From contig NZ_VCJO01000003.1 in assembly GCF_009712475.1 (NCBI RefSeq), forward strand, positions 372,916-436,915: a stretch of 64,000 nt of DNA, written 5' to 3'. Under the pieces are notes generated by a model. That model made no database searches. It was not told the origin of the DNA and worked only from the letters and a program-made list of their open reading frames with translations. Shown here piece after piece: positions 1 to 64,000 of this stretch. Made by a program: the position numbers and the translations under genes. Numbering within the stretch: the first letter of the stretch is position 1; the number at the start of each line of letters is the position of its first letter. The stretch comes from Micromonospora sp. CP22. GTDB lineage: Bacteria; Actinomycetota; Actinomycetes; Mycobacteriales; Micromonosporaceae.

Positions 1-157
1 GCACCGCGAGCGAATCATCAGGTGCAGCGCGGTGGTGCCTCATCGCGACGCCGAGCGCAGCGAGGTGGGGCGATGAGCGAGCACCGCGAGCGAATCATCA
101 GGTGCAGCGCGGTGGTGCCTCATCGCGACGCCGAGCGCAGCGAGGTGGGGCGATGAG
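1..157. repeat. 80-bp tandem duplication carrying a ribosome-binding site and start codon
   Basis: Bases 1-77 recur as 81-157, a period of exactly 80 with identical sequence. Each copy ends in a GAGG-containing purine stretch followed by ATGAG, so each carries a Shine-Dalgarno and a start codon. The ATG of the second copy is the yifB start at 153. The ATG of the first copy (73) opens a 27-codon frame whose TGA (154-156) overlaps the yifB ATG, so translation of the leader could couple to yifB. The first copy is cut by the window edge, so more units may lie upstream. The duplication is seen directly; any role is inference. Confidence 0.85.
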
Positions 158-1670
158 TTACGCCCGGGTGCTCTGTGTCGGGCTGGTCGGGGTGACCGGG
201 CATCTGGTGGAGGTGGAGGTGGATCTCGCCGCCGGCCTACCCGGGGTGGTGATCTCCGGGTTGCCCGACACCGCCCTGCACGAGGCACGCGATCGGGTCC
301 GGGCCGCGGTGGTCAACTCCGGCCAACGGTGGCCGAACCGCCGGATCACCCTGAATCTGCTGCCGGCCACCCTGCCCAAGTTCGGTTCGGCGTTCGATCT
401 GGCGATCGCGGTGGCTCTGCTCGGCGGCTCCGGTGAGCTTCCGCTGCTGCCGCTGGAGGGCGTGGCGGTCCTCGGCGAGTTGGGTCTGGACGGCACCGTA
501 CGACCGGTCCGGGGCGTGTTGCCGATGGTCGTCGCGGCGGCGAAGGCCGGTGTCCAGCGGGTGATCGTGCCGGCGGACAACACGGCCGAGGCGGCGGTCG
601 TCCCCGGGCTGCTGGTACGCGGCGTGGACACCCTGCACCGGTTGGTCGGCTTCGTCCGCGACGGCACCCCGCTGATCGAGCCGTCGGATGACGCTCCGCC
701 TCCGGCCGCGCCCGGCCCCGACCTGGCCGAGGTGGCCGGGCAGGGCCTGGGGCGGCGTGCCCTGGAGGTGGCCGCCGCCGGTGGGCACCATCTGGCGCTG
801 ATCGGGCCGCCGGGTGCGGGCAAGACGATGCTCGCCGAGCGCCTGCCGTCGATCCTGCCGGAACTGGACGACGAGGCCGCGCTGGAGGTCACCGCGCTGC
901 ACTCGATCGCCGGGCTGCTGCCGCCGGGTGGCCGGTTGATCCGCCGGCCTCCGTTCCAGGCACCGCACCACACCGCGACGGTGCCCTCGATCGTCGGCGG
1001 CGGTTCGGGGCTCGCCCGTCCCGGTGCGATCTCACTGGCGCACCGTGGGGTGTTGCTGATGGATGAGGCACCCGAGTTCAGCAAGGCCGCGTTGGAGGCG
1101 CTGCGTCAGCCGTTGGAGCACGGCCGGGTGCTGCTCACCCGGAGCCGGGGCAGCGCCGAGTACCCGGCCCGCGCCCAACTGGTGCTCGCGGCCAATCCGT
1201 GCCCGTGCGCGAACCCGGCCGGCGACGACCGCTGTGAGTGTCCCCCGCTGGTCCGCCGTCGCTACCTCGGCCGACTCTCCGGGCCACTGCTCGACCGGAT
1301 CGACCTCCAGGTGCGGCTGGCGCCGATGCGCGCGGCCGAGCTGATGGAGACGGGCAGTCACGAGTCGTCCGCCGTAGTCGCGGGCAGGGTGGCGGCGGCC
1401 CGGGCGGCGGCGGCCGGGCGGTGGGCACCGCTGGGTCGACGCCTCAACGCCGAGATACCCGGTCCGGACCTGCGACGAGCACCGTGGCGACTGCCCGGCC
1501 GGGTCACCGCCGAGTTGCGGTCTCGGCTCGACTCCGGGTCGCTCTCCGCCCGTGGCTTCGACCGGATCATCCGACTCGCCTGGACGATCGCCGACCTGGA
1601 CGGGCGGGCCACCCCGAACGCGGAGGACGTCGGCGAGGCCATCGCACTCAGGACGGGAGAGGGCATGTGA
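153..1670 (+). CDS. yifB: YifB/ComM-family Mg-chelatase-like AAA+ ATPase
   Basis: This is a 505-residue cytoplasmic AAA+ protein of the YifB/ComM family, annotated as Mg-chelatase subunit D/I-like. In proteobacteria ComM is a hexameric branch-migration helicase in natural transformation; that role is not shown in actinobacteria. The N-terminal 180 residues match the Lon-substrate-like fold of the family. Walker A GPPGAGKT lies at about residues 218-225, Walker B is GVLLMDEAPEF, and a Cys cluster CPCANPAGDDRCEC precedes the C-terminal Mg-chelatase region. The start at 153 gives the family N-terminus MSYARVL and has GAGG seven bases upstream; an upstream extension would read through the tandem repeat. 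It overlaps dprA by 4 bases, consistent with co-translation of two DNA-processing proteins. Confidence 0.93.
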   Translation: MSYARVLCVGLVGVTGHLVEVEVDLAAGLPGVVISGLPDTALHEARDRVRAAVVNSGQRWPNRRITLNLLPATLPKFGSAFDLAIAVALLGGSGELPLLPLEGVAVLGELGLDGTVRPVRGVLPMVVAAAKAGVQRVIVPADNTAEAAVVPGLLVRGVDTLHRLVGFVRDGTPLIEPSDDAPPPAAPGPDLAEVAGQGLGRRALEVAAAGGHHLALIGPPGAGKTMLAERLPSILPELDDEAALEVTALHSIAGLLPPGGRLIRRPPFQAPHHTATVPSIVGGGSGLARPGAISLAHRGVLLMDEAPEFSKAALEALRQPLEHGRVLLTRSRGSAEYPARAQLVLAANPCPCANPAGDDRCECPPLVRRRYLGRLSGPLLDRIDLQVRLAPMRAAELMETGSHESSAVVAGRVAAARAAAAGRWAPLGRRLNAEIPGPDLRRAPWRLPGRVTAELRSRLDSGSLSARGFDRIIRLAWTIADLDGRATPNAEDVGEAIALRTGEGM

Positions 1671-2899
1671 GCACCCACGAGGAGTTGACCCTGGCGCGGG
1701 TGGCGTTGACCTGGCTGGCCGAACCGGGCACCCGGTCGGTGCACGGGTTGGTCGACGAGTTGGGTCCGATGGGCGCGCTGGACCTGCTACTGGACGGCGG
1801 TGCACCACAGCAGGGGCTACGCGAGTCAGTGGCGGCGCGTACCCGGGCCGGTGACGCCAGGGCGATCGCCGCCGAGGCGTTGCACCGCGCCGACCGGCTC
1901 GGTGTCCGGGTCGTCATCCCCGGCGACGACGAGTGGCCCGGCACGGTGGAACACCTGCGCACCCTCCGCCTGCCCGACGCACGCCGCCGGGTGGACGTCG
2001 AGACCGCGCCGCCGCTCTGTTTCTGGGTACGCGGGTCGTGGCCGCTGGCGGAGGCGCTGGACCGGTCGGTGGCGGTGGTGGGGGCACGGGCGGCCACGGC
2101 GTACGGCGTCCACATCGCCACCGACCTCGGCTACGGGCTGGCTGACCGGGACTGGACGGTCGTCTCGGGCGGCGCGTTCGGCATCGACGCCGCCGCGCAT
2201 CGTGGGGCGTTGAACGCCGGTGGGCTCACGGTCGCGGTGCTCGCGTGTGGGGTGGACCGCGCCTACCCGATGGGCAACGCGGCCCTGTTCGACCGGATCG
2301 CCGACACGGGTCTGTTGGTCAGCGAGTGGCCGCCGGGGGCGGAGCCGCTGCGTCCCCGGTTCCTCATCCGCAACCGGGTGATCGCGGCGGGCACCCGGGG
2401 CACCGTGCTGGTCGAGGCGGCGGCCCGCAGCGGCGCGACACAGACGACCCGGCGGGCCATCGCCCTGGGCCGCCCGGCGATGGTGGTTCCGGGCCCGGTC
2501 ACCTCGGCCATGTCGGTCGGGGCCCACGAGGTCCTTCGGGAAGAGCCAAAGGCGCGGCTGGTCACCGGCCTGGCGCAGGTGCTGGAGGAGGTGGGTCGGA
2601 TCGGTGAATTGGCCCCGGTGCCGCGTGGGCCCGAACGGCCCACCGACCTGCTCGACGACGACGCCCGGTCGATCGTGGAGGCGATGCCCCGGCGGGGGCG
2701 GGTGGGCGTCGACGCCCTCGCCACGCGGGCCGGCCTCGCCGTCCGCACGGTGTTGCGCAAACTGCCCCTGCTGGAGGAACTGGCTTTGGTGGTACGCCGT
2801 GACGACGGCTACGCCCTGGCCAGCCCGACCGGCAAGGGCACGGGCACCCATGCCCGAACAGCAGGACCGGCCCGTCCGCCAGGAACTCCGTATGGCTGA
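1667..2899 (+). CDS. dprA: DNA-processing protein DprA
   Basis: A DprA/Smf protein of 410 residues. In transformable bacteria DprA binds incoming single-stranded DNA and loads RecA; its role in non-competent actinobacteria is unclear. The central Rossmann-like fold is visible through VVGARAATAYG, SGGAFGIDAAAHRGAL and FLIRNRVIAAGT. A C-terminal winged-helix (DML1-type) segment follows, around RSIVEAMPRRGRVGVDALA. The start is a GTG in a GTGA overlap with the yifB stop, implying translational coupling. A longer in-frame reading would run antilogically through yifB and is rejected. Confidence 0.95.
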   Translation: MSTHEELTLARVALTWLAEPGTRSVHGLVDELGPMGALDLLLDGGAPQQGLRESVAARTRAGDARAIAAEALHRADRLGVRVVIPGDDEWPGTVEHLRTLRLPDARRRVDVETAPPLCFWVRGSWPLAEALDRSVAVVGARAATAYGVHIATDLGYGLADRDWTVVSGGAFGIDAAAHRGALNAGGLTVAVLACGVDRAYPMGNAALFDRIADTGLLVSEWPPGAEPLRPRFLIRNRVIAAGTRGTVLVEAAARSGATQTTRRAIALGRPAMVVPGPVTSAMSVGAHEVLREEPKARLVTGLAQVLEEVGRIGELAPVPRGPERPTDLLDDDARSIVEAMPRRGRVGVDALATRAGLAVRTVLRKLPLLEELALVVRRDDGYALASPTGKGTGTHARTAGPARPPGTPYG

Positions 2900-2936
2900 G
2901 CACGCCACGTGTTCGCCGACCGGGCGCCAGCGCTCG

Positions 2937-2942
2937 TAGGGT
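2937..2942 (+). promoter_or_regulatory. Candidate -10 box for a leaderless xerC transcript
   Basis: TAGGGT lies 7 bases before the GTG at 2950, the position expected when the transcript begins at the start codon. It also argues against the in-frame GTG at 2941, which would overlap the hexamer. No convincing -35 is visible. Confidence 0.45.
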
Positions 2943-2949
2943 GGTTCCC

Positions 2950-4056
2950 GTGGGCAGGATGGGCGCGCGAGGATCGGCCGCCACCAGCACCCGGGCGATG
3001 CACGGCGCGCTGCCGGCACCGCTGCGGGAGGCGGTGGACGAGTTCGCCGAGCACCTCGCCTCGGTCCGTAACCGCTCGGCGCACACGGTCCGGGCGTACG
3101 TCGCCGATCTGGTCTCGCTGTTGAACCACGCGCAGCGGATGGGCTGCACCGAGGTCGCCGAGCTGAGCCTCGACACGGTGCGCAGCTGGCTGGCCCGGCA
3201 ACGCACGACCGGTGCCGCCCGCACCTCGCTGGCGCGTCGGGCGGCCACCGCCCGGACCTTCAGTACCTGGGCCCACCGGGCGGGACTGCTGCCCGCCGAC
3301 GTCGCCGCCACGCTGGCCAGCCCTCGGCCACGCCGGACGCTGCCGACGGTGCTTCGTCCCGAACAGGCGGCGCTGCTCGTCGAACAGCCGGCCAGCCGGC
3401 CGGCCCCGCCGGCATTCCCCACGACCACACCACCGCCCCCCGACGGCCAACCTGCCGAGGACCACGACCCGACCGGCGTCGCCGCCCCATCTGTCGCCGC
3501 CCCATCTGTCGCCGAGGCGGCCGAGCCGGTCACCGACGAGCAGGACGGTGCGGCGGTGCGGCTACGCGACCGCGTGCTGCTCGAACTGCTCTACGGCACC
3601 GGGGTGCGGGTCAGCGAGGCGTGCGGTCTCGACACGGCCGACGTCGACCAGGGCCGGCGGGTGGTCCGGGTACGCGGCAAGGGCGGACGGGAACGGACGG
3701 TGCCGTACGGGCTGCCGGCGCAGCGTGCCCTCGACGACTGGCTGCGACGGGGGCGACAGTTGCTGGCGACCCCGGAGTCCCGCGACGCGCTGCTGCTCGG
3801 TGCCCGGGGCGGTCGGCTGCATCCGACGACGGCCCGCCGGATCGTCAACGGCTACGCCAAGGCGGCCGGGCTGCCCCGGACCAGTCCGCACGCGTTACGT
3901 CACTCGGCCGCCACCCACCTGCTCGAAGGCGGAGCGGATCTCCGGGCAGTGCAGGAGCTGTTGGGCCACTCCTCGCTGGCCAGCACCCAGATCTACACGC
4001 ATGTCTCGGTGGAACGTCTCCGGGCCGCCTACCGTCAGGCCCACCCCCGCGCCTGA
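2950..4056 (+). CDS. xerC: Tyrosine site-specific recombinase XerC with an expanded interdomain linker
   Basis: XerC acts with XerD at dif to resolve chromosome dimers at division. The N-terminal SAM-like core-binding domain spans about residues 25-120. The catalytic domain starts near 203 and holds the full tyrosine recombinase set: R220, K244, H314, R317, H340 and nucleophile Y349. Between the domains, residues about 147-202 form a Pro/Ala/Asp-rich insert containing the duplication APSVAAPSVA. At 368 residues the protein is about 60-70 longer than typical XerC of roughly 300. The gene follows dprA after a 50-base gap, as in mycobacteria. Start choice among GTG 2941, GTG 2950 and ATG 2998 rests on the upstream TAGGGT. 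Confidence 0.9.
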   Translation: MGRMGARGSAATSTRAMHGALPAPLREAVDEFAEHLASVRNRSAHTVRAYVADLVSLLNHAQRMGCTEVAELSLDTVRSWLARQRTTGAARTSLARRAATARTFSTWAHRAGLLPADVAATLASPRPRRTLPTVLRPEQAALLVEQPASRPAPPAFPTTTPPPPDGQPAEDHDPTGVAAPSVAAPSVAEAAEPVTDEQDGAAVRLRDRVLLELLYGTGVRVSEACGLDTADVDQGRRVVRVRGKGGRERTVPYGLPAQRALDDWLRRGRQLLATPESRDALLLGARGGRLHPTTARRIVNGYAKAAGLPRTSPHALRHSAATHLLEGGADLRAVQELLGHSSLASTQIYTHVSVERLRAAYRQAHPRA

Positions 4057-4109
4057 CGGCGGGTGAGGCAGCCGGAGCGAAGGCGAGCCGGTCGCCCCGG
4101 CCCGACGGT

Positions 4110-4115
4110 TACGAT
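4110..4115 (+). promoter_or_regulatory. Candidate -10 box, leaderless aminotransferase transcript
   Basis: TACGAT stands exactly 6 bases before the GTG at 4122, with no purine-rich Shine-Dalgarno between. This matches the TANNNT leaderless signature of actinobacteria. Confidence 0.5.
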
Positions 4116-4121
4116 CATCAG

Positions 4122-5303
4122 GTGAGCGTCCCGCCGCCACCCGAGCCGATCACCGGTGCCCGCCTGCTCTTCTCCCTCGACCCGGCGGTCAGCCATCTGA
4201 ACCACGGCTCGTTCGGGGCGGTGCCGATCGTGGCGCAACGGGCGCAGCAACGGCTACGCGACGAGATGGAAGCCGACCCGCTGCGGTTCTTCACGCAGGG
4301 CCTGGCCGACCGGATCGCCCACACCCGTCGACACCTGGCGGGTTTTCTCGGTGCCGACCCCGATCACACCGCTCTGACCACCAACGCGACGACTGGTGCC
4401 GCAGTGGTGCTCCAGTCCCTGGGGCTCCGCCCCGGCGACGAGGTGCTCACCACCGACCACGGCTACGGCGCGGTCGACTACTCCATCGACCGGGAGTGCC
4501 ACCGCACCGGTGCGACGCACCGGGTTCTGCGGGTGCCGTTGACCGCCACCGCCGAGCAGGTGGTGCAGATCGTGCGGGACGGCCTGCGTCCGGGGCGTAC
4601 CCGTCTGCTGGTGGTGGACCAGCTCACCTCGGCGACGGCCCGGCTGTTCCCGGTCGCCGCGATCGTCGGGGTGGCCGGCGAGCACGGCGTACCGGTGCTG
4701 GTCGACGCCGCGCATGCTCCGGGCATGCTGCCCGCGCCGGTACGCGGCATCGGTGCCGACTTCTGGGTGGGCAACCTGCACAAGTGGGGGTACGCCCCAC
4801 GCGGCACCGCAGTGTTGGCGGTGGCTCCACGGTGGCGGGACCGGATCGAGCCGCTGGTGGTCTCCTGGGAACAGGATTCGGGCTTCCCGGCTCGGCTGGA
4901 GTGGCAGGGCACCTCGGACTACACGGCCTGGCTGAGCGCCCCGGCGGGTCTCTACACACTGCGCAGCCTCGGCGTCGACCGGGTACGCGCGCACAACGCC
5001 GCCCTGGCCGCGTACGGGCAACGGGTGGTGGGGGACGCGCTCGGCGTGCCACCGGCCGACCTGCCCGACCCCGGCGGACCGACGGTCGCCATGCGGCTCA
5101 TCCCGTTGCCGGCGGGTCTCGCCACGACCCGGGACGGTGCTCGGGCGTTGCAGACCCGCATCGCCGAGCGGCTCGCCACCCAGGTCGCGGTGATGACCTG
5201 GGACGGACGCGGCTGGCTGCGGCTGTGCGGGCAGGTCTACAACTCGCCGGAGGAGTACCAACGACTCGCCGTCGGGCTGCCCGGCCTGCTCGCCCAACGG
5301 TGA
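4122..5303 (+). CDS. Aminotransferase class V / isopenicillin N epimerase-like PLP enzyme
   Basis: A 393-residue fold-type I PLP enzyme of the class V family, the group that includes isopenicillin N epimerase, cysteine desulfurases and EgtE-like lyases. The PLP Schiff-base lysine is K221 in NLHKWGYAPRG. The cofactor aspartate is in VLVDAAHAPG (D195), and the N-terminal substrate loop HLNHGSFGAVP is typical of the epimerase-like branch. The substrate cannot be assigned: no biosynthetic partners lie nearby, so a penicillin role is unlikely. The gene is not in the mycobacterial version of this locus as I recall it and looks like an accessory insertion. Its 3' end overlaps the opposing M23 reading frame. 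Confidence 0.82.
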   Translation: MSVPPPPEPITGARLLFSLDPAVSHLNHGSFGAVPIVAQRAQQRLRDEMEADPLRFFTQGLADRIAHTRRHLAGFLGADPDHTALTTNATTGAAVVLQSLGLRPGDEVLTTDHGYGAVDYSIDRECHRTGATHRVLRVPLTATAEQVVQIVRDGLRPGRTRLLVVDQLTSATARLFPVAAIVGVAGEHGVPVLVDAAHAPGMLPAPVRGIGADFWVGNLHKWGYAPRGTAVLAVAPRWRDRIEPLVVSWEQDSGFPARLEWQGTSDYTAWLSAPAGLYTLRSLGVDRVRAHNAALAAYGQRVVGDALGVPPADLPDPGGPTVAMRLIPLPAGLATTRDGARALQTRIAERLATQVAVMTWDGRGWLRLCGQVYNSPEEYQRLAVGLPGLLAQR

Positions 5304-5952
5304 GCGCCGACGACCGGTCGACGGTGACGTGGCCGAGCGGCAGCAGTCGGGCCCGTCCGAGGCCGAGCAGCGCGAGCGGGTCGAGATAGTCATCTCCTCG
5401 GCGCAGCCCCCAGTGCAGGCAGGCGGCCGTGGGACAACCGGCGTGGCCGGGCAACAGGGCGCCCAGGGACGTACCGGCGGCAACCACCGTGCCTGCGGTG
5501 ACGACAGGGCGGACGGGTTCGTAGGTGGTCCGTAGGCCATCGGCGTGCCCGACGGTGACCACCGGCCGGTCGGCGACCATGCCGGCGAACAGGATCGTGC
5601 CGGCCCCGGCCGCCCGGATCGTGGCGGCGGCGGGGACACTCAGGTCCACCCCTCGATGACCGGCAAGCCACGGCCGGGGCGGCGGGTCGAACCGGCGTAC
5701 CGGCTGCGGCACGCCGTCGACAGGCCACCGAAACGACCCAGCCGGGTCGGCCCGCGACGTACCGGAGACCGGCCACCGAAACGACCCGGCCGGATCGGCC
5801 CGCGACGTGCCGTCGACCGGCCTGCCCGGCGCCGTCGCTGGCCCGACTGGTGCGGCCGTTGGCGGCGACGATCCATTCGCCGGGGGCGCGCCGCCCGCCG
5901 GTGCCACCAGCAGGAGCGTGAGGACGCCGGGTATCGCTATCCGTGGTCGCAT
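5098..5952 (-). CDS. Secreted M23-family (LytM-like) metallopeptidase with an extended C-terminus
   Basis: A 284-residue exported protein with a short signal segment (residues 1-21) and a Pro/Ala-rich linker holding two 16-residue repeats (45-76). The M23 peptidase domain runs from about 85 to 195. Zinc ligands are H99 and D103 in GHRGVDLS and H180 in CLHWGLRRG. The usual first His of the HxH motif is Cys, as I recall for many actinobacterial members beside rpsB. The domain should end near residue 205, but no stop is met. The frame runs about 68 Arg-rich residues further, antisense to the aminotransferase. The ATG at 5952 gives the best signal peptide; no clear Shine-Dalgarno is visible. It presumably remodels peptidoglycan. 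Confidence 0.75.
   Translation of the reverse strand: MRPRIAIPGVLTLLLVAPAGGAPPANGSSPPTAAPVGPATAPGRPVDGTSRADPAGSFRWPVSGTSRADPAGSFRWPVDGVPQPVRRFDPPPRPWLAGHRGVDLSVPAAATIRAAGAGTILFAGMVADRPVVTVGHADGLRTTYEPVRPVVTAGTVVAAGTSLGALLPGHAGCPTAACLHWGLRRGDDYLDPLALLGLGRARLLPLGHVTVDRSSALTVGRAGRAARRRVVGTPPASCRPARTAAASRVRPRSSPRPGWRAARRCGSATPEHRPGSWRDPPATG
5723..5818 (-). repeat. Two-copy 48-bp tandem repeat inside the M23 gene
   Basis: A 48-bp unit is present twice with a few substitutions, encoding consecutive copies of a 16-residue linker segment (GTSRADPAGSFRWP core) just before the peptidase domain. The unit is in frame, so it changes linker length only. Confidence 0.8.
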
Positions 5953-6075
5953 GAGGTCGAGCGTGGTCGGGCCCACCGGCCTTCGCCGCCCCGGACCGCC
6001 GACCTGTGGATAGCCGGACGTCCTGTGGACAGTCCACCGGGAACTGGATGATCTGCTATAGACGGCCGCGCCTGA

Positions 6076-6256
6076 CCAGGGCCAGGCCGCATCCCAAGGC
6101 CAGGCCGCATCCCAGGGCCAGGCCGCATCCCAGGGCCAGGCCGCATCCCAGGGCCAGGCCGCATCCCAAGGCCAGGCCGCATCCCAGGGCCAGGCCGCAT
6201 CCCAAGGCCAGGCCGCATCCCAGGGCCAGGCCGCATCCCAGGGCCAGGCCGCATCC
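6076..6256. repeat. 18-bp minisatellite, ten copies
   Basis: The unit, built on CCAGGCCGCATCCCA, repeats with exact 18-base spacing. The GCATCC core starts at 6089 and every 18 bases to 6251, with only A/G variation at one site. It fills most of the 420-base gap between the M23 gene and the DUF2469 gene. Because 18 is divisible by three, all frames stay open and give artefactual periodic peptides. I see no start signal making any of them a gene. The rest of the gap holds no recognisable element. It is expected to vary in copy number between strains. Confidence 0.92.
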
Positions 6257-6372
6257 ACGGCGGGAGACCGGCGGGGACGGCGGGCGGTGCACTGTGGACG
6301 TGACGACGGGCGGCGCGGACGATCGCGGCGGGTGGGGGATCCGCCGTCGTCAGCCCGTGGGCGACGCTGGGC

Positions 6373-6696
6373 TCAGCCGCCGAAGCCGGAGTCGGCGGGC
6401 AGGGAGATGTCCGGCTTCTCCAACTCCTCGACGTTCACGTCCTTGAACGTCATGACCCGGACATTCTTCACAAACCGGGCGGGGCGGTACATGTCCCAGA
6501 CCCAGGCATCGTGCATCTCGACCTCGAAGTAGACCTCGCCGTCCGAGTTGCGGACGTGCAGGTCGACCTGGTTGGCCAGATAGAACCGGCGCTCGGTCTC
6601 CACCACGTAGGAGAACTGACGGACGATGTCGCGGTACTCCCGGTAGAGCTGGAGCTCCATCTCGGTCTCGTACTTTTCGAGATCTTCCGCGCTCAT
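6373..6696 (-). CDS. DUF2469 family protein
   Basis: A 107-residue acidic protein of the DUF2469 family, conserved beside rnhB in actinobacteria (Rv2901c in M. tuberculosis, from memory). The N-terminus MSAEDLEKYETEMEL and the aromatic core FEVEMHDAWVWDMYRPARF are characteristic. No catalytic motif, signal peptide or membrane segment is visible and the function is unknown. The start lies in an ATGA overlap with rnhB, with GGCGGAG just upstream inside rnhB, so the two are translationally coupled. Confidence 0.9.
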   Translation of the reverse strand: MSAEDLEKYETEMELQLYREYRDIVRQFSYVVETERRFYLANQVDLHVRNSDGEVYFEVEMHDAWVWDMYRPARFVKNVRVMTFKDVNVEELEKPDISLPADSGFGG

Positions 6697-7505
6697 CGCA
6701 CTCCGCCTTCCATGACCACATCTTCCCCCACCGGCGCCGGAGGCCGAGGCTGCTCGCTCAACGCCACGCCGACGGTACCCCCTGCGGCGCCGGAGCGCCC
6801 CATCGGCTCTTCCCGGCTTGCGCCCAGCGGTCGTCGCGAGCGGGGTGGCCGGTTGTCGAGCCCGGAGACAGCGGCCACGTTCACGTACGAGAAACGGTGC
6901 TCCCGACACGGCCCACGCTCGCGCAGGGCGGCCGTGTGCTCGGCGGTTATGTAGCCCTTGTGCTCGGCGAACCCGTAGCCCGGATACGCGGCGTCCAGAT
7001 CCACCATGATCCGGTCCCGGGTGACCTTGGCCAGTACGCTAGCCGCCGCCACACAGGCAGCGACCCGGTCACCCTTCCACACCGCAAGCCCCGGCACACC
7101 CATGCCGTCGACGCCGAACCCGTCGGTCAACACGTACTCCGGCCGGACCGTCAGCGAGGCCAGCGCCCGCCGCATCGCGGCCAGATTGCACACATGCAGC
7201 CCCCGGGCGTCGACCTCGTCCGCCGGGATGACCACCACCGCGTACGCCAGGGCACGCTCGACGACCTCGTCGTGAACCCGTTCCCGGCTGGCCGGGGTGA
7301 GCAGCTTGGAGTCGGCCAGCCCGTCGATCTCGCCCCGCCGCCCCTCCGGCAGCACCACGGCAGCGGCGACCAGCGGCCCGGCGCAGGCACCGCGACCCGC
7401 CTCGTCGGCACCGGCGACATAGCGGAACCCACGCCGTTGCAGGGCCCGCTCCAGGGCGTAGAGCCCGGCCTCGCGGCGGACCACGGTGCGTGGTGGAGTC
7501 AGCAT
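6693..7505 (-). CDS. rnhB: Ribonuclease HII
   Basis: A 270-residue RNase HII that nicks 5' of ribonucleotides in duplex DNA for excision repair and removes RNA-DNA hybrids. The catalytic acidic residues start with D34-E35 in GADEAGRG; DSKLLT and the later Asp in VLTDGFGV supply the others. The C-terminus carries about 40 extra Pro/Gly-rich residues beyond the folded domain. It overlaps the upstream NUDIX gene by 7 bases and the downstream DUF2469 gene by 4, so the three form a tight operon. Confidence 0.95.
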   Translation of the reverse strand: MLTPPRTVVRREAGLYALERALQRRGFRYVAGADEAGRGACAGPLVAAAVVLPEGRRGEIDGLADSKLLTPASRERVHDEVVERALAYAVVVIPADEVDARGLHVCNLAAMRRALASLTVRPEYVLTDGFGVDGMGVPGLAVWKGDRVAACVAAASVLAKVTRDRIMVDLDAAYPGYGFAEHKGYITAEHTAALRERGPCREHRFSYVNVAAVSGLDNRPPRSRRPLGASREEPMGRSGAAGGTVGVALSEQPRPPAPVGEDVVMEGGVR

Positions 7506-7987
7506 GCCTGTCCCTCGGTGACAGCCGTCGTACCAGCCAACGCCCGGGCCAGCACCTCTGCAAGGTCAAGTGGGTAGCAGCGTTCCGTGGTGCCGGTCAG
7601 CTCGTCGATCGACCACCACCGGTACCGGTCGACGCTGCCTCGCTCCACCTCGCTGAAACCGGCCGTGTCGACCTGGTGTGCCGACACCCGGACGAGGAAG
7701 AACCGCTGCTCCTGCCGATACCACACCCCGTCGAAGGAGAATTCCACGACATCCGCGTGCACCGGCTCGCCGACCTCGGCCACCGACAGCCGCAGTCCGG
7801 TCTCCTCGGCCAGTTCGCGGACGGCGCCCTCGGCGTACGTCTCCCCCGGATCAAGCCCCCCGCCCGGGGTGAACCACCACCGCCCGTCGTCCGGACGAGC
7901 GGGGTCGGAGCCTCGGAACAGCAGCAACCGGTCGGCCGCGTCGACCAGGAGGACGCGGGCGGCGCACCTCGGGGTGTAGTCGGTCAC
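7499..7987 (-). CDS. NUDIX hydrolase
   Basis: A 162-residue single-domain NUDIX protein. The complete Nudix box begins GGGLDPGETYAEGAV and continues RELAEETGL, so metal-dependent pyrophosphatase activity is expected; the substrate cannot be inferred. The GTG start gives VTDYTPRCAARVLLVD at the first beta strand. Further upstream codons are low-complexity and Arg-rich and are left out. A -10-like CAGTCT lies 6 bases before this GTG, so the mRNA may be leaderless. Confidence 0.85.
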   Translation of the reverse strand: MTDYTPRCAARVLLVDAADRLLLFRGSDPARPDDGRWWFTPGGGLDPGETYAEGAVRELAEETGLRLSVAEVGEPVHADVVEFSFDGVWYRQEQRFFLVRVSAHQVDTAGFSEVERGSVDRYRWWSIDELTGTTERCYPLDLAEVLARALAGTTAVTEGQAC

Positions 7988-8087
7988 CGCACCAGACTGC
8001 CAGAAGCCTGCGACCTCGCCCACGCCCCGGCACCCCCGTCGAGGCCCGGCCTGGGCGGGTGCTCGCCGACCGGCGGGTCGGCCCAGC

Positions 8088-8723
8088 TCAGGGCTTCGGA
8101 ATCGCGTCGAACTCATCCGGCACGGACAGGAGGGTTGCCCGGTCGAACGGCCAGAAGATCGTGAAGGCCCGCCCCACCACGTCCTTCTCGGGGATGGTGG
8201 CCGACTCGATGTTCTGCCCGGACTGCTGGTAGTGCTCCAGTGAGTCGCCGGAGGCGGACCGGTGGTCGCCCATCACCCAGAGCCGACCCTTCGGCACCTG
8301 CACGTCGAACTCCTGGTCCGCCGGCTTGTCCCGCTGGCCGTCCACCGAGAAGATGTACGGCTCGTCCAGCGGCGTACCGTTGATCACCAGGCGGTCCTGC
8401 TCGTCGCAGCAGACCACCCGGTCGCCGCCGACACCGATCACCCGCTTGATGAAGTCCTCGCCCGCGGGGTTGCCGCTCCACTCCAACGGCGCCTTGAAGA
8501 CGATCACTTCGCCCCGCTGCGGCGACCGGGTGTGGTAGACGAGCTTGTTGACCAACACCCGATCGTCGATCTTGAGTGTGTTCTCCATGGACGGCGAAGG
8601 AATGAAGAAGGTCTGCAGTACGAAGGCGCGTACCAGTACCGCGACCAGGATCGCCACCCCGAGGAGGATGGGCAGTTCCTTCCAGAAGGAGTGGCGGGGC
8701 TTGTCGGTCTGCTCGTCAATCAC
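8088..8723 (-). CDS. lepB: Signal peptidase I (second paralog)
   Basis: A 211-residue type I signal peptidase that removes Sec/Tat signal peptides at the outer face of the membrane. One N-terminal membrane segment spans about residues 17-36. Box B serine S45 (IPSPSMENTL) and general base K93 (DFIKRVIGV) form the Ser/Lys dyad, and VMGDHRSAS is box E. Unlike the upstream paralog it has no C-terminal membrane segment. Its GTG overlaps the upstream lepB stop (GTGA) with no Shine-Dalgarno, so translation probably depends on reinitiation. Confidence 0.93.
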   Translation of the reverse strand: MIDEQTDKPRHSFWKELPILLGVAILVAVLVRAFVLQTFFIPSPSMENTLKIDDRVLVNKLVYHTRSPQRGEVIVFKAPLEWSGNPAGEDFIKRVIGVGGDRVVCCDEQDRLVINGTPLDEPYIFSVDGQRDKPADQEFDVQVPKGRLWVMGDHRSASGDSLEHYQQSGQNIESATIPEKDVVGRAFTIFWPFDRATLLSVPDEFDAIPKP

Positions 8724-9604
8724 GGGAGGAGCCTACGTTGCCCGACCGAGCGCGACCGTCCGGAACGCGCGAGAACGGATAGTGTGGCCGCAATCGGGAT
8801 GAGCAGGACGACACCTCCATCGGGTGTGGGCCGCACCGGGGCCACGCCGCCACTCGCGGTGGGCGGCGGCGCGACGGTGGCGAACGTATCGGGGATCGGC
8901 AGCGAGTGCCATCGGCTGGAGGGCCAGACCACCGCGAACGCCCGCCCCACGACGTTGTCGATCGGCACCGTGCCCTGGCAGCGCGCGTCCTGTGAGACCT
9001 GACGGTGGTCGCCGAGGACGAATATGTGGCCAGGCGGCACGACGATCTCCTCGAACCGTCGGGAGCGGCACTCGTCCGGGTTCGGTGGGAGGTCCAACGG
9101 CGAGTCGCGCAACACGTACGCCGACTCGTCCAGCGGGGTGCCGTTGACCAGCACCCGTCCCTGGTCGTCGCAGCAGCTCACCCGGTCCCCGGGTAGTGCG
9201 ATGACGCGCTTGATGAAGTCCTTCTCCCCCGGACGCCCGACACCGACCAGGTCACCCACGGTGCGACTGAGCTTGTCGGCGAAGCCGGCGGGCGGCTCCA
9301 CATCCACCTGGGGGACCCACCGGTCGGTGCCCCGGAAGACCACCACCTCGCCGCGCTGTGGGTTCCGGACGTTGTAGACGACCTTGTTGACCACCACCCG
9401 GTCGCCGACGAGCAGGGTGTCCTCCATCGAACCGGAGGGGATGAAGAACGCCTGGAGCAGGAAGGTGCGGATCAGCACCGCCAGGCAGAAGGCGACGATG
9501 AGCAGCAACGGCAGCTCCTGCCAGAGCGGCATCTGCCGCTTGCCCCGCCGGGTCCGCCGACGCCAGGGATCGGCCGCACCGCTGTCGTCAAGCGCCTGTA
9601 CCAC
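8720..9604 (-). CDS. lepB: Signal peptidase I (first paralog) with a C-terminal membrane segment
   Basis: A 294-residue type I signal peptidase. An Arg-rich cytoplasmic leader precedes a membrane helix at about 29-50. The catalytic dyad is S59 (IPSGSMEDTL) and K132 (DFIKRVIALPGD), and FVLGDHRQVSQDAR is box E. A second hydrophobic helix near the C-terminus (GGVVLLIPIAATLSVLA) predicts an extra transmembrane anchor absent from its neighbour. GTG 9604 is preferred because GGGGAG lies 5 bases upstream. Tandem signal peptidases with different topology suggest divided substrate sets, an inference. Confidence 0.9.
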   Translation of the reverse strand: MVQALDDSGAADPWRRRTRRGKRQMPLWQELPLLLIVAFCLAVLIRTFLLQAFFIPSGSMEDTLLVGDRVVVNKVVYNVRNPQRGEVVVFRGTDRWVPQVDVEPPAGFADKLSRTVGDLVGVGRPGEKDFIKRVIALPGDRVSCCDDQGRVLVNGTPLDESAYVLRDSPLDLPPNPDECRSRRFEEIVVPPGHIFVLGDHRQVSQDARCQGTVPIDNVVGRAFAVVWPSSRWHSLPIPDTFATVAPPPTASGGVAPVRPTPDGGVVLLIPIAATLSVLARSGRSRSVGQRRLLP

Positions 9605-9627
9605 ACCCACTCCCCGGTCCGCAGAAA

Positions 9628-9673
9628 CGACTACCGCCCGGGAACCTCGTCGAGGCTCCCCGGGCGGTAGTCG
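9628..9673 (-). terminator. Intrinsic-type hairpin downstream of rplS
   Basis: A perfect 15-bp stem (9628-9642 with 9659-9673, arm CGACTACCGCCCGGG) encloses a small CCTC/GAGG hairpin. There is no U-tract, as usual in high-GC actinobacteria. It separates rplS from lepB. Confidence 0.75.
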
Positions 9674-9787
9674 GAGGTCACCCGCCACGATGGCGGGCCA
9701 CCGCCGCGCTGCGCCCGTACGACCAGGGTAGTGCGGACTGGCCGGTACGACATACGCGCAGCTCGGGCGGCGTGGCGCAGAGCGAGG

Positions 9788-10144
9788 TCAGCTCGGCTGC
9801 TTCTCGCGCAGCTCCTTGATCTTGGCCTTCTTGCCACGCAGCTCACGCAGGTAGTAGAGCTTGGCACGGCGGACGTCACCGCGCACCACGACCTCGACAC
9901 GGTCGATCGCCGGGCTGTTGATCGGGTAGGTCCGCTCGACGCCGACGCCGAAGCTCAGCTTGCGGACGGTGAAGGTCTCGCGCAGCCCAGCACCCTGGCG
10001 ACGGATGACGACGCCCTGGAAGATCTGGACCCGGGACCGGGCTCCCTCGACCACCCGGGCGTGCACCTTGACGGTGTCACCGGCGCGGAAGTCGGGCAGG
10101 TCGGTGCGCTTCGACTGGGCGTCAAGGGCGTCCAGGATGTTCAT
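9788..10144 (-). CDS. rplS: 50S ribosomal protein L19
   Basis: L19 sits at the 30S-50S interface. The 118-residue product matches the family over its full length, with [20 protein letters not shown] and ERTYPINSP as signatures and a basic tail [14 protein letters not shown]. The ATG at 10144 has GAGGA 7 bases upstream; the longer frame begins with unrelated sequence. It lies downstream of trmD with about 145 bases between, in the usual rpsP-rimM-trmD-rplS order. Confidence 0.97.
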
Positions 10145-10288
10145 CGCTGTGTCCTCGTGAGGCTCACGGCGCACCGTCACTCGGCGCGCGGATGGGTGAT
10201 ACTGATCCCCGGGTGGTGGCCGGTGGAACCGACCCCGGTCGAGGATCCTCGCAGCCGCCTACGGGCGCAGACGACTGCGGCAACCCCC

Positions 10289-11062
10289 CTACTTTGCCAC
10301 ATCCGCTCCGGGCACCTGAAATCCGGCCCGCTGCAACGTCGCCACGTCCCGTTTGTCCAGGCTCTCCGGGTCCAGTCCGGCGAGCATGTCCGGCCGACGG
10401 TGACCCGTCCGGATCAGCGACTCGTCGCGCCGCCAGCGGGCGATCCGGCCGTGGTCGCCGGAGCGGAGCACCTCCGGTACCGACAGCCCCCGCCAGGTCG
10501 CCGGCTTGGTGTACATCGGCGCTTCCAGCAGCCCGTGCGCGTGCGACTCCTCGGTCAACGAACCGGCGTTACCGAGCACCCCCGGCAGCAGCCGGGTCAC
10601 CGCCTCCAGGATCACCAGCACCGCCACCTCGCCGCCGAAGAGGACATAGTCGCCGAGGCTGACCTCGGTGACCGGCATCCGCGTCGCCGCGTGGTCGAGG
10701 ACCCGCTGGTCGATGCCCTCGTACCGACCGCAGGCGAACAGCAGGTGCGGCTCGGCCGCCAGTTCGTGGGCCAACGCCTGGGTGAAGGGCACCCCGACCG
10801 GCGACGGCACCAGCAGCCGGGGCGGAGCGGACTCGGCCGGGGCCAGGGCGTCCAACGCCTCACCCCACGGCTCGGGCCGCATCACCATGCCCGGCCCGCC
10901 ACCGTACGGGGTGTCGTCGACCGTCCGGTGCACGTCGTGGGTCCAGTCGCGCAGGTCGTGCACGGCCAGCCGCAGCGTCCCGTTGGCTCGGGCCTTGCCG
11001 ATCAGCGACAGGTCCAGCGGGGCGAAGTACTCCGGGAAGATCGACACGATGTCGACGCGCAT
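10289..11062 (-). CDS. trmD: tRNA (guanine-N1)-methyltransferase TrmD
   Basis: TrmD methylates G37 next to the anticodon and prevents +1 frameshifting. The 257-residue SPOUT enzyme begins [13 protein letters not shown] and contains the knot sequences [13 protein letters not shown] and [12 protein letters not shown] with GDYVLFGGE, which form the AdoMet-binding trefoil knot. The C-terminal dimerisation and tRNA-binding region is complete. It follows rimM by 15 bases in one transcription unit. Confidence 0.97.
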
Positions 11063-11077
11063 CAGGGGTGCCGCCAG

Positions 11078-11635
11078 TCAGAGATCGAGCAGGCCGCCGG
11101 GCGGGTCCACGACGACCCGACCACCGGCGAGATCGACCTCGGGGACGATCTCCTTGACGAACGGGATCAGCGCCGTACGCCCCTCGGGACGTCGCAGCAC
11201 CAGCAGGTCGGAGGCGGGAGCGTGGTCGATCCGGGCCACCTCGCCCAACTGCTCACCGGTCGGGGTGACCACGGCCAGCCCGACGAGCTGGTGGTCGTTG
11301 AACTCCTCCGGATCCTCCGGCGGAGCGACGTCGGCGCTGTCCACCACGAGCAGGGTGCCACGCAGCGCCTCGGCGACGTTGCGGTCCAGCACCCCGTCGA
11401 AGACGACCAACAGCCGCCCCTGGTGCCAACGGGCGGACTCGACGGTCAACTCGTCGGGCACCTGGAACGGCACACCGGGACCGCTCGGCACGGGCTGGGC
11501 GGCGTTCGCCCCCGGCATGGTGGCCAGCACCGTGCCGGGGGCGAACCGCGTCTCGGGCTCGTCGGTACGTACCTCCACGGTGACCTCACCGCGGATGCCG
11601 TGCGGCTTACCGATCCTGCCGACGATGAGCTGCAT
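11078..11635 (-). CDS. rimM: Ribosome maturation factor RimM
   Basis: RimM binds S19 and assists 30S head assembly. The 185-residue protein has the N-terminal RimM beta-barrel (LIVGRIGKPHGIRGEVTVEVRTD) and the C-terminal PRC-barrel (LVGLAVVTPTGEQLGEVARI, then IPFVKEIVPEVDL). Its ATG overlaps the stop of the upstream KH gene by one base (TGATG), implying coupled translation. Confidence 0.96.
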   Translation of the reverse strand: MQLIVGRIGKPHGIRGEVTVEVRTDEPETRFAPGTVLATMPGANAAQPVPSGPGVPFQVPDELTVESARWHQGRLLVVFDGVLDRNVAEALRGTLLVVDSADVAPPEDPEEFNDHQLVGLAVVTPTGEQLGEVARIDHAPASDLLVLRRPEGRTALIPFVKEIVPEVDLAGGRVVVDPPGGLLDL

Positions 11636-11868
11636 CAGTACGAGTCGACGATGTCGACGCGCACGCCGCGCCCACCGATGGAGCCGATCACCTGGCGCAG
11701 CGCCTTGGCGGTCCGGCCGGACCGCCCGATCACGGTGCCGAGGTCCTCGGGATGCACCCGGACCTCCAGCCGCTTGCCGCGACGGGAGTCGACCATCCGG
11801 ACGCGCACGTCGTCAGGATGGTCGACGATGCCCTTGACCAGGTGCTCCAACGCCGGCCGCAGCGCCAT
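11635..11868 (-). CDS. khpA: KH-domain RNA-binding protein (YlqC/KhpA family)
   Basis: A 77-residue single KH domain protein encoded between rpsP and rimM in many Gram-positive bacteria. The GxxG loop is IGRSGRTAKALR. KhpA of Streptococcus binds RNA with KhpB and affects cell elongation; here it may act in ribosome assembly or small-RNA biology, an inference from position. It is separated from rpsP by one base. Confidence 0.92.
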   Translation of the reverse strand: MALRPALEHLVKGIVDHPDDVRVRMVDSRRGKRLEVRVHPEDLGTVIGRSGRTAKALRQVIGSIGGRGVRVDIVDSY

Positions 11869-11869
11869 G

Positions 11870-12325
11870 TCAGGCCTGCTCGCCGGAGTTCGCGGCGGGC
11901 TGCTCCTCGGCCGGCGCCTGGTCGGCCTTCGGCGCCTCGGCCTTGGCTGCCTTCTTCGCCGGCTTGGCCGGGGTGTCGGCCACGCCCGCGGCGGCCTTCG
12001 CCTCGGCCTCGTAGGCCGCCTTGCGGTCGGCCCGCTCGGCGGCGACCTTCAGCGGCGGCGGGGCCGGCAGGCCCTTGAACTTCTGCCAGTCACCGGTCAG
12101 CTCCAGCAGCCGCTGCACCGCCTCGCTGGGCTGAGCGCCGACGGACAGCCAGTACTGGACCCGCTCCGACTTGACCTCGATGACCGAAGGGTCTTCCTTC
12201 GGCTGGTAGATCCCGACGAACTCGATCGCCCGGCCGTCGCGCTTGGTGCGCGAGTCGGCGATGACGATGCGGTACTGCGGGTTGCGGATCTTGCCCATCC
12301 GCAGGAGCCGGATCTTTACGGCCAC
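11870..12325 (-). CDS. rpsP: 30S ribosomal protein S16
   Basis: S16 is an early-binding 30S assembly protein. The first 85 residues are the conserved fold ([34 protein letters not shown]). A further 65-residue Ala/Lys/Pro-rich low-complexity tail makes it 151 residues against about 80 in E. coli; long tails are usual in actinobacterial S16. It starts at a GTG with AGGAG upstream and heads the rpsP-khpA-rimM-trmD cluster. Confidence 0.97.
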
Positions 12326-12481
12326 GGTTGTTTCGCTCCTGTTGCGATCTCACCGACCCGGTACGGGCGGTGCACGGGTGAGCGCCAACCGGCACAGTGG
12401 GGTTGGGCCGGAGACCACTCGGGTGGACTGGCGACGCGCCGGGTTAGAGGGCGCCGGACGCGCGCCGGATACCAGCCAGCC

Positions 12482-12510
12482 ATTCTGCCAGATCGCTTCC
12501 GGAACGTTCA
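12482..12510 (-). promoter_or_regulatory. Candidate rpsP operon promoter with a long leader
   Basis: On the minus strand TGAACG (-35-like) and CAGAAT (-10-like) are separated by 17 bases. Transcription would start near 12475, leaving about 150 nt of leader before rpsP. The leader includes a GC-rich inverted segment. The hexamers fit only partly, so this is tentative. The rest of the 245-base gap shows nothing else. Confidence 0.35.
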
Positions 12511-12570
12511 CACCGCACCGCCCCGGGTCACCCGAGACGGGCCGTACGTGACGAAGAACACACCCCGTGG

Positions 12571-13236
12571 TCAGCGGACCGGAGGGCGATCCCAGCCGTC
12601 GGGCAGGCGGTCGGGGACGGTCCAGTCCGGCGGCGGGGTGAAGTCGCACCAGGTGCCGTCGAACGGGAAAACCCCCGCCTCGGCCAGTGCGATCATCCGC
12701 TTACCCTCGGTCCGCACCGCCGCCTCGTCGGTCACCCAGTAGTGCTCCGGGAAGGCCAACCGCTCGACGAACTCGTCCTCGTCCTTCCACTCCCAACTGC
12801 GGTCCGGACGGACCCACACGTCGAGGTCCTGGTCGACGATGTCGACACCGGCCAGTCCGCCGTCGTCCCAGCGGACACCGGGTTCCTCCAGGTTGACGTA
12901 CCAGCCGGTGAAGCGACCCTGGGCGTCGCGGAACCACCAGACGGAGTGTGCCGCGCCGGTCGGCAGGAACTTCAGCAGCGGCGGTCCAGTCCAGCGGCCC
13001 GGCGCCAACCGGTAGGTCGGGGTCAGCCACTCGCGGAAGGGCACCGCCCGCATACCCAGCCCGGCCTCGTTGACCTCAGCGGCCACCGGCGTGCCCTCGG
13101 CCACCCAGAGCAGTAGCCCTCGTTCGTCGTCGCTGACCACCCGGGCCGGTCGGACCCAGCCGACCCGCCCCCGCCGCACGTTGCGGTGCACGACCAACCG
13201 ACCAGGTTCGAACCTCACAGCCTCGACCCTATCCAT
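12571..13236 (-). CDS. DUF402 family protein (FomD/nucleotide phosphatase-like)
   Basis: A 221-residue DUF402 protein. Characterised relatives are FomD, which hydrolyses a CMP-phosphonate, and staphylococcal Ntdp, a nucleoside tri/diphosphatase; both use divalent metals. The metal-binding acidic strand motif is visible as DIVDQDLDVWVRPD, followed by SWEWKDEDEF. The substrate here is unknown. An alternative GTG five codons upstream (13251) is possible. A TAACAT -10-like hexamer lies about 14 bases before that GTG. Confidence 0.82.
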   Translation of the reverse strand: MDRVEAVRFEPGRLVVHRNVRRGRVGWVRPARVVSDDERGLLLWVAEGTPVAAEVNEAGLGMRAVPFREWLTPTYRLAPGRWTGPPLLKFLPTGAAHSVWWFRDAQGRFTGWYVNLEEPGVRWDDGGLAGVDIVDQDLDVWVRPDRSWEWKDEDEFVERLAFPEHYWVTDEAAVRTEGKRMIALAEAGVFPFDGTWCDFTPPPDWTVPDRLPDGWDRPPVR

Positions 13237-13267
13237 CCCGAGCGGCAGCACCCCACCCCGGTGAGAT

Positions 13268-13321
13268 GTTAGGAAGGGCCCCTTCCTCTACCGGAGGCGT
13301 TAACAGGGTGCCCTTCCTTAC
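13268..13321. repeat. Palindromic intergenic element (REP-like)
   Basis: Outer arms 13268-13279 and 13310-13321 (GTTAGGAAGGGC and its complement) pair at 11 of 12 positions. The left half also contains the perfect hairpin GGAAGGGCCCCTTCC. It lies immediately after the proS stop and before the DUF402 gene, so it may end proS transcription. I associate this sequence style with dispersed Micromonospora palindromes; that is memory, not a search. Confidence 0.65.
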
Positions 13322-13324
13322 AAC

Positions 13325-14731
13325 TCAGTAGGCGCGGGCGAGGATGGCGACGAGGTCCGGCTCGTCCTCGCTGTCGGGGACGGTGCCGTCGGCGCGTACC
13401 AGGCAGCGCACCGTGACACCCTGCCCGTTCGCCTTCGCCTCACCGTCGACGCCGACGGCGGACCACGGCACCCGGGCCCAGCCGGTCGCCGCCGCCTCCA
13501 GCGCCTCGTCGAGCGTGGCCACGTCGACCGTGCGCGACTCGCGGAAGGCGAGCGCCTGGTCGTGCAGCGCCCGCTGGTCGGCGTCGAGCGCGGCGAGCAC
13601 CGCACCGACCACGTCCGCCACCGGCGTGGGGGACTTCGAGCCGTCCGTACGCCGGACCACCACCGCGTTGCCGGCGCCCAGGTCGCGGGGGCCGACCTCG
13701 ACGCGTACCGGATAGCCGCGCAGCTCGGCATCGACGGCCCGGCGGCCGAACGGGGTGTCGGTGCGGTCGTCGAGCGCCACCCGGACACCGGCGTCGCGCA
13801 GCGCGTCGCGCAGCTTGGCCGCCGCCTCGGTGACGCCGTCACCGTCCTTGACCACCATGACGTACGCCTGGGTCGGTGCCAGCCTCGGCGGCACCCGCAG
13901 CCCGTTGTCGTCGCCGTGGCACATGATCAGACCGCCGAGCATCCGGGTCGAGGTGCCCCACGAGGTCGTCCAGGCGTGCTCCCGACCGCCCTCCGCCGAG
14001 GAGTAGCTGATATCGAACGCCTTGGCGAAGTTCTGGCCCAGCTCGTGGCTGGTGCCGAGCTGGAGCGCCTTGCCGTCGCCCATCATGCCTTCGCAGGTGT
14101 AGGTGGCGGTCGCCCCGGCGAAGCGCTCACGGGCGGTCTTGAGCCCGACCACCACCGGGATGCCGAGCACGCTCACCATCAGGTCCTCGTACGCCTCGTG
14201 CAGGATCTTGCGGGCGTAGGCGCGGGCGTCGGCGCGGGTGGCGTGCGCGGTGTGCCCCTCCTGCCAGAGGAACTCGCTGGTCCGCAGGAAGACCCGGGGG
14301 CGCAGTTCCCAGCGGACCACGTTGGCCCACTGGTTGAGCAGCAGCGGCAGGTCCCGGTACGAGTCGATCCACTTGGCCATGAACTCGCCGATGACCGTCT
14401 CGCTGGTGGGCCGCACCACCACCGGCTCGGCGAGTTGCTTGCCACCACCGTGGGTGACCACGGCCAGTTCGGGCGAGAAGCCCTCGACGTGCTCGGCCTC
14501 GCGCTTGAGGTAGCTCTCCGGGATGAACAGCGGAAAGTACGCGTTCTCCGCCCCGGCGGCCTTGATCCGGTCGTCCATCTCGGCCTGCATGCGCTCCCAG
14601 ATGGCGTAGCCGGCCGGTCGGATCACCATGGTCCCCCGCACCGGCCCGTTGTCGGCCAGCTTCGCCTTGGCGATCAGATCCTGGTACCAGCGAGGAAAGT
14701 CCTCAGCCCGGGGAGTAAGCACACGCGCCAT
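13325..14731 (-). CDS. proS: Prolyl-tRNA synthetase (short, eukaryote/archaeal-type)
   Basis: ProS charges tRNA-Pro. At 468 residues, without the bacterial editing insertion domain, this is the archaeal/eukaryotic-like form. Class II motifs are visible: motif 2 around RWELRPRVFLRTSEFLWQEGHTAHAT and motif 3 GGLIMCHGDDNGLRVPPRLAPTQ. The HGxx and TxE signatures (VVRPTSETVIGEF) match. The start MARVLTPRAEDFPRWYQD is at ATG 14731; the frame continues upstream into the amidohydrolase and is not used. TAGGAT lies 8 bases before the ATG. Confidence 0.95.
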   Translation of the reverse strand: MARVLTPRAEDFPRWYQDLIAKAKLADNGPVRGTMVIRPAGYAIWERMQAEMDDRIKAAGAENAYFPLFIPESYLKREAEHVEGFSPELAVVTHGGGKQLAEPVVVRPTSETVIGEFMAKWIDSYRDLPLLLNQWANVVRWELRPRVFLRTSEFLWQEGHTAHATRADARAYARKILHEAYEDLMVSVLGIPVVVGLKTARERFAGATATYTCEGMMGDGKALQLGTSHELGQNFAKAFDISYSSAEGGREHAWTTSWGTSTRMLGGLIMCHGDDNGLRVPPRLAPTQAYVMVVKDGDGVTEAAAKLRDALRDAGVRVALDDRTDTPFGRRAVDAELRGYPVRVEVGPRDLGAGNAVVVRRTDGSKSPTPVADVVGAVLAALDADQRALHDQALAFRESRTVDVATLDEALEAAATGWARVPWSAVGVDGEAKANGQGVTVRCLVRADGTVPDSEDEPDLVAILARAY

Positions 14732-14739
14732 GACCGCAC

Positions 14740-14745
14740 ATCCTA
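14740..14745 (-). promoter_or_regulatory. Candidate proS -10 box, very short or no leader
   Basis: TAGGAT on the minus strand is followed by 8 bases and the proS ATG, with no Shine-Dalgarno between. This is consistent with a leaderless or near-leaderless mRNA. Confidence 0.4.
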
Positions 14746-14791
14746 TGCCCCCGCACAGACCCCCCTCCGCTCCCACCCCGCGCGCCCCGCG

Positions 14792-14858
14792 CGGCCTGCT
14801 GGTGATCAAGAAGTTTTGGTCACCAGCAGGCCGAATCCTGACGAAAACTTCTTGATCA
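14792..14858. repeat. Two interleaved inverted repeats between the amidohydrolase gene and proS
   Basis: Pair A: 14792-14805 with 14820-14833, 14 perfect bp (core GCCTGCTGGTGA). Pair B: 14803-14822 with 14839-14858, 19 of 20 bp (core TGATCAAGAAGTTTT). The right arm of A lies between the arms of B and the left arms overlap, so the hairpins exclude each other or form a pseudoknot-like fold. The first bases of B on the minus strand are the amidohydrolase stop codon. A terminator role is likely; the shape suggests a mobile repetitive unit. Confidence 0.8.
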
Positions 14859-15938
14859 ACGCGGGTGGGGGTGGCCGCGGAGGATGAGGTGCGTGGGGGT
14901 ACGCAGGGCGTTGAGGTCCCGGCGGGGGTCTTCGGGGTAGATGGTGAGGTCGGCGAGGGCGCCTTCGACCAGTCCGGGCAGGCCCAGCCATTCCCGGGCC
15001 CGCCAGGAGGCGGCGGCGAGGACGTCCAGGGTGGACATGCCGGCCTGCTCGTGCAGCAGGAGCATCTCCTCGACGGCAAGGCCGTGGTCGATGCCGCCAC
15101 CGGCGTCGGTACCCACGAAGATCGGCACCCCGGCCTCGTACGCGGAGCGCACCACCTCGGGGAAGCGGTCGCGCAGGGCGAGCATGTGATCGGCGTACCC
15201 GGGGAACTTCCCCCGCGCCTGGTCGGCGATGTTGCCGAAGGTACGAATGTTGATCATCGTGGGGATCAGTGCGGTGCCCTGTCGGGCCATCAGGTCGATC
15301 ACGTCGAGACTCAACCCGGTGCCGTGCTCGACCGAGTCGACCCCGGCCCGCACCATGATCTCCACCGCCGACTCGCTGAAGGTGTGCACGGCGGCGCGTA
15401 CCCCGGCCGCGTGGGCGGCGGCCACGGCGGCGGTCATCGTGTCGGCGTCCCAGGCCGGTGCCAGGTCACCGACGCCCCGGTCGATCCAGTCGCCGACCAG
15501 CTTCACCCAACCGTTCCCGGCGGCGGCCTGCTCCGCCACGGTCGCGGCCACCTCGGCGGCACCGACCTCCACCCCGATGTCGCGCAGGTACCGCCTGGGC
15601 GGTGCCACGTGCCGCCCGGCTCGGATCAGGCGGGGCAGGTCGGGCTCGTCGTCGAGTTCCGGGTACGGGAAGGGTGAGCCGGCGTCCCGGATCGCCAGCA
15701 CGCCCGCGTCCCGATCGATGCGGGCCAGGGCGCAGGCCTGGTCCAACGAGGTGATCGGCGCGCCGCCTCGGGCGATGCCGATGTGGCAGTGCGCGTCCAC
15801 CAGCCCCGGCAGGATGAAGCCACGGTCGGCGATCGTCTCCGCGCCGGGCACCGGGTCGAAGGTGATCCGGTCGCCGACCAGCCACAGATCCCGGACCTCG
15901 TCGTCCGGTAGGAGCACACCGCGCACATGCAGAGCCAT
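14856..15938 (-). CDS. Amidohydrolase-superfamily metal-dependent hydrolase
   Basis: A 360-residue amidohydrolase (TIM barrel with a beta-sandwich) of the imidazolonepropionase/prolidase-like group, orthologous by position to Rv2915c. Metal ligands are HxH in LVDAHCHIG, the carboxylated-lysine candidate WVKLVGDW, His in AVHTFSE and VEHGTG, and Asp in VGTDAGGG. The substrate is unknown. The ATG at 15938 has AGGA 8 bases upstream; GTG 15944 is an alternative. It is the only protein-coding gene between ffh and proS apart from a small remnant. Confidence 0.9.
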   Translation of the reverse strand: MALHVRGVLLPDDEVRDLWLVGDRITFDPVPGAETIADRGFILPGLVDAHCHIGIARGGAPITSLDQACALARIDRDAGVLAIRDAGSPFPYPELDDEPDLPRLIRAGRHVAPPRRYLRDIGVEVGAAEVAATVAEQAAAGNGWVKLVGDWIDRGVGDLAPAWDADTMTAAVAAAHAAGVRAAVHTFSESAVEIMVRAGVDSVEHGTGLSLDVIDLMARQGTALIPTMINIRTFGNIADQARGKFPGYADHMLALRDRFPEVVRSAYEAGVPIFVGTDAGGGIDHGLAVEEMLLLHEQAGMSTLDVLAAASWRAREWLGLPGLVEGALADLTIYPEDPRRDLNALRTPTHLILRGHPHPR

Positions 15939-15956
15939 GCGCACAGTCCTACCCGA

Positions 15957-16211
15957 TCACTCCTCGTCGCGCGCGAGGAGCCCCGCTCGCCGCGCGGTCA
16001 ACGCCGGCAGGTCGACCGACACCTTCCACGGTCGCTTTGTGACGAAGAGATCCTCAGTGTGGGCGGCGACCTCGTAGTCGCCGGACGAACTGAGGGTGTA
16101 CTCCGTCAGCGTCATCTTCTCGTGCAGCGGGTCGACCACACAGTAGGTGCGCACGCCGGCGTGGGCGTAGACCTTGGCCTGTCGTACTGGCAGCGTGGGG
16201 GCCACGGTCAT
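15957..16211 (-). pseudogene. Uma2-family (DUF820) C-terminal remnant
   Basis: The 84-residue frame matches only the C-terminal third of Uma2/DUF820 restriction-endonuclease-like proteins (about 190 residues). It keeps the KxYAxAGVxxYCVVDP strand-helix region, a tyrosine-rich strand and the closing VSVDLPALTAR helix. The N-terminal part with the first catalytic acidic residues is missing, and the first dozen residues look unrelated. It is probably a decayed insertion with no nuclease activity, though a short product could be made. Confidence 0.65.
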
Positions 16212-16276
16212 GACTCCTCTTTCCAGGCCAGCATCACCCTAAGCAGCGGTCACGCCACCCGCCGTCACCGACACGC

Positions 16277-17836
16277 TCAGCGGGGCGGCTTGCCGTCCTT
16301 GCCGAACTTGTTGAAGTCGATCTTCGGCAGCTTGAAGCCGGGCGGCAGGCCCTGACCGGCGGCCAGGTCCTCCGGGCTCATCCCCGGCGGGAGCTGCGGC
16401 ATCCCGCCGGGGAAGCCACCCTGCACTCCCCGGGTGCCGGCACCGCTGCGCGGCCGGTTTCCACCCTTGGTGCCCTTGCGCTTGTTCTTCGGCGACTTGG
16501 TCGCCTTGCGCCGGCCTGCGCCGGGCAGGCCCATCATGCCGCCCATCTGCTTCATCATCTTCTGCGCGTCGGTGAAGCGGTTGAGCAGCTGGTTGACGTC
16601 CATCACGGTGACGCCGGAACCGTTGGCGATCCGGGCCCGCCGCGACCCGTTGATGATCTTCGGGTTGGTGCGCTCGGCCGGGGTCATCGACCGGATGATC
16701 GCGGTGATCCGGTCGAAGTGCTTGTCGTCCAGCTCGGCGAGCTGGTCCTTGACCTGCCCCATGCCCGGCATCATGGCCAGCACGTTGGCGATCGGCCCCA
16801 TCCGGCGTACCGCGATGAGCTGGTCGAGGAAGTCCTCCAGGGTGAACTGCTCGCCGCCCATCAGCTTGGCGGTCATCTTCTCCTTCTGATCGGTGTCGAA
16901 GGCCGCCTCGGCCTGCTCGATCAGAGTGAGGACGTCGCCCATGCCGAGGATCCGGCTGGCCATCCGGTCGGGGTGGAAGACGTCGAAGTCCTCCAGCTTC
17001 TCGCCGGTGGAGGCGAACAGAATCGGCTGCCCGGTGACCTCACGCACCGACAGCGCAGCACCACCTCGGGCGTCGCCGTCGAGCTTGGAGAGGACCACGC
17101 CGGTGATGCCGACGCCGTCCCGGAACGCCTCCGCCGTGCGCACCGCGTCCTGGCCGACCATCGCGTCGATGACGAAGATGACCTCGTCGGGGTTGACCGC
17201 GTCGCGGATGTCGGCGGCCTGCTGCATCATCTCCGCGTCGACACCGAGCCGGCCGGCGGTGTCCACGATGACGACGTCCCGGGCAGCCCGCCGGGCGTGC
17301 TCGATGGAGGACTTCGCCACCTGCACCGGGTCGCCGACCCCGGTGCCGGGCTCCGGGGCGTACACCTCGACACCGGCGCGGCCACCGAGCACCTGGAGCT
17401 GCCCGACGGCGTTGGGGCGTTGCAGGTCGGCGGCGACCAGCAACGGCTGGTGGCCCTGGGCCTTGAGCCAGCGGGCCAGCTTGCCGGCGAGGGTGGTCTT
17501 ACCGGAACCCTGGAGACCGGCGAGCATGATCACCGTCGGCGGCTGCTTGGCGAACTGGAGCCGCCGCCCCTCGCCGCCCAGCACGGCGACCAGTTCCTCG
17601 TTGACGATCTTGATGATCTGCTGGGCCGGGTTGAGCGCCTGGGAGACCTCCGCGCCGCGCGCCCGCTCCTTGACGTTCGCGATGAAGCCCTTGACCACCG
17701 GCAGCGCGACGTCCGCCTCCAGCAGCGCGAGGCGGATCTCGCGCGCGGTGGCGTCGATGTCGGCGTCGGTGAGGCGTCCCTTGCCACGGAGCTTGGTGAA
17801 GATCCCGGAGAGGCGGTCACTCAAGGTGTCAAACAC
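16277..17836 (-). CDS. ffh: Signal recognition particle protein Ffh (SRP54)
   Basis: Ffh binds signal sequences and SRP RNA and docks on FtsY, whose gene lies 5 kb upstream. The N domain (1-90) precedes the G domain with GLQGSGKTT (G1), DTAGRL (G3) and LSKLDGDARGG (G4). The Met-rich M domain follows from about 300, with the SRP-RNA segment INGSRRARIANGSG. After the core there are 70 residues of Gly/Pro/Lys-rich tail, making 519 in all. The start is GTG with GGGA 7 bases upstream. The SRP RNA gene is not in the window. Confidence 0.97.
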   Translation of the reverse strand: MFDTLSDRLSGIFTKLRGKGRLTDADIDATAREIRLALLEADVALPVVKGFIANVKERARGAEVSQALNPAQQIIKIVNEELVAVLGGEGRRLQFAKQPPTVIMLAGLQGSGKTTLAGKLARWLKAQGHQPLLVAADLQRPNAVGQLQVLGGRAGVEVYAPEPGTGVGDPVQVAKSSIEHARRAARDVVIVDTAGRLGVDAEMMQQAADIRDAVNPDEVIFVIDAMVGQDAVRTAEAFRDGVGITGVVLSKLDGDARGGAALSVREVTGQPILFASTGEKLEDFDVFHPDRMASRILGMGDVLTLIEQAEAAFDTDQKEKMTAKLMGGEQFTLEDFLDQLIAVRRMGPIANVLAMMPGMGQVKDQLAELDDKHFDRITAIIRSMTPAERTNPKIINGSRRARIANGSGVTVMDVNQLLNRFTDAQKMMKQMGGMMGLPGAGRRKATKSPKNKRKGTKGGNRPRSGAGTRGVQGGFPGGMPQLPPGMSPEDLAAGQGLPPGFKLPKIDFNKFGKDGKPPR

Positions 17837-18016
17837 GCGAACATCCCGATTGTCAGTGTTCCGGCGAGCACGAACGAGGCCGGGAGAGCTGTCCGACCAC
17901 CGCTAGGGTAGCCCGCCGCCCACACCCGCGCTTCCGGCCCGGCAGCCCGCGCCAGCCGGTCGCCACCGTCACCGTCGCAGCCGTCGGGCCGAGGCCGACC
18001 ACGACCGGTCAGGTGC

Positions 18017-20398
18017 TCACACGGCGGCGAGGACGGCCGCCTCCAGGCGGGCCCGTTCGTCCTCCGGTGGCCAGCCACCGACCAGGTAGAAGGCGTCCAC
18101 CACGTCACCGCCGAGCGTGGCGATCCGGGCCGCCCGGACCTGGGCGCCGGCCGCGTCCAGCGCACTGGTCACCCGGTAGAGCAGTCCGGCGGCGTCGGCG
18201 GCGCGCAGCTCCAACAGCACCGCGTCGGTGGCGGCGTCCCGGTGCCAGACCACCCGAGGTCGGGCCCCGGCCCCCCGTGCGGCCAGGGCCCGACCGCGCA
18301 GTCGCTGGTTCACCGAGACGTCGCCGCGCACCGCCCGGCGCAGGTCCGCGCTCAGCGCCACCGGATCCGGGGCCAGGCCGTAGCGCGGCTGCACCAGACA
18401 CTCCACCAGCGCCCGCCCGTCCACCGTCGAGGCGTCGGCGGAGAGCACCTCCAGCCGGTGCAGGGCCAGGCAGCCGGCCACCGTCGCGAGCAGGCCACGC
18501 CGGTCCGCCGCGGCCACCGCCACCCGGTCGGCGGTCAGGTGTACGACCGGCAGCGGCCCGGCCACCAGCGTCGGGTCGGGTGCCGGCGGGGCGGGTACGT
18601 CGCCCGTGTCGAGCGTGGTGCGGACCCGGGCGACCAGTTCGGCGACCAGCCGACCCTTCCAGTCCGTCCAGGCGGCCGGGCCGGTCGCGGCGGCATCGGC
18701 CCGCACCAGCGCGTACAGCAGGTCGAGGGTGGTCACGTCGCCCACCGACTCGGCCACCCGGGCGATGGTGACCGGGTCGGACAGATCCCGCCGGGTGGCC
18801 ACCTCGGGCAGCACCAGGTGCAGCCGGACCAGCTTGCCGATCAGCGCCGCCTCGGCCGCCGGCAGGCCGATCCGGGTCGCGATCCCCTCGGCGATCGGTG
18901 CGCCCACCACACTGTGGTCGCCGGGGAGGCCCTTGCCGACGTCGTGCAGCAGCGCGGCCAACAGCAGCAGGTCGGGGCGATCCACGTCGCGGGCGTGCCG
19001 GCTGGCCTCGGCCGCCGTCTGCACCAGGTGACGGTCCAGGGTGAACCGGTGCACCGGGTTGTGCTGGGGCAGGCTGCGCAGCCGGGTCCACTCCGGCAAC
19101 CAACCGTCGACCAGGCCGTACCGGTCACAGGTCTCCCAGGCCGGGATGATGTCGGCCCCCGCCCCCAGCAGTGTGGTCAGGGCGGCGCGCGCCTCCGTCG
19201 GCCACGGCGTCGGCAACGGCGGGCAGTACGAGGCCAGCCACTCGCAGGTCGCTCGGGCGATCGGCAGCCCGGTGGTCGCCGCGGCGGCGGCCATCCGCAG
19301 CGAGAGGCTGGCGTCGGGGCGGGCCCCGATGGCGGTACGGGCCAGCACCAGCTCGCCGTCGTGTTCCACCACGTCCCGGGCGACCGGTCGGCGCAGCGGC
19401 CTTCCGTCGGCACCCCGGCGGCGACCGGAGCGCAGCCGGTCGGCGGCGCGGAAGGCGTCGTCCAGAGCGTGGCTGATGGTCCTGGCGTCGCTGGCGACCC
19501 GACGCAGCAGGGTGTCGCCGTCGCCGTCCTCCGGCCGCGACGCCATCGCGGATCGCTGCTCCGCCGACATCTCCTCAGGCTGCGGCGGCACCACGCCCGG
19601 TGGGACGTCCTCGGCGCCACCGAACGGCGTCCGGCGCAGGCCGAGCAGGGCCGCCACCGGGTCGCGTTCCTGCGCCAGCAGCCGGTCGACCCGCCGGCCG
19701 ACCTGCTGGTGCAGGGCGTCACGGGTGTCCAGCAGCCGCAGGTGCGCGGCGTGCACGGCGGGTCGTAGCGCGTCGGTGATCCCGGCGGTGGCGATGGCCC
19801 GCAGGATGCCCACGTCGCGCAGGCCACCGGCCGCCTCCTTGAGGTCACCCTCCAGCAGGTGGGCCAGTTCACCGTGGGCGTGCCAGCGGGCGGCGCTGCT
19901 CTCCCGCAGGGGCCCGAGCTGGCGGACGGCGGTACGCCGCCAGTGGTCGGTCGCCCGGTCCAGCAGCGTGTGGGCGAGTTCCGGGTCACCGGCGACGAGC
20001 CGGGCGTCGAGCAGCCCGAGGGCCACCTTCACGTCGTCCTGGGCGACCGACAGCGCCTCGGCGACGGTCCGTACGGAGTGGTCCAGCCGCACCCCGGCGT
20101 CCCAGATCGGGTACCAGAGCGCGGCGGCCAGTTCGTCGATGCCGGGCACCCCGGCGTGTACCAGCACCAGGTCGAGGTCACCGTAGGGGGCGCACTGCCG
20201 CCTACCCAGTCCGCCGACCGCGAGCAGCGCGACGCCCGGCCGGTCCGGCAGCAACCGGGCCAGCCAGGCGTCGTACGCGTCGGCGCGGGCCCGACGCGCT
20301 GCCGCGCCGATCCCGGCCATGATGCCGACAACCTCGTTGACCAGGAGTTCAGTGCTACCGGGGGGTACTGAGCCTGTCCTGCTGGTCAACGAGGTCAT
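18017..20398 (-). CDS. glnD: [Protein-PII] uridylyl/adenylyltransferase GlnD
   Basis: A 793-residue bifunctional nitrogen sensor that modifies and demodifies PII; in actinobacteria the modification is adenylylation of Tyr51. Domains in order: nucleotidyltransferase with GGLGRRQCAPYGDLDLVLVH, a linker, an HD phosphohydrolase domain with LLAALLHDVGKG, and two C-terminal ACT domains (around RRGLLATVAGCLALHRLEV and DAAGLLYRVTSALDAAG). It follows glnB by 11 bases, completing the amtB-glnB-glnD operon. The first 26 residues lie over a strong palindrome and may not be native; ATG 20320 is an alternative start. Confidence 0.94.
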   Translation of the reverse strand: MTSLTSRTGSVPPGSTELLVNEVVGIMAGIGAAARRARADAYDAWLARLLPDRPGVALLAVGGLGRRQCAPYGDLDLVLVHAGVPGIDELAAALWYPIWDAGVRLDHSVRTVAEALSVAQDDVKVALGLLDARLVAGDPELAHTLLDRATDHWRRTAVRQLGPLRESSAARWHAHGELAHLLEGDLKEAAGGLRDVGILRAIATAGITDALRPAVHAAHLRLLDTRDALHQQVGRRVDRLLAQERDPVAALLGLRRTPFGGAEDVPPGVVPPQPEEMSAEQRSAMASRPEDGDGDTLLRRVASDARTISHALDDAFRAADRLRSGRRRGADGRPLRRPVARDVVEHDGELVLARTAIGARPDASLSLRMAAAAATTGLPIARATCEWLASYCPPLPTPWPTEARAALTTLLGAGADIIPAWETCDRYGLVDGWLPEWTRLRSLPQHNPVHRFTLDRHLVQTAAEASRHARDVDRPDLLLLAALLHDVGKGLPGDHSVVGAPIAEGIATRIGLPAAEAALIGKLVRLHLVLPEVATRRDLSDPVTIARVAESVGDVTTLDLLYALVRADAAATGPAAWTDWKGRLVAELVARVRTTLDTGDVPAPPAPDPTLVAGPLPVVHLTADRVAVAAADRRGLLATVAGCLALHRLEVLSADASTVDGRALVECLVQPRYGLAPDPVALSADLRRAVRGDVSVNQRLRGRALAARGAGARPRVVWHRDAATDAVLLELRAADAAGLLYRVTSALDAAGAQVRAARIATLGGDVVDAFYLVGGWPPEDERARLEAAVLAAV
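20331..20395. repeat. Long inverted repeat over the glnD start
   Basis: ACCTCGTTGACCAG (20331-20344) is the exact complement of 20382-20395, which touches the glnD ATG. Inside, CAGT and ACTG with GG/CC steps extend the stem. The hairpin would place the glnD start codon at its base and could affect translation after glnB. It is coding under the long-start model. Confidence 0.6.
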
Positions 20399-20409
20399 CG
20401 ATGTTCGTC

Positions 20410-22099
<1,690 letters not shown>

Positions 22100-22187
22100 G
22101 CTGCCTCCTCTCGGGTTGTTTTCCCTCCCTCCCGGCATCGCGCAGCATCGCCCGTACGCCGGTTGCGCGGAAGCCTGGTCGTCGGCT

Positions 22188-22236
22188 GTTTCACACAGGG
22201 ACCCCGGCTGGTTTCCGAATAGTGACAGCTTGTTTC
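22188..22236 (-). promoter_or_regulatory. GlnR-like binding region upstream of amtB
   Basis: On the minus strand GTCAC-N6-GAAAC occurs exactly (22211-22226), matching the remembered GlnR a-site/b-site consensus GTnAC-N6-GAAAC. Two further GAAAC boxes flank it (22232-22236 and 22188-22192), though their phasing is off by one base. The cluster lies 90-137 bases upstream of amtB, as for GlnR-controlled amtB operons of Streptomyces. This supports nitrogen-starvation activation of amtB-glnB-glnD. Confidence 0.65.
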
Positions 22237-22317
22237 GGACGTGTGAAGAAAACCGCACACCTCCGCGCTTTGACGGAAGCGGATCGGCCATTCGGTGCCG
22301 ACCCATCCCCCGACTGA

Positions 22318-23106
22318 TCAGCGAAGGGCGTATTCGAGGGCGTGTCGCTCGTAGTCGAGCAACCGCAGATCCCGCATCGGTCGGCGCAGGTGCCCCTTGT
22401 GCACGATCCGGACGAACGCCGGCTCCCCCGCCGCGGCCATCCGCCGGATGCCCTCCACGTGGTCGACGATCCGCTTGCGGATGGTCCGGATCAGCCGGTG
22501 CCGGTCACGGGGAATGAGCCCGTACGCGTCGGCGAACAGCCGCAGCCGACGCGGCCGGTCGGGGTGCTTCCAGCCCAGCGTGATGGAGTCCCGGTCGGAG
22601 AAGATCGGCACCCAGGTCCACGCCGCGTACGCCACGTCGTAGATCCGGGCACCCGGCGAGGCCAGGTCGAAGTCGATCAGCCCGAGGGTGCCGTCCGGCC
22701 GCCAGATGACGTTGTGCGGTGCCGCGTCGTGATGGCAGATGACCTCGGTGTCCGGCGGCGGTGGGCCGAACGAGCGCCACACCGCCTGCGGCGGCGGCAC
22801 GAAACCGTACTGGGCGTCGTGGAACATGCGCAGCATGGTCGCGACCGTGACAAGTGCCTCGTCGGTAACCCAGTGCGGGGCCAACGGGTACTCCCCGCAC
22901 TCCCCCTCCAGGTACGACAGCACCTCCCGGTTGCGCTCGTCCATGCCGAGGGCACGGGGCGCACCGGTGAACCCGACGTACTCCAGGTGACGCAGCAGGG
23001 CGTGCACCGACGGGGTCCACGGACCGGCGTTGCGCCGCACCGTGTCACCGACCCGCACCACGGTGCTCACGTTCCCGCCGTGCAGCGGGATCTCCTGCGA
23101 AGTCAC
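22318..23106 (-). CDS. Aminoglycoside-phosphotransferase-fold kinase
   Basis: A 262-residue APH/choline-kinase-like protein. The catalytic loop HHDAAPHNVIW and the metal-binding LIDFDLASPGARIYDVAYAAW are intact, so it should phosphorylate a small-molecule hydroxyl. The substrate is unknown and resistance should not be assumed. The GTG at 23106 has GGGAG 7 bases upstream; a GTG at 23181 would add 25 residues. It lies downstream of ftsY in the same orientation and may be co-transcribed. Confidence 0.82.
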   Translation of the reverse strand: MTSQEIPLHGGNVSTVVRVGDTVRRNAGPWTPSVHALLRHLEYVGFTGAPRALGMDERNREVLSYLEGECGEYPLAPHWVTDEALVTVATMLRMFHDAQYGFVPPPQAVWRSFGPPPPDTEVICHHDAAPHNVIWRPDGTLGLIDFDLASPGARIYDVAYAAWTWVPIFSDRDSITLGWKHPDRPRRLRLFADAYGLIPRDRHRLIRTIRKRIVDHVEGIRRMAAAGEPAFVRIVHKGHLRRPMRDLRLLDYERHALEYALR

Positions 23107-23187
23107 GTACGGTCTCCCGAGGCGCTGCGACGGGTGACTCGGGTCACGCCAGCCCGCGTACGCGCGATCGTTTCTGGTCACCCGAGG

Positions 23188-24375
23188 TTACGCGGTCTGA
23201 CCGGTGGGCTCGGTACCCAGCAACGCGTCGACGAACTGGGCCGGGTCGAACGGCGCCAGGTCGTCCGCGCCCTCGCCGAGGCCGACCAGCTTCACCGGGA
23301 TGCCGAGCTTGCGCTGCACGGCGATGACGATGCCGCCCTTGGCCGTGCCGTCGAGCTTGGTCAGCACCACGCCGCTGACGTTGACCACCTCGGTGAACAC
23401 GCGTGCCTGCTCCAGCCCGTTCTGGCCGGTGGTGGCGTCGAGCACCAGCAGGGTCTCGTCGATCGGGCCGTGCTTCTCCACCACCCGCTTGACCTTGCCC
23501 AGCTCGTCCATCAGGCCGATCTTGTTCTGCAGGCGGCCGGCGGTGTCGACGAGGACGGTGTCCACCCCTGTCTCGATGCCCCGCTTGACCGCGTCGAAGG
23601 CGACGCTGGCCGGGTCGGCGCCCTCGGGGCCACGCACCGTCTCGGCACCGACGCGACCCGCCCAGGTCTGCAACTGGTCGGCGGCAGCGGCGCGGAAGGT
23701 GTCGGCCGCGCCGAGCAGCACGCTACGGCCGTCGGCGATGAGCACCCGGGCGATCTTGCCGCAGGTGGTGGTCTTGCCCGCACCGTTGACCCCGACCACG
23801 AGCAGCACCGCCGGCACGCCCTCCTTCGGGGCGGTGTGCAGCGACCGGTCCAGCGACGGGTCGAGCGCGTTGACCAGCTCGGCCGCGAGCAGGGTGCGCA
23901 GTTCGGCCGTCGAACGGGTACCCAGCACCCGGGTGCGCTCCCGCAGCCGGTCGACGATCTCCCGGGTGGCGTCGATGCCGACGTCGGCGGTGATCAGGCT
24001 GTCCTCGATCTCCTCCCAGACATCCTCGTCGAGTCGGTCCCGGCTGAGCAGGCCGAGCAGGCCCTTGCCGAAGACGTTCTGCGACCGCGACAGCCGCGAC
24101 CGCAGCCGCACCAGCCGTCCGGCGGTCGGCTCGGGCACCTCGACGGTCGGTGCCGGTGCCTCGACGACCGGCGGCTCGACCAGGACACCGGTGGACAGAT
24201 CGGCCTCCGGTGCCTGCACCGGCGGACCGGCGAGGTCCTCTTCCGCCCGCGTGTCGACCTCCGTACGCGGCAGCGGCGGCTGAGGCCGTCGGCGCAGCCG
24301 CGGCACGACCAGCCCGATGCCGCCGAGGATCAGCAGGCCGAGCAGGGCGAGAGCGATGAGGAGGTATTCCGTCAT
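23188..24375 (-). CDS. ftsY: Signal recognition particle receptor FtsY
   Basis: FtsY receives SRP-ribosome complexes at the membrane. The 395-residue product starts with an N-terminal membrane helix (residues 4-24), an actinobacterial feature, then a Pro/Glu-rich acidic A region and the NG domain from about 95. GTPase motifs: VVGVNGAGKTTT (G1), DTFRAAAADQL, DTAGRL (G3) and LTKLDGTAKGG (G4). The ATG has AGGA 7 bases upstream. It pairs functionally with ffh in this window. Confidence 0.97.
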   Translation of the reverse strand: MTEYLLIALALLGLLILGGIGLVVPRLRRRPQPPLPRTEVDTRAEEDLAGPPVQAPEADLSTGVLVEPPVVEAPAPTVEVPEPTAGRLVRLRSRLSRSQNVFGKGLLGLLSRDRLDEDVWEEIEDSLITADVGIDATREIVDRLRERTRVLGTRSTAELRTLLAAELVNALDPSLDRSLHTAPKEGVPAVLLVVGVNGAGKTTTCGKIARVLIADGRSVLLGAADTFRAAAADQLQTWAGRVGAETVRGPEGADPASVAFDAVKRGIETGVDTVLVDTAGRLQNKIGLMDELGKVKRVVEKHGPIDETLLVLDATTGQNGLEQARVFTEVVNVSGVVLTKLDGTAKGGIVIAVQRKLGIPVKLVGLGEGADDLAPFDPAQFVDALLGTEPTGQTA

Positions 24376-24547
24376 GCCGGAATCCTGTCAGATGCCGGCG
24401 ACCGCGTCTCAGCCACCGGCCCCGCCGGGCGACGGCGCTCTGCCCCCGGGGTGATCAAAAATCGGCGGTAGTCTCGGCCACAGTTGGCAGTGGTGCGCCA
24501 CCAGCCGGGTAGTAAAGGATGACATTCTCTCGTCTGGAGGTGTCCGT

Positions 24548-26263
24548 ATGGCTGCCGAGCTGCTCATCGGCCCCCTGCTACGCCGGGTCGTCGGCACTCG
24601 GGCCACCGTGTGGGTGGAGACCACAGCGCCGTCGGTGGTCACCGTCCGCACGGCCGACGGTGCCAGCGGCACCGCACCCACCTTCAGCGCGTACGAGCAC
24701 CACTACGCGTTGGTGGTCGTCGACGGCCTCACCCCGGACAGCACCACCCGCTACGAGGTGCTGGTCGACGACCGGGTGGTCTGGCCGCTGCCGGAGAGCC
24801 GTTTTCCGCCCAGTGTCATCCGGACCCGGGCCGCCGACGACCGGGACCAGCCGGTCCGGCTGCTCTTCGGTTCCTGCCGGGAGGCCACCCCGCACGCCAC
24901 CACCCGTAAGCTGCCGCCGGACGCGCTCGACGCGTACGCCCGGCGGGTGATGGCCGAATCCGACCCGGCGGCCCTGCCCGACCTGCTGGTGCTGCTCGGC
25001 GACCAGGTCTACGCCGACGAGACCTCGCGGACCGTGAAGCGTCTGCTGCGTCGACGGCGGCGGCGTCCGGCGGACGCCCCGAGCGACCAGGTGGTCAGCT
25101 TCGACGAGTACACGAAGTTGTACCTGGAGTCGTGGAGTGATCCGGAGATTCGCTGGCTCCTCTCCACCATGCCGAGCGTGATGATCTTCGACGACCACGA
25201 GATCATCGACGACTGGAACACCTCGGCCTCCTGGCGGGCCGACATGCGCGAACAGCCGTGGTGGGCCGAGCGGATCACCAGCGGCCTGGCCTCCTACTGG
25301 GTCTACCAACACCTCGGCAACCTCTCCCCCGACGAGATCGCCGCGGACCCGGTCTTCGCCAAGGTGAGCGCTGCGGAGGACGCCACCGAGGTGCTGCGGG
25401 AGTTCGGTGCGCGGGTCGACACCGAGGCGGACCTGGCCCACGACACCGAACGCTGGCAGGCGGTGCAGTACCAGTGGAGCTACTCGCTCGACCTGGGCCG
25501 CACCCGACTGGTGATGCTGGACAACCGGTGCAGCCGGGTGCTGCTGCCGGGCCGTCGGGCGATGCTGCCGCCCGGCGAGTGGTCGTGGTTCGTCGACCGC
25601 GCACACGGCGGCTACGACCACCTCGTGGTCGGCTCCTCGCTGCCCTGGCTGCTGCCACCGGGCATCCACCACGTCGAGGCGTGGAACGAGAAGCTGGCGG
25701 ACTCGCCCCGACCGTGGGTCGCCCGGCTGGGCGAACAGCTGCGCCGAGGGTTGGACCTGGAGCACTGGGCCGCGTTCCGCCGTTCGTTCGACGCGCTGGC
25801 CGAACTGTTCGCCCGCATCGGCGGCGGCGAACCGGGCACGCCCGACGACCGCAAGGGGGCCGGTCCGGCGTACCCGCCACCGGCGTCGATCAGCGTGCTC
25901 TCCGGCGACGTGCACCACTCGTACGTGGCGCGGGTCCGGTTCGCCGACCCCACCGTACGCACCCCGGTGCACCAGCTGACCTGCTCGCCGATCCACAACC
26001 AGGTGCCCGCCGGGATGCGCCCGTTGATGCGGCTCGGGTGGGCGCGCGGCCCGGCCGGGGCGACACGTGCCCTGGCCCGCACGGCCGGGGTCCGCCGCCC
26101 CCTGGTCAAGTGGCGCCGGCTGGCCGGGCCCTACTTCGGCAACGCGGTGGCGACGCTCACCCACGCCGGTCGCGGGGCCGAGGTGATCATCGAGGGCACC
26201 ACCAACGACGGTGACCTGCACGAGGTGGCGCGGCAGCGGCTCGCCGAGGGCACCGGCGGCTGA
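24548..26263 (+). CDS. PhoD-type alkaline phosphatase/phosphodiesterase
   Basis: A 571-residue metallophosphatase of the PhoD/DUF7800 group. An N-terminal Fn3-like beta domain (1-95) is followed by the phosphatase core: LLFGSCRE, LLGDQVYAD, FDDHEIIDDWN, LVVGSSLPWLL and SGDVHHSY supply the metal ligands. No signal peptide or Tat motif is visible, unlike classical PhoD, so it may be cytoplasmic. The start has GGAGG 7 bases upstream. The 172-base divergent gap to ftsY holds TTGGCA with a poorly spaced TAGTAA; I could not assign a firm promoter or PHO box. Confidence 0.85.
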   Translation: MAAELLIGPLLRRVVGTRATVWVETTAPSVVTVRTADGASGTAPTFSAYEHHYALVVVDGLTPDSTTRYEVLVDDRVVWPLPESRFPPSVIRTRAADDRDQPVRLLFGSCREATPHATTRKLPPDALDAYARRVMAESDPAALPDLLVLLGDQVYADETSRTVKRLLRRRRRRPADAPSDQVVSFDEYTKLYLESWSDPEIRWLLSTMPSVMIFDDHEIIDDWNTSASWRADMREQPWWAERITSGLASYWVYQHLGNLSPDEIAADPVFAKVSAAEDATEVLREFGARVDTEADLAHDTERWQAVQYQWSYSLDLGRTRLVMLDNRCSRVLLPGRRAMLPPGEWSWFVDRAHGGYDHLVVGSSLPWLLPPGIHHVEAWNEKLADSPRPWVARLGEQLRRGLDLEHWAAFRRSFDALAELFARIGGGEPGTPDDRKGAGPAYPPPASISVLSGDVHHSYVARVRFADPTVRTPVHQLTCSPIHNQVPAGMRPLMRLGWARGPAGATRALARTAGVRRPLVKWRRLAGPYFGNAVATLTHAGRGAEVIIEGTTNDGDLHEVARQRLAEGTGG

Positions 26264-26306
26264 ATCCGCCTCGCCACCTGTCAGACGTACGGGCCAGAAT
26301 CCTCGG

Positions 26307-26567
26307 ATGACATGGACAGCACCACAGATCGACCGGACCCCGGAGCCCTACGTCGGTGCGGACTTCGCCACCTACCACCGGGAGGTGGCGCTGGCCCGTG
26401 CCGCCGTCGTCGGTCGGTCGCTCGACGAGACGTTCACCGAGGTCGGTCCGAAACGGCGGACGTTCAACCTGCGCTGGGTCTACGTCCACATGATCGAGGA
26501 GTACGCCCGGCACAACGGGCCCGCCGACCTGATCCGCGAACGCATCGACGGTGTCGTCGGCGAGTGA
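26307..26567 (+). CDS. DUF664/DinB-like protein with an internal deletion
   Basis: The 86 residues combine the extreme N-terminus typical of actinobacterial DUF664 proteins (MTWTAPQIDRTPEPYVG) with their C-terminal third (FATYHREVALARAAV and LRWVYVHMIEEYARHNG). The roughly 85 residues that normally carry the first helices and the metal-binding His are absent, without frame disruption. The family is a thiol-transferase-like four-helix bundle (DinB fold). This product probably cannot form it and may be non-functional. A -10-like CAGAAT lies 6 bases before the ATG. Confidence 0.7.
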   Translation: MTWTAPQIDRTPEPYVGADFATYHREVALARAAVVGRSLDETFTEVGPKRRTFNLRWVYVHMIEEYARHNGPADLIRERIDGVVGE

Positions 26568-26575
26568 ACCGCACG

Positions 26576-26611
26576 CGGCCCGGTCGTCACCAGCAGACAG
26601 CGACCGGGCCG
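26576..26611. terminator. Convergent terminator hairpin
   Basis: An 11-bp perfect stem, CGGCCCGGTCG with its complement, lies between the DUF664 gene (plus) and the HAD gene (minus), so it can serve both strands. Confidence 0.65.
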
Positions 26612-26624
26612 GCGACGGCGCGCC

Positions 26625-27245
26625 TCAGCCGGCCAGCGCGGCGCGCAGGTAACGCAGGTCAGCCGGCCCGTTCCAGCGGTACGCCGACAGTCCGGCCGCC
26701 CGCGCGCCGCTGATCGCCCGATCCTCGTCGTCGACGAAGAGCACCCGCGACGGCGGGGTCTCCAGCGCCGCACAGGCGGCCTGGAAGTACTCGGGTGCCG
26801 GCTTGTGCACGCCGATGACCGAGGAGTTCACCACCACGTCCAACTCGTCGGTCAGACCGAGCGCGGTCAGGTCGGCGTCGAGCAGGTCGGTCGCGTTGGT
26901 GCCGAGTCCGACCCGGATGCCGGCGGCCCTGACCTCGCGGACGAACGCCAGCACCTCCGCATCGACCTCTCCGCGATAGCGCTGCCACTGCGCCACCGCC
27001 GCCCGGGCCCGCTCGGCGTCCCCCACGGACGGGGTGAGCGCGTCGGCCACGCTGGTCATCCAGTCGGCGTGACTGATCTGGCCGGTGAGCACGGGTTGCA
27101 GCCGTCCCCACTGCATGGCGATCTCGCCGAGCACACCGGCGGAGAGGCCGTACTCCCGCTCGACGCCGGCGGCGACCGCCGGATCCCAGCGCCGCAGCAC
27201 ACCGTCGAAGTCCACCAGGAGCGCCGTCGCGCGTTCCCGAGCCAC
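26625..27245 (-). CDS. HAD-superfamily hydrolase
   Basis: A 206-residue HAD phosphatase-like protein. Motif I is LLVDFDGVLRRWD, motif II is around LGTNATD, the lysine motif is VHKPAPEYF and motif IV is VLFVDDEDRAISGARAAG. The cap helices lie between residues 20 and 95. The substrate is unknown. Its GTG overlaps the smc stop by one base (TAGTG), so it is co-translated with smc. Confidence 0.88.
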   Translation of the reverse strand: MARERATALLVDFDGVLRRWDPAVAAGVEREYGLSAGVLGEIAMQWGRLQPVLTGQISHADWMTSVADALTPSVGDAERARAAVAQWQRYRGEVDAEVLAFVREVRAAGIRVGLGTNATDLLDADLTALGLTDELDVVVNSSVIGVHKPAPEYFQAACAALETPPSRVLFVDDEDRAISGARAAGLSAYRWNGPADLRYLRAALAG

Positions 27246-30200
27246 TACCCGTTCTCCTCGCCGCGGCTCTGCCGCTCGTCTTCCCCGTCGGCCCGGTTGA
27301 GCCGTTGACTGATCACCTGGGTCACCCCGCCGCGCATCGTCACACCGTAGAGCGCGTCGGCGATCTCCATGGTCCGCTTCTGGTGCGTGATGACGATCAA
27401 CTGGCTCTTCTCCCGCAGCTGGGCCAGCAGGGTGATCAGCCGGCCCAGGTTCACGTCGTCGAGAGCCGCCTCGACCTCGTCCATGATGTAGAAGGGGCTG
27501 GGCCGGGCACGGAAGATCGCCACCAGCATCGCCACCGCGGTCAGGGATCGTTCTCCGCCGGAGAGCAGCGACAACCGCTTGATCTTCTTGCCCGGCGGGC
27601 GGGCCTCGACCTCGACGCCGGTGGTCAGCAGGTCGTCCGGGTCGGTGAGGACCAACCGGCCCTCCCCGCCGGGGAACAGCACGGTGAAGACCTGCTCGAA
27701 CTCCCGGGCGGTGTCGGCGAAGGCGCTGGCGAAGACCTCCAGGATCCGGTCGTCGACATCCTTGACCACGGTGAGCAGGTCACGCCGGGTGGCCTTGAGA
27801 TCCTCCAACTGCTCGGAGAGGAACTTGTACCGCTCCTCCAGCGCCGCGAACTCCTCCAGCGCGAGCGGGTTGACCTTGCCGAGGAGGGCCAGTTCCCGTT
27901 CGGCCTTGGCGGCCCGCTTCTCCTGCACCGGGCGTTCGTAGCGGACCGGCTCAGGCACCGCGAGGCCGTCCCGCTCGGCGGCGGCCACCTCGGCCTCGGT
28001 GGGCGGCACCAACTGACTCGGGCCGTACTCGGCGATCAGCGTCTCGACCGTCAGGCCGAAGTCCTCGGCGGCCTTGGCCTCCAACTGCTCGATACGCAGC
28101 CGCTGCTCGGCTCGGGCGACCTCGTCCCGGTGGACCTGACTGGTGAGCCGTTCCAGTTCCGCACCGAACCGCTTCGCGGCCGCTCGCACCTCCTGTAGCT
28201 CCGCCTCGCGGGTGGCCCGTTCCCGCGCCACCGTGTCGCGGTGCTCCTCCGCCCGCGCGATGCTGCTGGTCAGCTGGGTCAGCGCTGTCCGCGCACCACC
28301 GGCCACGGCGCGGGCGATGGCGGCGCCCCGGGTCCGTGCCGCGCGGCGGGCCGCCGCCCGTTCCCGGGCCGCCCGCTCGGCGCTGGCCTGCCGGCGCAGT
28401 GAGTCGGCCCGTCCGGAGATGGAGGCCACCCGCTCCTCGGCGGTACGCACCGCGAGCCGGACCTCCATCTCGTTCTGCCGGGCCTGCGGCACCATCGCGG
28501 CGAGCTGGTCGCGTTCCTCGGTGGAGGGTTCCGCGTCGATCGGGGTGGCTTCGGCCAACCGCAGCCGTTCCTCCAGCTCGGCCAGGGTGGCGAGGTCCCG
28601 TTCCCGGGCCGCCTCGGCACGCGAGCGGGATTCGCCGAGCCGGTCTGTCTCCGCCTTCGCCGACCGCGCGGCGGCCCCCAGCTCGGCCAGTCGCCGCGCC
28701 GCGGCGTTGCGGTGGCTCTCCGCCTCCCGTTTGGCCGCTGCGGCGTGCTGCACCGCCTCCTTGGCGACGGCCACCTCGGCACGCGCCTCGACCAGCTGTT
28801 CCCGCAGCTCGGCGCTGGTGCGCTCGGCCGCCAGCCGGTTGGCCCGCGCCTCCTCGACGGCCGCCTGCACCTCGATGTAGCTGGGTGCCTTGGCCGACCC
28901 GCCGGCTGCCGCGTACGCGCCGAGGACGTCGCCTTCCCGGGTGACCGCACGCAGTTCGGGGTTGCCGGCGACCACCTCGGCGGCGGCGGCGAGGTCGTCC
29001 ACCAGGACCACGTCACGCAGCGCCCGGTGCACCGCGGGCCGGATCTGTGCGTCGCACTCGACCAGGTCGGGTGCCCATTGCGCGCGGTCGGGCAGCTTCG
29101 GCCGCAACGCGTCGACCGAGCCGGTCATCCCCGGCCCGGCGGGGCTACCGACGACCAGCCCGGCCCGCCCGGCATCGGAGATCTTGAGCAGGCGCATCGC
29201 CTCGACCGCCTCGTCCACGCCGGTCACCGCGACCGCGTCGGCCAGACCACCGAGCGCGGCGGCGAGCGCGGCCTCGTGGCCCGGGGCCACCGTGAGCAGG
29301 CCGGCGAGGCCACCCAACAGGCCGGGGACCTGGTCGGCGCGGGCCAGCAGGGCCCCGGCGCCGTCCTTGCGGCGCAGGCCGAGGGCGAGCGCCTCCTCCC
29401 GGGCCTTCCAGGTCGCGGCGTCCTTCTCCGCCGCCCGTTCCGCGTCCGACAGGGCACGCACCGTGGCCTGCGCCCGTTCCTGGGCGGCGACCGCCTCGGC
29501 GTGCCGGGCGTCCAGGTCGGCGTTGTCGCGATCCGCCTCGGTGGACTGCTCCGCGACCGCGTCCAGCTCGGCCTGGGCCCGCTCGGCGCGCGCCAGCGCG
29601 TCGGTGTGCGCGGCGGCGAGCCGCTCGATCTCCTCACCGGCGCTGGTGGTCCGCGCCCGGGCGGAGTTGACCTGCCCGGTCAGCCGGGCCAGGCCCTCAC
29701 GCCGGTCGGCGATCGCCTTCGCGGCGGCGACCAGTTCCCGCTCGGCGGCGGCGAGCTGTCGTTCCAGTTCCTGGCGGTGCTCGACCGCCTCGGCGAGCCG
29801 GATCTGGTCGTCGGTGAGCGCCGCGCGCAGTTCCTCCTCCTGCTCGCGTACCCGGTCGGCCTCGGCCTCCAGTTGCTCCGGGTCCCGACCCGGGCGCTCG
29901 TCGTCCGGGGTGGCGCTGAGGTGCCGCAGCCGCTCGACCGCGAGCTGTTCGATCGAGCGGAACCGCTCCTGCAACGCGGAGAGCTTGTACCAGGTGTCCT
30001 GCGCGGCGGCCAGCAGCGGCGCGTCGGACGCCAGCGCCTCTTCCAGTTCACCGAGGCGGGACTGCACCTCGGCGTGCTCGGCCTCGACCTGCTCGCGTCG
30101 CTGCCGGAGCGCGGTCTCGTCCGCGATCTCCTTGTCCAGCGTGGTCCGCAACGTGGCCAGGTCGTCGGCGAGCAGCCGCAGCCGGGCGTCGCGCAGGTTG

Positions 30201-30859
30201 GCCTGGATCACCGCGGCGCGGCGCGCCACCTCGGCCTGTCGGCCGAGCGGCTTGAGCTGTCGGCGCAGCTCGGCGGTGAGGTCGGTGAGCCGGTTGAGGT
30301 TGGTCTGCATCGCGTCGAGCTTGCGCAGCGCCTTTTCCTTGCGCTTGCGGTGCTTGAGGACGCCGGCCGCCTCCTCGATGAACGCCCGCCGGTCCTCCGG
30401 CTTGGCGTGCAGCATCCCGTCGAGGCGGCCCTGACCGACGATGATGTGCATCTCCCGGCCGATACCGGAGTCGCTCAGCAGCTCCTGGATGTCGAGCAGC
30501 CGGCAGGAGTCGCCGTTGATCTCGTACTCGCTCTCGCCGGAACGGAACATCCGGCGGGTGATGGAGACCTCGGTGTACTCGATCGGTAGGGCACCGTCGG
30601 TGTTGTCGATGGTGAGGGTCACCTCGGCGCGGCCCAGCGGCGCCCGTCCGGCGGTGCCGGCGAAGATGACGTCCTCCATCTTGCCGCCGCGCAACGCCTT
30701 CGCGCCCTGCTCGCCGAGCACCCAGGCGATGGCGTCGACGACGTTGGACTTGCCGGAGCCGTTGGGGCCCACCACGCAGGTGATCCCCGGCTCCAGCTTG
30801 AGCGTTGTCGCGGAGGCGAAGGACTTGAAGCCCTTCACCGTCAGGCTCTTGAGATGCAC
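27245..30859 (-). CDS. smc: Chromosome segregation ATPase SMC
   Basis: A 1204-residue SMC forming the condensin core with ScpA and ScpB, which are not in this window. N-terminal ATPase half with Walker A VGPNGSGKSN, a long Ala/Glu/Arg-rich coiled coil, a hinge around residues 500-640 (VPGLLGGLAGLLTVAPG onward), a returning coil, then the signature LSGGERSLTAVAML and Walker B FYIMDEVEAALDD. The GTG at 30859 gives VHLKSLTVKGFKSF and has GAGGA 8 bases upstream; codons further up are not family-like. Confidence 0.96.
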   Translation of the reverse strand: MHLKSLTVKGFKSFASATTLKLEPGITCVVGPNGSGKSNVVDAIAWVLGEQGAKALRGGKMEDVIFAGTAGRAPLGRAEVTLTIDNTDGALPIEYTEVSITRRMFRSGESEYEINGDSCRLLDIQELLSDSGIGREMHIIVGQGRLDGMLHAKPEDRRAFIEEAAGVLKHRKRKEKALRKLDAMQTNLNRLTDLTAELRRQLKPLGRQAEVARRAAVIQANLRDARLRLLADDLATLRTTLDKEIADETALRQRREQVEAEHAEVQSRLGELEEALASDAPLLAAAQDTWYKLSALQERFRSIEQLAVERLRHLSATPDDERPGRDPEQLEAEADRVREQEEELRAALTDDQIRLAEAVEHRQELERQLAAAERELVAAAKAIADRREGLARLTGQVNSARARTTSAGEEIERLAAAHTDALARAERAQAELDAVAEQSTEADRDNADLDARHAEAVAAQERAQATVRALSDAERAAEKDAATWKAREEALALGLRRKDGAGALLARADQVPGLLGGLAGLLTVAPGHEAALAAALGGLADAVAVTGVDEAVEAMRLLKISDAGRAGLVVGSPAGPGMTGSVDALRPKLPDRAQWAPDLVECDAQIRPAVHRALRDVVLVDDLAAAAEVVAGNPELRAVTREGDVLGAYAAAGGSAKAPSYIEVQAAVEEARANRLAAERTSAELREQLVEARAEVAVAKEAVQHAAAAKREAESHRNAAARRLAELGAAARSAKAETDRLGESRSRAEAARERDLATLAELEERLRLAEATPIDAEPSTEERDQLAAMVPQARQNEMEVRLAVRTAEERVASISGRADSLRRQASAERAARERAAARRAARTRGAAIARAVAGGARTALTQLTSSIARAEEHRDTVARERATREAELQEVRAAAKRFGAELERLTSQVHRDEVARAEQRLRIEQLEAKAAEDFGLTVETLIAEYGPSQLVPPTEAEVAAAERDGLAVPEPVRYERPVQEKRAAKAERELALLGKVNPLALEEFAALEERYKFLSEQLEDLKATRRDLLTVVKDVDDRILEVFASAFADTAREFEQVFTVLFPGGEGRLVLTDPDDLLTTGVEVEARPPGKKIKRLSLLSGGERSLTAVAMLVAIFRARPSPFYIMDEVEAALDDVNLGRLITLLAQLREKSQLIVITHQKRTMEIADALYGVTMRGGVTQVISQRLNRADGEDERQSRGEENG

Positions 30860-30955
30860 CTTCTCGATCCTCGTCCGGTGGCCGCCGTACCGTCGCCCGG
30901 CTGCGCGGACCCTGGTAAACCCGCAGACTAACCCGGGACCGGGTGGCGCACACGA

Positions 30956-30995
30956 CGCGACCCGCCTGCCGGTCGCCGGCACCGTCCGGGTCGCG
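30956..30995 (-). terminator. Nested hairpin between the coiled-coil gene and smc
   Basis: Outer arms CGCGACCCG and CGGGTCGCG (30956-30964, 30987-30995) enclose an inner perfect GCCGG/CCGGC hairpin (30968-30980). It lies after the stop of the upstream small gene and about 100 bases before smc, so it should terminate or attenuate transcription into smc. Nothing else is evident in the 270-base gap. Confidence 0.55.
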
Positions 30996-31129
30996 TGCCC
31001 CCGAACAGCCCATGCCGACCGGGTACGCACAGAGCTGCGCGCCGGCACATGGTGTCGGCGCGCTCAGTGCGGTGGTGCTGTTCAGTTGTCGCGACCAATG
31101 GGTGCGGTCGCGGTGTGCGGCCAGGTGGG

Positions 31130-31324
31130 TCAGGTCAACGCGGGCTCGGCCAGACGGAGCAGATCGTCCGCCTCCGCCGCAGCCGCCGCGAGCCGATCGT
31201 TCTCAGCTCGCAGGCGCGTGACCTCGAACTCTAGGGACTGAACCCTGGCACGCAGTCGGGTGACCTCGTCGAGCAGGCGCCGGTCGGGCGCCGCACCTAC
31301 GTGGCCGTAGAGGGCCTTCGCCAT
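31130..31324 (-). CDS. Small coiled-coil protein, function unknown
   Basis: A 64-residue protein, MAKALYGHVGAAPDRRLLDE followed by a heptad-patterned helix (LRARVQSLEFEVTRLRAEND) and an acidic Ala-rich end. It has a strong AAGGAG 5 bases before the ATG. Similar short proteins occur in streptomycetes, from memory, with no assigned function. The leucine-zipper-like register suggests dimerisation. It lies upstream of smc on the same strand but is separated by a hairpin. Confidence 0.75.
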   Translation of the reverse strand: MAKALYGHVGAAPDRRLLDEVTRLRARVQSLEFEVTRLRAENDRLAAAAAEADDLLRLAEPALT

Positions 31325-31436
31325 TTTTACTCCTTGATGTGCGCTGCCGGAGAGGCCGGCCAACGCGCGCCCCTGTGAACGCGACTACCATTCCCACAAT
31401 TTCTGGGCATGGCCGGGCGCGACTGGCGACAACACC

Positions 31437-31466
31437 ATATTGAGCCGACAGCCCCTGCTTCGTCAA
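31437..31466 (-). promoter_or_regulatory. Candidate promoter of the small coiled-coil gene
   Basis: On the minus strand TTGACG is followed after 18 bases by CAATAT, giving a 5' leader of roughly 105 nt before the ATG at 31324. The -35 is near consensus and the -10 partial. Confidence 0.45.
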
Positions 31467-31629
31467 GTTCACGCAGGCCGTAGATCATCTCGGTGTCGGC
31501 CACACCTGTCGCGGGAGGCTGCCTCAAAGGCGCGGACACGCTCTGTCCGGACATCTCGACTCTACGCTTCGGAATCGCCGAAGACCTCACCCGGACGTAC
31601 AAGCTCCTCTTAACTCTTCCTTAGCCAGA

Positions 31630-31659
31630 TTGCTGCTGCTCAGAAGCGGCACGTAGCGT
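31630..31659 (+). promoter_or_regulatory. Candidate promoter of the CAP-protein gene
   Basis: TTGCTG and TAGCGT are separated by 18 bases, with the predicted start near 31666 and the GTG start at 31697 preceded by GGAGG. Together with the opposite promoter it accounts for the 372-base divergent gap; the middle part shows no other element. Confidence 0.5.
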
Positions 31660-31696
31660 CACCCCGGCTCTCAACTGATGTGTGGAGGCAACCGGC

Positions 31697-33022
31697 GTGC
31701 ACGGCTGGAATGATCCGATCGACCCGGAACACACCCCCCGGCGAGAGGAATCGTGGACCGACGAACCGGCCTGGTTGACCGACCGGCCGGCACCACGGTC
31801 GTCCTATCTGTTCGGCGACGACCCGGAGGAGCCCTCGGCCGGGTGGTACCGCGACCAGCCCACCGAGCAGTGGCGATCCGACCTCACGCACCCCCACCAG
31901 CCCACCGAGCAGTGGCGGCCTGCCGATCAGCACCCCTACCAGCCCACCGAGCAGGCGTACCCGACGGCGGGACAGGACTGGCACGACACCTCCGCGTCGT
32001 CCTGGCAGGAGGCCGGACGGCACCACCGCGACACCGACGGCTGGTCCACCCCCCACGCGTCGCCGCAGGGCAGCCCGTACGCCTACGATGATCGGCCCGA
32101 CCGGTACGCCGATCAGTCCGTCGGCTACCCCGACCGGACCGACCCGTACGCCGAACCGGTCCTCCGTTCCCCCTACCAGTCGGCGCAGACCGCGCACCGC
32201 GAGCCGGTCGGAGCCGACGAGCCGGGACGCGAACCGAGCGGCAAGGGCCGTCGGTCCGGGCGGCGGTCCCGCCCCCTGGTGATGGGCGGTGCCGCCGCGG
32301 CGGCCACCCTCGTGGTGAGCATCGGGGTCGCGGCCCTGGCACTGCCCGGCGACGACACCCCGTCCACCACGGCCGACGAGGCACCTGTCGCCAGCGCGCC
32401 GGCACTGACGGAGGACGAGGACCAGGCCCTTCCGTTCGACCTGTCCGAGAGCCCGAGCCCGAGTCCCAGCGCGAGCCCGAGCGCCTCTCCCAGCACCGCC
32501 ACCGCGTCACCGTCGGCGAGCCGGTCGGCGCGGGCCACACCCTCGCCAGCGCGCACCACTGCCGCGTCCCGGCTCAACGCCGACCGGCAGGGCAGTCCGA
32601 GCCGCGGCGCCTCGACCAGCCCGTCGTCCTCCGCCGGTGTCGCCTCCGAGGCGGAGGAGGTGGTCGCGCTGGTCAACGCCGAGCGGGCGAAGGCCGGTTG
32701 CGGTGCGCTCAGCATCAACGACAAGCTGATGACCGCGGCCCAGCGGCACAGCCAGGACCAGGCCGACCACCAGAACATGTCGCACACCGGCAGCGACGGC
32801 AGCGATCCCGGTGACCGGATCGATCGGGTCGACTACGCCTGGCGCACCTACGGCGAGAACGTCGCCTGGAACCAGCGCACCCCGGCGGCCGTCATGGACG
32901 CCTGGATGAACAGCCCCGGACACCGGCAGAACATCCTCAACTGCGCCTTCACCGAGATCGGCGTCGGCGTGGCGAGCAGCAACGGGCCGTACTGGACGCA
33001 GGTCTTCGCCGCACCACGCTGA
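31697..33022 (+). CDS. Membrane-anchored CAP/SCP domain protein
   Basis: A 441-residue type II membrane protein. The cytoplasmic N-terminus (1-190) is Pro/Asp/Tyr-rich with three QPTEQ repeats and a basic GKGRRSGRRSRP stop before the single helix at about 194-216. Outside, a Ser/Pro/Ala linker (about 245-310) leads to a CAP domain: LVNAERAKAGC, AAQRHSQDQA, YGENVAW, and WMNSPGHRQNIL. Bacterial CAP proteins are secreted; their biochemical role is mostly unknown. GGAGG 8 bases before GTG 31697 decides the start over the GTG at 31682. Confidence 0.88.
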   Translation: MHGWNDPIDPEHTPRREESWTDEPAWLTDRPAPRSSYLFGDDPEEPSAGWYRDQPTEQWRSDLTHPHQPTEQWRPADQHPYQPTEQAYPTAGQDWHDTSASSWQEAGRHHRDTDGWSTPHASPQGSPYAYDDRPDRYADQSVGYPDRTDPYAEPVLRSPYQSAQTAHREPVGADEPGREPSGKGRRSGRRSRPLVMGGAAAAATLVVSIGVAALALPGDDTPSTTADEAPVASAPALTEDEDQALPFDLSESPSPSPSASPSASPSTATASPSASRSARATPSPARTTAASRLNADRQGSPSRGASTSPSSSAGVASEAEEVVALVNAERAKAGCGALSINDKLMTAAQRHSQDQADHQNMSHTGSDGSDPGDRIDRVDYAWRTYGENVAWNQRTPAAVMDAWMNSPGHRQNILNCAFTEIGVGVASSNGPYWTQVFAAPR

Positions 33023-33130
33023 GCGCGAATCCTTGTCGGGTCTGCGCTCGTTTGACCGGGTGGGGTACGCCGAGACCCGGCGTACCGGCTCGGGCGGCCC
33101 GATGCCGCCCCGCGACCTGCGGAGCTGGCG

Positions 33131-33973
33131 ATGCGGATCGGCCTGGGCGGGCGACCGGCGCGGTGGGTGCACCGCCGGGCGCTGCCCGCCGGTCTGACGT
33201 TCACCCTGCTGGTCACCGTGGCCGCCTGCCGGCCGGAGCTGACGCCACCGGGGGCACCGACCAACTGGCCGAGCACCTCGGCGCGGCACTGGCAATGGCA
33301 GTGGCAGCTCACCGGGGTGCTCGATCCGGAGGTCGAGGCGGACGTGTTCGTCCTCGACCCGGTCGGCACCACCACCGCGCAGACCGCCGAGCTACGCTCC
33401 CGCAAACGTCGGCTGGTCTGTCAGGTGCACATCGGCTCGATGCACCCGGCCGACCCCGACGCCAGTCGCTATCCGGCACCGGTACGCGGTGCCACGGCGG
33501 CCGACACCGGGCGCGTCTGGCTGGACGTCCGCCGGTGGGAGGTCCTGCGACCGGTGCTCGCCGACCGGTTCCGGCTCTGCCGTGGGAAGGGATTCGGCGC
33601 GGTGGTGTTCGCCGACGCCGACGGTTACGACAGGCCTTCCGGCTTCGCGTTGGAGTTCGACCACCAGCTGGCGTTCAACCGTCGGGTCGCCGCGCTGGCC
33701 CGCTCGCTCGATCTCTCCCCCGGCCTGCTGAACGACCTGCCGCAGGTCGCCGCGCTGGCCCCGGACTTCGACTTCGCCGTCAACGAGGAGTGCGTACGGC
33801 TGGGCCAGTGTGACCGGTTGCTGCCCTTCGTCGACGCCGGTAAACCGGTGTTCCACGTCGAGTACTCCGGTGCCGTCACCGATTTCTGCGTGACCAGCGT
33901 CGGCTACGGCTTCGCCTCCGTGCGCAAGAACCGCAGCCTGGACGCCTGGCGGCTACCGTGTGCGGCCCCCTGA
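33131..33973 (+). CDS. GH114-like (endo-alpha-1,4-polygalactosaminidase family) lipoprotein
   Basis: A 280-residue secreted protein with a lipobox ending VTVAAC, so it is likely lipid-anchored. The mature region matches GH114: [67 protein letters not shown] and [10 protein letters not shown]. The paired Asp/Glu in DFAVNEEC and ADADG are the expected catalytic acids. The family cleaves galactosaminoglycans or similar exopolysaccharides. GGAG lies 6 bases before the ATG. Its 3' end overlaps mutM on the other strand by 21 bases. Confidence 0.8.
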
Positions 33974-34831
33974 CGGCGGGCTCGGCCTGGTCCGGGGCAG
34001 GGGTTGGCACCGGGGGCAGCTGTACGACGAGCGGTTCATGAACGCCTCACGACGGATCGGCGTGCCACAGCGACGGCAGGGCTGCCCTTCCCGCCCGTAC
34101 GCGTTCAACGACCGGTCGAAGTAGCCACTCTCGCCGTTGACGTTGACGTAGAGGGCGTCGAAGCTGGTGCCACCGGCGGTGATCGCCTCACCGAGGACGT
34201 CCCGCACGTGCCCGAGCAGCCGCTGTGCGGCCGGGCCGGTGAGCGCGTCGGTGGGGCGGGTGCCGTGCAGTCCCGCCCGCCACAGCGCCTCGTCGGCGTA
34301 GATGTTGCCCACGCCGGAGATCAGGCTCTGGTCGAGCAGCGCCCGCTTGACCTCGGTACGCCGACGGCGCAGCGCGGCCACGAACTCCGGGTCGGAGAAC
34401 TCCGGGTCGAGCGGGTCGCGGGCGATGTGGGCGATCTCCGCCGGCAGGGTGCCGCCGCCCTCGCTGACCGACAGTCCACCGAACGTGCGCTGGTCGACGA
34501 AGCGCAGCTCGGGGCCGTCGTCGTCGAACCGGAACCGGACCCGCAGGTGGGTCTCGTCGGGCGCGTCCGCCGGTTGCAGCAGCAACTGCCCGGACATGCC
34601 GAGATGCCCGACGACGGCGTCGCCGCTGTCCAGCGGAAGCCAGAGGTACTTGCCGCGCCGCCGGACGTCGAGCACCTTCCGGCCGGCCAAGACGTCGGCG
34701 AAGTGGGCCCCGCCGGGCAGGTGCCGACGGACCGCCCGGGGATGCCGCACCTGCACCGACAGGATCCGGCGACCGGTGACCCAGCGGGACAGTCCCTGCC
34801 GGACGGTCTCCACCTCCGGCAACTCAGGCAT
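33953..34831 (-). CDS. mutM: Formamidopyrimidine-DNA glycosylase
   Basis: MutM/Fpg excises 8-oxoguanine and formamidopyrimidines and cleaves the AP site. The mature N-terminus PELPEVETV provides the catalytic Pro; K57-equivalent RRGKYLWL, the helix-two-turn-helix [16 protein letters not shown] and the C-terminal zinc finger [20 protein letters not shown] with its last CxxC are complete. At 292 residues it carries a slightly long Pro/Arg tail, overlapping the opposing GH114 gene. The ATG lies 8 bases inside the end of rnc. Confidence 0.95.
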
Positions 34832-35720
34832 GGTGTGCCTGGGCCCCGACCTCGTCCACCAGGTCCCGCTTGTCACCGTCGGTGGCGTCCGCCGAGCCGT
34901 CGGTGGCGTCCGCCGGGCCGTCGGTCGCGTTCGCCGAGCTGGTGGTGGCGTCCGCCGGGCCGTCGGTGGCGTCTGCCGGCTTCTCCGCCGAGCCGTCGGC
35001 GGTCGCCTCCGCCTGCTCGGTGAGGGTCCGCCAGGCCGACTCCGCCGCCCGCTGCTCGGCTTCCTTCTTGCTCCGCCCGTCCGCGCCGCCGTACCGGTTC
35101 CCGGCGACCACCACCCAGGCGGTGAAGGTCTTCAGGTGGTCCGGTCCGGTGCCCTCGATCCGGTACTCCGGAACGCCGAGGCCGAGCGCGGCGGTGAGTT
35201 CCTGGAGGCTGGTCTTCCAGTCCAGCGCGGCACCCCGGCCGGCGGATTCGGCCATCAGCGGGTCGAACAGCCGGTGGATGACGAGGGCGGCGGTGTCCAG
35301 CCCGTACTGGAGGTAGATCGCACCGAGCAACGCCTCCAGGGTGTCGGCGAGGATGCTCGCCTTGTCCCGGCCGCCGGTGGTCTCCTCGCCCTTGCCGAGC
35401 AGCAGGTAGGGGCCGAGCCCGTCGGGGCCGAGGTTACGCGCCACGTCGGCGAGCGCGCGCATGTTGACCACGCTGGCCCGCAGCTTGGCCAGCTGCCCCT
35501 CCGGCAGGTCGGGGTGGTTCTGGAAGAGCGCCGTCGTGATCACCACGCCCAGCACCGAGTCGCCGAGGAACTCCAGCCGCTCGTTGGTGGGCAGCCCGCC
35601 GTTCTCGTATGCGTACGAGCGGTGGGTGAGCGCGCGTTCCAGCAGTTCCGGGTCCAGTGAGACGCCGAAGGCGGCCTCCAGGTGGCCGATTGCGGGCCGC
35701 CTGCGCTTGTCGTTGCTCAT
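34824..35720 (-). CDS. rnc: Ribonuclease III with a repetitive C-terminal tail
   Basis: RNase III processes rRNA precursors and double-stranded RNA. The catalytic domain has the signature [13 protein letters not shown] and the second acidic cluster [11 protein letters not shown]. The double-stranded RNA-binding domain spans about 165-235, ending [20 protein letters not shown]. After it a 62-residue acidic tail contains heptapeptide repeats of the ADATDGP type that are not part of the usual enzyme. It overlaps plsX (ATGA) and mutM. Confidence 0.95.
34881..34979 (-). repeat. 21-bp tandem repeat in the rnc tail
   Basis: Five units with exact 21-base spacing (unit starts 34881, 34902, 34923, 34944 and 34965) encode degenerate ADATDG heptapeptides. 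The third unit is most diverged. The length is divisible by three, so copy changes preserve the frame. Confidence 0.85.
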
Positions 35721-36784
35721 GTGCGTACCTCGGTGTCGGTCGTGCGATCGGTGCGGTCCCCGGTCAGCAGCGCGGCCACCCGCTCGGTGGCGTCGCGCCG
35801 CCAGAGGTGGGCGGCCAGGGCGATGCCGGAGGTGATGTCGTCGGCGCGGGCGGCACCGTGGCAGACGACGACGGTGCCGGCCACGCCGAGCAGCGCGGCC
35901 GCCCGGGGCGCGCCACCACCGGGCGGGGGCCCGCCGGCCATGGCGTACGCGCCTTCGACGGCCTTGAGCAGCACGTTACCGGTGAACCCGTCGGTGACCA
36001 CCACATCGGCGCGCGTGCCGAGGCAGACGTCGTACCCCTCGACCAGCCCGACGTAGCGTGCGTCGCCGGGCAGCGTCGCCGCGCTGAGCATGGGGTCGGT
36101 GAGCCGGCGGGTCCGGTCGCCCTTGCCGGTTTCGGTGCCCACGGAGAGCAGCCCCACCCGGGGCGCGGCGACGCCGTGGGCCACCGACGCGTAGGCGGCA
36201 CCGAGCACGGCGTGCCGGGCGAGCGTGGCCGGGGTCGGCTCCAGCGAGCCGCCGACGTCGAGCAGGACGACGGTGCCGGAGACGCCGGGTAGCGCGGCGG
36301 CGAGGGCCGGGTGTCGCACGTCGGGCCAGCGACCGAGCCCGAGGGCAGCGGCGGTGACGGTCGCGCCGGTGGAGCCGGCGGAGACCAGCGCGTCGGCGTA
36401 CCCGGCCCGGACGGCGGCGACTGCCGCGCGGACGGTGGTCTCGGCACGCGCGGCGCTGGGATCGTCGGCCATGTCGACGACGGATTGGGCGGGCCGGACC
36501 GTGATCCGGTCTCGCTGGGCCGGGTCCAGGGCGGCGATCAACGCGCCGGCGGCCCTGGTGGGCCCGACGAGAAGCAGGTGCAGATCGGGGTCGTCGCACA
36601 CCGCCCGCAGAGCGCCGTCCACCACGACGGCGGGAGCGTCGTCCCCGCCGAGGAGGTCAACGGCGATCCGTGCGATGCCCGGCTCCGTCTCGACGCCGGC
36701 CGACGTGGGCCGGCCGGCGTCGGTCGGAGTTGCGGGCGACCGCCGGGGGGTGTGCGTCGCCCGACCTGTGGTCGGAGACGTCAC
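35717..36784 (-). CDS. plsX: Phosphate acyltransferase PlsX-like, divergent
   Basis: PlsX converts acyl-ACP to acyl-phosphate for phospholipid synthesis. The 355-residue protein follows the PlsX pattern: [46 protein letters not shown] and [17 protein letters not shown]. Several positions deviate from canonical motifs (Asn to Ser in SAGNTG, KGNE to KGDR, shortened C-terminus). A 34-residue low-complexity N-terminus precedes the core. Position between rpmF and rnc supports the call. It may be a diverged functional enzyme. Confidence 0.78.
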
Positions 36785-36796
36785 GCGCCGTCCGGG

Positions 36797-36970
36797 TCAG
36801 ACCTCGAGGACCTGGCGGCCGTTGTAGGTGCCGCAGACCGAGCAGGCGGCGTGCGGCAGCTTCGCGGACTTGCACTGCGGGCAGGCGACGGTCGCGACCG
36901 CCGCGGCCTTCCAGTTCGCCCGGCGGGACCGGGTGTTGCTGCGCGACATCTTGCGCTTGGGGACGGCCAC
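36797..36970 (-). CDS. rpmF: 50S ribosomal protein L32 (zinc-ribbon form)
   Basis: A 57-residue L32 beginning VAVPKRKMSRSNTRSRR with two CxxC pairs (CPQC and CSVC), the zinc-binding C+ form. The start is a GTG; the GAGGAG Shine-Dalgarno overlaps the stop of the DUF177 gene 5 bases upstream. That is the conserved yceD-rpmF-plsX order. Confidence 0.97.
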   Translation of the reverse strand: MAVPKRKMSRSNTRSRRANWKAAAVATVACPQCKSAKLPHAACSVCGTYNGRQVLEV

Positions 36971-36975
36971 GGTTC

Positions 36976-37539
36976 TTACTCCTCTGTACGGGTCAGTTGC
37001 GACAGGCCCGCCCAACGCGGGTCGATCTGCTGGTGGCTGTGATCGGCCGGCAGATCGTCCCGGTGCACCCCGCAGTCGGGGCACAGCCCTGGGCAGTCCT
37101 GGCGGCAGAGCGGGTTGTTCGGCAGCGCGAGCACCACCGCGTCCCGCAACGCCGGTTCCAGGTCGATCAGGTCTCCCTGCATTCGACCCACCTCGTCGGA
37201 CTCGGTGGTGGCGTCCGTGGTGCTGTTCTCGTACGCGTACAGCTCCTGGATCGTCACCGTCACCGAGTCGTTGATCTCGCGCAGGCAACGGCCGCACTCG
37301 CCCTTGATCGGACCGCTGACGGTCCCCGAGACGAGCACGCCCTCGGACACCGACTCCATCCGCAGATCGAGGTCGAGGTCCGCGCCCTCCGGCACGCCGA
37401 TCAACTCCACGCCGAGGTCAGACGGTGCCGGGACCACCCGTTGGACGGTACGCAGAACACCAGGTCGGCGCGGTAGCTCCCTCGTGTCGAGGACCAGCGG
37501 CGACCTGGGGTCGAGTGAAGTGGGTGAGTTCTTGGGCAT
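36976..37539 (-). CDS. DUF177/YceD family protein
   Basis: A 187-residue YceD homolog. The family, always next to rpmF, is implicated in 23S rRNA accumulation in plants and E. coli. ESVSEGVLVSGTVSGPIKGE leads into a CGRCL motif, and a C-terminal CRQDCPGLCPDCG suggests a metal site. The ATG at 37539 has GGAG 7 bases upstream; the longer frame adds unrelated Arg-rich sequence. Confidence 0.92.
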   Translation of the reverse strand: MPKNSPTSLDPRSPLVLDTRELPRRPGVLRTVQRVVPAPSDLGVELIGVPEGADLDLDLRMESVSEGVLVSGTVSGPIKGECGRCLREINDSVTVTIQELYAYENSTTDATTESDEVGRMQGDLIDLEPALRDAVVLALPNNPLCRQDCPGLCPDCGVHRDDLPADHSHQQIDPRWAGLSQLTRTEE

Positions 37540-37711
37540 AGTCAGACTCCGGCCGGTGAGAGGCCGACAAACGAGGTTACCCGGACCGACGCCCCAACGT
37601 CGAACCGGGGGTGACCAGCCCGTCCCGGCGCGTCGGAGGCACCGGACGATCCCGACGGCGGTGGACAGTCCGGCCGGCAGCGGACGTTCCGTGACGTCGG
37701 GATCGACTGGA

Positions 37712-38209
37712 TCAGAAGGGCAGCGGGCGCTCCGCCTCGTCACCGGCGAAGGTGCCGATCTCCCGCAGTGCGTGCATCTTGTCCCGGCCGCGCTCTATCG
37801 AGGCCAGCGCCCGGGTGAGGAACTGCTCGAAGTTGGCCAGCGCGGTGTCGACGTAGTCGTCGACCTCCTCGCGCAGCCGCTGCGCCTCCGCCCGCGCCTC
37901 GGCGATGATCCGGGCACCTTCGTGCTCGGCGGAGACGGTGATCTCGTTCACCGAGACCAGGCGGGCGTGTTCCGCCTCACCCTCGCTGATGATGCGGTCG
38001 GCCTCCCGCTTGCCGGCCTCCATGATCTTGTCCCGCTCCTCCAGGAGAGCGGCGGCGCGGCGCAGGTCGGCGGGAAGCTCGGCGCGCAGTTCGTCGAGGG
38101 CCGCGATCATCTCGCCCCGGTCGACCATGCAGTTGTTGCGCGACATCGGCACGGAGCGCGCCTGCTCCACGATGGCGATCAGTTCGTCGATGCGGTCGAG
38201 CGGGTCCAC
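37712..38209 (-). CDS. sepIVA: SepIVA/DivIVA-like coiled-coil division protein
   Basis: A 165-residue helical protein that begins DPLDRIDELIAIVEQARSVP. It runs as a long coiled coil (LEERDKIMEAGKREADRII, then AEARAEAQRLREEVDDYVD) and ends ERPLPF. Position beside DUF177 and rnc matches mycobacterial SepIVA (Rv2927c), a septation factor of the intracellular membrane domain. The role here is inferred from that orthology. GAGG lies 5 bases before the GTG. The 211-base upstream gap shows no clear promoter. Confidence 0.85.
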   Translation of the reverse strand: MDPLDRIDELIAIVEQARSVPMSRNNCMVDRGEMIAALDELRAELPADLRRAAALLEERDKIMEAGKREADRIISEGEAEHARLVSVNEITVSAEHEGARIIAEARAEAQRLREEVDDYVDTALANFEQFLTRALASIERGRDKMHALREIGTFAGDEAERPLPF

Positions 38210-38420
38210 CGGTACCTCACTCCTGTCGTTCGTCGGGCCGACCTACATCATGCGGGCTGCGGCCGGTTTCCCGCTTCACCCAATGATGTCGTCCCGCACC
38301 CGTCCATGGCCCGGCCCACTCCTCGGGCGTGTCGGCCCATCACATCCCGCGATCTTGCACATGCCGCGCCGCGAGGGCCACGCCGGAGACGGAAAGGCGA
38401 CCGCAACTGCCGGACGGCGG

Positions 38421-38906
38421 TCAGGCCGGCGGCGGAGCCAGCCGGACCTTCAGCGCCTCGCGGACCACGTCCGGCACGTGCGGCGTGACGTCACCGCCCC
38501 ACTTGGCCACGTCCTTGACCAAACTGGACGAGAGGAAGGAGTAGAGCGGATTGGTCGGCATGAACAGCGTCTCGACCCCGGCCAGACCGATGTTCATCTG
38601 GGCCATCTGCAACTCGTAGTCGAAGTCGCTGACCGCTCGCAGGCCCTTGATGAGCACGGTCGCCCGCTGCGCCCGGCAGAAGTCCACCAGCAGGCCACGG
38701 AAGGACTCCACCCGGACGTTGCCGTAGGAAGCGGTCACCTCGCGCAGCATCTCGATGCGCTCCTCGACGGTGAACAGGCCACTCTTCGACTGGTTGACCA
38801 GTACGCCGACGATCACCTCGTCGAACAGCCGGCTGGCCCGGCCGACGATGTCGAGGTGACCGTTGGTGACCGGGTCGAACGAGCCGGGACACACCGCACG
38901 TCTCAT
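38421..38906 (-). CDS. coaD: Phosphopantetheine adenylyltransferase
   Basis: CoaD makes dephospho-CoA from phosphopantetheine and ATP. The 161-residue protein has the nucleotidyltransferase signature [15 protein letters not shown], substrate residues in [27 protein letters not shown], and the ATP loop [18 protein letters not shown]. Its ATG overlaps the rsmD stop (ATGA), so translation is coupled. Confidence 0.97.
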
Positions 38907-39466
38907 GATCGGCGACCGTACCAAAGAGTAGTTTCGCCGTACCTGCGACTACGCTGGCCAGTGACGCCTTCCACCCAATCGACAGGTCCGCCACGGCTGG
39001 ATCGCTCCACCACCACCAATGCCTCCGGTGCCAGCCACCCCCCGTCCACGAGGGCGGTGAGCATCGCCCGTACGCCGTCGTCGGACAGCGCGTACGGCGG
39101 GTCGGCGAAGACGACGTCGTACGGGTCGCCCTCCGGACCGGCGGCCAGGACGGTGCCGACCTTGCCGGTGACCAGTCGCGCCGAGGAGCCGACCCGCAGC
39201 GTCGTCAGGTTCTCCCGGATCACCCGGGCGGCACGCGGGTCCGACTCGACCAGCAGCGCGTGCGCGGCTCCCCGTGACAGCGCCTCCAGGCCGACCGCGC
39301 CCGAGCCCGCGTAGAGGTCGGCGAAGCGGACACCGTCGAGGTCCAGCTCCGCCTCGATCGCGCTGAACAACGCCTCGCGTACCCGGTCGGAGGTCGGTCG
39401 GGTGCCGGCGCCGGCCGGGGCGGTGATCCGCCGGCCGCCGAGGCTGCCGGCGACGATGCGGGTCAT
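38903..39466 (-). CDS. rsmD: 16S rRNA (guanine966-N2)-methyltransferase RsmD
   Basis: RsmD methylates G966 of 16S rRNA in the 30S subunit. Over 187 residues it shows [16 protein letters not shown], the AdoMet loop [19 protein letters not shown] and catalytic [13 protein letters not shown] stands 6 bases before the ATG. It forms an operon with coaD. Confidence 0.96.
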
Positions 39467-39560
39467 CGTTCGCTCCTGCTCATGCCCTCGACGCTACGCG
39501 ACGCCCGACCGGCGACCGGCACGACGCACGTGATCCTCCGCACCCATCCGAAGACCTTCC

Positions 39561-39650
39561 GTATATGGGAGATCACGGATTAACAACATCATCCTTAGCT
39601 CCGCATGAAAACTATGGCCGACCAAGCCTGATCGCTAATGTCTGCCGGGT
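39561..39650 (+). promoter_or_regulatory. Upstream element 1, shared with the second LPVTG gene
   Basis: This 90-base block aligns without gaps to 40851-40940, 56 of 90 identical by eye. The distal half is AT-rich for this genome and shares GTATAT, GATC and AACATCAT with CTTA. The proximal end shares TCGCTA and TCTGCC around a TANNNT -10 (TAATGT, 39636-39641). No canonical -35 is present, which suggests an activator or alternative sigma factor. The gene starts 64 bases beyond the block. Confidence 0.6.
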
Positions 39651-39713
39651 GTCGGAACGGATCGGCCTGTCCGTCGCCGACGATGCTTCCGGTTCCCCCA
39701 CTCAGGAGTAGAC

Positions 39714-40685
39714 GTGAACCGTCTGAACTTCCGGCGCGTCGCGGCAGCCGCCGCTGGTGTGCTGATCGGCCTCGCCGGTGTTGCCGCCGTCGCCGCCCCG
39801 GCTAGCGCTCACCACCCCATCATCAAAGGTGTCGGCTGCAAACTGACGGACGGCACCGTCAAGGTCGAGTGGACCGTCACCAACAGCGAGCGGCACTGGG
39901 TCGCCACGGTGGCCGCCGTGCAGACGCCCTCCGGCGCCCCGGTCACCAACATCGTCGTCGGCGCCGAGGTGCCGAAGGCGGGCGAGGGCGCGCTGGTCGG
40001 CGAGCAGATCGTGCCGGGCGGCCAGCAGGCCCACCTGACCGTCAAGGCGGTCTGGAAGAAGAACCGGAACACGGTCACCAACACCCAGACCGGTAAGGCC
40101 CGGATCGTCGGCAAGTGCGCGGAGCCCGAGCCGACGCCGGAGCCCAGCGAGAGCCCGGAGCCGAGCGAGAGCCCCGAGCCCACCGAGAGCCCCGAGCCGA
40201 GCGAAAGCCCGGAGCCCACCGAGAGCCCCGAGCCGAGCGAGAGCCCGGAGCCGACCCCGACGCCGACCGGCGAGCCGGTGGTGCCGGAGCCCGGTGAGCC
40301 GACCTTCGAGCTCACCGAGACCTGCGACGAGCTGACCTTCCTGATCAACAACCCGGCCGACGGCGTCCCGTTCTCGATCACCCTGACCTCGGAGAAGGGC
40401 GCGACCAAGACGCTGGAAGCGGTGCCGGGCGAGACCACCTCGGTCACCTTCGACGCGTACCCCGGTCTGGTCGTCACGCCCAGCTACGAGGACGAGGACG
40501 GCACCGTCGAGGGCGAGTCGGTGGCCTGGGAGCAGCCTGAGGGCTGCGGCAACGGCGGAGGCGGCGGCCTGCCGGTCACCGGTGCCGCCACCGGCGGCAT
40601 CATCGCCGGCGCCGCTGTGCTGCTGGCCGCTGGCGCGGCGCTGTTCGTGGTGACCCGCCGACGTCGGGTGCGCTTCACCGCCTGA
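39714..40685 (+). CDS. LPVTG cell-wall-anchored surface protein, short paralog
   Basis: A 323-residue secreted protein. The signal peptide ends at PASA32, leaving a mature N-terminus beginning His-His. Residues 33-135 form a beta-rich domain with two Cys (C42, C135) homologous to the downstream paralog. A PEPSESPEPTE repeat stalk (137-185) follows, then a second two-Cys domain (195-278), a Gly stretch, the sorting signal LPVTG at 286-290, a membrane helix and an RRRRVRFTA tail. A sortase would attach it to peptidoglycan; none is encoded here. CAGGAG 5 bases before the GTG fixes the start. Function unknown. Confidence 0.88.
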   Translation: MNRLNFRRVAAAAAGVLIGLAGVAAVAAPASAHHPIIKGVGCKLTDGTVKVEWTVTNSERHWVATVAAVQTPSGAPVTNIVVGAEVPKAGEGALVGEQIVPGGQQAHLTVKAVWKKNRNTVTNTQTGKARIVGKCAEPEPTPEPSESPEPSESPEPTESPEPSESPEPTESPEPSESPEPTPTPTGEPVVPEPGEPTFELTETCDELTFLINNPADGVPFSITLTSEKGATKTLEAVPGETTSVTFDAYPGLVVTPSYEDEDGTVEGESVAWEQPEGCGNGGGGGLPVTGAATGGIIAGAAVLLAAGAALFVVTRRRRVRFTA

Positions 40686-40705
40686 TCCTGCTGAACCGAC
40701 CTGAT

Positions 40706-40743
40706 CCGAGGGCGCGTCGACCTGCTGGTCGACGCGCCCTCGG
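40706..40743 (+). terminator. Strong terminator after the first LPVTG gene
   Basis: A perfect 17-bp stem (40706-40722 with 40727-40743) with a TGCT loop lies 21 bases after the stop codon. There is no U-tract. It isolates the two LPVTG genes into separate transcripts. The remainder of the 374-base gap holds the second upstream element and nothing else I can identify. Confidence 0.85.
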
Positions 40744-40850
40744 CGGCTTCGATCCGGATCGTCGCCAGTCCGCAGAGCCGGTCCAGTTTCCCGGACAGGT
40801 CACCTCTAAAGTGGACATCGATGCGTAAAGCCGCCAGGTGTTCACTCACC

Positions 40851-40940
40851 GTATATCAATGATCTCGCATTCATAACATCATGCTTAAGGCCTGCTGAGG
40901 GCTGTTTCGGTTCTCACGATCTCGCTAGGGTCTGCCCGGT
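40851..40940 (+). promoter_or_regulatory. Upstream element 2, shared with the first LPVTG gene
   Basis: The partner of the block at 39561-39650. Its -10 candidate is TAGGGT (40926-40931) in the conserved context TCGCTA-TCTGCC. The AT-rich distal half lies about 40-75 bases upstream of the -10, where an activator would bind. The gene starts 120 bases beyond the block, against 64 for its partner. Confidence 0.6.
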
Positions 40941-41059
40941 GCGGCGTCTTCGCCGCCGGCCATCGGCACGGGAGGCACCCCCCAGGCGCGGCAACGTGCC
41001 GCCAGCGCCGTCCGTCCCGCCCGCGCCGACCCAGACGCTCTTTCACCCCGGGAGTACGC

Positions 41060-42562
41060 GTGATCCGACCCAAGCTGTCGCTGCGGCGACCGCTGGCTGT
41101 CCTGGCAGCCGCCCTCATCGGCATGACCGGCGCAGCAGTGGCGGCAACCCCGGCCGCCGCCCACCACACCACCATCACCGCCACCGCCGTTTGTGACCAG
41201 CTCAGCGGCGAGCGGGTGATCACGTGGAAGGTGGTCAACAGCGAGCGGAATACCGCCGCCACCGTCAAGAAGGTGACCGCCGAGCCGTCGACCCCCGTCA
41301 CGGTGCTCGTCCCGGGTGCCGATTCCGTCGACCTTCAGGGTGTGGCGATCCCCCGAAACGGCTCCGTCCAGGCCGTGCAGCGGGTGCCGGGCGCGACCAC
41401 GAGCGCCAAGCTCGTCGTCGAGGCCCGCTGGGACAACAAGCGGGAGAAGACGAACGAGGGCAGCATCAACCTCGCCGCCGACGCCGCCTGCAACCCCGCG
41501 CCGAAGTGTGTCGACGCCAGCCAGGCGAAGTACAGCCACACCTTCGACGGCCCGAAGGGCACCGCGACGGTCAAGCTGGACGGTGACCTGCCGCTGTGCG
41601 GCGACGCGAAGCAGTACTTCACCCTGGTTTCGTACTTCGCTCCGCGCCCGCAGTTCGCCACCCCGCAGTACGTCTTCGGCGAGCCGGACAGCGACTTCCT
41701 CGGCGCCGGCCAGACCGAGATCGAGCTGAACGTCGGTGTGCCGGACTGCCACACCCAGGTCGACCTGATCTGGGGCGGCGTCGACGAGGTCATCGACCCG
41801 CTGGTCGAGGACGGCCCCCGCTACGGCTCCAAGAAGCTGGGCGAGAAGAGCGCTCCGGGCAACCGCTCGTCGGGTCCGCAGGGTTGGTACAACGGTGGCA
41901 GCAAGAACTGCACCACCCCCGCGTCCACCTTCGCCTCCGCCTGCGACGGCACCGTCACCGTCTCACTGAGCAACGACGGCTCGATCTCCAAGTACCCGGT
42001 CGAGTTCGAGGTGCGGGGCGAGAACGGCTGGTCCAAGAAGGTCACCGTGGAGCCGGGCAAGGCGGACAACGAGACTGTGGTGCCCGCCGAGCACGCCGGC
42101 AAGATCGAGGTCCTGGTCGAGGGCAAGGTCATCGAGAACGGCACGTACTCCTGGGAGCGTCCCGAGGAGTGCCCGCTGCCGACGGTGACCGCCGACGCGG
42201 ACTGCGAGACCTTCGGGCTGACCGCCTCGAACCCGGAGGGTGGCATGCCGGTGAAGGTGGAGTTCACCTACGGCGACAAGACCGAGACCCGTACCGTCGC
42301 CCCGGGCTCGGCCGAGAAGGTCAGCTTCCCGGCCGGTGACGAGGAGACGGCGCTGGTCGTCCTGCCGGAACTGGGCCTGGAGCTTGAGGTCGTCTACGCG
42401 CCCGAGGGCTGCGGCGGCGGTGGCGGCGGCGAGGAGCCCCCGGGCCTGCCGGTGACCGGTGCCGCGGCCGGTGGCATCGCCGCCGGTGCGATCGCCCTGC
42501 TGGCGCTGGGCGCGGTGCTGTTCGTGATGGCACGGCGGCGGCGGATCCACTTCACCGCCTGA
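41060..42562 (+). CDS. LPVTG cell-wall-anchored surface protein, long paralog
   Basis: A 500-residue secreted protein. The signal peptide ends at PAAA34 and the mature chain begins His-His-Thr. Residues 35-144 match the first domain of the upstream paralog (VCDQLSGERVITWKVVNSER). A unique middle domain (150-284) contains four Cys and GVPDCHTQVDLIWGG. Two tail domains (285-371 and 374-451), each with two Cys, resemble the single tail domain of the short paralog. LPVTG is at 463-467, followed by a membrane helix and RRRRIHFTA. GGGAG 5 bases before the GTG supports the start. Likely a disulfide-stabilised surface adhesin or structural protein; function unknown. Confidence 0.88.
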   Translation: MIRPKLSLRRPLAVLAAALIGMTGAAVAATPAAAHHTTITATAVCDQLSGERVITWKVVNSERNTAATVKKVTAEPSTPVTVLVPGADSVDLQGVAIPRNGSVQAVQRVPGATTSAKLVVEARWDNKREKTNEGSINLAADAACNPAPKCVDASQAKYSHTFDGPKGTATVKLDGDLPLCGDAKQYFTLVSYFAPRPQFATPQYVFGEPDSDFLGAGQTEIELNVGVPDCHTQVDLIWGGVDEVIDPLVEDGPRYGSKKLGEKSAPGNRSSGPQGWYNGGSKNCTTPASTFASACDGTVTVSLSNDGSISKYPVEFEVRGENGWSKKVTVEPGKADNETVVPAEHAGKIEVLVEGKVIENGTYSWERPEECPLPTVTADADCETFGLTASNPEGGMPVKVEFTYGDKTETRTVAPGSAEKVSFPAGDEETALVVLPELGLELEVVYAPEGCGGGGGGEEPPGLPVTGAAAGGIAAGAIALLALGAVLFVMARRRRIHFTA

Positions 42563-42578
42563 CCTGAGCTGAGCCGGT

Positions 42579-42616
42579 CCGCCCCGGTCGCCCCGTACCA
42601 CGGGTGACCGGGGCGG
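42579..42616. terminator. Convergent terminator between the LPVTG gene and recG
   Basis: An 11-bp perfect stem, CCGCCCCGGTC and complement, encloses a CCCGT/ACGGG inner stem. It lies between the stop of the long LPVTG gene and the 3' end of recG, so it can act on both strands. Confidence 0.7.
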
Positions 42617-42677
42617 TTCGTCTGTCGGCACCGGGCGACCGGAGCGGGCCGAACCGTGGACCAGCGGACGGAGGCAG

Positions 42678-44882
42678 TCAGCCCTTTTCGAGGTACTCGG
42701 CGCGATCGGCGTCGACCAGCGCGGCGACCGAGGCCGCGAGCGCCGGGTGTCGGACCAGCTCCGGATCCTCCTCGATCAGCGCGATCGCCTCCGCCCGCGC
42801 GTCCCGGATCAGGTCCGCGTCGCGCAACAACGACAGCAGGCGCAGGTGCGAACGGCGGCCGGACTGTGCCGCGCCCAGCACGTCGCCCTCCCGGCGCTGC
42901 TCCAGATCCAGCTCGGCGAGCTTGAAACCGTCGGTGGTGGAGGCCACCGCGTCCAGTCGCTCCCGCGCCCCGGTCCCCTCGGCCGCCTCGGTCACCAGCA
43001 GGCAGAGCCCGGGGGCGCTGCCCCGGCCCACCCGACCCCGCAACTGGTGCAGCTGCGAGACGCCGAACCGGTCGGCGTCCAACACCACCATCATCGTCGC
43101 GTTGGGCACGTCCACGCCCACCTCGACCACCGTGGTGGCCACCAGTACGTCGAGCTTCCCGGCGGCGAAGGCCCGCATCACCGCGTCCTTCTCGTCGGCG
43201 GGCAGCCGGCCGTGCAGCACACCGATCCGCAGACCGTGCAGCGGCCCGTCGGCCAGCAACGGCGCCACCTCGGTCACCGCGAGCGGCGGCCGGCGCCCGT
43301 TGTCGTCGACCGCCGGCGGCTCCTCGTCGGTGCCGGACATGTCGTCGCCGATCCGGGGACAGACCACGTACGCCTGGTGGCCCGCGTCGACCTCCTCACG
43401 CAGCCGACGCCAGGCGCGATCGAGGAACGCGGGTTTCTCGGCGGCCGGCACCACGTGCGAGGCGATCGGTGAACGACCGCGCGGCAACTGGGACAGGGTG
43501 GAGATCTCCAGATCGCCGTAGACGGTCATGGCCACCGTACGAGGGATAGGGGTGGCGGTCATCACGAGCACGTGCGGCGGCTGCTCCGCCTTGGCCCGCA
43601 ACGCGTCCCGCTGCTCGACCCCGAACCGGTGCTGTTCGTCGACCACGACCAGACCGAGGTCGGCGAAGTCGACCCCCTCGTAGAGCAGGGCATGGGTGCC
43701 GAGCACGATGCCGGCCGCCCCGCTGGCGACCTCGGCCAACGCCCGGCGTCGAGCCGCCGCGCCCAGTGAACCGGTGACCAACTCCACCCGGGTGGCGTGT
43801 TCGGCGGCACCCAGCTCACCGGCCTGCGCGAGCGGGCCGAGCAGGTCGAGCATGCCCCGGTGGTGTTGGGCGGCAAGCACCTCGGTCGGGGCCAGCAGAG
43901 CGGCCTGCCCACCCGCGTCGACCACCTGGAGCATCGCCCGCAGCGCCACCACGGTCTTGCCGGAGCCGACCTCGCCCTGCAACAGGCGGTGCATCGGATG
44001 ACCGGTGGCCAGGTCGGCGGCGATCTCACCACCGACGTCGCGCTGACCGGCGGTCAGCTCGTACGGCAGCCGGGCGTCGAACGCATCCAGCAGGCCACCC
44101 GAGCGCGCGGGACGGGGACGGGCGGGCGAGGCGGCGGCGTCACGCTTGCGGCGGACCAGGGTCACCTGCACCGCGAACGCCTCGTCCCACTTCAGTCGCC
44201 GACGGGCCCGGTACAGCTCCTCCCGGCTGGACGGCCGGTGGATCTCCCGTAGGGCGGTGCCGAGGCCGACCAGGTTCCGGCTGGCCCGCACCGTGGCCGG
44301 CAGCGGATCCTCCGGCGGCGCCACGGTGTCCAACACCACCCGTACGCAGCGGGCGATCACCCAGGTGGGCACCGCCGCAGCCGCCGGGTAGACCGGAATG
44401 AGCGCGCCCGCGAACTCCTCGATCTGCTCGCTGGCCGCCGCCTCGGTGTCGGTCTGCTCGCCCAGCAGGACGTACTCCGGCCCGTTGAGCTGCCGCCGGC
44501 CCCGGAACTCGGTGACCTTCCCGGCGAACAGCCCCCACCGGCCGGGCCGCAGTTCCCGCTCGCGCCACGCCTGGTTACCGAAGAAGGTGAGGGTGAGGCT
44601 GCCGCCGGAGCCGTCGCCGACGGTCACCTCCAGCAGGTTGCCCCGGCGCTGACGCATCGGGCGTACGGCGGTGCGCTGCACCTGGGCCAGCACGGTGACC
44701 TGTTCACCGACGTCCAGCGAGCGGATGTCGGTGTGCTCGCCGCGCTCGTCGTAGCGGCGGGGGAAGTGGTAGAGAAGGTCACCGGCGGTGTGCAGGTCGA
44801 GGTGGCTGGCGAGCGCCTTGGCGGTCTTCTCACCGACCAGCTTCTTCAGCGGGGTGTCCAGGTCGGACGGTGCTGCGGTCAT
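42678..44882 (-). CDS. recG: ATP-dependent DNA helicase RecG
   Basis: RecG remodels stalled forks and Holliday junctions. The 734-residue protein has the N-terminal wedge/OB domain (VTVLAQVQRTAVRPM through FFGNQAWR), then helicase motifs: Walker A GEVGSGKTVVALRAML, DExH-type VVDEQHRFGVEQR, MTATPIPRT, and motif VI QLRGRVGRG. The TRG region and C-terminus are complete. It overlaps the upstream DAK gene (ATGA), a conserved actinobacterial pair. Confidence 0.96.
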   Translation of the reverse strand: MTAAPSDLDTPLKKLVGEKTAKALASHLDLHTAGDLLYHFPRRYDERGEHTDIRSLDVGEQVTVLAQVQRTAVRPMRQRRGNLLEVTVGDGSGGSLTLTFFGNQAWRERELRPGRWGLFAGKVTEFRGRRQLNGPEYVLLGEQTDTEAAASEQIEEFAGALIPVYPAAAAVPTWVIARCVRVVLDTVAPPEDPLPATVRASRNLVGLGTALREIHRPSSREELYRARRRLKWDEAFAVQVTLVRRKRDAAASPARPRPARSGGLLDAFDARLPYELTAGQRDVGGEIAADLATGHPMHRLLQGEVGSGKTVVALRAMLQVVDAGGQAALLAPTEVLAAQHHRGMLDLLGPLAQAGELGAAEHATRVELVTGSLGAAARRRALAEVASGAAGIVLGTHALLYEGVDFADLGLVVVDEQHRFGVEQRDALRAKAEQPPHVLVMTATPIPRTVAMTVYGDLEISTLSQLPRGRSPIASHVVPAAEKPAFLDRAWRRLREEVDAGHQAYVVCPRIGDDMSGTDEEPPAVDDNGRRPPLAVTEVAPLLADGPLHGLRIGVLHGRLPADEKDAVMRAFAAGKLDVLVATTVVEVGVDVPNATMMVVLDADRFGVSQLHQLRGRVGRGSAPGLCLLVTEAAEGTGARERLDAVASTTDGFKLAELDLEQRREGDVLGAAQSGRRSHLRLLSLLRDADLIRDARAEAIALIEEDPELVRHPALAASVAALVDADRAEYLEKG

Positions 44883-46480
44883 TCGACACCGACCAGCAGC
44901 GGATGGTGCGGCTGCCCGCCCGGATACACCTGCACCTCGACGAAGGGCCAGTGGGCCGCGAGGTGCGCGCGGACCGCGTCGACCAGCCCGGCCGGCGCGT
45001 CGGCACCGACGAGCAGGGTGACCAGTTCACCACCACCGCCGAGCATCCGGTCGACCAGTTCGACAGAGGTCTCCACCAGGTCGGCACCGATCAGGTTCAC
45101 CTCCCCCTCGACCAGGGCGAGCACGTCGCCGGCACGGCACGGACCGGCGACGGTGAGCGCCTCGCGGCTGGCTCGGCACACCTCGGCGTACCGGCAGGCG
45201 CCAGCCGCCTCGGCCATCGCGATCACGTCGTCGGCGAAGCGTCGCCGTGGATCGCGTACGGCCAGCGCCGCCAGCGCCTGCACCGGTGAACGGGTCGGCA
45301 CCACGGCGACCTCCACCCCCAGCCGGTGTGTCTCCTCGACGACCTGGTTCGCCACCGCCTGGGCGTCCGGGTCGTTGGGCAGCACCACCACCCGAGCCGC
45401 GCCGGTGGCGCGTACCGCGTCCAACAGCTCACCGACCGACGGGTTGCCGGGCACCACCACGGCCCCCTCGGCGGCGAGCAGCTCGGCGATCCCGGCACCG
45501 GCGGCCACCACCACGGCGGCCCGCCCGTCGGACAACCGGGGCGGTGCGGGCTCCGGCTGGTCGGCGAAGCGGGTCACCGAGATCTGGTGCGGTCGGCCGG
45601 CGACCACGCCCGCCTCGATGGCCGCGCCGACGTCGTTGACGTGCACGTGGACCTGCCAGGTGCCCGCGTCGCCGACGATCACCAGGGAATCGCCGAGCGC
45701 GGCCAGCGACTCCCGCATCCGCTCCACCGCAGCGGGCTCGGCGTCGAGCAGGAACTGCACCTCGTAGGCGTACTCCTCCGAGCCGGTCTCGCGGGCGACG
45801 GCCAGTGGCGGTCGGTCCGGCGCCGGGCTGGGTGCGGGCCGCTCCGGGCTCTCCCCCGTGACCACCTCGACCAGCGCGTCCAGCAGCAGACACAGCCCCT
45901 GACCACCGGCGTCGACCACCCCGGCGCGGGCCAGCGCCGGCAACTGCTCGGGGGTGCGGGCCAGTGCGGTGGCCGCGGCGTTCGCCGCGGCCCGGGCCAC
46001 CACGCGCAGCTCGTCACTGTCCGCCTGCTCGGCCGCGTCGGCCGCCGCGGAGACCACGGAGAGCAGGGTGCCCTCCACCGGGCGGGCGACCGCCGCGTAC
46101 GCCGCATCGGTCGCCGTGCGCAGCGCCACGGCCAGCGTCCGACCCCGTACCTGCGGCTCGCCGGCCAGGGCGTCGGCGAGACCGCGCAGGATCTGCGCCA
46201 CGATCACCCCGGAGTTGCCCCGCGCGCCGAGCAGGGCACCGCGGGCCATCAGGCGCAGCGCGTGCCCGTGCGCGGTCGAGGTGCCGTCGGCGCGGGTGTC
46301 GAGATCCATCGCGAGCGCCTGCTGCGCGGAGGTGAGGGTGAGCACCAGGTTGGTGCCGGTGTCACCGTCGGGCACCGGGTAGACGTTCAGCTCGTCGATC
46401 TCACCCTGGTGCTGCTTGAGCGTGGCCAGACCGCTGGCGCACCAGCGGCGCACAGCGGCGGCGTCAAGGGTGTCCAGCAC
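44879..46480 (-). CDS. DAK-domain (FakA/YloV-like) protein
   Basis: A 533-residue DhaL-domain protein. The DhaL signature ELNVYPVPDGDTGTNL, ARGALLGARGNSGVIVAQ and VDAGGQGLCLLLDAL binds nucleotide and metal. The C-terminal FakA-like region follows (VLPNDPDAQAVANQVVEET, VALVEGE-type LVEGEVNLIG). FakA phosphorylates fatty acids on FakB to feed PlsX; no fakB is seen here, so the substrate is unproven, although plsX and plsC lie in the window. TAGGCT lies 6 bases before its GTG. Confidence 0.85.
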   Translation of the reverse strand: MLDTLDAAAVRRWCASGLATLKQHQGEIDELNVYPVPDGDTGTNLVLTLTSAQQALAMDLDTRADGTSTAHGHALRLMARGALLGARGNSGVIVAQILRGLADALAGEPQVRGRTLAVALRTATDAAYAAVARPVEGTLLSVVSAAADAAEQADSDELRVVARAAANAAATALARTPEQLPALARAGVVDAGGQGLCLLLDALVEVVTGESPERPAPSPAPDRPPLAVARETGSEEYAYEVQFLLDAEPAAVERMRESLAALGDSLVIVGDAGTWQVHVHVNDVGAAIEAGVVAGRPHQISVTRFADQPEPAPPRLSDGRAAVVVAAGAGIAELLAAEGAVVVPGNPSVGELLDAVRATGAARVVVLPNDPDAQAVANQVVEETHRLGVEVAVVPTRSPVQALAALAVRDPRRRFADDVIAMAEAAGACRYAEVCRASREALTVAGPCRAGDVLALVEGEVNLIGADLVETSVELVDRMLGGGGELVTLLVGADAPAGLVDAVRAHLAAHWPFVEVQVYPGGQPHHPLLVGVE

Positions 46481-46486
46481 GGTGGC

Positions 46487-46492
46487 AGCCTA
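46487..46492 (-). promoter_or_regulatory. Candidate -10 box, leaderless DAK-recG transcript
   Basis: TAGGCT on the minus strand is followed by 6 bases and the GTG of the DAK gene. No Shine-Dalgarno is present, so the operon mRNA is predicted to begin at the start codon. Confidence 0.5.
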
Positions 46493-46604
46493 CTGGCGTA
46501 CGCTGACAGTTGCCCGGCACCGGGCGGTCCCGCTTCGGCCGGTTCGCCCGCGCGCACCCGCTCGTCCCGCCCGGGTCTTGCGTGGTGACGGCGACCGAGC
46601 CCGG

Positions 46605-46635
46605 TTGGGCGGCCGGTTCCCCTATCGGGTACCCT
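46605..46635 (+). promoter_or_regulatory. Candidate rpmB promoter
   Basis: TTGGGC and TACCCT are separated by 19 bases, giving a leader of about 58 nt before the rpmB GTG. The spacing is slightly long. Confidence 0.35.
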
Positions 46636-46699
46636 GGCCAGGTTGCCCGGGCTGCGCCTGGCGGCGACTTCATGAACGTTTCAATCCCAGGAGTATCCC

Positions 46700-46891
46700 G
46701 TGGCTAGCGTGTGTGACGTCTGTGGCAAGGGGCCGGGCTTCGGCCACAACGTGTCCCACTCGCACCGGCGGACCAACCGCCGCTGGAACCCGAACATCCA
46801 GTCGGTGCGCACCCCGGCCGGTGGCGGCACGACCAAGAAGCTGAAGGTCTGCACCTCCTGCATCAAGGCCGGCAAGGTCGCCCGCGCCTGA
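46700..46891 (+). CDS. rpmB: 50S ribosomal protein L28 (zinc form)
   Basis: L28 of 63 residues, starting [22 protein letters not shown] with CxxC and a second CTSC pair, the zinc-binding C+ form. AGGAG lies 6 bases before the GTG. It is monocistronic, divergent from DAK-recG, and ended by a strong palindrome. Confidence 0.97.
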
Positions 46892-46920
46892 CGCGGTAGC
46901 AGCAGGAATCACGACCGTCT

Positions 46921-46950
46921 CACCGGCGGGCCCAGCTGGGCCCGCCGGTG
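46921..46950. terminator. Perfect 30-nt palindrome after rpmB
   Basis: The two 15-base arms (CACCGGCGGGCCCAG and complement) meet without a spacer. It sits 29 bases after the rpmB stop and before the 3' end of the convergent GNAT gene, so it probably terminates both. Confidence 0.8.
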
Positions 46951-46978
46951 TTGTCGTGTCCGCAGCCGGTTCGGCCGC

Positions 46979-47437
46979 TCAGAGGGTGCGGCCGAACGAC
47001 AGGCAGCCGGGCTCGTCGGCGTAGAAGCCGAAGTTGGGGATCCGCTCGTAGCCGGCCGCCTTGTACAGCGCGATCGCCTCCGGCTGCCGGTCGCCGCACT
47101 CCAGGATGAGCCGTCGGCGGCCGTGCTCACGAGCCGAGCGTTCGATGGCCGCCAACAGCGTCCGCGCCACCCCTCGTCCCCGGGCCTCCGGCGCGGTGTA
47201 CATCCGCTTCAACTCGGCGTCGTCGCCGTGACTGCGCCAGCCGCCGCACCCCACCGGCTGCCCGTCGAGCCGGGCCACCAGGAAGGCCCCGGCCGGTGGT
47301 ACGAACTCGCTCGCGTCGATCGGCGTCTCGTCGCCGCTGCCGCCGTACCGGGACGCTAGGTCGGCCAGGGTAGCGGTGATCAACCGCTGGGCCACCGGGG
47401 AGTCGAACGGCACCTCGTGGATTTCGATCTCGTGCAC
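46979..47437 (-). CDS. GNAT-family N-acetyltransferase
   Basis: A 152-residue single GNAT domain. Motif A with the acetyl-CoA loop is LKRMYTAPEARGRGVARTLL, followed by the beta5 strand LILECGDRQPEAIALYKAAGYE. The substrate is unknown. The GTG is chosen because TACCCT stands exactly 6 bases upstream and residues before it are low-complexity. Confidence 0.86.
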   Translation of the reverse strand: MHEIEIHEVPFDSPVAQRLITATLADLASRYGGSGDETPIDASEFVPPAGAFLVARLDGQPVGCGGWRSHGDDAELKRMYTAPEARGRGVARTLLAAIERSAREHGRRRLILECGDRQPEAIALYKAAGYERIPNFGFYADEPGCLSFGRTL

Positions 47438-47443
47438 CCGTGC

Positions 47444-47449
47444 AGGGTA
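47444..47449 (-). promoter_or_regulatory. Candidate -10 box, leaderless GNAT transcript
   Basis: TACCCT on the minus strand is followed by 6 bases and GTG. No Shine-Dalgarno is visible. No -35 is clear. Confidence 0.45.
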
Positions 47450-47486
47450 CGACCCGGTCGACCAGGCACCGCCGGGTGGCCTGCGA

Positions 47487-48425
47487 TCAGCGGAAATGGT
47501 CCCATCCGGGCGGGCCGTCGAACGGTCGGCCATCCACCGTCACACCGGAGCCCTCGGCGACCCGGCCGATCTGCCGCCACCCCGGCGGCAGGGCCGTCGC
47601 CGGGGGGAACGTCGCGGCCAACGCGTGGTCGTCGCCCCCGGCCAGCAGCCAGGCGTACGGGTCGACGCCGAGCGCCTGCGCGGCGTCACGCATCGGCGAC
47701 GGCACCTCGAAGGCGTCCCGGGCGATGTCGACGGCCACACCGCTGGCCTTCGCCACGTGCCCGAGGTCGGCGAGCAACCCGTCCGAGACGTCGATCATGG
47801 CGGTGGCACCGAGCCGGGCGGCCTGCGGTCCGGCCGAGTACGGCACCTCCGGCCGCCGGTACGCCTCGACCAGCAGCCGGGGCGTACGGAAGCCACGGGA
47901 GAGCACGGTGAACCCGGCCGCCGCGTGCCCGGTGCGACCGGCCAGGGCGAGCAGGTCTCCGGGGCGGGCACCGGCCCGGGTCACCGGTGACCGACCGCCC
48001 AGGTCACCGAGTGCGGTGACCGCGATGGTCAGCGTGGGACTGGCGGACATGTCCCCGCCCACCACGCTGGCCCCGACACCGGCCGCCTCGGCGCCGATCC
48101 CGTCGGCGAGTGCCTCCATCCAGTCGGTGTCCACGTCCGCCGGTACGCAGAGCGCCACCAGCAGGGCAGTCGGTTCGGCACCCATGGCGGCCACGTCCGC
48201 GAGATTCGCCGCCGCGGCCCGCCGACCGATGTCGTGTGCACCGGACCAGTCCCGGCGGAAGTGCCGCCCCTCGACCAGCACGTCGGTGGTGGCGACCACC
48301 CGGGCGTCCGGCGCGGCGACCAGCGCGGCGTCGTCACCGGGTCCCAGCAGCACCGTTGCGCCGTACGACAGCCGGGCGGTCACCCGGTCGATCAGCCCGA
48401 ACTCCCCGACACCCGCGACGCTCAC
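47487..48425 (-). CDS. thiL: Thiamine-monophosphate kinase
   Basis: ThiL phosphorylates thiamine monophosphate to the active diphosphate. The 312-residue AIR-synthase-fold protein shows GPGDDAALVA, TTDVLVEGRHFRRDW, NLADVAAMGAEP, VVGGDMSASP and MIDVSDGLLADLGH. GTG 48425 gives the family-like N-terminus VAGVGEFGLIDRV; a GTG at 48485 would add 20 unlike residues. It is divergent from the Lrp-type gene. Confidence 0.94.
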   Translation of the reverse strand: MSVAGVGEFGLIDRVTARLSYGATVLLGPGDDAALVAAPDARVVATTDVLVEGRHFRRDWSGAHDIGRRAAAANLADVAAMGAEPTALLVALCVPADVDTDWMEALADGIGAEAAGVGASVVGGDMSASPTLTIAVTALGDLGGRSPVTRAGARPGDLLALAGRTGHAAAGFTVLSRGFRTPRLLVEAYRRPEVPYSAGPQAARLGATAMIDVSDGLLADLGHVAKASGVAVDIARDAFEVPSPMRDAAQALGVDPYAWLLAGGDDHALAATFPPATALPPGWRQIGRVAEGSGVTVDGRPFDGPPGWDHFR

Positions 48426-48589
48426 GCCGACACCCCGCTGCGCCGCAGGCCGTGAAACGCCCCCGCGCTGAGCCTGATACTGCACTCGCTCACTGCTTCT
48501 CCTTGGCCACCGATAGGGATCTGCCCTGGTCCGTAAGGTACTTTCTCCCTTCGGGCCGCCTGGCGGCGGCGACGGGAGGGAGGTCGAGC

Positions 48590-48823
48590 GTGGTACAGGC
48601 GTACATCCTCATCCAGACAGAGGTCGGCAAAGCACGTGACGTGGCCGGGCACATCGCGGATCTCACCGGCGTGGTCCGGGTCGATGCGGTCACCGGGCCG
48701 TACGACGTGGTCGTGCTCACCGAGGCGAACACCGTCGACGAACTCGGCAAGCTCATCGTCAGCAACGTGCAGATGGTGCCCGGGATCACCCGCACCCTCA
48801 CCTGTTCGGTGGTGCACCTGTAA
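48590..48823 (+). CDS. Lrp/AsnC-type ligand-binding domain protein (stand-alone RAM domain)
   Basis: A 77-residue protein consisting only of the Lrp/AsnC ligand-binding fold (VQAYILIQTEVGKARDVAGH, VVRVDAVTGPYDVVVLTEA, ITRTLTCSVVHL). It lacks any DNA-binding domain. Such stand-alone proteins oligomerise and may modulate full Lrp regulators. GGAGG 6 bases before the GTG fixes the start. It is followed directly by the DUF3515 gene. Confidence 0.9.
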   Translation: MVQAYILIQTEVGKARDVAGHIADLTGVVRVDAVTGPYDVVVLTEANTVDELGKLIVSNVQMVPGITRTLTCSVVHL

Positions 48824-49444
48824 GTGGACGAGCACGTGGGATCCTCTGTCGCCCAGGCCGACCGCCCGGAGACGCCGGCAGCCGACCGTACCAACCGCAG
48901 CGCGGCTCTGATCGCCACGGCGGTGGCGGTGCCGGTGGCCCTGCTGGTGGGAGCGCTGGCGCTGGGCAACCTCTCGCCGGACGAACCGGCCGCCGCGCCG
49001 CAACCGTCGGCGACCACGCCCGGTCCGGTCTCCACCGCGCCGGTCGAGATGGCCGCGCCGCAGCTTGCCGAACGTCCGGCCGTCGTCTGCCGCGCGCTGT
49101 TGTCGCAGCTGCCCGACTCGTACCGCGACCTGCCGCAACGGCCGGTCAGCGCCGGGCCGGAGCAGAACGCCGCGTACGGCGACCCGGCGATCACCATCGC
49201 CTGCGGCGGTGACGAGCCCACGTTGGAGCGCGACGACCACCTCTACCTGGTGAACTCGGTCTGCTGGTTCGCGGTGGAAGGGCCCGACGCCACGGAGCTG
49301 ACCACCGTCGACCGGGAGACCCCGGTGACCCTGCGGGTGCCGCACTTCTACGGCGAGGCGTTGCAGTGGGCCTCCCCGGTCTCCGCCACCATCGTCGAGT
49401 CGGTCCCGTCGTCCGACTCGGCGCCGGCCGGCTGCACCTCCTGA
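48824..49444 (+). CDS. DUF3515 membrane protein
   Basis: A 206-residue protein with one membrane helix (about 26-48) after a short basic leader. The predicted extracytoplasmic domain has three Cys (VVCRALLSQLPDSYRDL, ITIACGG, NSVCWFAVEG) and a final Cys, the DUF3515 pattern found near ddl in actinobacteria (Rv2980). Function unknown. Its GTG immediately follows the TAA of the Lrp-type gene, so translation is coupled. Confidence 0.88.
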   Translation: MDEHVGSSVAQADRPETPAADRTNRSAALIATAVAVPVALLVGALALGNLSPDEPAAAPQPSATTPGPVSTAPVEMAAPQLAERPAVVCRALLSQLPDSYRDLPQRPVSAGPEQNAAYGDPAITIACGGDEPTLERDDHLYLVNSVCWFAVEGPDATELTTVDRETPVTLRVPHFYGEALQWASPVSATIVESVPSSDSAPAGCTS

Positions 49445-49510
49445 GGCACCGGCACGGCACCACCCGGCGGCCCTCCTGCGGCACCGGCCACGCGCCGCCC
49501 GGGGCGAGGG

Positions 49511-50617
49511 TCAGTACTGCCCGGTCCCCCGGGTCAGCGCGGTACGGATGAGCCGATCGACCAGCTTCGGGTACTCCAGCCCGGCCGCCGCCCACATCCT
49601 CGGGAACATCGACGTCGGCGTGAAGCCGGGCATCGTGTTGATCTCGTTGAGGTACACGTCGAGGTCGGGCGTGACGAAGAAGTCGACGCGGGCCAGACCG
49701 GCACAGTCCAGCGCGGTGAAGGCGCGTACGGCGTAGTCGCGTACCTGCCGGGTGACCGACTCCGGCAGATCGGCCGGGATGTCGTACTCGCAGGCGTCCT
49801 CGGCGTCGATGTACTTGGCCTCGAAGTCGTAGAAGTCGTAGTCCCCGACCACCCGGACCTCGGCGAGAACCGACGCCTCCGGCGCGCCACCGGCCTCGCC
49901 CTCCAGCACGCCGCACTCGATTTCCCGACCGACGATGGCCCCCTCGACCAGCACCTTGCTGTCGATCTCCCGGGCGGTGGCGACGGCCGCGTCGAGATCC
50001 GCCCAGTCGTTGACCTTGGTGATGCCGAAGGAGGACCCGGCCCGGGAGGGCTTGACGAAGACCGGCAGGCCCAGACGTTGCCGGTCCGCCTCGCTCAACG
50101 TCATGCCGCTGCGCAGCACCGCGTACGGGCCGACCGGGATCCCCTCGGCGACGCAGAGCTTCTTGGTGAACTCCTTGTCCATCGCGGCGGCCGAGGCGAA
50201 CACCTTCGCGCCGACGTACGGGATGCCGGCCATCTCCAGCATGCCCTGGATGGTGCCGTCCTCACCGTAGGCGCCGTGCAGCACCGGGAAGACCACGTCC
50301 ACGTCGGCGAGCGCCCGGGGGCCCTCGGCCGGGTCGAGCACGAGCAGCCCGCCGCCGGTGGGGTCGGCCCGCAGCACGACGTCGGTGCCGGATTCCGCGG
50401 TGATCTCCGGCAGCCGTCGGGCGTTGATCGCCAACCGGCCCGGGTCGTCGCTGGTGAGCACCCACTGGCCGGCCCGGGTGATACCCACCGGCACCACCTC
50501 GAACTCGTCCGGGTCGAGCGCGCCGAGCACGCTGCCGGCACTGACGCACGAGATGCCGTGTTCCGGGCTGCGGCCGCCGAAGACGATCGCCACGCGGGTC
50601 TTGCCTGGGGTGGTCAC
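49511..50617 (-). CDS. ddl: D-alanine--D-alanine ligase
   Basis: Ddl makes the D-Ala-D-Ala dipeptide for peptidoglycan. The 368-residue ATP-grasp enzyme has [48 protein letters not shown], the omega loop [10 protein letters not shown] and [10 protein letters not shown]. The Phe in the omega loop is also usual, as I recall, in mycobacterial Ddl, so D-Ala-D-Lac activity should not be inferred. GTG 50617 has AAAGG upstream; GTG 50626 is an alternative. TAAGGT at 50662-50667 (minus strand) may be its -10. Confidence 0.95.
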
Positions 50618-50771
50618 TGCGGTCACCTTTCCGGGACGCACTGCTGGCGCTCTCCCGGATGACCTTACTGTGCGTGGCGGGTACGGGTAGCCGATACCCT
50701 GCGGCAACGCGCGTCAGCCGCAAACGGTCAATCGGTGCTATACGGAACGTAATCGCACAGCGTCGGCTGAG

Positions 50772-51008
50772 TCAGCCCGCCAGCTCCCGTTCGCCGTACG
50801 CGTGCCGTCGACCGATGGCGAGCACCTTGACCCGCTGCCGACCGGCCCGCACCATGCCCAGCGCCATGAAGGCCCCGGCGATCCGCTCGGCTGCCTCGCG
50901 GCTGCTCGCACCAACCACCTGACGGCGACGCTCGGGTGCCAGCCGCTCGTTACGACCCTCCACCTCGTACGGGCGGACGTCGGTCAGCACCACCAGAAAC
51001 CGTGTCAT
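50772..51008 (-). CDS. Hypothetical 78-residue protein
   Basis: A small basic protein, MTRFLVVLTDVRPYEVEGRN followed by an Arg-rich helix region (REAAERIAGAFMALGMV) and a final beta strand. No family is recognised with confidence, and no signal peptide or membrane helix is visible. It lies upstream of ddl on the same strand with 154 bases between. The start is not backed by a clear Shine-Dalgarno. Codon use is like its neighbours, so I favour a real gene. Confidence 0.55.
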   Translation of the reverse strand: MTRFLVVLTDVRPYEVEGRNERLAPERRRQVVGASSREAAERIAGAFMALGMVRAGRQRVKVLAIGRRHAYGERELAG

Positions 51009-51283
51009 CGCCGGCCGTCCCGGCGCTCGCCGAAAATCCGCTGACCAGTTCGCACGTCGATTCCCTTCCGGTGGCCGACCAACTGGCGCGGCACGCGGCG
51101 GTCAGGTACGGGGGAAAACCCGACCGCCGCGCGCCCCATCCCCTCCGGTCGCTCACCACCACCGTCGCCACGACAACCGGCGGTGAGGACGCGTTAACAG
51201 ATTGACACCTCCACAGGCGTGAATGCAACTCTCACTGGCGTTCTCTCATGTACAGATTCCCAAATACATGCGACCATCTATGC

Positions 51284-52129
51284 ATGGCTCCGAAGACAGC
51301 CCGCGCCCGTCGGCTGGGCATCGCCCTGCGCCACCATCGGGAGGCCGCCGGCCTCACCCTGGAGACCGCAGCCGACGAGATCAACAGCACCCGTAGCACC
51401 CTCTCCCGCTACGAGAACGCGCAGACCCTGGTCAGTCCGGCCACCGTGCGGGCCCTGCTCACCCTCTACGGTGTCTCGGCGGAAGAGGTCGCCGCCGCTG
51501 TCGAGCTCGCCAAGGACGCGCGCAAGCCGGGCTGGTGGGTGTCCTACTCGTACCTGCTCGACCGGCGCACCATCGACTTCATCGCGCTGGAGGCCGAGGC
51601 GGTCGCCATCGCCAACTTCGAGCCGTCGGTGGTGCCGGGGCTGTTGCAGACCGCCGACTACATCCGCGGCGTGATGCGCGGCGGGCCACACACCCTCAGC
51701 GACAGCGACGTCGAGGAACGGGTGCGCATGCGGCTGGACCGGCAGCAGCGCATCTTCGAGGATGAGCCGCCGATCTTCGACGCGATCCTCGACGAGGCCG
51801 CCCTGCTCCGCCCGGTCGGTGACCACTCCGCGCAGCAGGGCCAGCTGAGCCACCTGCTCAAGATGAGCGAGCTGCCGAACATCACGGTCCAGGTGATCCC
51901 GCTGGCCGCCGGCTACCACCGGGGCACCCGGGGCTCACTGCACATCCTCGAATTCGCCGACCCGGAGGACCCGATCATCGCCTCCGTGGAGACGGTGGCC
52001 GGGCAGATGATCCTCGACCGTCCCGGCGAGCTGCGTACCTGCACCAAGATCATGGAGCACCTGCGCACCGTCGCACTCAGCCCGACGGCCAGCCGCGAGG
52101 CAATCTTCCAACTCCTGAAGGGACGGTAA
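51284..52129 (+). CDS. XRE-family regulator with DUF5753 domain
   Basis: A 281-residue regulator. The N-terminal helix-turn-helix (ALRHHREAAGLTLETAADEI, then STRSTLSRYEN) is followed by a DUF5753 sensor-like domain (DFIALEAEAVAIANFEPSVV, PGLLQTADYIRGVM, and the ITVQVIPLAAG and ILEFADPEDP strands). Streptomyces members such as WhiJ control development. It pairs with the DUF397 gene 4 bases downstream. A consensus TTGACA (51202-51207) lies upstream without a good -10. ATG 51284 is used; ATG 51248 would add 12 residues. The 239-base gap before it shows nothing else. Confidence 0.88.
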   Translation: MAPKTARARRLGIALRHHREAAGLTLETAADEINSTRSTLSRYENAQTLVSPATVRALLTLYGVSAEEVAAAVELAKDARKPGWWVSYSYLLDRRTIDFIALEAEAVAIANFEPSVVPGLLQTADYIRGVMRGGPHTLSDSDVEERVRMRLDRQQRIFEDEPPIFDAILDEAALLRPVGDHSAQQGQLSHLLKMSELPNITVQVIPLAAGYHRGTRGSLHILEFADPEDPIIASVETVAGQMILDRPGELRTCTKIMEHLRTVALSPTASREAIFQLLKGR

Positions 52130-52133
52130 TGCG

Positions 52134-52334
52134 ATGACACCGACGACCAACGCGGTGGTGACCGTGACCGGGTGGCGCAAGAGCAGCCACAGCGGCGACG
52201 AGGGCGCCTGCGTCGAGGTGGCGGTCGCTCCCGGCACGGTCGCCGTACGCGACTCCAAGGACCCGCACGGCCCGCTGCTGATCTTCCCGCCGTCGGCGTG
52301 GACCACCTTCGCCCAGGCTCCACCGACCCGCTGA
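52134..52334 (+). CDS. DUF397 protein, partner of the XRE regulator
   Basis: A 66-residue DUF397 protein with the family pattern WRKSSHSGDEGACVEVA, VAVRDSKDPHGPLLIF and SAWTTFA. In Streptomyces such small proteins bind or antagonise the adjacent DUF5753 regulator in a toxin-antitoxin-like or developmental switch. That behaviour is inferred here. The ATG begins 4 bases after the regulator stop. Confidence 0.92.
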   Translation: MTPTTNAVVTVTGWRKSSHSGDEGACVEVAVAPGTVAVRDSKDPHGPLLIFPPSAWTTFAQAPPTR

Positions 52335-52365
52335 GCCCCCGGAGCAAACCGCACCCCCAGTGCCG

Positions 52366-52402
52366 CTGACCGGGCCGGTAAGGGCACCGCCGGCCCGGTC
52401 AG
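52366..52402. terminator. Convergent terminator hairpin
   Basis: A perfect 13-bp stem (CTGACCGGGCCGG, 52366-52378, with 52390-52402) lies between the DUF397 gene and the 3' end of the opposing ROK gene. Confidence 0.75.
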
Positions 52403-52422
52403 CCCCTCCGGCTACCGAAGGC

Positions 52423-53463
52423 TCAGTCGCCGGCCGACGGCGAAGGTGCCGTCCGGATCGCTTCCAGCGCGGCCAGCGCCACCCCCCGCGCGCCGGCCAT
52501 GTCGCGGTCGGGCACCACCGCGAAAGTGGCCAGGGCGGCCTGCTCCGCACGGAGCCTGGTGTGTTCCCGCACGGCGGCCAGGAACCAGTCGCGGAACTCC
52601 GCGTCCGTCTCCACCACCCCACCGCCGACGAAGTACGCGTGCGGATCGGTGAAGTTCGCCGCGATGGTGAACAGAGCACCGAGCGCCCTCGCCTGCTGGG
52701 CGAAGATCTCCCGGGCGAGTTCGTCACCGCGCTCCCCGTAACCGCGTACCAGTTTCGCCGCCCGGCCCGGTTCCTCACCGGCCAACGGATGCCCCGGAAA
52801 GTTGGTCAGCCAGTACGGCAGCAGGTTGTGCTCGATCGCGGTGAGCGACACGACACTCTCGACGTCACCGGCGAAACCGCAGGCGCAGGTCGGCACCGGC
52901 TGCCCCGCCGCCAGCACGGTGGTCATCGGGATGTGCACGTGCCCCAGCTCACCGGCCATGCCCGCCGCCCCGGCGACGACCCGGCCGTTCTCGACCACGC
53001 CACCACCCAGCCCGGTACCGACGATCGCCGACACCGACGAGCGCCGCGCCGCGTCGGGCCCGAAGTGGACGTGGTGGGCGTAGAGCGCGGCCGCGTTGCC
53101 GTCGTTGTGGTAGACCACCCGCAAGCCCAACCGACGTTCGAGGGCGCCCCGCACGTCGTAGCCGCGCCAGGCCGGCTGGGAGAAGTTCGTGGACCCCTTC
53201 GACGAGATGACGCCGCTGGCGCTGGCCGGGCCGGGAGTGTCCAGACCCACGGCGGCGACCCGAGCGCGCGGCACCCCCGTGAGGGCCAGCACGCCGTCGA
53301 AGGCGTCCGCCATCGCCGCCACCGCCGCCTCGGGCCCGTCCTGCACCCGGCTCGGCGTCTCCACCAGGCGGTCGACCAGGAACCGCCCGTCAAGCGTGAG
53401 CACCGTGGCGTTGTTGGCCGTGCCACCGTTGTCGATCCCGACGACCACCGTTGCGCTGTCCAC
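52423..53463 (-). CDS. ROK-family sugar kinase-like protein
   Basis: A 346-residue ROK protein without the DNA-binding domain, so a kinase rather than a repressor. ATP motif VVGIDNGGTANNATVL, substrate residues YHNDGNAAAL, the phosphate loop IVGTGLGGGVV and GELGHVHIP are present. The ROK zinc motif, usually CxCGxxGCxE, reads CACGFAGDVES: its third Cys is Asp, so zinc binding may be lost. Substrate unknown, possibly an amino sugar or glucose. The GTG at 53463 has GGAGG about 10 bases upstream. Confidence 0.85.
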   Translation of the reverse strand: MDSATVVVGIDNGGTANNATVLTLDGRFLVDRLVETPSRVQDGPEAAVAAMADAFDGVLALTGVPRARVAAVGLDTPGPASASGVISSKGSTNFSQPAWRGYDVRGALERRLGLRVVYHNDGNAAALYAHHVHFGPDAARRSSVSAIVGTGLGGGVVENGRVVAGAAGMAGELGHVHIPMTTVLAAGQPVPTCACGFAGDVESVVSLTAIEHNLLPYWLTNFPGHPLAGEEPGRAAKLVRGYGERGDELAREIFAQQARALGALFTIAANFTDPHAYFVGGGVVETDAEFRDWFLAAVREHTRLRAEQAALATFAVVPDRDMAGARGVALAALEAIRTAPSPSAGD

Positions 53464-53501
53464 CCGAGTTCCGCCTCCCGCCGCCCCAACCTGACGTGAG
53501 G

Positions 53502-54323
53502 CTAGTTCTCGTACGGTCGACCCGCCACGTCGACCGGGCACCGGCCCACCATGGCGGCCGCGCCCGACGCGTCGTCACAGACCACCGACGGCACCAGTCC
53601 GGCCTCGGTCAACACCACCCGGAACTGCTCCACCTGACCTCGGCCCACCTCCACCACCAGATGCCCACCGGGTGCGAGCCAGGTCGGCGCGGCAGCGGCC
53701 AGTCGGCGCAGCACCGCCAAACCGTCCGGCCCACCGTCGAGCGCCACCGGGGACTCGTACCGGCGTGCCTCCGGCGGTAGCAGGGCCATCGCCGCCGTCG
53801 GCACGTACGGGGCGTTCGCCACGACCAGGTCGAGCCGACCCTGCCAGGCAGCCGACAGCGGCTCGAAGAGGTCACCGGCGAGCACCGGTACGCCCAGGGC
53901 GGCCAGGTTGCGGCGGGCACAGGCCACCGCCACCGGGTCCGTGTCGACCGCGGCGACCAGCCGGGGCGCGGTGAGCCGCCGCGCCAACACGCGGCTGATC
54001 GCACCCGAGCCGCAGCACAGTTCCACCACGGTCGCCCCCGGCCCGGTCACCCGGACGGCGGCGGTGACCAACAGGGCGGTACGCGCCCGGGGCACGAAGA
54101 CACCCGGGTCGACGTCGATCCGCTCGCCGCAGAACGCCGCCCAGCCCAGCAGGTACTCCAGGGGCTCACCGGCGACCCGCCGATCGACCAGTTCCGCCAG
54201 CCGCTGCGGGCCGCCGCCCGCCGCCACGAGCAGGCGGGCCTCCTCCTCGGCCCACACGCAGCCGGCCCGCCGCAGCCGGGTGACCACGACGTCGTACCCG
54301 ACCGGGGAGACCGGCGATCCCAT
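53502..54323 (-). CDS. PrmC/HemK-paralog methyltransferase
   Basis: A 273-residue class I methyltransferase of the putative protein-(glutamine-N5) methyltransferase paralog group. AdoMet loop VVELCCGSGAISRVLARRL, acidic AAVDTDPVAV, and catalytic-region VVANAPYVP, which replaces the NPPY of true PrmC. Ala instead of Pro suggests a changed target. The ATG overlaps the stop of the upstream PLP gene by one base (TGATG). True prmC should lie beside prfA elsewhere. Confidence 0.84.
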   Translation of the reverse strand: MGSPVSPVGYDVVVTRLRRAGCVWAEEEARLLVAAGGGPQRLAELVDRRVAGEPLEYLLGWAAFCGERIDVDPGVFVPRARTALLVTAAVRVTGPGATVVELCCGSGAISRVLARRLTAPRLVAAVDTDPVAVACARRNLAALGVPVLAGDLFEPLSAAWQGRLDLVVANAPYVPTAAMALLPPEARRYESPVALDGGPDGLAVLRRLAAAAPTWLAPGGHLVVEVGRGQVEQFRVVLTEAGLVPSVVCDDASGAAAMVGRCPVDVAGRPYEN

Positions 54324-55483
54324 CAGGCGGCGGCGTCCAGCGCGGCCGTGACATCGGCGACCAGGTCGGCGGTGTCTTCCACCCCGCAGGAGAGTCGGAC
54401 GAACCCTGGCGCGGTGTCGTCGCCCCACTGCGCCCGCCGGTCGGCGGTGGTGTGCAGGCCGCCGAAGGAGGTCGCCGCGGCGACCAGCCGGGCCGCGTCG
54501 AGGAAGCGGGCGACCCGCTCGGCGCTGCCGAGATCGAAGGAGAGCACGCCCGGAATCCGCCGCAGCTGTCGCGCCGCCACCGGATACGACGGATCGTCCG
54601 GCAGGCCCGGCCAGCGCAGCCCGGTGACGTCGGCGCGCCCGGCCAGCAGCCGGGCCAGCGCCTCGGCGTTCGCCGTCTGCCGGGCCAGGCGCAGGTCTAG
54701 GGTGGCCAACGACCGGTGGGCCAGCCAGGCGTCGAAGGCGCCGGGAACCGCACCCGTGGCGGTACGCCAGGCGGTCAGCGTCGACAACAGGTCCGGCGAC
54801 CGGGTGGCGAGGTAGCCGAGCAGCAGATCGGAGTGCCCGGTCAGTGCCTTGGTACCGGAGGCCACGACCACGTCCGCCCCGAGGTCGAGCGGACGCTGCC
54901 CGAGCGGGGTGGCGGTGGTGTTGTCCACGGCCAGCAGGGCTCCGGCGGCGTGCACCCGCTCGGCCAGCGCCGGCAGGTCGACGACGTCGAGTCCCGGGTT
55001 CGCGGGCGTCTCCACCAACACCAGCCGTACCCCGTCGAACGGTGGGTACGGCCCGGCGGTCGGCGCGAACAGCACCCGTACGTCGTTGCCGGCGAGCGTG
55101 TCGGTGGCGAACGCACGCACCGGGAAGTACCCGTCGGCGGGCAGCACCACCGTGTTCCCCGCCCGCAGCACCGCCAGCAGCAGCCCGGTTATCGCCGCCT
55201 GTCCGCTGGCGAAGACCCGGCAGTCGCCGCCCTCAAGCTCGCCGATCGCGGCCTCCAGCAGCCGACGGGTCGGGTTGTCCGGGCGTCCGTACCCGTTCGG
55301 GGACGCCTCCGGCCCCTGCCACGGGTCGAGGTGGTACGGCGCGGCGAGCACCGGCCCGGGCAGGAACGGCGCGCCGGGGGTGGGCTCGGGCAGACCGGCG
55401 TGTACGCACCGGGTGCCGTCCCCGTGCCCCGGGAACGCCTGCTCGTGCTGCTCCGGGGAGAGCCATCGGTACTCGTCCGCCAT
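54323..55483 (-). CDS. Cys/Met-metabolism PLP enzyme (cystathionine gamma-lyase/synthase-like)
   Basis: A 386-residue fold-type I PLP enzyme. The phosphate loop ASGQAAITGLLLAVL, YGRPDNPTRRLLEAAIGELEG near the active site, DNTTATPL carrying the cofactor Asp and the Schiff-base lysine in VVASGTKALTGHSD identify the family. It may act as cystathionine lyase or a related C-S lyase; the exact reaction cannot be told. ATG 55483 has GGAG 5 bases upstream, overlapping the gpsA stop region, so it is coupled to gpsA. Confidence 0.87.
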   Translation of the reverse strand: MADEYRWLSPEQHEQAFPGHGDGTRCVHAGLPEPTPGAPFLPGPVLAAPYHLDPWQGPEASPNGYGRPDNPTRRLLEAAIGELEGGDCRVFASGQAAITGLLLAVLRAGNTVVLPADGYFPVRAFATDTLAGNDVRVLFAPTAGPYPPFDGVRLVLVETPANPGLDVVDLPALAERVHAAGALLAVDNTTATPLGQRPLDLGADVVVASGTKALTGHSDLLLGYLATRSPDLLSTLTAWRTATGAVPGAFDAWLAHRSLATLDLRLARQTANAEALARLLAGRADVTGLRWPGLPDDPSYPVAARQLRRIPGVLSFDLGSAERVARFLDAARLVAAATSFGGLHTTADRRAQWGDDTAPGFVRLSCGVEDTADLVADVTAALDAAA

Positions 55484-55485
55484 GC

Positions 55486-56484
55486 TCACTCCGGCTTCGT
55501 GGTGCGGCTCATCAGGGCCTGGACCGCCAACCGGGGATCCACCCCCTCGTGGCAGACCAGCTCGACCTGCTCGGTAATCGGCATCTCCACTCCGTGCGCG
55601 CGGGCCAGATCCCGGATCGCCAGCGCGCTCTTCACCCCCTCGGCGGTCTGCCGGGTGGCCACCCGTGCCTCTTCGAGGGTCGCGCCCCGGCCGAGGTGCT
55701 CGCCGAAGGTGCGGTTACGGGCCGACGGCGACGAGCAGGAGGCCACCAGATCACCCATCCCGGCCAGGCCCGCGAAGGTGAGCGGATCCGCGCCGAGGGC
55801 GACCCCGAGCCGGGCGGTCTCGGCCAGCCCTCGGGTGACCAGCATGGCCCGGGTGTTGTGTCCGAAGCCCATCGCCGTGGCGATGCCGTACGCCAGGGCG
55901 ATCACGTTCTTCACCGCCCCGCCCAGCTCACAACCGATCACGTCGTCGTTGGTGTACGGGCGGAAGTACGGCGTGGTGATCGACCGCTGCACCAGCGTCG
56001 CCCGGTCGGAATCGGTACAGGCGACGACGGTGGCCGCGGGTTGCTCCGCGGCGATCTCCGGTGCCAGGTTGGGGCCGGAGACCACCACCACCCGGTCCGC
56101 CGCGACCTTGGCGGTCTCGACGATCACCTCGCTCATCCGCTTGGTGGTGCCGAGTTCGATGCCCTTCATCAACGACACCAGGGTCGCCTCGGGATGCAGG
56201 TGCTCGACCCACTCGGCGAGGTTGCCGCGCAGGGTCTGCGACGGCACCGCCAGCACCACCATCTCGGCACCCGTGATCGCTTCGACGGGGTCGCCGGTTC
56301 CGGTGATCCGCTCCGGCAACACCACCCCGGGCAGGTACTCCGGATTACGTCGCTCGACGCGGATCACGTCGGCGATCGACTGTCGTCGCGCCCAGAGCGT
56401 CACGTCCCGGCCCGCGTCGGCGAGGATCTTCGCGAACGCCGTACCCCACGACCCGGCCCCCAGCACCGCCACATGCCCGTTCAC
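55486..56484 (-). CDS. gpsA: Glycerol-3-phosphate dehydrogenase [NAD(P)+]
   Basis: GpsA makes sn-glycerol-3-phosphate for phospholipids. The 332-residue protein has the NAD loop [26 protein letters not shown], the catalytic lysine region [18 protein letters not shown] and [18 protein letters not shown] 56484 has GGAGG 7 bases upstream. It follows plsC by 76 bases, linking substrate supply to acylation, and keeps the actinobacterial plsC-gpsA order. Confidence 0.96.
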
Positions 56485-56560
56485 GCCGCCGCCTCCCTGC
56501 GGTCGGCGTCGTCGTGAGGCCCCACCGCACCGCACCGATGATTCACTCGCTGACGCTCGC

Positions 56561-57298
56561 TCATACCGTCTTCTCCGGGCGTTGGCGGTCGGTCTGCGAG
56601 CGGGTGGGACGCTGCCACAGCGGCGGTGGTGTCCCGCCCCGGATCTCGGCGAGCGTGTCCCGCAGCCGCAGCATGATCACGTCGGTCATCTCCTCCAGCA
56701 CCTGCCGGGTCGGGGTGGCACCGGCCCAGCGGCTCAGGTCGATCGGCGGCCCGGCCACCACGGTCACCGGGATCCTGGGCCGCAGGTTGATCCGGGTGGT
56801 GCGCGGATCGAAGATCCGCTCCGGCCCCCACATCGCCACCGGCACCACCGGGGCACCCGTGGCCAACGCCAGCCGGGCGGCCCCGGTCTTACCCTTCATC
56901 GGCCACAGGTCCGGTTCGCGGCTGATGGTCCCCTCCGGGTAGATGATCACAGCTCCACCCTCGTTGAGCGCCGCGACCAGGGCGTCCAGCGACTTCACCG
57001 CGTCGACCGTGCCCCGCTCGACCGGAATCTGCCGACACCAGTGCAGGATCCGGCCGAGCACCGGCACCTTGAACACGCTCGCCTTGCCGAGGAACTGTGG
57101 CCACCGCCCGGCGTCGTAGACGAAGTGGGCGCAGACCAGCGGATCGGCGTGCGAGATGTGGTTCGGCACGATGATCACCGGACCGTCCTGCCTCAGGTGC
57201 TCCATGCCTCGCCAGGTACGCCGTGTCCAAACGGTCAGTACCGGCTTCACCAGCACCACGGCGACCCACTGCCAGAATCCCAGCTTCCGACGCCCCAC
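56561..57298 (-). CDS. plsC: 1-acylglycerol-3-phosphate acyltransferase
   Basis: A 245-residue PlsC/LPLAT protein. HX4D motif [12 protein letters not shown] and EGT motif [15 protein letters not shown] are intact, with an N-terminal hydrophobic helix ([17 protein letters not shown]). It adds the second acyl chain to lysophosphatidate at the membrane. GTG 57298 has GAGGAGG 4 bases upstream; the longer frame is antisense to cofC and rejected. Confidence 0.93.
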
Positions 57299-57428
57299 CG
57301 TGCCTCCTCGTGCCCGCCCCGACCCACCCACCGGAGGAAACCGGTGAGGTTCGCAGCCGAAATCATGCCTGCTCGCCCCCGGTACGGGCCAGTGAGGGTA
57401 CCGCCGCCCGGCTGGCAGGATGGCAGGC

Positions 57429-58070
57429 GTGACGCAGTCCTGGACGGTGGTGGTGCCGGTCAAGCGCCTGGCAGCCGCGAAGAGCCGGCTGCGTGGCGGG
57501 CTGCCGGGCGTACCCCATCAGGACCTCGCCCTGGCCCTGGCCACCGACACCCTGGCGGCGGTGCGGGCCTGCCCGGCGGTGGCCGAGGTGCTGGTGGTCA
57601 CCGACGACGTCCGGGTCGCCGACATGGCCCGTTCCGGGGGTGCCAGGGTGCTGCCGGACGTCGCGGACGCCGGGCTCAACGCCGCCTTCCGGCACGGCGC
57701 GGCCGGTGTCGCCGGGTGGGTGGCCGGGCTCACCGCCGACCTGCCCGCCCTGCGACCGGCCGAGTTGGCGGCGGCGCTGCACAAGACGACGACCGGGCAG
57801 CCGGGGCTACGCCGGTTCGTGGCCGACGCCCCGGGCACCGGCACCGTGCTGCTGGCGGCACCGCCGGGCGTGCCACTGGACCCACGCTTCGGGCCGGGTT
57901 CGGCCGCCGCGCACTCGGCGAGCGGCGCGCACCCGCTCACCGGCGACTGGCCCAGCCTGCGGCGCGACGTGGACACCGCCGACGACCTGGCCGCCGCGGC
58001 GCGGCTCGGGCTCGGGCCGCGCACCACGGCGCTGGTCGCCGGTCGCCTCAGCGAATCCTCGTCCACCTGA
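57429..58070 (+). CDS. fbiD: Phosphoenolpyruvate/2-phospholactate guanylyltransferase (F420 biosynthesis)
   Basis: CofC/FbiD activates phosphoenolpyruvate (or 2-phospholactate) with GTP for coenzyme F420. The 213-residue protein shows the nucleotidyltransferase loop VVVPVKRLAAAKSRLRG, LVVTDDVRVADMA, LTADLPALRPAEL and the GTG-rich DAPGTGTVLLAAPPG. It matches the position of Rv2983. GTG 57429 has CAGGA upstream; ATG 57420 is an alternative. Partner genes fbiA/fbiB are not in the window. Confidence 0.9.
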   Translation: MTQSWTVVVPVKRLAAAKSRLRGGLPGVPHQDLALALATDTLAAVRACPAVAEVLVVTDDVRVADMARSGGARVLPDVADAGLNAAFRHGAAGVAGWVAGLTADLPALRPAELAAALHKTTTGQPGLRRFVADAPGTGTVLLAAPPGVPLDPRFGPGSAAAHSASGAHPLTGDWPSLRRDVDTADDLAAAARLGLGPRTTALVAGRLSESSST

Positions 58071-58099
58071 CCTCGTGGAGCGGGACCGGCCGAGCGCGG

Positions 58100-58105
58100 T
58101 ACGGT
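58100..58105 (+). promoter_or_regulatory. Candidate -10 box, leaderless small-OB-protein transcript
   Basis: TACGGT is followed by 6 bases and ATG. It lies within 35 bases of the fbiD stop and provides an own promoter for the small gene. Confidence 0.5.
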
Positions 58106-58111
58106 GCTGGC

Positions 58112-58309
58112 ATGCAGGGCACGGTGGCGACCTTCGACGCGGCTACCCGCAGCGGGCTGCTGCTGCTGGACGACGGCACCGAACTACCCTTCCCGGCCCC
58201 GGCGTTCGACGCCTCCGGGCTACGCCTGCTCCGCCTCGGCCAGCGGGTACGCGTGGAAACCGACGCCTCCGGCACCGTCGTACGCGTCACGCTGCCGACG
58301 ATGTCCTGA
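58112..58309 (+). CDS. Small cold-shock/OB-fold-like protein
   Basis: A 65-residue protein, MQGTVATFDAATRSGLLLLD followed by DGTELPFPAPAF and two short strands with VRVETDASGTVVRVTL. The pattern (GTV-x-F-D, G-L-L-DDG, final strand) resembles the cold-shock domain but without the RNP aromatic motifs. It probably binds a small ligand or RNA; this is uncertain. Its leaderless start and lack of overlap set it apart from fbiD and ppk. Confidence 0.72.
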   Translation: MQGTVATFDAATRSGLLLLDDGTELPFPAPAFDASGLRLLRLGQRVRVETDASGTVVRVTLPTMS

Positions 58310-58322
58310 CTACCCACTCCAA

Positions 58323-58356
58323 GTTCGTTCGGCGTTAACTCTGTTCGGGTGATTAT
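58323..58356 (+). promoter_or_regulatory. Putative PHO-like direct repeats and -10 before ppk
   Basis: GTTCGTTCGGC and GTTAACTCTGT are adjacent 11-base units resembling the PhoP box (GTTCACC plus four), each matching 4-5 of 7 core positions. A third GTTCGGG is off-phase by two bases. GATTAT then lies 6 bases before the ppk GTG. Weak individually; position before a phosphate gene makes it worth testing. Confidence 0.3.
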
Positions 58357-58362
58357 GAACTG

Positions 58363-60579
58363 GTGAGCACCCCTCGCGAACGTTCCACCAGCCCGGCCGC
58401 CGACACCGTCGGCGGCAGCGACGCGGCGGCCGACTCCGCGGGCCTGGAGGAGGTGCTGGACCCGGTCTCCGGGGCGGGCCTGCCTCCGCCCACCGACGAA
58501 CCGGAATCCGTCCCGCCGCTGCCCGCGGACCGCTTCCTCAACCGGGAGCTGTCCTGGCTCGACTTCAACGCCCGGGTGCTCGCCCTGGCCGAGGACCATC
58601 GCACCCCACTGCTGGAGCGGGCCAAGTTCCTGGCCATCTTCGCCAGCAACCTGGACGAGTTCTACATGGTGCGGGTGGCCGGGCTGAAGCGCCGGCTCTC
58701 TGCCGGCCTACCCGTCCGGGGTGGCGACGGGCTGCCGCTGCGGACCCAGCTGGCGCTGATCGCGGAACGGGCCGCCGCCCTGGTGACCCGACAGGCCACC
58801 TGTTACGTCGACGACCTGCTGCCGAAGCTCGCCGCCGAGGACATCCAGGTGTTGTGCTGGTCCGACCTCGACGACGCCGAGCGGGAACGGCTGCGCACCT
58901 ACTTCCGGGAGAAGATCTTCCCGGTGCTCACCCCGCTGGCGGTCGACCCGGCCCACCCGTTCCCGTACATCTCGGGTCGATCGCTCAACCTGGCCGTCGC
59001 GGTACGCGACCCGGACGGCGGGCCGGAGCTGTTCGCCCGGGTGAAGGTCCCCAACAACGTGCCCCGCTTCGTCCGGGTCGACCGGGACGGGCCCGGGGTC
59101 CGGATGCTGCCGGTGGAGGACCTCATCTCGGTGCACCTCGGTCAGCTCTTCTCCGGCATGCAGGTGGTCGAGTGCCACCTGTTCCGGGTCACCCGCAACG
59201 CCGAGGTGGAGGTCGACGAGGACCGGGACGAGGACCTGCTCCAAGCGCTGGAACGGGAACTGGCCCGCCGCCGTTTCGGCCCGCCGGTGCGGCTGGAGGT
59301 GGCCGACTCGATCTCCGACCACATGCTGGAGTTGCTCGTCCGGGAACTGGACATGGACGCCCAGGACGTGTTGCGGGTCCGTGGCCTGCTGGATCTCTCC
59401 GCGCTGTGGCAGCTGTACGGCGAGGCCGACCGGCCGGATCTGAAGGATCCGCCGTTCGTCCCGGCCACCCACCCCCGGCTCGTCGAGGGCGAGGTGCCGC
59501 GCAGCGTCTTCGCCACCCTGCGCGACGGCGACGTGCTGGTACACCACCCGTACCACTCCTTCGCCACCAGCGTGCAACGGTTCATCGAGCAGGCCGCCGC
59601 AGACCCGAACGTGCTGGCCATCAAGCAGACGCTCTACCGCACCAGTGGCGACTCACCGATCGTGGACGCGCTGGTCGACGCCGCCGCCGCCGGCAAACAG
59701 GTGGTGGTGCTGGTCGAGTTGAAGGCCCGCTTCGACGAGGTGGCCAACATCGGCTGGGCCCGCACCCTGGAACGGGCCGGCTGCCACGTCGTCTACGGCC
59801 TGGTCGGTCTCAAGACCCACTGCAAGACGGCCCTGGTGGTACGGCAGGAGGGCAACCAGATCCGCCGCTACTGCCACATCGGCACCGGCAACTACCACCC
59901 GAAGACCGCACGGCTCTACGAGGACTTCGGCATGCTCACCGCCGATCCCGAGATCGGTGCCGACCTGACCGACCTGTTCAACGTGCTCACCGGCTACAGC
60001 CGGCAGACCGCGTACCGGCGGCTGCTGGTGGCGCCGCAGGGCATCCGTCGTGGCCTGATCGAACGGATCGGGCGAGAGGTCGCCCAGGTCCGGCTGGGCA
60101 TGCCGGGACTCGTCCAGTTCAAGGTGAACGCGCTGGTCGACGAGGAGATCACCGACGCGCTGTACCGGGCCTCGCAGGCCGGCGTACACGTCGACCTGAT
60201 CATCCGGGGCATGTGCACGTTGCGGCCGGGGGTACCCGGGCTGTCGGAGAACATCCGGGTGCGTTCGATCCTCGGCCGCTTCCTGGAACACTCCCGGATC
60301 TTCCGGTTCGGCAACAACGGCGACGGCGAGTTCTGGATCGGCTCCGCCGACCTGATGCACCGCAACCTGGATCGCCGGGTGGAGGCGCTGGTCCAGGTGA
60401 CCGACCCGGTGGCCCGAGCCGAGCTGGACCATGTCCTCAGCAGCGCGATGAGCCCGGAGGTGGACGCGTTCGAGTTGGCCGGCGACGGCAGCTGGACCCG
60501 CCACCCGGGCCGACCGGGGCACGCCCCGAGTCACCTGCAACACCTGCTGCTGCGTCATGTCGGCAGCACGGCCGGTTGA
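58363..60579 (+). CDS. ppk: Polyphosphate kinase 1
   Basis: PPK1 makes inorganic polyphosphate from ATP reversibly. The 738-residue protein has a Ser/Ala/Pro-rich leader (1-55), the PPK N domain ([20 protein letters not shown]), [15 protein letters not shown], the middle domain, and two catalytic C domains. The phosphorylated-His region is [13 protein letters not shown] with [39 protein letters not shown] is the second. It sits next to mutT1 as in M. tuberculosis. No Shine-Dalgarno is seen. Confidence 0.96.
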
Positions 60580-60591
60580 GCTCGGCGGTAA

Positions 60592-60597
60592 TAGGCT
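60592..60597 (+). promoter_or_regulatory. Candidate -10 box before the mutT1 leader frame
   Basis: TAGGCT is followed by 6 bases and a GTG (60604), not by the mutT1 start. The transcript would therefore open with a short frame. Confidence 0.5.
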
Positions 60598-60603
60598 GAG
60601 CGG

Positions 60604-60717
60604 GTGGTCGAGGAGAAACGGGCGTTCACGGTGCGGGTCGCGGGGTGGTCACCCGACCTGTCCCCCGCCGTGCCGGTCTCGCGTGTCCGGCGAGGTCGCT
60701 CCCGGTGGCCGGGGTGA
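60604..60717 (+). CDS. Short leader frame overlapping the mutT1 start
   Basis: A 37-codon frame (VVEEKRAFTVRVAGWSPDLS onward, Arg-rich end) begins exactly where a leaderless transcript would. It ends in a TGA sharing GTGA with the mutT1 start at 60714. It may be a coupling leader peptide, a tiny protein, or the displaced N-terminus of mutT1 after a frameshift. No family is recognised. Existence as a product is inference. Confidence 0.45.
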   Translation: MVEEKRAFTVRVAGWSPDLSPAVPVSRVRRGRSRWPG

Positions 60718-61583
60718 CCGAGATCCGGGCCGCCGGCGGCGTGGTGTGGCGACCGGCGGACACCGACGACGTCGAGGTGTGTCTGGTGCACCGGCCCCGG
60801 TACGGCGACTGGACGCTGCCGAAGGGCAAGCTGGAGCCGGGCGAGCACCCGCTGCTCGCCGCCGTTCGGGAGGTGGCCGAGGAGACTGACGCGCAGGCCG
60901 CGCCGCAACTGCGGCTGCCGTCGGTGCGGTACCGCAGCGAAGGCCGGTTCAAGGTGGTCGACTACTGGACGATGCGGGCGGTGGGCACCGGCGGATTCCA
61001 GCCCGACACGGAGGTCGACGAGGTCCGGTGGTTGCCCGTCGACGAGGCGATGACCCTGGTCAGCTACCCGCACGACGTGGAGGTGCTCGCCGCGTTCGCG
61101 GCGCTGCCGCCGGTCACCACGACCCTGATGCTGGTCCGGCACGGCCACGCCGGTAACCGGCTGGGCTGGCCCGGCCCGGACACCGGCCGACCACTGGACG
61201 CCCGTGGCTGGTCCGAGGCACACGCGCTGGCACCGCTGATCGGGCTGATCCGCCCGGCCCGGTTGCTCTCCGCGTCGCCACGCCGGTGCGTGCAGACCCT
61301 CGACCCGGCTGCCGCGTTGCTGGACCTGCCGATCGAGGTCTGCGGCGACCTGGACGAGCCGAGCGCCGGCCAGCAGCCCGACGAACGCGTGCTGGCCGCC
61401 GCCGCGCGCATGGCCGAGCTGGCCGCCGCAGGCGAAGCGTCGGCGTTGTGCAGCCAGGGCGCGGTGATTCCCGGTGCTTTGGAACGGTTGGCGGGGCGGT
61501 GCGGTGACTACGCCACCGGCAAGGGCGGCGGCTGGCTGCTCGCCTTCACCGGTGGCCACCTCGTCGCCGCCGACCGCCTCTGA
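60714..61583 (+). CDS. mutT1: MutT1-type NUDIX hydrolase fused to a histidine phosphatase
   Basis: A 289-residue two-domain enzyme. The NUDIX domain (1-130) has the box GKLEPGEHPLLAAVREVAEE. The phosphoglycerate-mutase-like domain (about 140-289) starts TTLMLVRHGHAGNRLGW, with SASPRRCVQTLDPAA, and ends CSQGAVIPG. The mycobacterial ortholog (Rv2985) degrades 8-oxo-GTP and diadenosine polyphosphates. The box ends EETDA rather than EETG, a minor deviation. GTG 60714 is in GTGA overlap with a leader frame; GTG 60705 is an alternative. Confidence 0.9.
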   Translation: MTEIRAAGGVVWRPADTDDVEVCLVHRPRYGDWTLPKGKLEPGEHPLLAAVREVAEETDAQAAPQLRLPSVRYRSEGRFKVVDYWTMRAVGTGGFQPDTEVDEVRWLPVDEAMTLVSYPHDVEVLAAFAALPPVTTTLMLVRHGHAGNRLGWPGPDTGRPLDARGWSEAHALAPLIGLIRPARLLSASPRRCVQTLDPAAALLDLPIEVCGDLDEPSAGQQPDERVLAAAARMAELAAAGEASALCSQGAVIPGALERLAGRCGDYATGKGGGWLLAFTGGHLVAADRL

Positions 61584-61588
61584 CCCGA

Positions 61589-63523
61589 TCAGCTTGCGGG
61601 CAGGGTGAGGGTGACGGCGACCGGCAGGTGGTCGCTGGCGGTGCCCGGCACCGCGACCGCGTCGGAGGCGACCAGGTCGGCCGAGACGAAGACGTGGTCG
61701 ATCTGCTCACGCGGGTCGTCCGCCGGGCTGGTCGGCAGCGGGCGGGCCGAGGCCAGCGCGTCGACCAACCCGGCACCGGCGAACGCGGTGAACGCCGGAT
61801 CGCCCGGCTCGGTGTTGAGGTCACCGGCGACCACCAGCGGTGCGCCGTCGGCGTACTCGGTGGCGAAGTCCGCGACGGCGCGGGCCTGCACCACCGGGTC
61901 CGTGCCGGGCGGCGGTTGCAGATGGGTGCTCACCACGGCCAGGCGTACGCCGTCACTGAAGTCGACGGTGACGCCGAGCGCCTGCGCTCCGGTGGGCGCA
62001 CCCACCGCCGGTAGGGCACGGGTACGTGCCCGCTGCACCGGCCAGCGGCTGAGCACCGCGTCCCCCCACAGCGGGTCGGCGGCGGGCGCGAAAACGTACG
62101 GCATCCCCAGCCGGGCGGCGAGCAGTTCCAGGGTGTCGTGGCCGCCGTTGAGCAGCCAGCCCCGGTCGACCTCGCTGAGCACCACCACGTCGGCTCGGCC
62201 GATCGCCCGGTGCAGTGCCCTGGGATCGAAGCGGCCGTCGAGGCCGAAGCCCATCCGGATGTTGTACGCCACCAACCGGACCTGCTCCGGCGGCCCGTCC
62301 CGATTGGTCGCCGTGAGCCACGGTCCGTGCAGCACGGCGGCGGCGAAGGCGACGAGGGCGGCCAGCGCCGCGTACCACCGCACGGAACGCGTGGACGGCA
62401 GCTGCGGCGACCGCTCGGCGGCGGGGTTGACCCGCATCGCGACCACCACGATCAGGGCGGCCACCACGGCCGGCAGCCACTGGTTGGGGTAACCGAGGTC
62501 GTAGGCGGCGTAGTACAGCACCGAGGCGACGGCGAAGACGAGCATGCCGCCCACGACCGCGTACGCCGCCCCGCTGCGGGCGACCGGCGACGCCGCACCG
62601 ACCAGGCCGAGGCAACCACCCAGCCCTGCGGCGCTGAGCAGCACGGCGAGGGTGAGCAGCGTCGGTGGGCCGAATCCGTTCAGCAGGACCCCGACCAGCA
62701 GCAGTACCGGCGGCACCGTCCGCCACCGGTGCCGCGGCGCGGTCAGCGCGCCGAACAGGAACAGTGGTGCGGCGACACCCAGCGGTGCCAGCGCGAACAG
62801 CGGCGGCCCGGCGGTGCCGGCCTCGCCGTACCAGTACGACATCGCGACGCCCGCGACCGCCGGTGACAGCGCGAGCATCCCGCCGAGCAGCAGCGTCGGT
62901 CCGACCAGCAACCAGGCCGGTCCGACCGACGGGGTGTCGCCGTCACGGGTGCGACCGAAGGTGACCTCGGCGGCCAGCAACGCCGCCACGAGCGCCACGC
63001 TGGCCACCCACGCCGGCCACCACTGCCACCACACCAGGTCGTACGTGCCGAGCAGCGCGTGCCCCAGCGCGCTCGCGGTCAGCCCCAACGCCAACCCGGG
63101 AACCGGATGCGCGACCCGGACGGCGGTGGCGGCCAGCCAGATCAGACCGGCGAGCAGACCGGCGCTGGCCAGCCAGAGTTGGGCCCGGCCGCCCGGCGCG
63201 GCGGTGAGGGTGAGCCGGGAGACACCGAGGAGCAGCACCGCGGTGGCACCGACGACGTCGGCACCGACCCGCGCCACGAGGAACGGGGCGGCGAACGCCA
63301 CCACGAACCAGCCGAGCGCGAACGCGCCGAGCAACTCGGCCGGGGTGGACGCGGCCTGCCCGAAGATGGTGATGACCGACGGCAGGAAGACCCGCAGCAC
63401 GTCGGTCAGGACGACGATTCCCAGGGCCAGGGCGACGGTGCCGAGACGACGCTGACGCAACAGGTTCTCTTTCCGCCGAGGGGTGGTGCGGCGATTCTGC
63501 TGGCCCTGCCCGGTGCCGGTCAA
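61589..63523 (-). CDS. Multi-spanning membrane protein with an endonuclease/exonuclease/phosphatase domain
   Basis: A 644-residue protein: about ten membrane helices over residues 30-400, then a C-terminal EEP-fold domain (about 415-640). Its motifs LVAYNIRMGFGLDGRFDPR, VVVLSEVDRGW, AVLSRWPV, VVSTHLQPP, VAGDLNTEPGD and the closing DHVFVS and SDHLPV carry the expected catalytic Asp, His, Asn and Glu. The EEP domain is probably outside or membrane-proximal and may cleave a phosphodiester in lipid or nucleic acid. The start is TTG with weak GGAAC upstream; it might begin further downstream. Confidence 0.82.
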   Translation of the reverse strand: MTGTGQGQQNRRTTPRRKENLLRQRRLGTVALALGIVVLTDVLRVFLPSVITIFGQAASTPAELLGAFALGWFVVAFAAPFLVARVGADVVGATAVLLLGVSRLTLTAAPGGRAQLWLASAGLLAGLIWLAATAVRVAHPVPGLALGLTASALGHALLGTYDLVWWQWWPAWVASVALVAALLAAEVTFGRTRDGDTPSVGPAWLLVGPTLLLGGMLALSPAVAGVAMSYWYGEAGTAGPPLFALAPLGVAAPLFLFGALTAPRHRWRTVPPVLLLVGVLLNGFGPPTLLTLAVLLSAAGLGGCLGLVGAASPVARSGAAYAVVGGMLVFAVASVLYYAAYDLGYPNQWLPAVVAALIVVVAMRVNPAAERSPQLPSTRSVRWYAALAALVAFAAAVLHGPWLTATNRDGPPEQVRLVAYNIRMGFGLDGRFDPRALHRAIGRADVVVLSEVDRGWLLNGGHDTLELLAARLGMPYVFAPAADPLWGDAVLSRWPVQRARTRALPAVGAPTGAQALGVTVDFSDGVRLAVVSTHLQPPPGTDPVVQARAVADFATEYADGAPLVVAGDLNTEPGDPAFTAFAGAGLVDALASARPLPTSPADDPREQIDHVFVSADLVASDAVAVPGTASDHLPVAVTLTLPAS

Positions 63524-63562
63524 CGGTTCCGCGACGGGGTTACCCGTCGGGTGGGCACATGG

Positions 63563-63594
63563 CGAGGGCGCCCGCCGACTGGCGGACGCCCTCG
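63563..63594 (-). terminator. Terminator downstream of hupB
   Basis: Stem CGAGGGCG + CCGCC with their complements, with one C/A mismatch and a GACT loop, lies 14 bases after the hupB stop on the minus strand. Confidence 0.75.
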
Positions 63595-63607
63595 TCGTAC
63601 GACCGGC

Positions 63608-64000
63608 TCAGCGCCGGGTCGTCGCCTTCCTGGCCGGCGCCTTCTTCGCCGGGGCCTTCTTGGCGGTCGCGGTCTTGCGGGCCGCTGTCGCCTTGCTCGC
63701 CGTGGTGGTCTTCTTCGCCGCGGTGGTCTTCTTCGTCGCGGCCTTCTTCGCCGGAGCGGCCTTGGCAGTCGTCTTGGTCGCCTTGGTCGCGGTGGTCTTC
63801 CTGGCCGGCGCGGTCTTGCTCGCCGTGGTCTTCTTGGCTGCGGTGCTTCTCGCCGCGGTCGTCTTCTTCGCCGTGGTCGCCTTGGCACCGGTGGTCTTGG
63901 CGGTGGCCCCGACGGTCTTCTTCGCCGCAGCGGTGGCCTTCGGCACCTTGCCGCTGGCCACCATCTCCTTGAACCCGGCGCCGGGGCGGAACGTCGGCAC
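63608..64000 (-). CDS. hupB: HU-family nucleoid protein HupB with Lys/Ala tail (5' end beyond the window)
   Basis: Only the 3' part is present. The visible protein begins at the end of the HU fold (VPTFRPGAGFKEMVASGKVP) and continues as a roughly 110-residue tail of AKKTT, PAKK and PARK repeats, the actinobacterial HupB signature resembling histone H1. The tail gives extra DNA-binding and is a known target of acetylation in mycobacteria. The missing N-terminal dimerisation part should lie to the right of the window. Orientation opposite to ppk-mutT1 matches Rv2986c. Confidence 0.92.
   Translation of the reverse strand: MPTFRPGAGFKEMVASGKVPKATAAAKKTVGATAKTTGAKATTAKKTTAARSTAAKKTTASKTAPARKTTATKATKTTAKAAPAKKAATKKTTAAKKTTTASKATAARKTATAKKAPAKKAPARKATTRR

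Follow-up and report, generated by a model that had tools for sequence, protein, structure and literature searches.

Organization of the rsmD-recG interval

The stretch of Micromonospora sp. CP22 DNA that we analyzed (64,000 nt in length; the window) contains, in order, coaD-rsmD on the minus strand, two LPVTG protein genes of 323 and 500 aa on the plus strand, and recG followed by a DAK-type gene on the minus strand. The features discussed below, in window coordinates, are:

38903..39466, minus strand: rsmD, 16S rRNA methyltransferase homologue, divergent neighbor (tblastn synteny)
39550..39654, plus strand: promoter element copy 1, ~105 bp (gapless paralogue match; CM R1, E=1.8e-22; information profile)
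39558..39599, plus strand: distal block of copy 1, putative regulator site, family consensus nCCGTAnATCAATGATCTCGAATnnACAACATCATnCTTAGG (alignment A2; R2, E=3.0e-8)
39636..39641, plus strand: -10-like hexamer TAATGT of copy 1
39714..40685, plus strand: cwpA-type gene, 323 aa, with signal peptide, N domain (33-135), PEPSES repeats, one R domain (199-278) and LPVTG
40705..40744, plus strand: hairpin after gene 1, TCCGAGGGCGCGTCGACC-TGCT-GGTCGACGCGCCCTCGGC
40840..40944, plus strand: promoter element copy 2, ~105 bp (CM R1, E=2.9e-26; gapless paralogue match)
40848..40889, plus strand: distal block of copy 2, putative regulator site (R2, E=2.3e-10)
40926..40931, plus strand: -10-like hexamer TAGGGT of copy 2
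41060..42562, plus strand: cwpB-type gene, 500 aa, with N domain (35-144), B domain (150-292), two R domains and LPVTG anchor
42575..42620, plus strand: hairpin terminator after gene 2
42678..44882, minus strand: recG, convergent neighbor, closing the syntenic interval

The translated C-termini of the two proteins read LPVTGAATGG... and LPVTGAAAGG..., each followed by a hydrophobic stretch (transmembrane helix) and an RRRR tail. No Pfam domain scored above its curated cut-off in either the 323-aa or the 500-aa protein. By domain profile, the proteins of the family fall into four architectures, N-R, N-R-R, N-B-R-R, and B-R-R; in the window, gene 1 encodes an N-R protein and gene 2 an N-B-R-R protein. 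Within gene 1, 18-bp tandem repeats at 40119-40274 encode PEPSES/PEPTES and are the counterpart of the disordered stretch of CwpA.

In Actinoplanes missouriensis, CwpA and CwpB were shown in 2026 to suppress exploratory growth and to promote the formation of sporangia; both are anchored by SrtE (PMC13251363). One genome in our set (G290) carries at this locus (L121) a 337-aa protein with Cys 44, 146, 213, and 292, together with a 436-aa protein. The two proteins, with the length and cysteine positions of the first, are exactly as published for CwpA and CwpB (PMC13251363), which identifies G290 as A. missouriensis. Gene 1 of the window matches A. missouriensis CwpA at 35% over 334 columns (E 4e-27), and residues 139-500 of gene 2 match CwpB at 32% over 434 columns (E 5e-31). 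Judged from these alignments, the LPVTG genes of the window are counterparts of cwpA and cwpB. The window's own genome (5.85 Mb, 56 contigs) contains six sortase-domain frames, the best of which has a long N-terminal part and a TLTTC motif, like SrtE. Its sortase domain, at G000:C50:3846-4226 (L258), ends a 956-aa open frame, and it is a likely candidate for the counterpart of A. missouriensis SrtE.

A ~105-bp element precedes both genes

The first-pass annotation had aligned 39561-39650 with 40851-40940 at 56 identical positions out of 90 without a gap, and this count was reproduced exactly. When each block was slid over the whole window, the mean was 22.3-22.5 matches (sd 3.9), and the best unrelated placement reached 39-40/90; the resemblance of the two blocks is real and far above chance. 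The conserved details were also as annotated, namely GTATAT, GATC, ATT, AACATCAT, CTTA, and an AT-rich distal part, with a drifting middle (2/10 at offsets 60-69). The stretch around TANNNT and directly 3' of it (TCTGCC.GGT) is conserved as well as the distal part (16/20 at offsets 70-89). Comparison across species delimited a sharply bounded island of ~105 bp at 39550-39654 and 40840-40944, so that the original 90-bp block was slightly short.

The two genes were said to have separate terminators and differing 5' leaders. A hairpin indeed lies 3' of each gene, and the distance from element to start codon is ~60 nt in one case and ~115 nt in the other. The stem of the first hairpin (GAGGGCGCGTCGACC...GGTCGRCGCGCCCTC; window 40705-40744) is nearly unchanged after the first LPVTG gene in several genera (L101, L103, L107, L108, L121, L185, L187, L193, L197, L198, and L210), and its exact 15-mer occurs nowhere else in its own genome.

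Within the element, the distal block aligned over 42 columns in 44 diverse sequences with zero gaps (alignment A2). In the family, CTGA comes next at fixed spacing, then a variable stretch, and then TA..GTC at offsets 86-92. A -10-like TANNNT hexamer, as in HrdB-type promoters, is present in both copies, and TA..GT is conserved at offsets 86-91, whereas the -35 region is not conserved. With an 18-bp spacer, the hexamers at the -35 position are CTATGG in copy 1 and CTGTTT in copy 2, with at most 2/6 matches to TTGACA; no TTGACA-like -35 exceeding 3/6 matches was found at 16-18 bp spacing in either copy, and a scan for sigma-70 consensus promoters gave no match. If transcription starts ~7 bp 3' of the -10 hexamer, then the distal block spans ~-91 to -50. 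In a subset of the genus (L165-L172 and L173-L180), the distal block (ATCAANGATCACGAAT..ACAAC/TACATT) is kept with a different proximal half ending in CAGTACAGTC, which implies that the two halves evolve separately.

The A+T richness of the distal block within a high-GC genome, together with its position ahead of a -10 hexamer whose -35 is weak, would also fit an UP-like sequence, or a binding site for a nucleoid protein, by which basal promoter strength is raised with no specific regulator involved. We consider this unlikely, since the block reaches ~-91, past the usual UP range, and its near-invariant specific bases, gapless over 44 sequences, are more than A+T richness demands. As long conserved noncoding DNA upstream of genes, the block might alternatively be a leader RNA or a small RNA gene. 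This reading is very improbable, given zero consensus base pairs in the RNA structure check, no Rfam family for the element, and the location of most of the block upstream of the conserved -10. A riboswitch or other structured RNA was rejected for lack of consensus pairing and of an Rfam match.

The element is conserved and its flanks are not

Information per base was ~1-2.4 bits in the blocks of the island compared to ~0.2-0.4 in both flanks, within the genus and in other genera alike. At rsmD identities where the flanks retain an alignment excess of 1-6, the distal block retained 17-22 of 42 and the proximal part of the element retained 8-15. These scores were obtained with the same gapped aligner for element and flanks and were shuffle-corrected. 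Element copies were located by similarity, but inside intervals defined by synteny, and true copies scored ~50-200 units above the next-best position. The first-pass annotation would have been undermined by divergence equal to that of neutral spacer; instead, the island is conserved and its flanks are near random. This contrast supports the view that the block is functional DNA under strong selection.

A functionless residue of a recent tandem duplication could have been expected from two adjacent paralogues, and some genomes have three element-gene units. Such an origin is extremely unlikely, because the N domains are far diverged, the domain content differs, and conservation of the element across genera without conservation of the flanks already contradicts it. 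We regard it as a genuine promoter element that is strongly conserved and specific to the cwp locus; neither chance nor a duplication leftover accounts for it.

Distribution among relatives

The exact core AACATCATNCTTA occurs twice in the window's own genome, both times at the cwp locus, and 31 times in 151 genomes of the genus, nearly always in the same 100-bp context. Among 85,000 named genomes, the exact pattern was found in Micromonospora, in one Micromonosporaceae bacterium, and in a few unrelated metagenome bins, as expected by chance. A sequence-only model built from an alignment of 30 element copies (R1) detected the element in 149/160 genomes of the genus and in 196/301 genomes of the family, representing 17/44 genera. 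At the syntenic loci examined, rsmD stands on one side of the element and an LPxTG gene on the other; the element mostly starts ~85 bp from the rsmD start codon.

Where the genes form separate units, each unit has its own element, as with the two in the window and at L187, L190, L194, L199, L210, L103, and L112. At L114 (G224), three element-gene units are arranged in tandem between rsmD and recG. In Actinoplanes-type pairs (L107, L117, L121, L223, and L224), one element serves two genes.

Eleven genomes of the genus gave no match to the element. Nine of these have lost both genes (G093, G054, G132, G085, G095, G010, G097, G154, and G148). Another, G047 (L124), has no detectable element and only a C-terminal remnant of an LPVTG gene left, and in G024 the genes are kept and the element has decayed or diverged. 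In six genera, an LPxTG gene stands at the locus without a recognizable element, which implies that the gene can work without it.

The proximity of the first copy to the rsmD start codon (~85 bp in many genomes) raises the question of whether the element is an rsmD promoter or a bidirectional rsmD regulatory region. This is scarcely credible, because second and third copies lie far from rsmD and the nine genomes that lost element and LPVTG genes retain rsmD.

One locus rather than a regulon

The first-pass annotation proposed a common regulator recognizing a new motif and suggested a genome search for the combined motif. In the window's own genome this search yielded no copy outside the cwp locus, and a motif marking a wider regulon is not supported. 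With R1, the full element was found in its own genome only at the two known copies (E 3e-26 and 2e-22), with nothing else below E 3, and the 42-bp distal block (R2) likewise matched only the two locus copies. In 12 genomes from six genera (the window's own and 11 relatives), no match to the distal block fell below E 0.1 outside the locus, and among 200 genomes of the order, matches occurred in family members only; no second locus was convincing. A 13-mer matching exactly at another site (L050) was rejected as an extra copy, since the surrounding element is wholly absent.

Because the genome holds no other copy, there is no known regulon to which the site could be assigned. It would be unusual for a regulator to have just one 40-bp site, and the distal block could consist of several shorter sites packed together. 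To our knowledge, none of the BldD, MtrA, GlnR, PhoP, AdpA, and CRP motifs resembles the distal block, a comparison that we treat as a lead and not as a test.

Promoter and genes may have different histories

It had further been claimed that the whole promoter-gene unit was duplicated. This claim stands only in part, and its simple form is opposed by the different gene architectures (N-R and N-B-R-R) and by phylogeny. A single genus clade uniting the N domains of both genes was rejected (AU p = 0.0002), which places their split before the origin of the genus; gene 1 clusters with genes from other genera. By contrast, the promoter copies of the genus group together (99/98). Forcing the promoter tree onto the gene tree was only marginally rejected (p 0.063 and 0.027), as the sequence is short. 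The conflict implies that promoters were homogenized or co-evolved within the genus, or that one coding region replaced another while the promoter stayed in place.

The element precedes genes of all four architectures. B-R-R genes stand directly behind it at L188, L191, L193, L202, and L203. Relic elements, each a second, decayed copy whose gene has been deleted, remain at L119 (G007; interval offsets 85 and 333, the relic being the first copy in order) and at L183 (G127; offset 74). Together, the B-R-R genes behind the element and the relics favor a stable promoter with changeable genes. One extension of this idea is that a one-locus regulator reads the ~40-bp family-wide site and that the promoter is a fixed 'socket' behind which genes are swapped among the four architectures, with copies in one genome kept alike by conversion or by co-evolution with the regulator. 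We put this forward tentatively, as a possibility.

Discussion

We think it probable that the block serves the cwp locus as a dedicated composite promoter, activator-dependent, common to both genes, and present once per gene in the window. Activator-dependent promoters usually combine a conserved upstream block at fixed spacing with a poor -35, and it is from this combination that we infer dependence on an activator. RNA polymerase carrying the principal (HrdB-type) sigma factor would use the TANNNT -10 hexamer, and the poor -35 would make transcription depend on a protein bound at the ~40-bp distal block (~-91 to -50). That protein would probably be an activator touching the polymerase across the CTGA segment near -42. 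With the element on both genes, one signal would drive both surface proteins. The idea of a common regulator for both genes, put forward in the first-pass annotation, is favored to this extent: the weak -35, the TANNNT -10, and the distal block at fixed spacing across genera have the expected shape, and co-expression of the two genes would follow. In Actinoplanes and similar relatives, the same control would be exerted through one element ahead of the cwpA-cwpB pair. The element would stay beside rsmD while the genes behind it were gained, lost, and rebuilt. Its preservation at this single chromosomal site across much of the family makes it probably the dedicated switch for CwpA/CwpB-type proteins.

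Published expression data bear on the sign of this control. Transcripts of cwpA and cwpB are high in vegetative growth and fall during sporangium formation (PMC13251363). The same profile would also result if a repressor or anti-activator used the distal block as its operator, for instance to shut the locus down during sporulation. The poor -35 in both copies argues for activation, and the distal block lies upstream of the -35, whereas most repressors bind over the core promoter. Repression therefore appears unlikely to us, and activation is the reading that we retain. The accessible part of the same report left the regulation of cwpA-cwpB open and contained no promoter analysis of these genes that we could find (PMC13251363). 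In the literature on Micromonospora or Actinoplanes promoters, we found nothing on the rsmD-recG cwp locus.

In kind, the element belongs with promoters that carry a putative activator site; its novelty lies in the depth of its conservation, its confinement to a single locus, and its link to CwpA/CwpB. It offers a delimited DNA segment, kept in much of the family, as a handle for finding the cwp regulator, and it illustrates that a bacterial promoter can be conserved to a greater degree than the architectures of the genes under its control. The cwp locus is widespread in Micromonospora, which goes unmentioned in the available text of the CwpA/CwpB report (PMC13251363).

Comparison with known systems

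The element resembles activator-dependent HrdB (sigma-70 type) promoters of actinobacteria in its TANNNT -10, weak -35, and upstream block at fixed spacing. Unlike these, it extends over ~105 bp, is conserved across genera, and belongs to one chromosomal locus, with no further copies found.

The long chaplins ChpA-C of Streptomyces are, like CwpA and CwpB, sortase-anchored surface proteins of mycelial actinobacteria. They differ from the window's system in locus and promoter, and the Pfam chaplin domain is absent from both window proteins. A similar action, in which the hyphal surface is made hydrophobic, has been proposed for ChpA-C and the Cwp proteins (PMC13251363).

The closest system is the cwp locus of A. 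missouriensis. Like the window, it has the order coaD-rsmD-[LPVTG genes]-recG; its proteins carry LPVTG sorting signals as well as homologous N, B, and R domains, and a hairpin again separates the two genes. The promoter element recurs there too, as a single copy ahead of cwpA that scored 18.8 by PWM compared to -71 for the next best position. Its cwpB is B-R-R and lacks both an N domain and an element of its own, whereas gene 2 of the window has both. There, cwpA-cwpB are described as an operon (PMC13251363), whereas the window has one element per gene and an intervening hairpin, with readthrough possible. Since the Actinoplanes hairpin between cwpA and cwpB lies inside this described operon, it may set a ratio of partial termination.

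Follow-up and report, generated by a model that had tools for sequence, protein, structure and literature searches.

A Micromonospora gene pair related to cwpA and cwpB encodes putative sortase-anchored wall proteins with a conserved histidine at the predicted mature N-terminus

Two neighbouring open reading frames in the stretch of Micromonospora DNA analysed here (64,000 nucleotides; the window) encode proteins, A and B, that end in the motif LPVTG and are predicted to begin with His-His once their signal peptides are removed, which raises the question of what the pair does and what the histidine is kept for. The features of the locus are as follows.

39545-39629, + strand: upstream element of A, shared with B, with AACATCATCCTTA at 39585-39597
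39714-40685, + strand: ORF A, CwpA-type sortase-anchored protein, 323 aa, GTG start (open frame, homology, locus)
39714-39809, + strand: signal peptide of A, predicted cleavage between ASA and HH (AxA rule and conservation boundary)
39810-40118, + strand: N domain of A, about residues 33-136, His-first beta-sandwich, Cys42/Cys135 (profile, prediction)
40122-40289, + strand: stalk of A, Pro/Glu/Ser/Thr repeat (sequence)
40299-40550, + strand: T (tail) domain of A, residues 196-279, Cys204/Cys278 (profile, E 2e-30)
40569-40583, + strand: LPVTG sorting motif of A (sequence)
40706-40743, + strand: hairpin after A, 17 bp, GC-rich, no T run; -41.6 kcal/mol for 40698-40752, z -7.0
40835-40919, + strand: upstream element of B, shared with A, with AACATCATGCTTA at 40875-40887
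41060-42562, + strand: ORF B, CwpB-type sortase-anchored protein with an extra N domain (N-M-T-T), 500 aa, GTG start (homology, profiles)
41060-41161, + strand: signal peptide of B, predicted cleavage between AAA and HH (AxA rule)
41162-41491, + strand: N domain of B, residues 35-144, His-first, Cys45/Cys144 (profile, prediction)
41507-41911, + strand: M domain of B, residues 150-284, Cys150/180/230/284 (M profile)
41918-42175, + strand: T1 domain of B, residues 287-372, Cys295/Cys371 (profile)
42179-42415, + strand: T2 domain of B, residues 374-452, Cys382/Cys451 (profile)
42446-42460, + strand: LPVTG sorting motif of B (sequence)
42579-42616, + strand: hairpin after B, 15 bp; -46 kcal/mol for 42570-42640, z -3.0

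An earlier reading of the letters alone (the sequence-only reading) had described a modular LPVTG surface pair with His-His mature starts, a common first domain and two-Cys tail domains present once or twice, and this description held. Both frames are open, and in both proteins LPVTG is followed by a hydrophobic segment and then RRRR. Mature A is predicted to start at residue 33 (HHPII, after ASA) and mature B at residue 35 (HHTTI, after AAA), the cleavage sites being placed by the AxA rule and the conservation boundary rather than by a signal-peptide predictor. Profiles built here resolve A into an N domain, a Pro/Glu/Ser stalk that B does not have, a single T domain and the anchor, while B carries two T domains; each N and each T domain has two Cys and the M domain four. 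The N domains of A and B are homologous (37% identity, E 7e-10; profile E about 1e-34 each), with bounds that agree with those read earlier. The four-Cys middle domain of B (M, residues 150-284) had been overlooked; it matches no Pfam family.

The closest characterised relatives are two proteins of Actinoplanes missouriensis described by Tan et al. (mBio 2026; PMC13251363), CwpA (AMIS_70730; 337 aa, with Cys at 44, 146, 213 and 292) and CwpB (AMIS_70740; 436 aa), LPVTG proteins encoded in tandem. We took genome G438 to be A. missouriensis because the two adjacent ORFs at its locus match the printed lengths of CwpA and CwpB exactly (337 and 436 aa) and the Cys residues of the first stand at the positions given for CwpA (44, 146, 213 and 292). 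A shares 38% identity with CwpA over A residues 7-323 (E 1e-62), and B residues 139-500 share 32% identity with CwpB (E 3e-45). By domain profiles, A and CwpA are both N-T, B is N-M-T-T and CwpB is M-T-T, the M profile matching CwpB at 43-154 (E 2e-14). In the window, as in A. missouriensis and every other genus checked, rsmD-coaD and recG-DAK flank the pair, and the order cwpA before cwpB is kept at the Micromonospora locus. On the strength of full-length similarity, shared domains and the common chromosomal site, we identify A and B as the equivalents of CwpA and CwpB in Micromonospora. The sequence-only reading would have been contradicted by a match to a characterised family of surface proteins, and such a match was in part found; the developmental role guessed there fits, since the Actinoplanes homologues act in development (PMC13251363).

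The likeness has limits on both sides. A resembles CwpA in its N-stalk-T-LPVTG order, its four matching Cys and its HH mature start, and its stalk sits where CwpA has a disordered region (PMC13251363); however, the P-E-S repeats of this stalk are of a different sequence, and CwpA is without the Glu of an Asn-Ser-Glu (N-S-E) motif in the N domain. B resembles CwpB as the M-T-T-LPVTG product of the second gene, but it has an extra His-first N domain in front and no long stalk, whereas the start of CwpB reads TNHG and its stalk is of the Ser/Pro kind. The long chaplins ChpA-C of Streptomyces are likewise sortase-anchored developmental surface proteins; unlike them, A and B gave no Pfam match to the chaplin domain, and the Cwp paper takes the same view of CwpA and CwpB (PMC13251363). 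Pfam and NCBIfam hold no family that covers the domains of A and B, matches being weak, composition-driven or, for sorting-signal models, below cut-off, apart from TIGR01167, which matches A at its cut-off.

Anchoring of the LPVTG proteins of A. missouriensis depends on the class E sortase SrtE, which alone serves them; deletion of either cwpA or cwpB releases exploratory growth, and sporangia are lost in the cwpB mutant but normal in the cwpA mutant (PMC13251363). A search for a sortase that could recognise LPVTG here, suggested by the sequence-only reading, returned one class E sortase in the Micromonospora genome (NF033747, 233 bits against a cut-off of 160). By analogy, we consider it probable that A and B are cwpA-cwpB orthologues, anchored to the wall via SrtE, that restrain spreading and favour spore formation in Micromonospora. 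In this scheme A and B would leave the cell through Sec, be cleaved after AxA and be attached at LPVTG to peptidoglycan by SrtE. On the hypha they would form a coat of beta-sandwich domains linked in chains and held by disulfides, with A raised on a disordered stalk, B extended into a longer rod, and the His-first N domain as the outward tip. The altered hyphal surface would then hold back spreading and promote the change to sporulation. What supports this in Micromonospora is homology, domain order, synteny and the presence of one class E sortase, whereas the need for SrtE and the effects on growth and sporangia were established by A. missouriensis genetics (PMC13251363); we infer the same Cwp role here, as well as the pairing of the Cys residues into disulfides. 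Because B carries an N domain that CwpB does not, it may serve an additional function. The Cwp authors propose a hydrophobic coat (PMC13251363), a step that deserves caution because mean hydropathy, a crude measure, is negative for the mature chains of A, B, CwpA and CwpB alike (-0.35 to -0.60).

Micromonospora makes single spores, not sporangia, which speaks against this scheme; in this the organism of A differs from the sporangium-forming Actinoplanes of CwpA. A gene pair so far unannotated in Micromonospora is now placed in the CwpA/CwpB system, and the role of Cwp wall proteins becomes directly testable in a second lineage, one without sporangia.

The two genes also share their upstream sequence. 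An AT-rich element of roughly 60-85 bases precedes each gene, its core AACATCATNCTTA at a distance of 129 nt from A and 185 nt from B; with some changes, the element recurs upstream of A and B orthologues. A scan of the 5.85-Mb genome found the exact core at these two places alone and a single additional site that differs from it by one mismatch, and a longer pattern of the element returned the same two sites plus one weak site. The hairpins after A and B are probable transcription stops, that of A being of the actinomycete kind. The shared element before each gene and the strong hairpin after each suggest that A and B are separately transcribed yet co-regulated. For A. missouriensis, by contrast, cwpA-cwpB is thought to be an operon, while here each gene has its own element and A is followed by a strong hairpin, a difference that speaks against the Cwp explanation.

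The system was described for Actinoplanes and some relatives (PMC13251363); we found the N domain in 247 of 301 Micromonosporaceae genomes, that is, in most of the family, and in scattered genomes of the rest of the class (10 of 297, two Micromonospora counted). His-His does not drive this detection, because a profile stripped of its first four positions still found the domain in 161 of 201 family genomes. In the set of genomes compared, M. lutea, M. andamanensis and Verrucosispora sioxanthis are among the closest named relatives of the source genome, and B is 70-94% identical across 17 Micromonospora genomes. All 17 Micromonospora loci have B, but an intact anchored A gene lies beside it in only six (L015, L017, L021, L022, L028 and L029); A is therefore not obligatory, and a strict obligate A-B complex was rejected on account of the 11 loci at which B has no intact A alongside. 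That the two forms assemble together, as had been suggested from the sequence, stands only as a possibility, since these loci argue against it while an AlphaFold-Multimer dimer of CwpA and CwpB through their N-terminal regions argues for it (PMC13251363). Other arrangements were N-T with N-M-T-T (L167), three genes (L168), two N-T genes (L169) and M-T-T alone (L171).

The first residue of the N domain varies little. Of the 116 non-identical copies that immediately follow a signal peptide, 113 begin with His and three with Cys, and 95 have His as the second residue; clustering at 60% identity leaves 61 representatives, of which 57 have His1, the other four Cys, and 46 His2. A retrieval bias toward HH was tested with the profile lacking positions 1-4 on 40 further loci, a choice that favours divergent members. 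The 36 N-terminal copies recovered have His at +1 in 29 cases and HH in 14, the second residue being otherwise mostly Ala, Asp or Tyr, so that position 2 varies (H, A, D, Y) and position 1 rarely does. None of seven internal tandem copies has His-His, although three retain one His at the equivalent position; a His-His start is likewise missing from copies that lie away from the mature N-terminus. None of seven sortase-anchored proteins that lack the domain, CwpB among them, has His at +1. Chance is excluded for the His start, since more than 100 homologues share AxA-His and these seven proteins do not. From the copy counts, the internal copies and the comparison with anchored proteins, the constraint falls on the free N-terminal His1, with His2 secondary. 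His1 is, on this sequence record, a hallmark of the N domain at the mature N-terminus and under strong constraint, and its near-invariance is a feature absent from the Cwp paper.

The beta-rich first domain expected from sequence was borne out by AlphaFold2, which returned a confident beta-sandwich (mean pLDDT 95.7, pTM 0.86), and the whole B chain was modelled with moderate confidence (mean pLDDT 79.0) as successive beta-sandwiches. Fold searches with the models gave generic Ig/FN3/MSP-like matches only. Foldseek found no match to the N domain under E 0.001, a profile search of solved structures found no clear sequence relative (best for the N domain E 0.06), and matches to the T2 region were designed Ig-like and fusion proteins. 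The top VIA-align match of the N domain was a Streptomyces Cu(I) chaperone (Z 7.5), with MSP and adaptin-ear domains as list neighbours. Z values under 8 are common among generic sandwiches, and nothing was drawn from this likeness. In the model of B, strands 3-12 and 17-26 form a hairpin, and from these strand limits His1 would lie opposite Glu28 and His2 opposite Ser27 of the N-S-E motif. His2 covaries with columns 27 (p 2e-6) and 28 (p 2e-4); taken as proof of contact, this was downgraded because columns 82 and 86, which mark subfamilies, score as high, and the covariation may mark subfamilies rather than contact.

What, then, is the histidine kept for? We propose that the conserved His1 most likely makes a functional contact, with either a metal ion or a partner surface. 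The sequence-only reading had raised a copper-binding histidine brace as in CopC or LPMOs, and the part of it that stands is a strongly constrained His1 on a beta-sandwich. Going by the inferred cleavage, the N-terminal His that such proteins expose is present; the CopC/LPMO type itself is unsupported because it needs a second His ligand, and columns 1 and 2 are the only conserved His columns among the 61 representatives. No Pfam CopC or LPMO family matched A or B up to the E-values used. A looser one-histidine site is possible, for which there are two solved precedents: YcnI, with a mono-histidine brace of His27 and Glu50 (PMC8424229), and Ang-1, an Ig-like domain that binds Cu through His1 and a poorly conserved Asn41 with a Kd of about 74 nM (PMC12537917). 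Like YcnI (DUF1775), the N domain has a free N-terminal His on a beta-sandwich and a carboxylate some 23-27 residues on, but no strictly conserved residue is shown near His1 that would correspond to the Glu or Trp of YcnI, and the N domain is held by a sortase wall anchor. Like Ang-1 of the HupE/UreJ-2 proteins, it combines an Ig-like fold, a near-invariant His1 and a poorly conserved candidate for the second ligand; Ang-1, however, is fused to a membrane permease, and it is Ang-1 for which metal binding has been shown. Sequence matches between the N domain and YcnI/DUF1775 or Ang-1 were not found.

Under this explanation the N domain would be a wall-displayed metal site of the one-histidine-brace kind, in which the free amine and imidazole of His1, with a facing-strand side chain (the Glu of N-S-E where present) or His2, bind Cu(II) or another metal, and A and B would buffer or sense metal at the hyphal surface. 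The proposal is tentative and on balance rather unlikely. The persistence of His1 even in the sample drawn without positions 1-4, the missing His-His start of internal and set-back copies, the plausible hairpin register on a confidently predicted sandwich, the covariation of His2 and the solved precedents are all consistent with it. No second ligand is conserved, however, Glu28 is not universal and is missing in a large subfamily that includes CwpA, the covariation marks subfamilies too, and no metal genes flank the locus. A dedicated metal role of the N domain seems to us unlikely, and we would give equally little credence to the broader notion that the His-first N domain, near-universal in Micromonosporaceae, represents a previously undescribed family of mono-histidine metal sites displayed by sortase at wall-protein tips; if true, whether a hypha spreads or sporulates would depend in part on metal at its surface. 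An alternative explanation, which we regard as a reasonable possibility short of an even chance, is that His1 is kept for docking of the N-terminal tip to a partner, for example A with B, or B with B across hyphae; the N domain would then be a metal-free adhesion module. The predicted CwpA-CwpB dimer, the generic Ig/FN3-like fold and the presence of the domain on both A and B fit such docking, but B often stands without an intact A, the cwpA mutant forms normal sporangia (PMC13251363), and the conserved columns besides position 1 are mostly of core type (Trp, Cys, Gly). It is very unlikely that the His start is a functionless by-product of signal-peptide processing in this lineage: AxA-His is a workable cleavage context and the signal peptides of the paralogues are also similar, yet CwpB, from the same locus, and the six other anchored proteins without the domain do not have it, and His1 is kept both in divergent N domains and in actinobacterial families other than this one (e.g. 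those of L065-L067).

Several variants were seen beside the common form. Tandem N domains of which the first alone has a His-His start occur in other genera of the family (L039, L040, L043, L052, L055, L093 and L150), as do proteins with Cys instead of His as first mature residue (CHPE, CETD, CHVE; L125, L126, L122, L057, L135 and L234). HH-start N domains of other actinobacterial families (L065 and L067) belong to proteins that end in SPSTGK or APSTGSR, with no membrane segment in the open frame seen. N domains with HY or HI starts often have a new His in the facing-strand motif (for example SEWHF, SKVHF; L156, L134, L137, L138, L210 and L212), possibly a swap of the second His to the facing strand.
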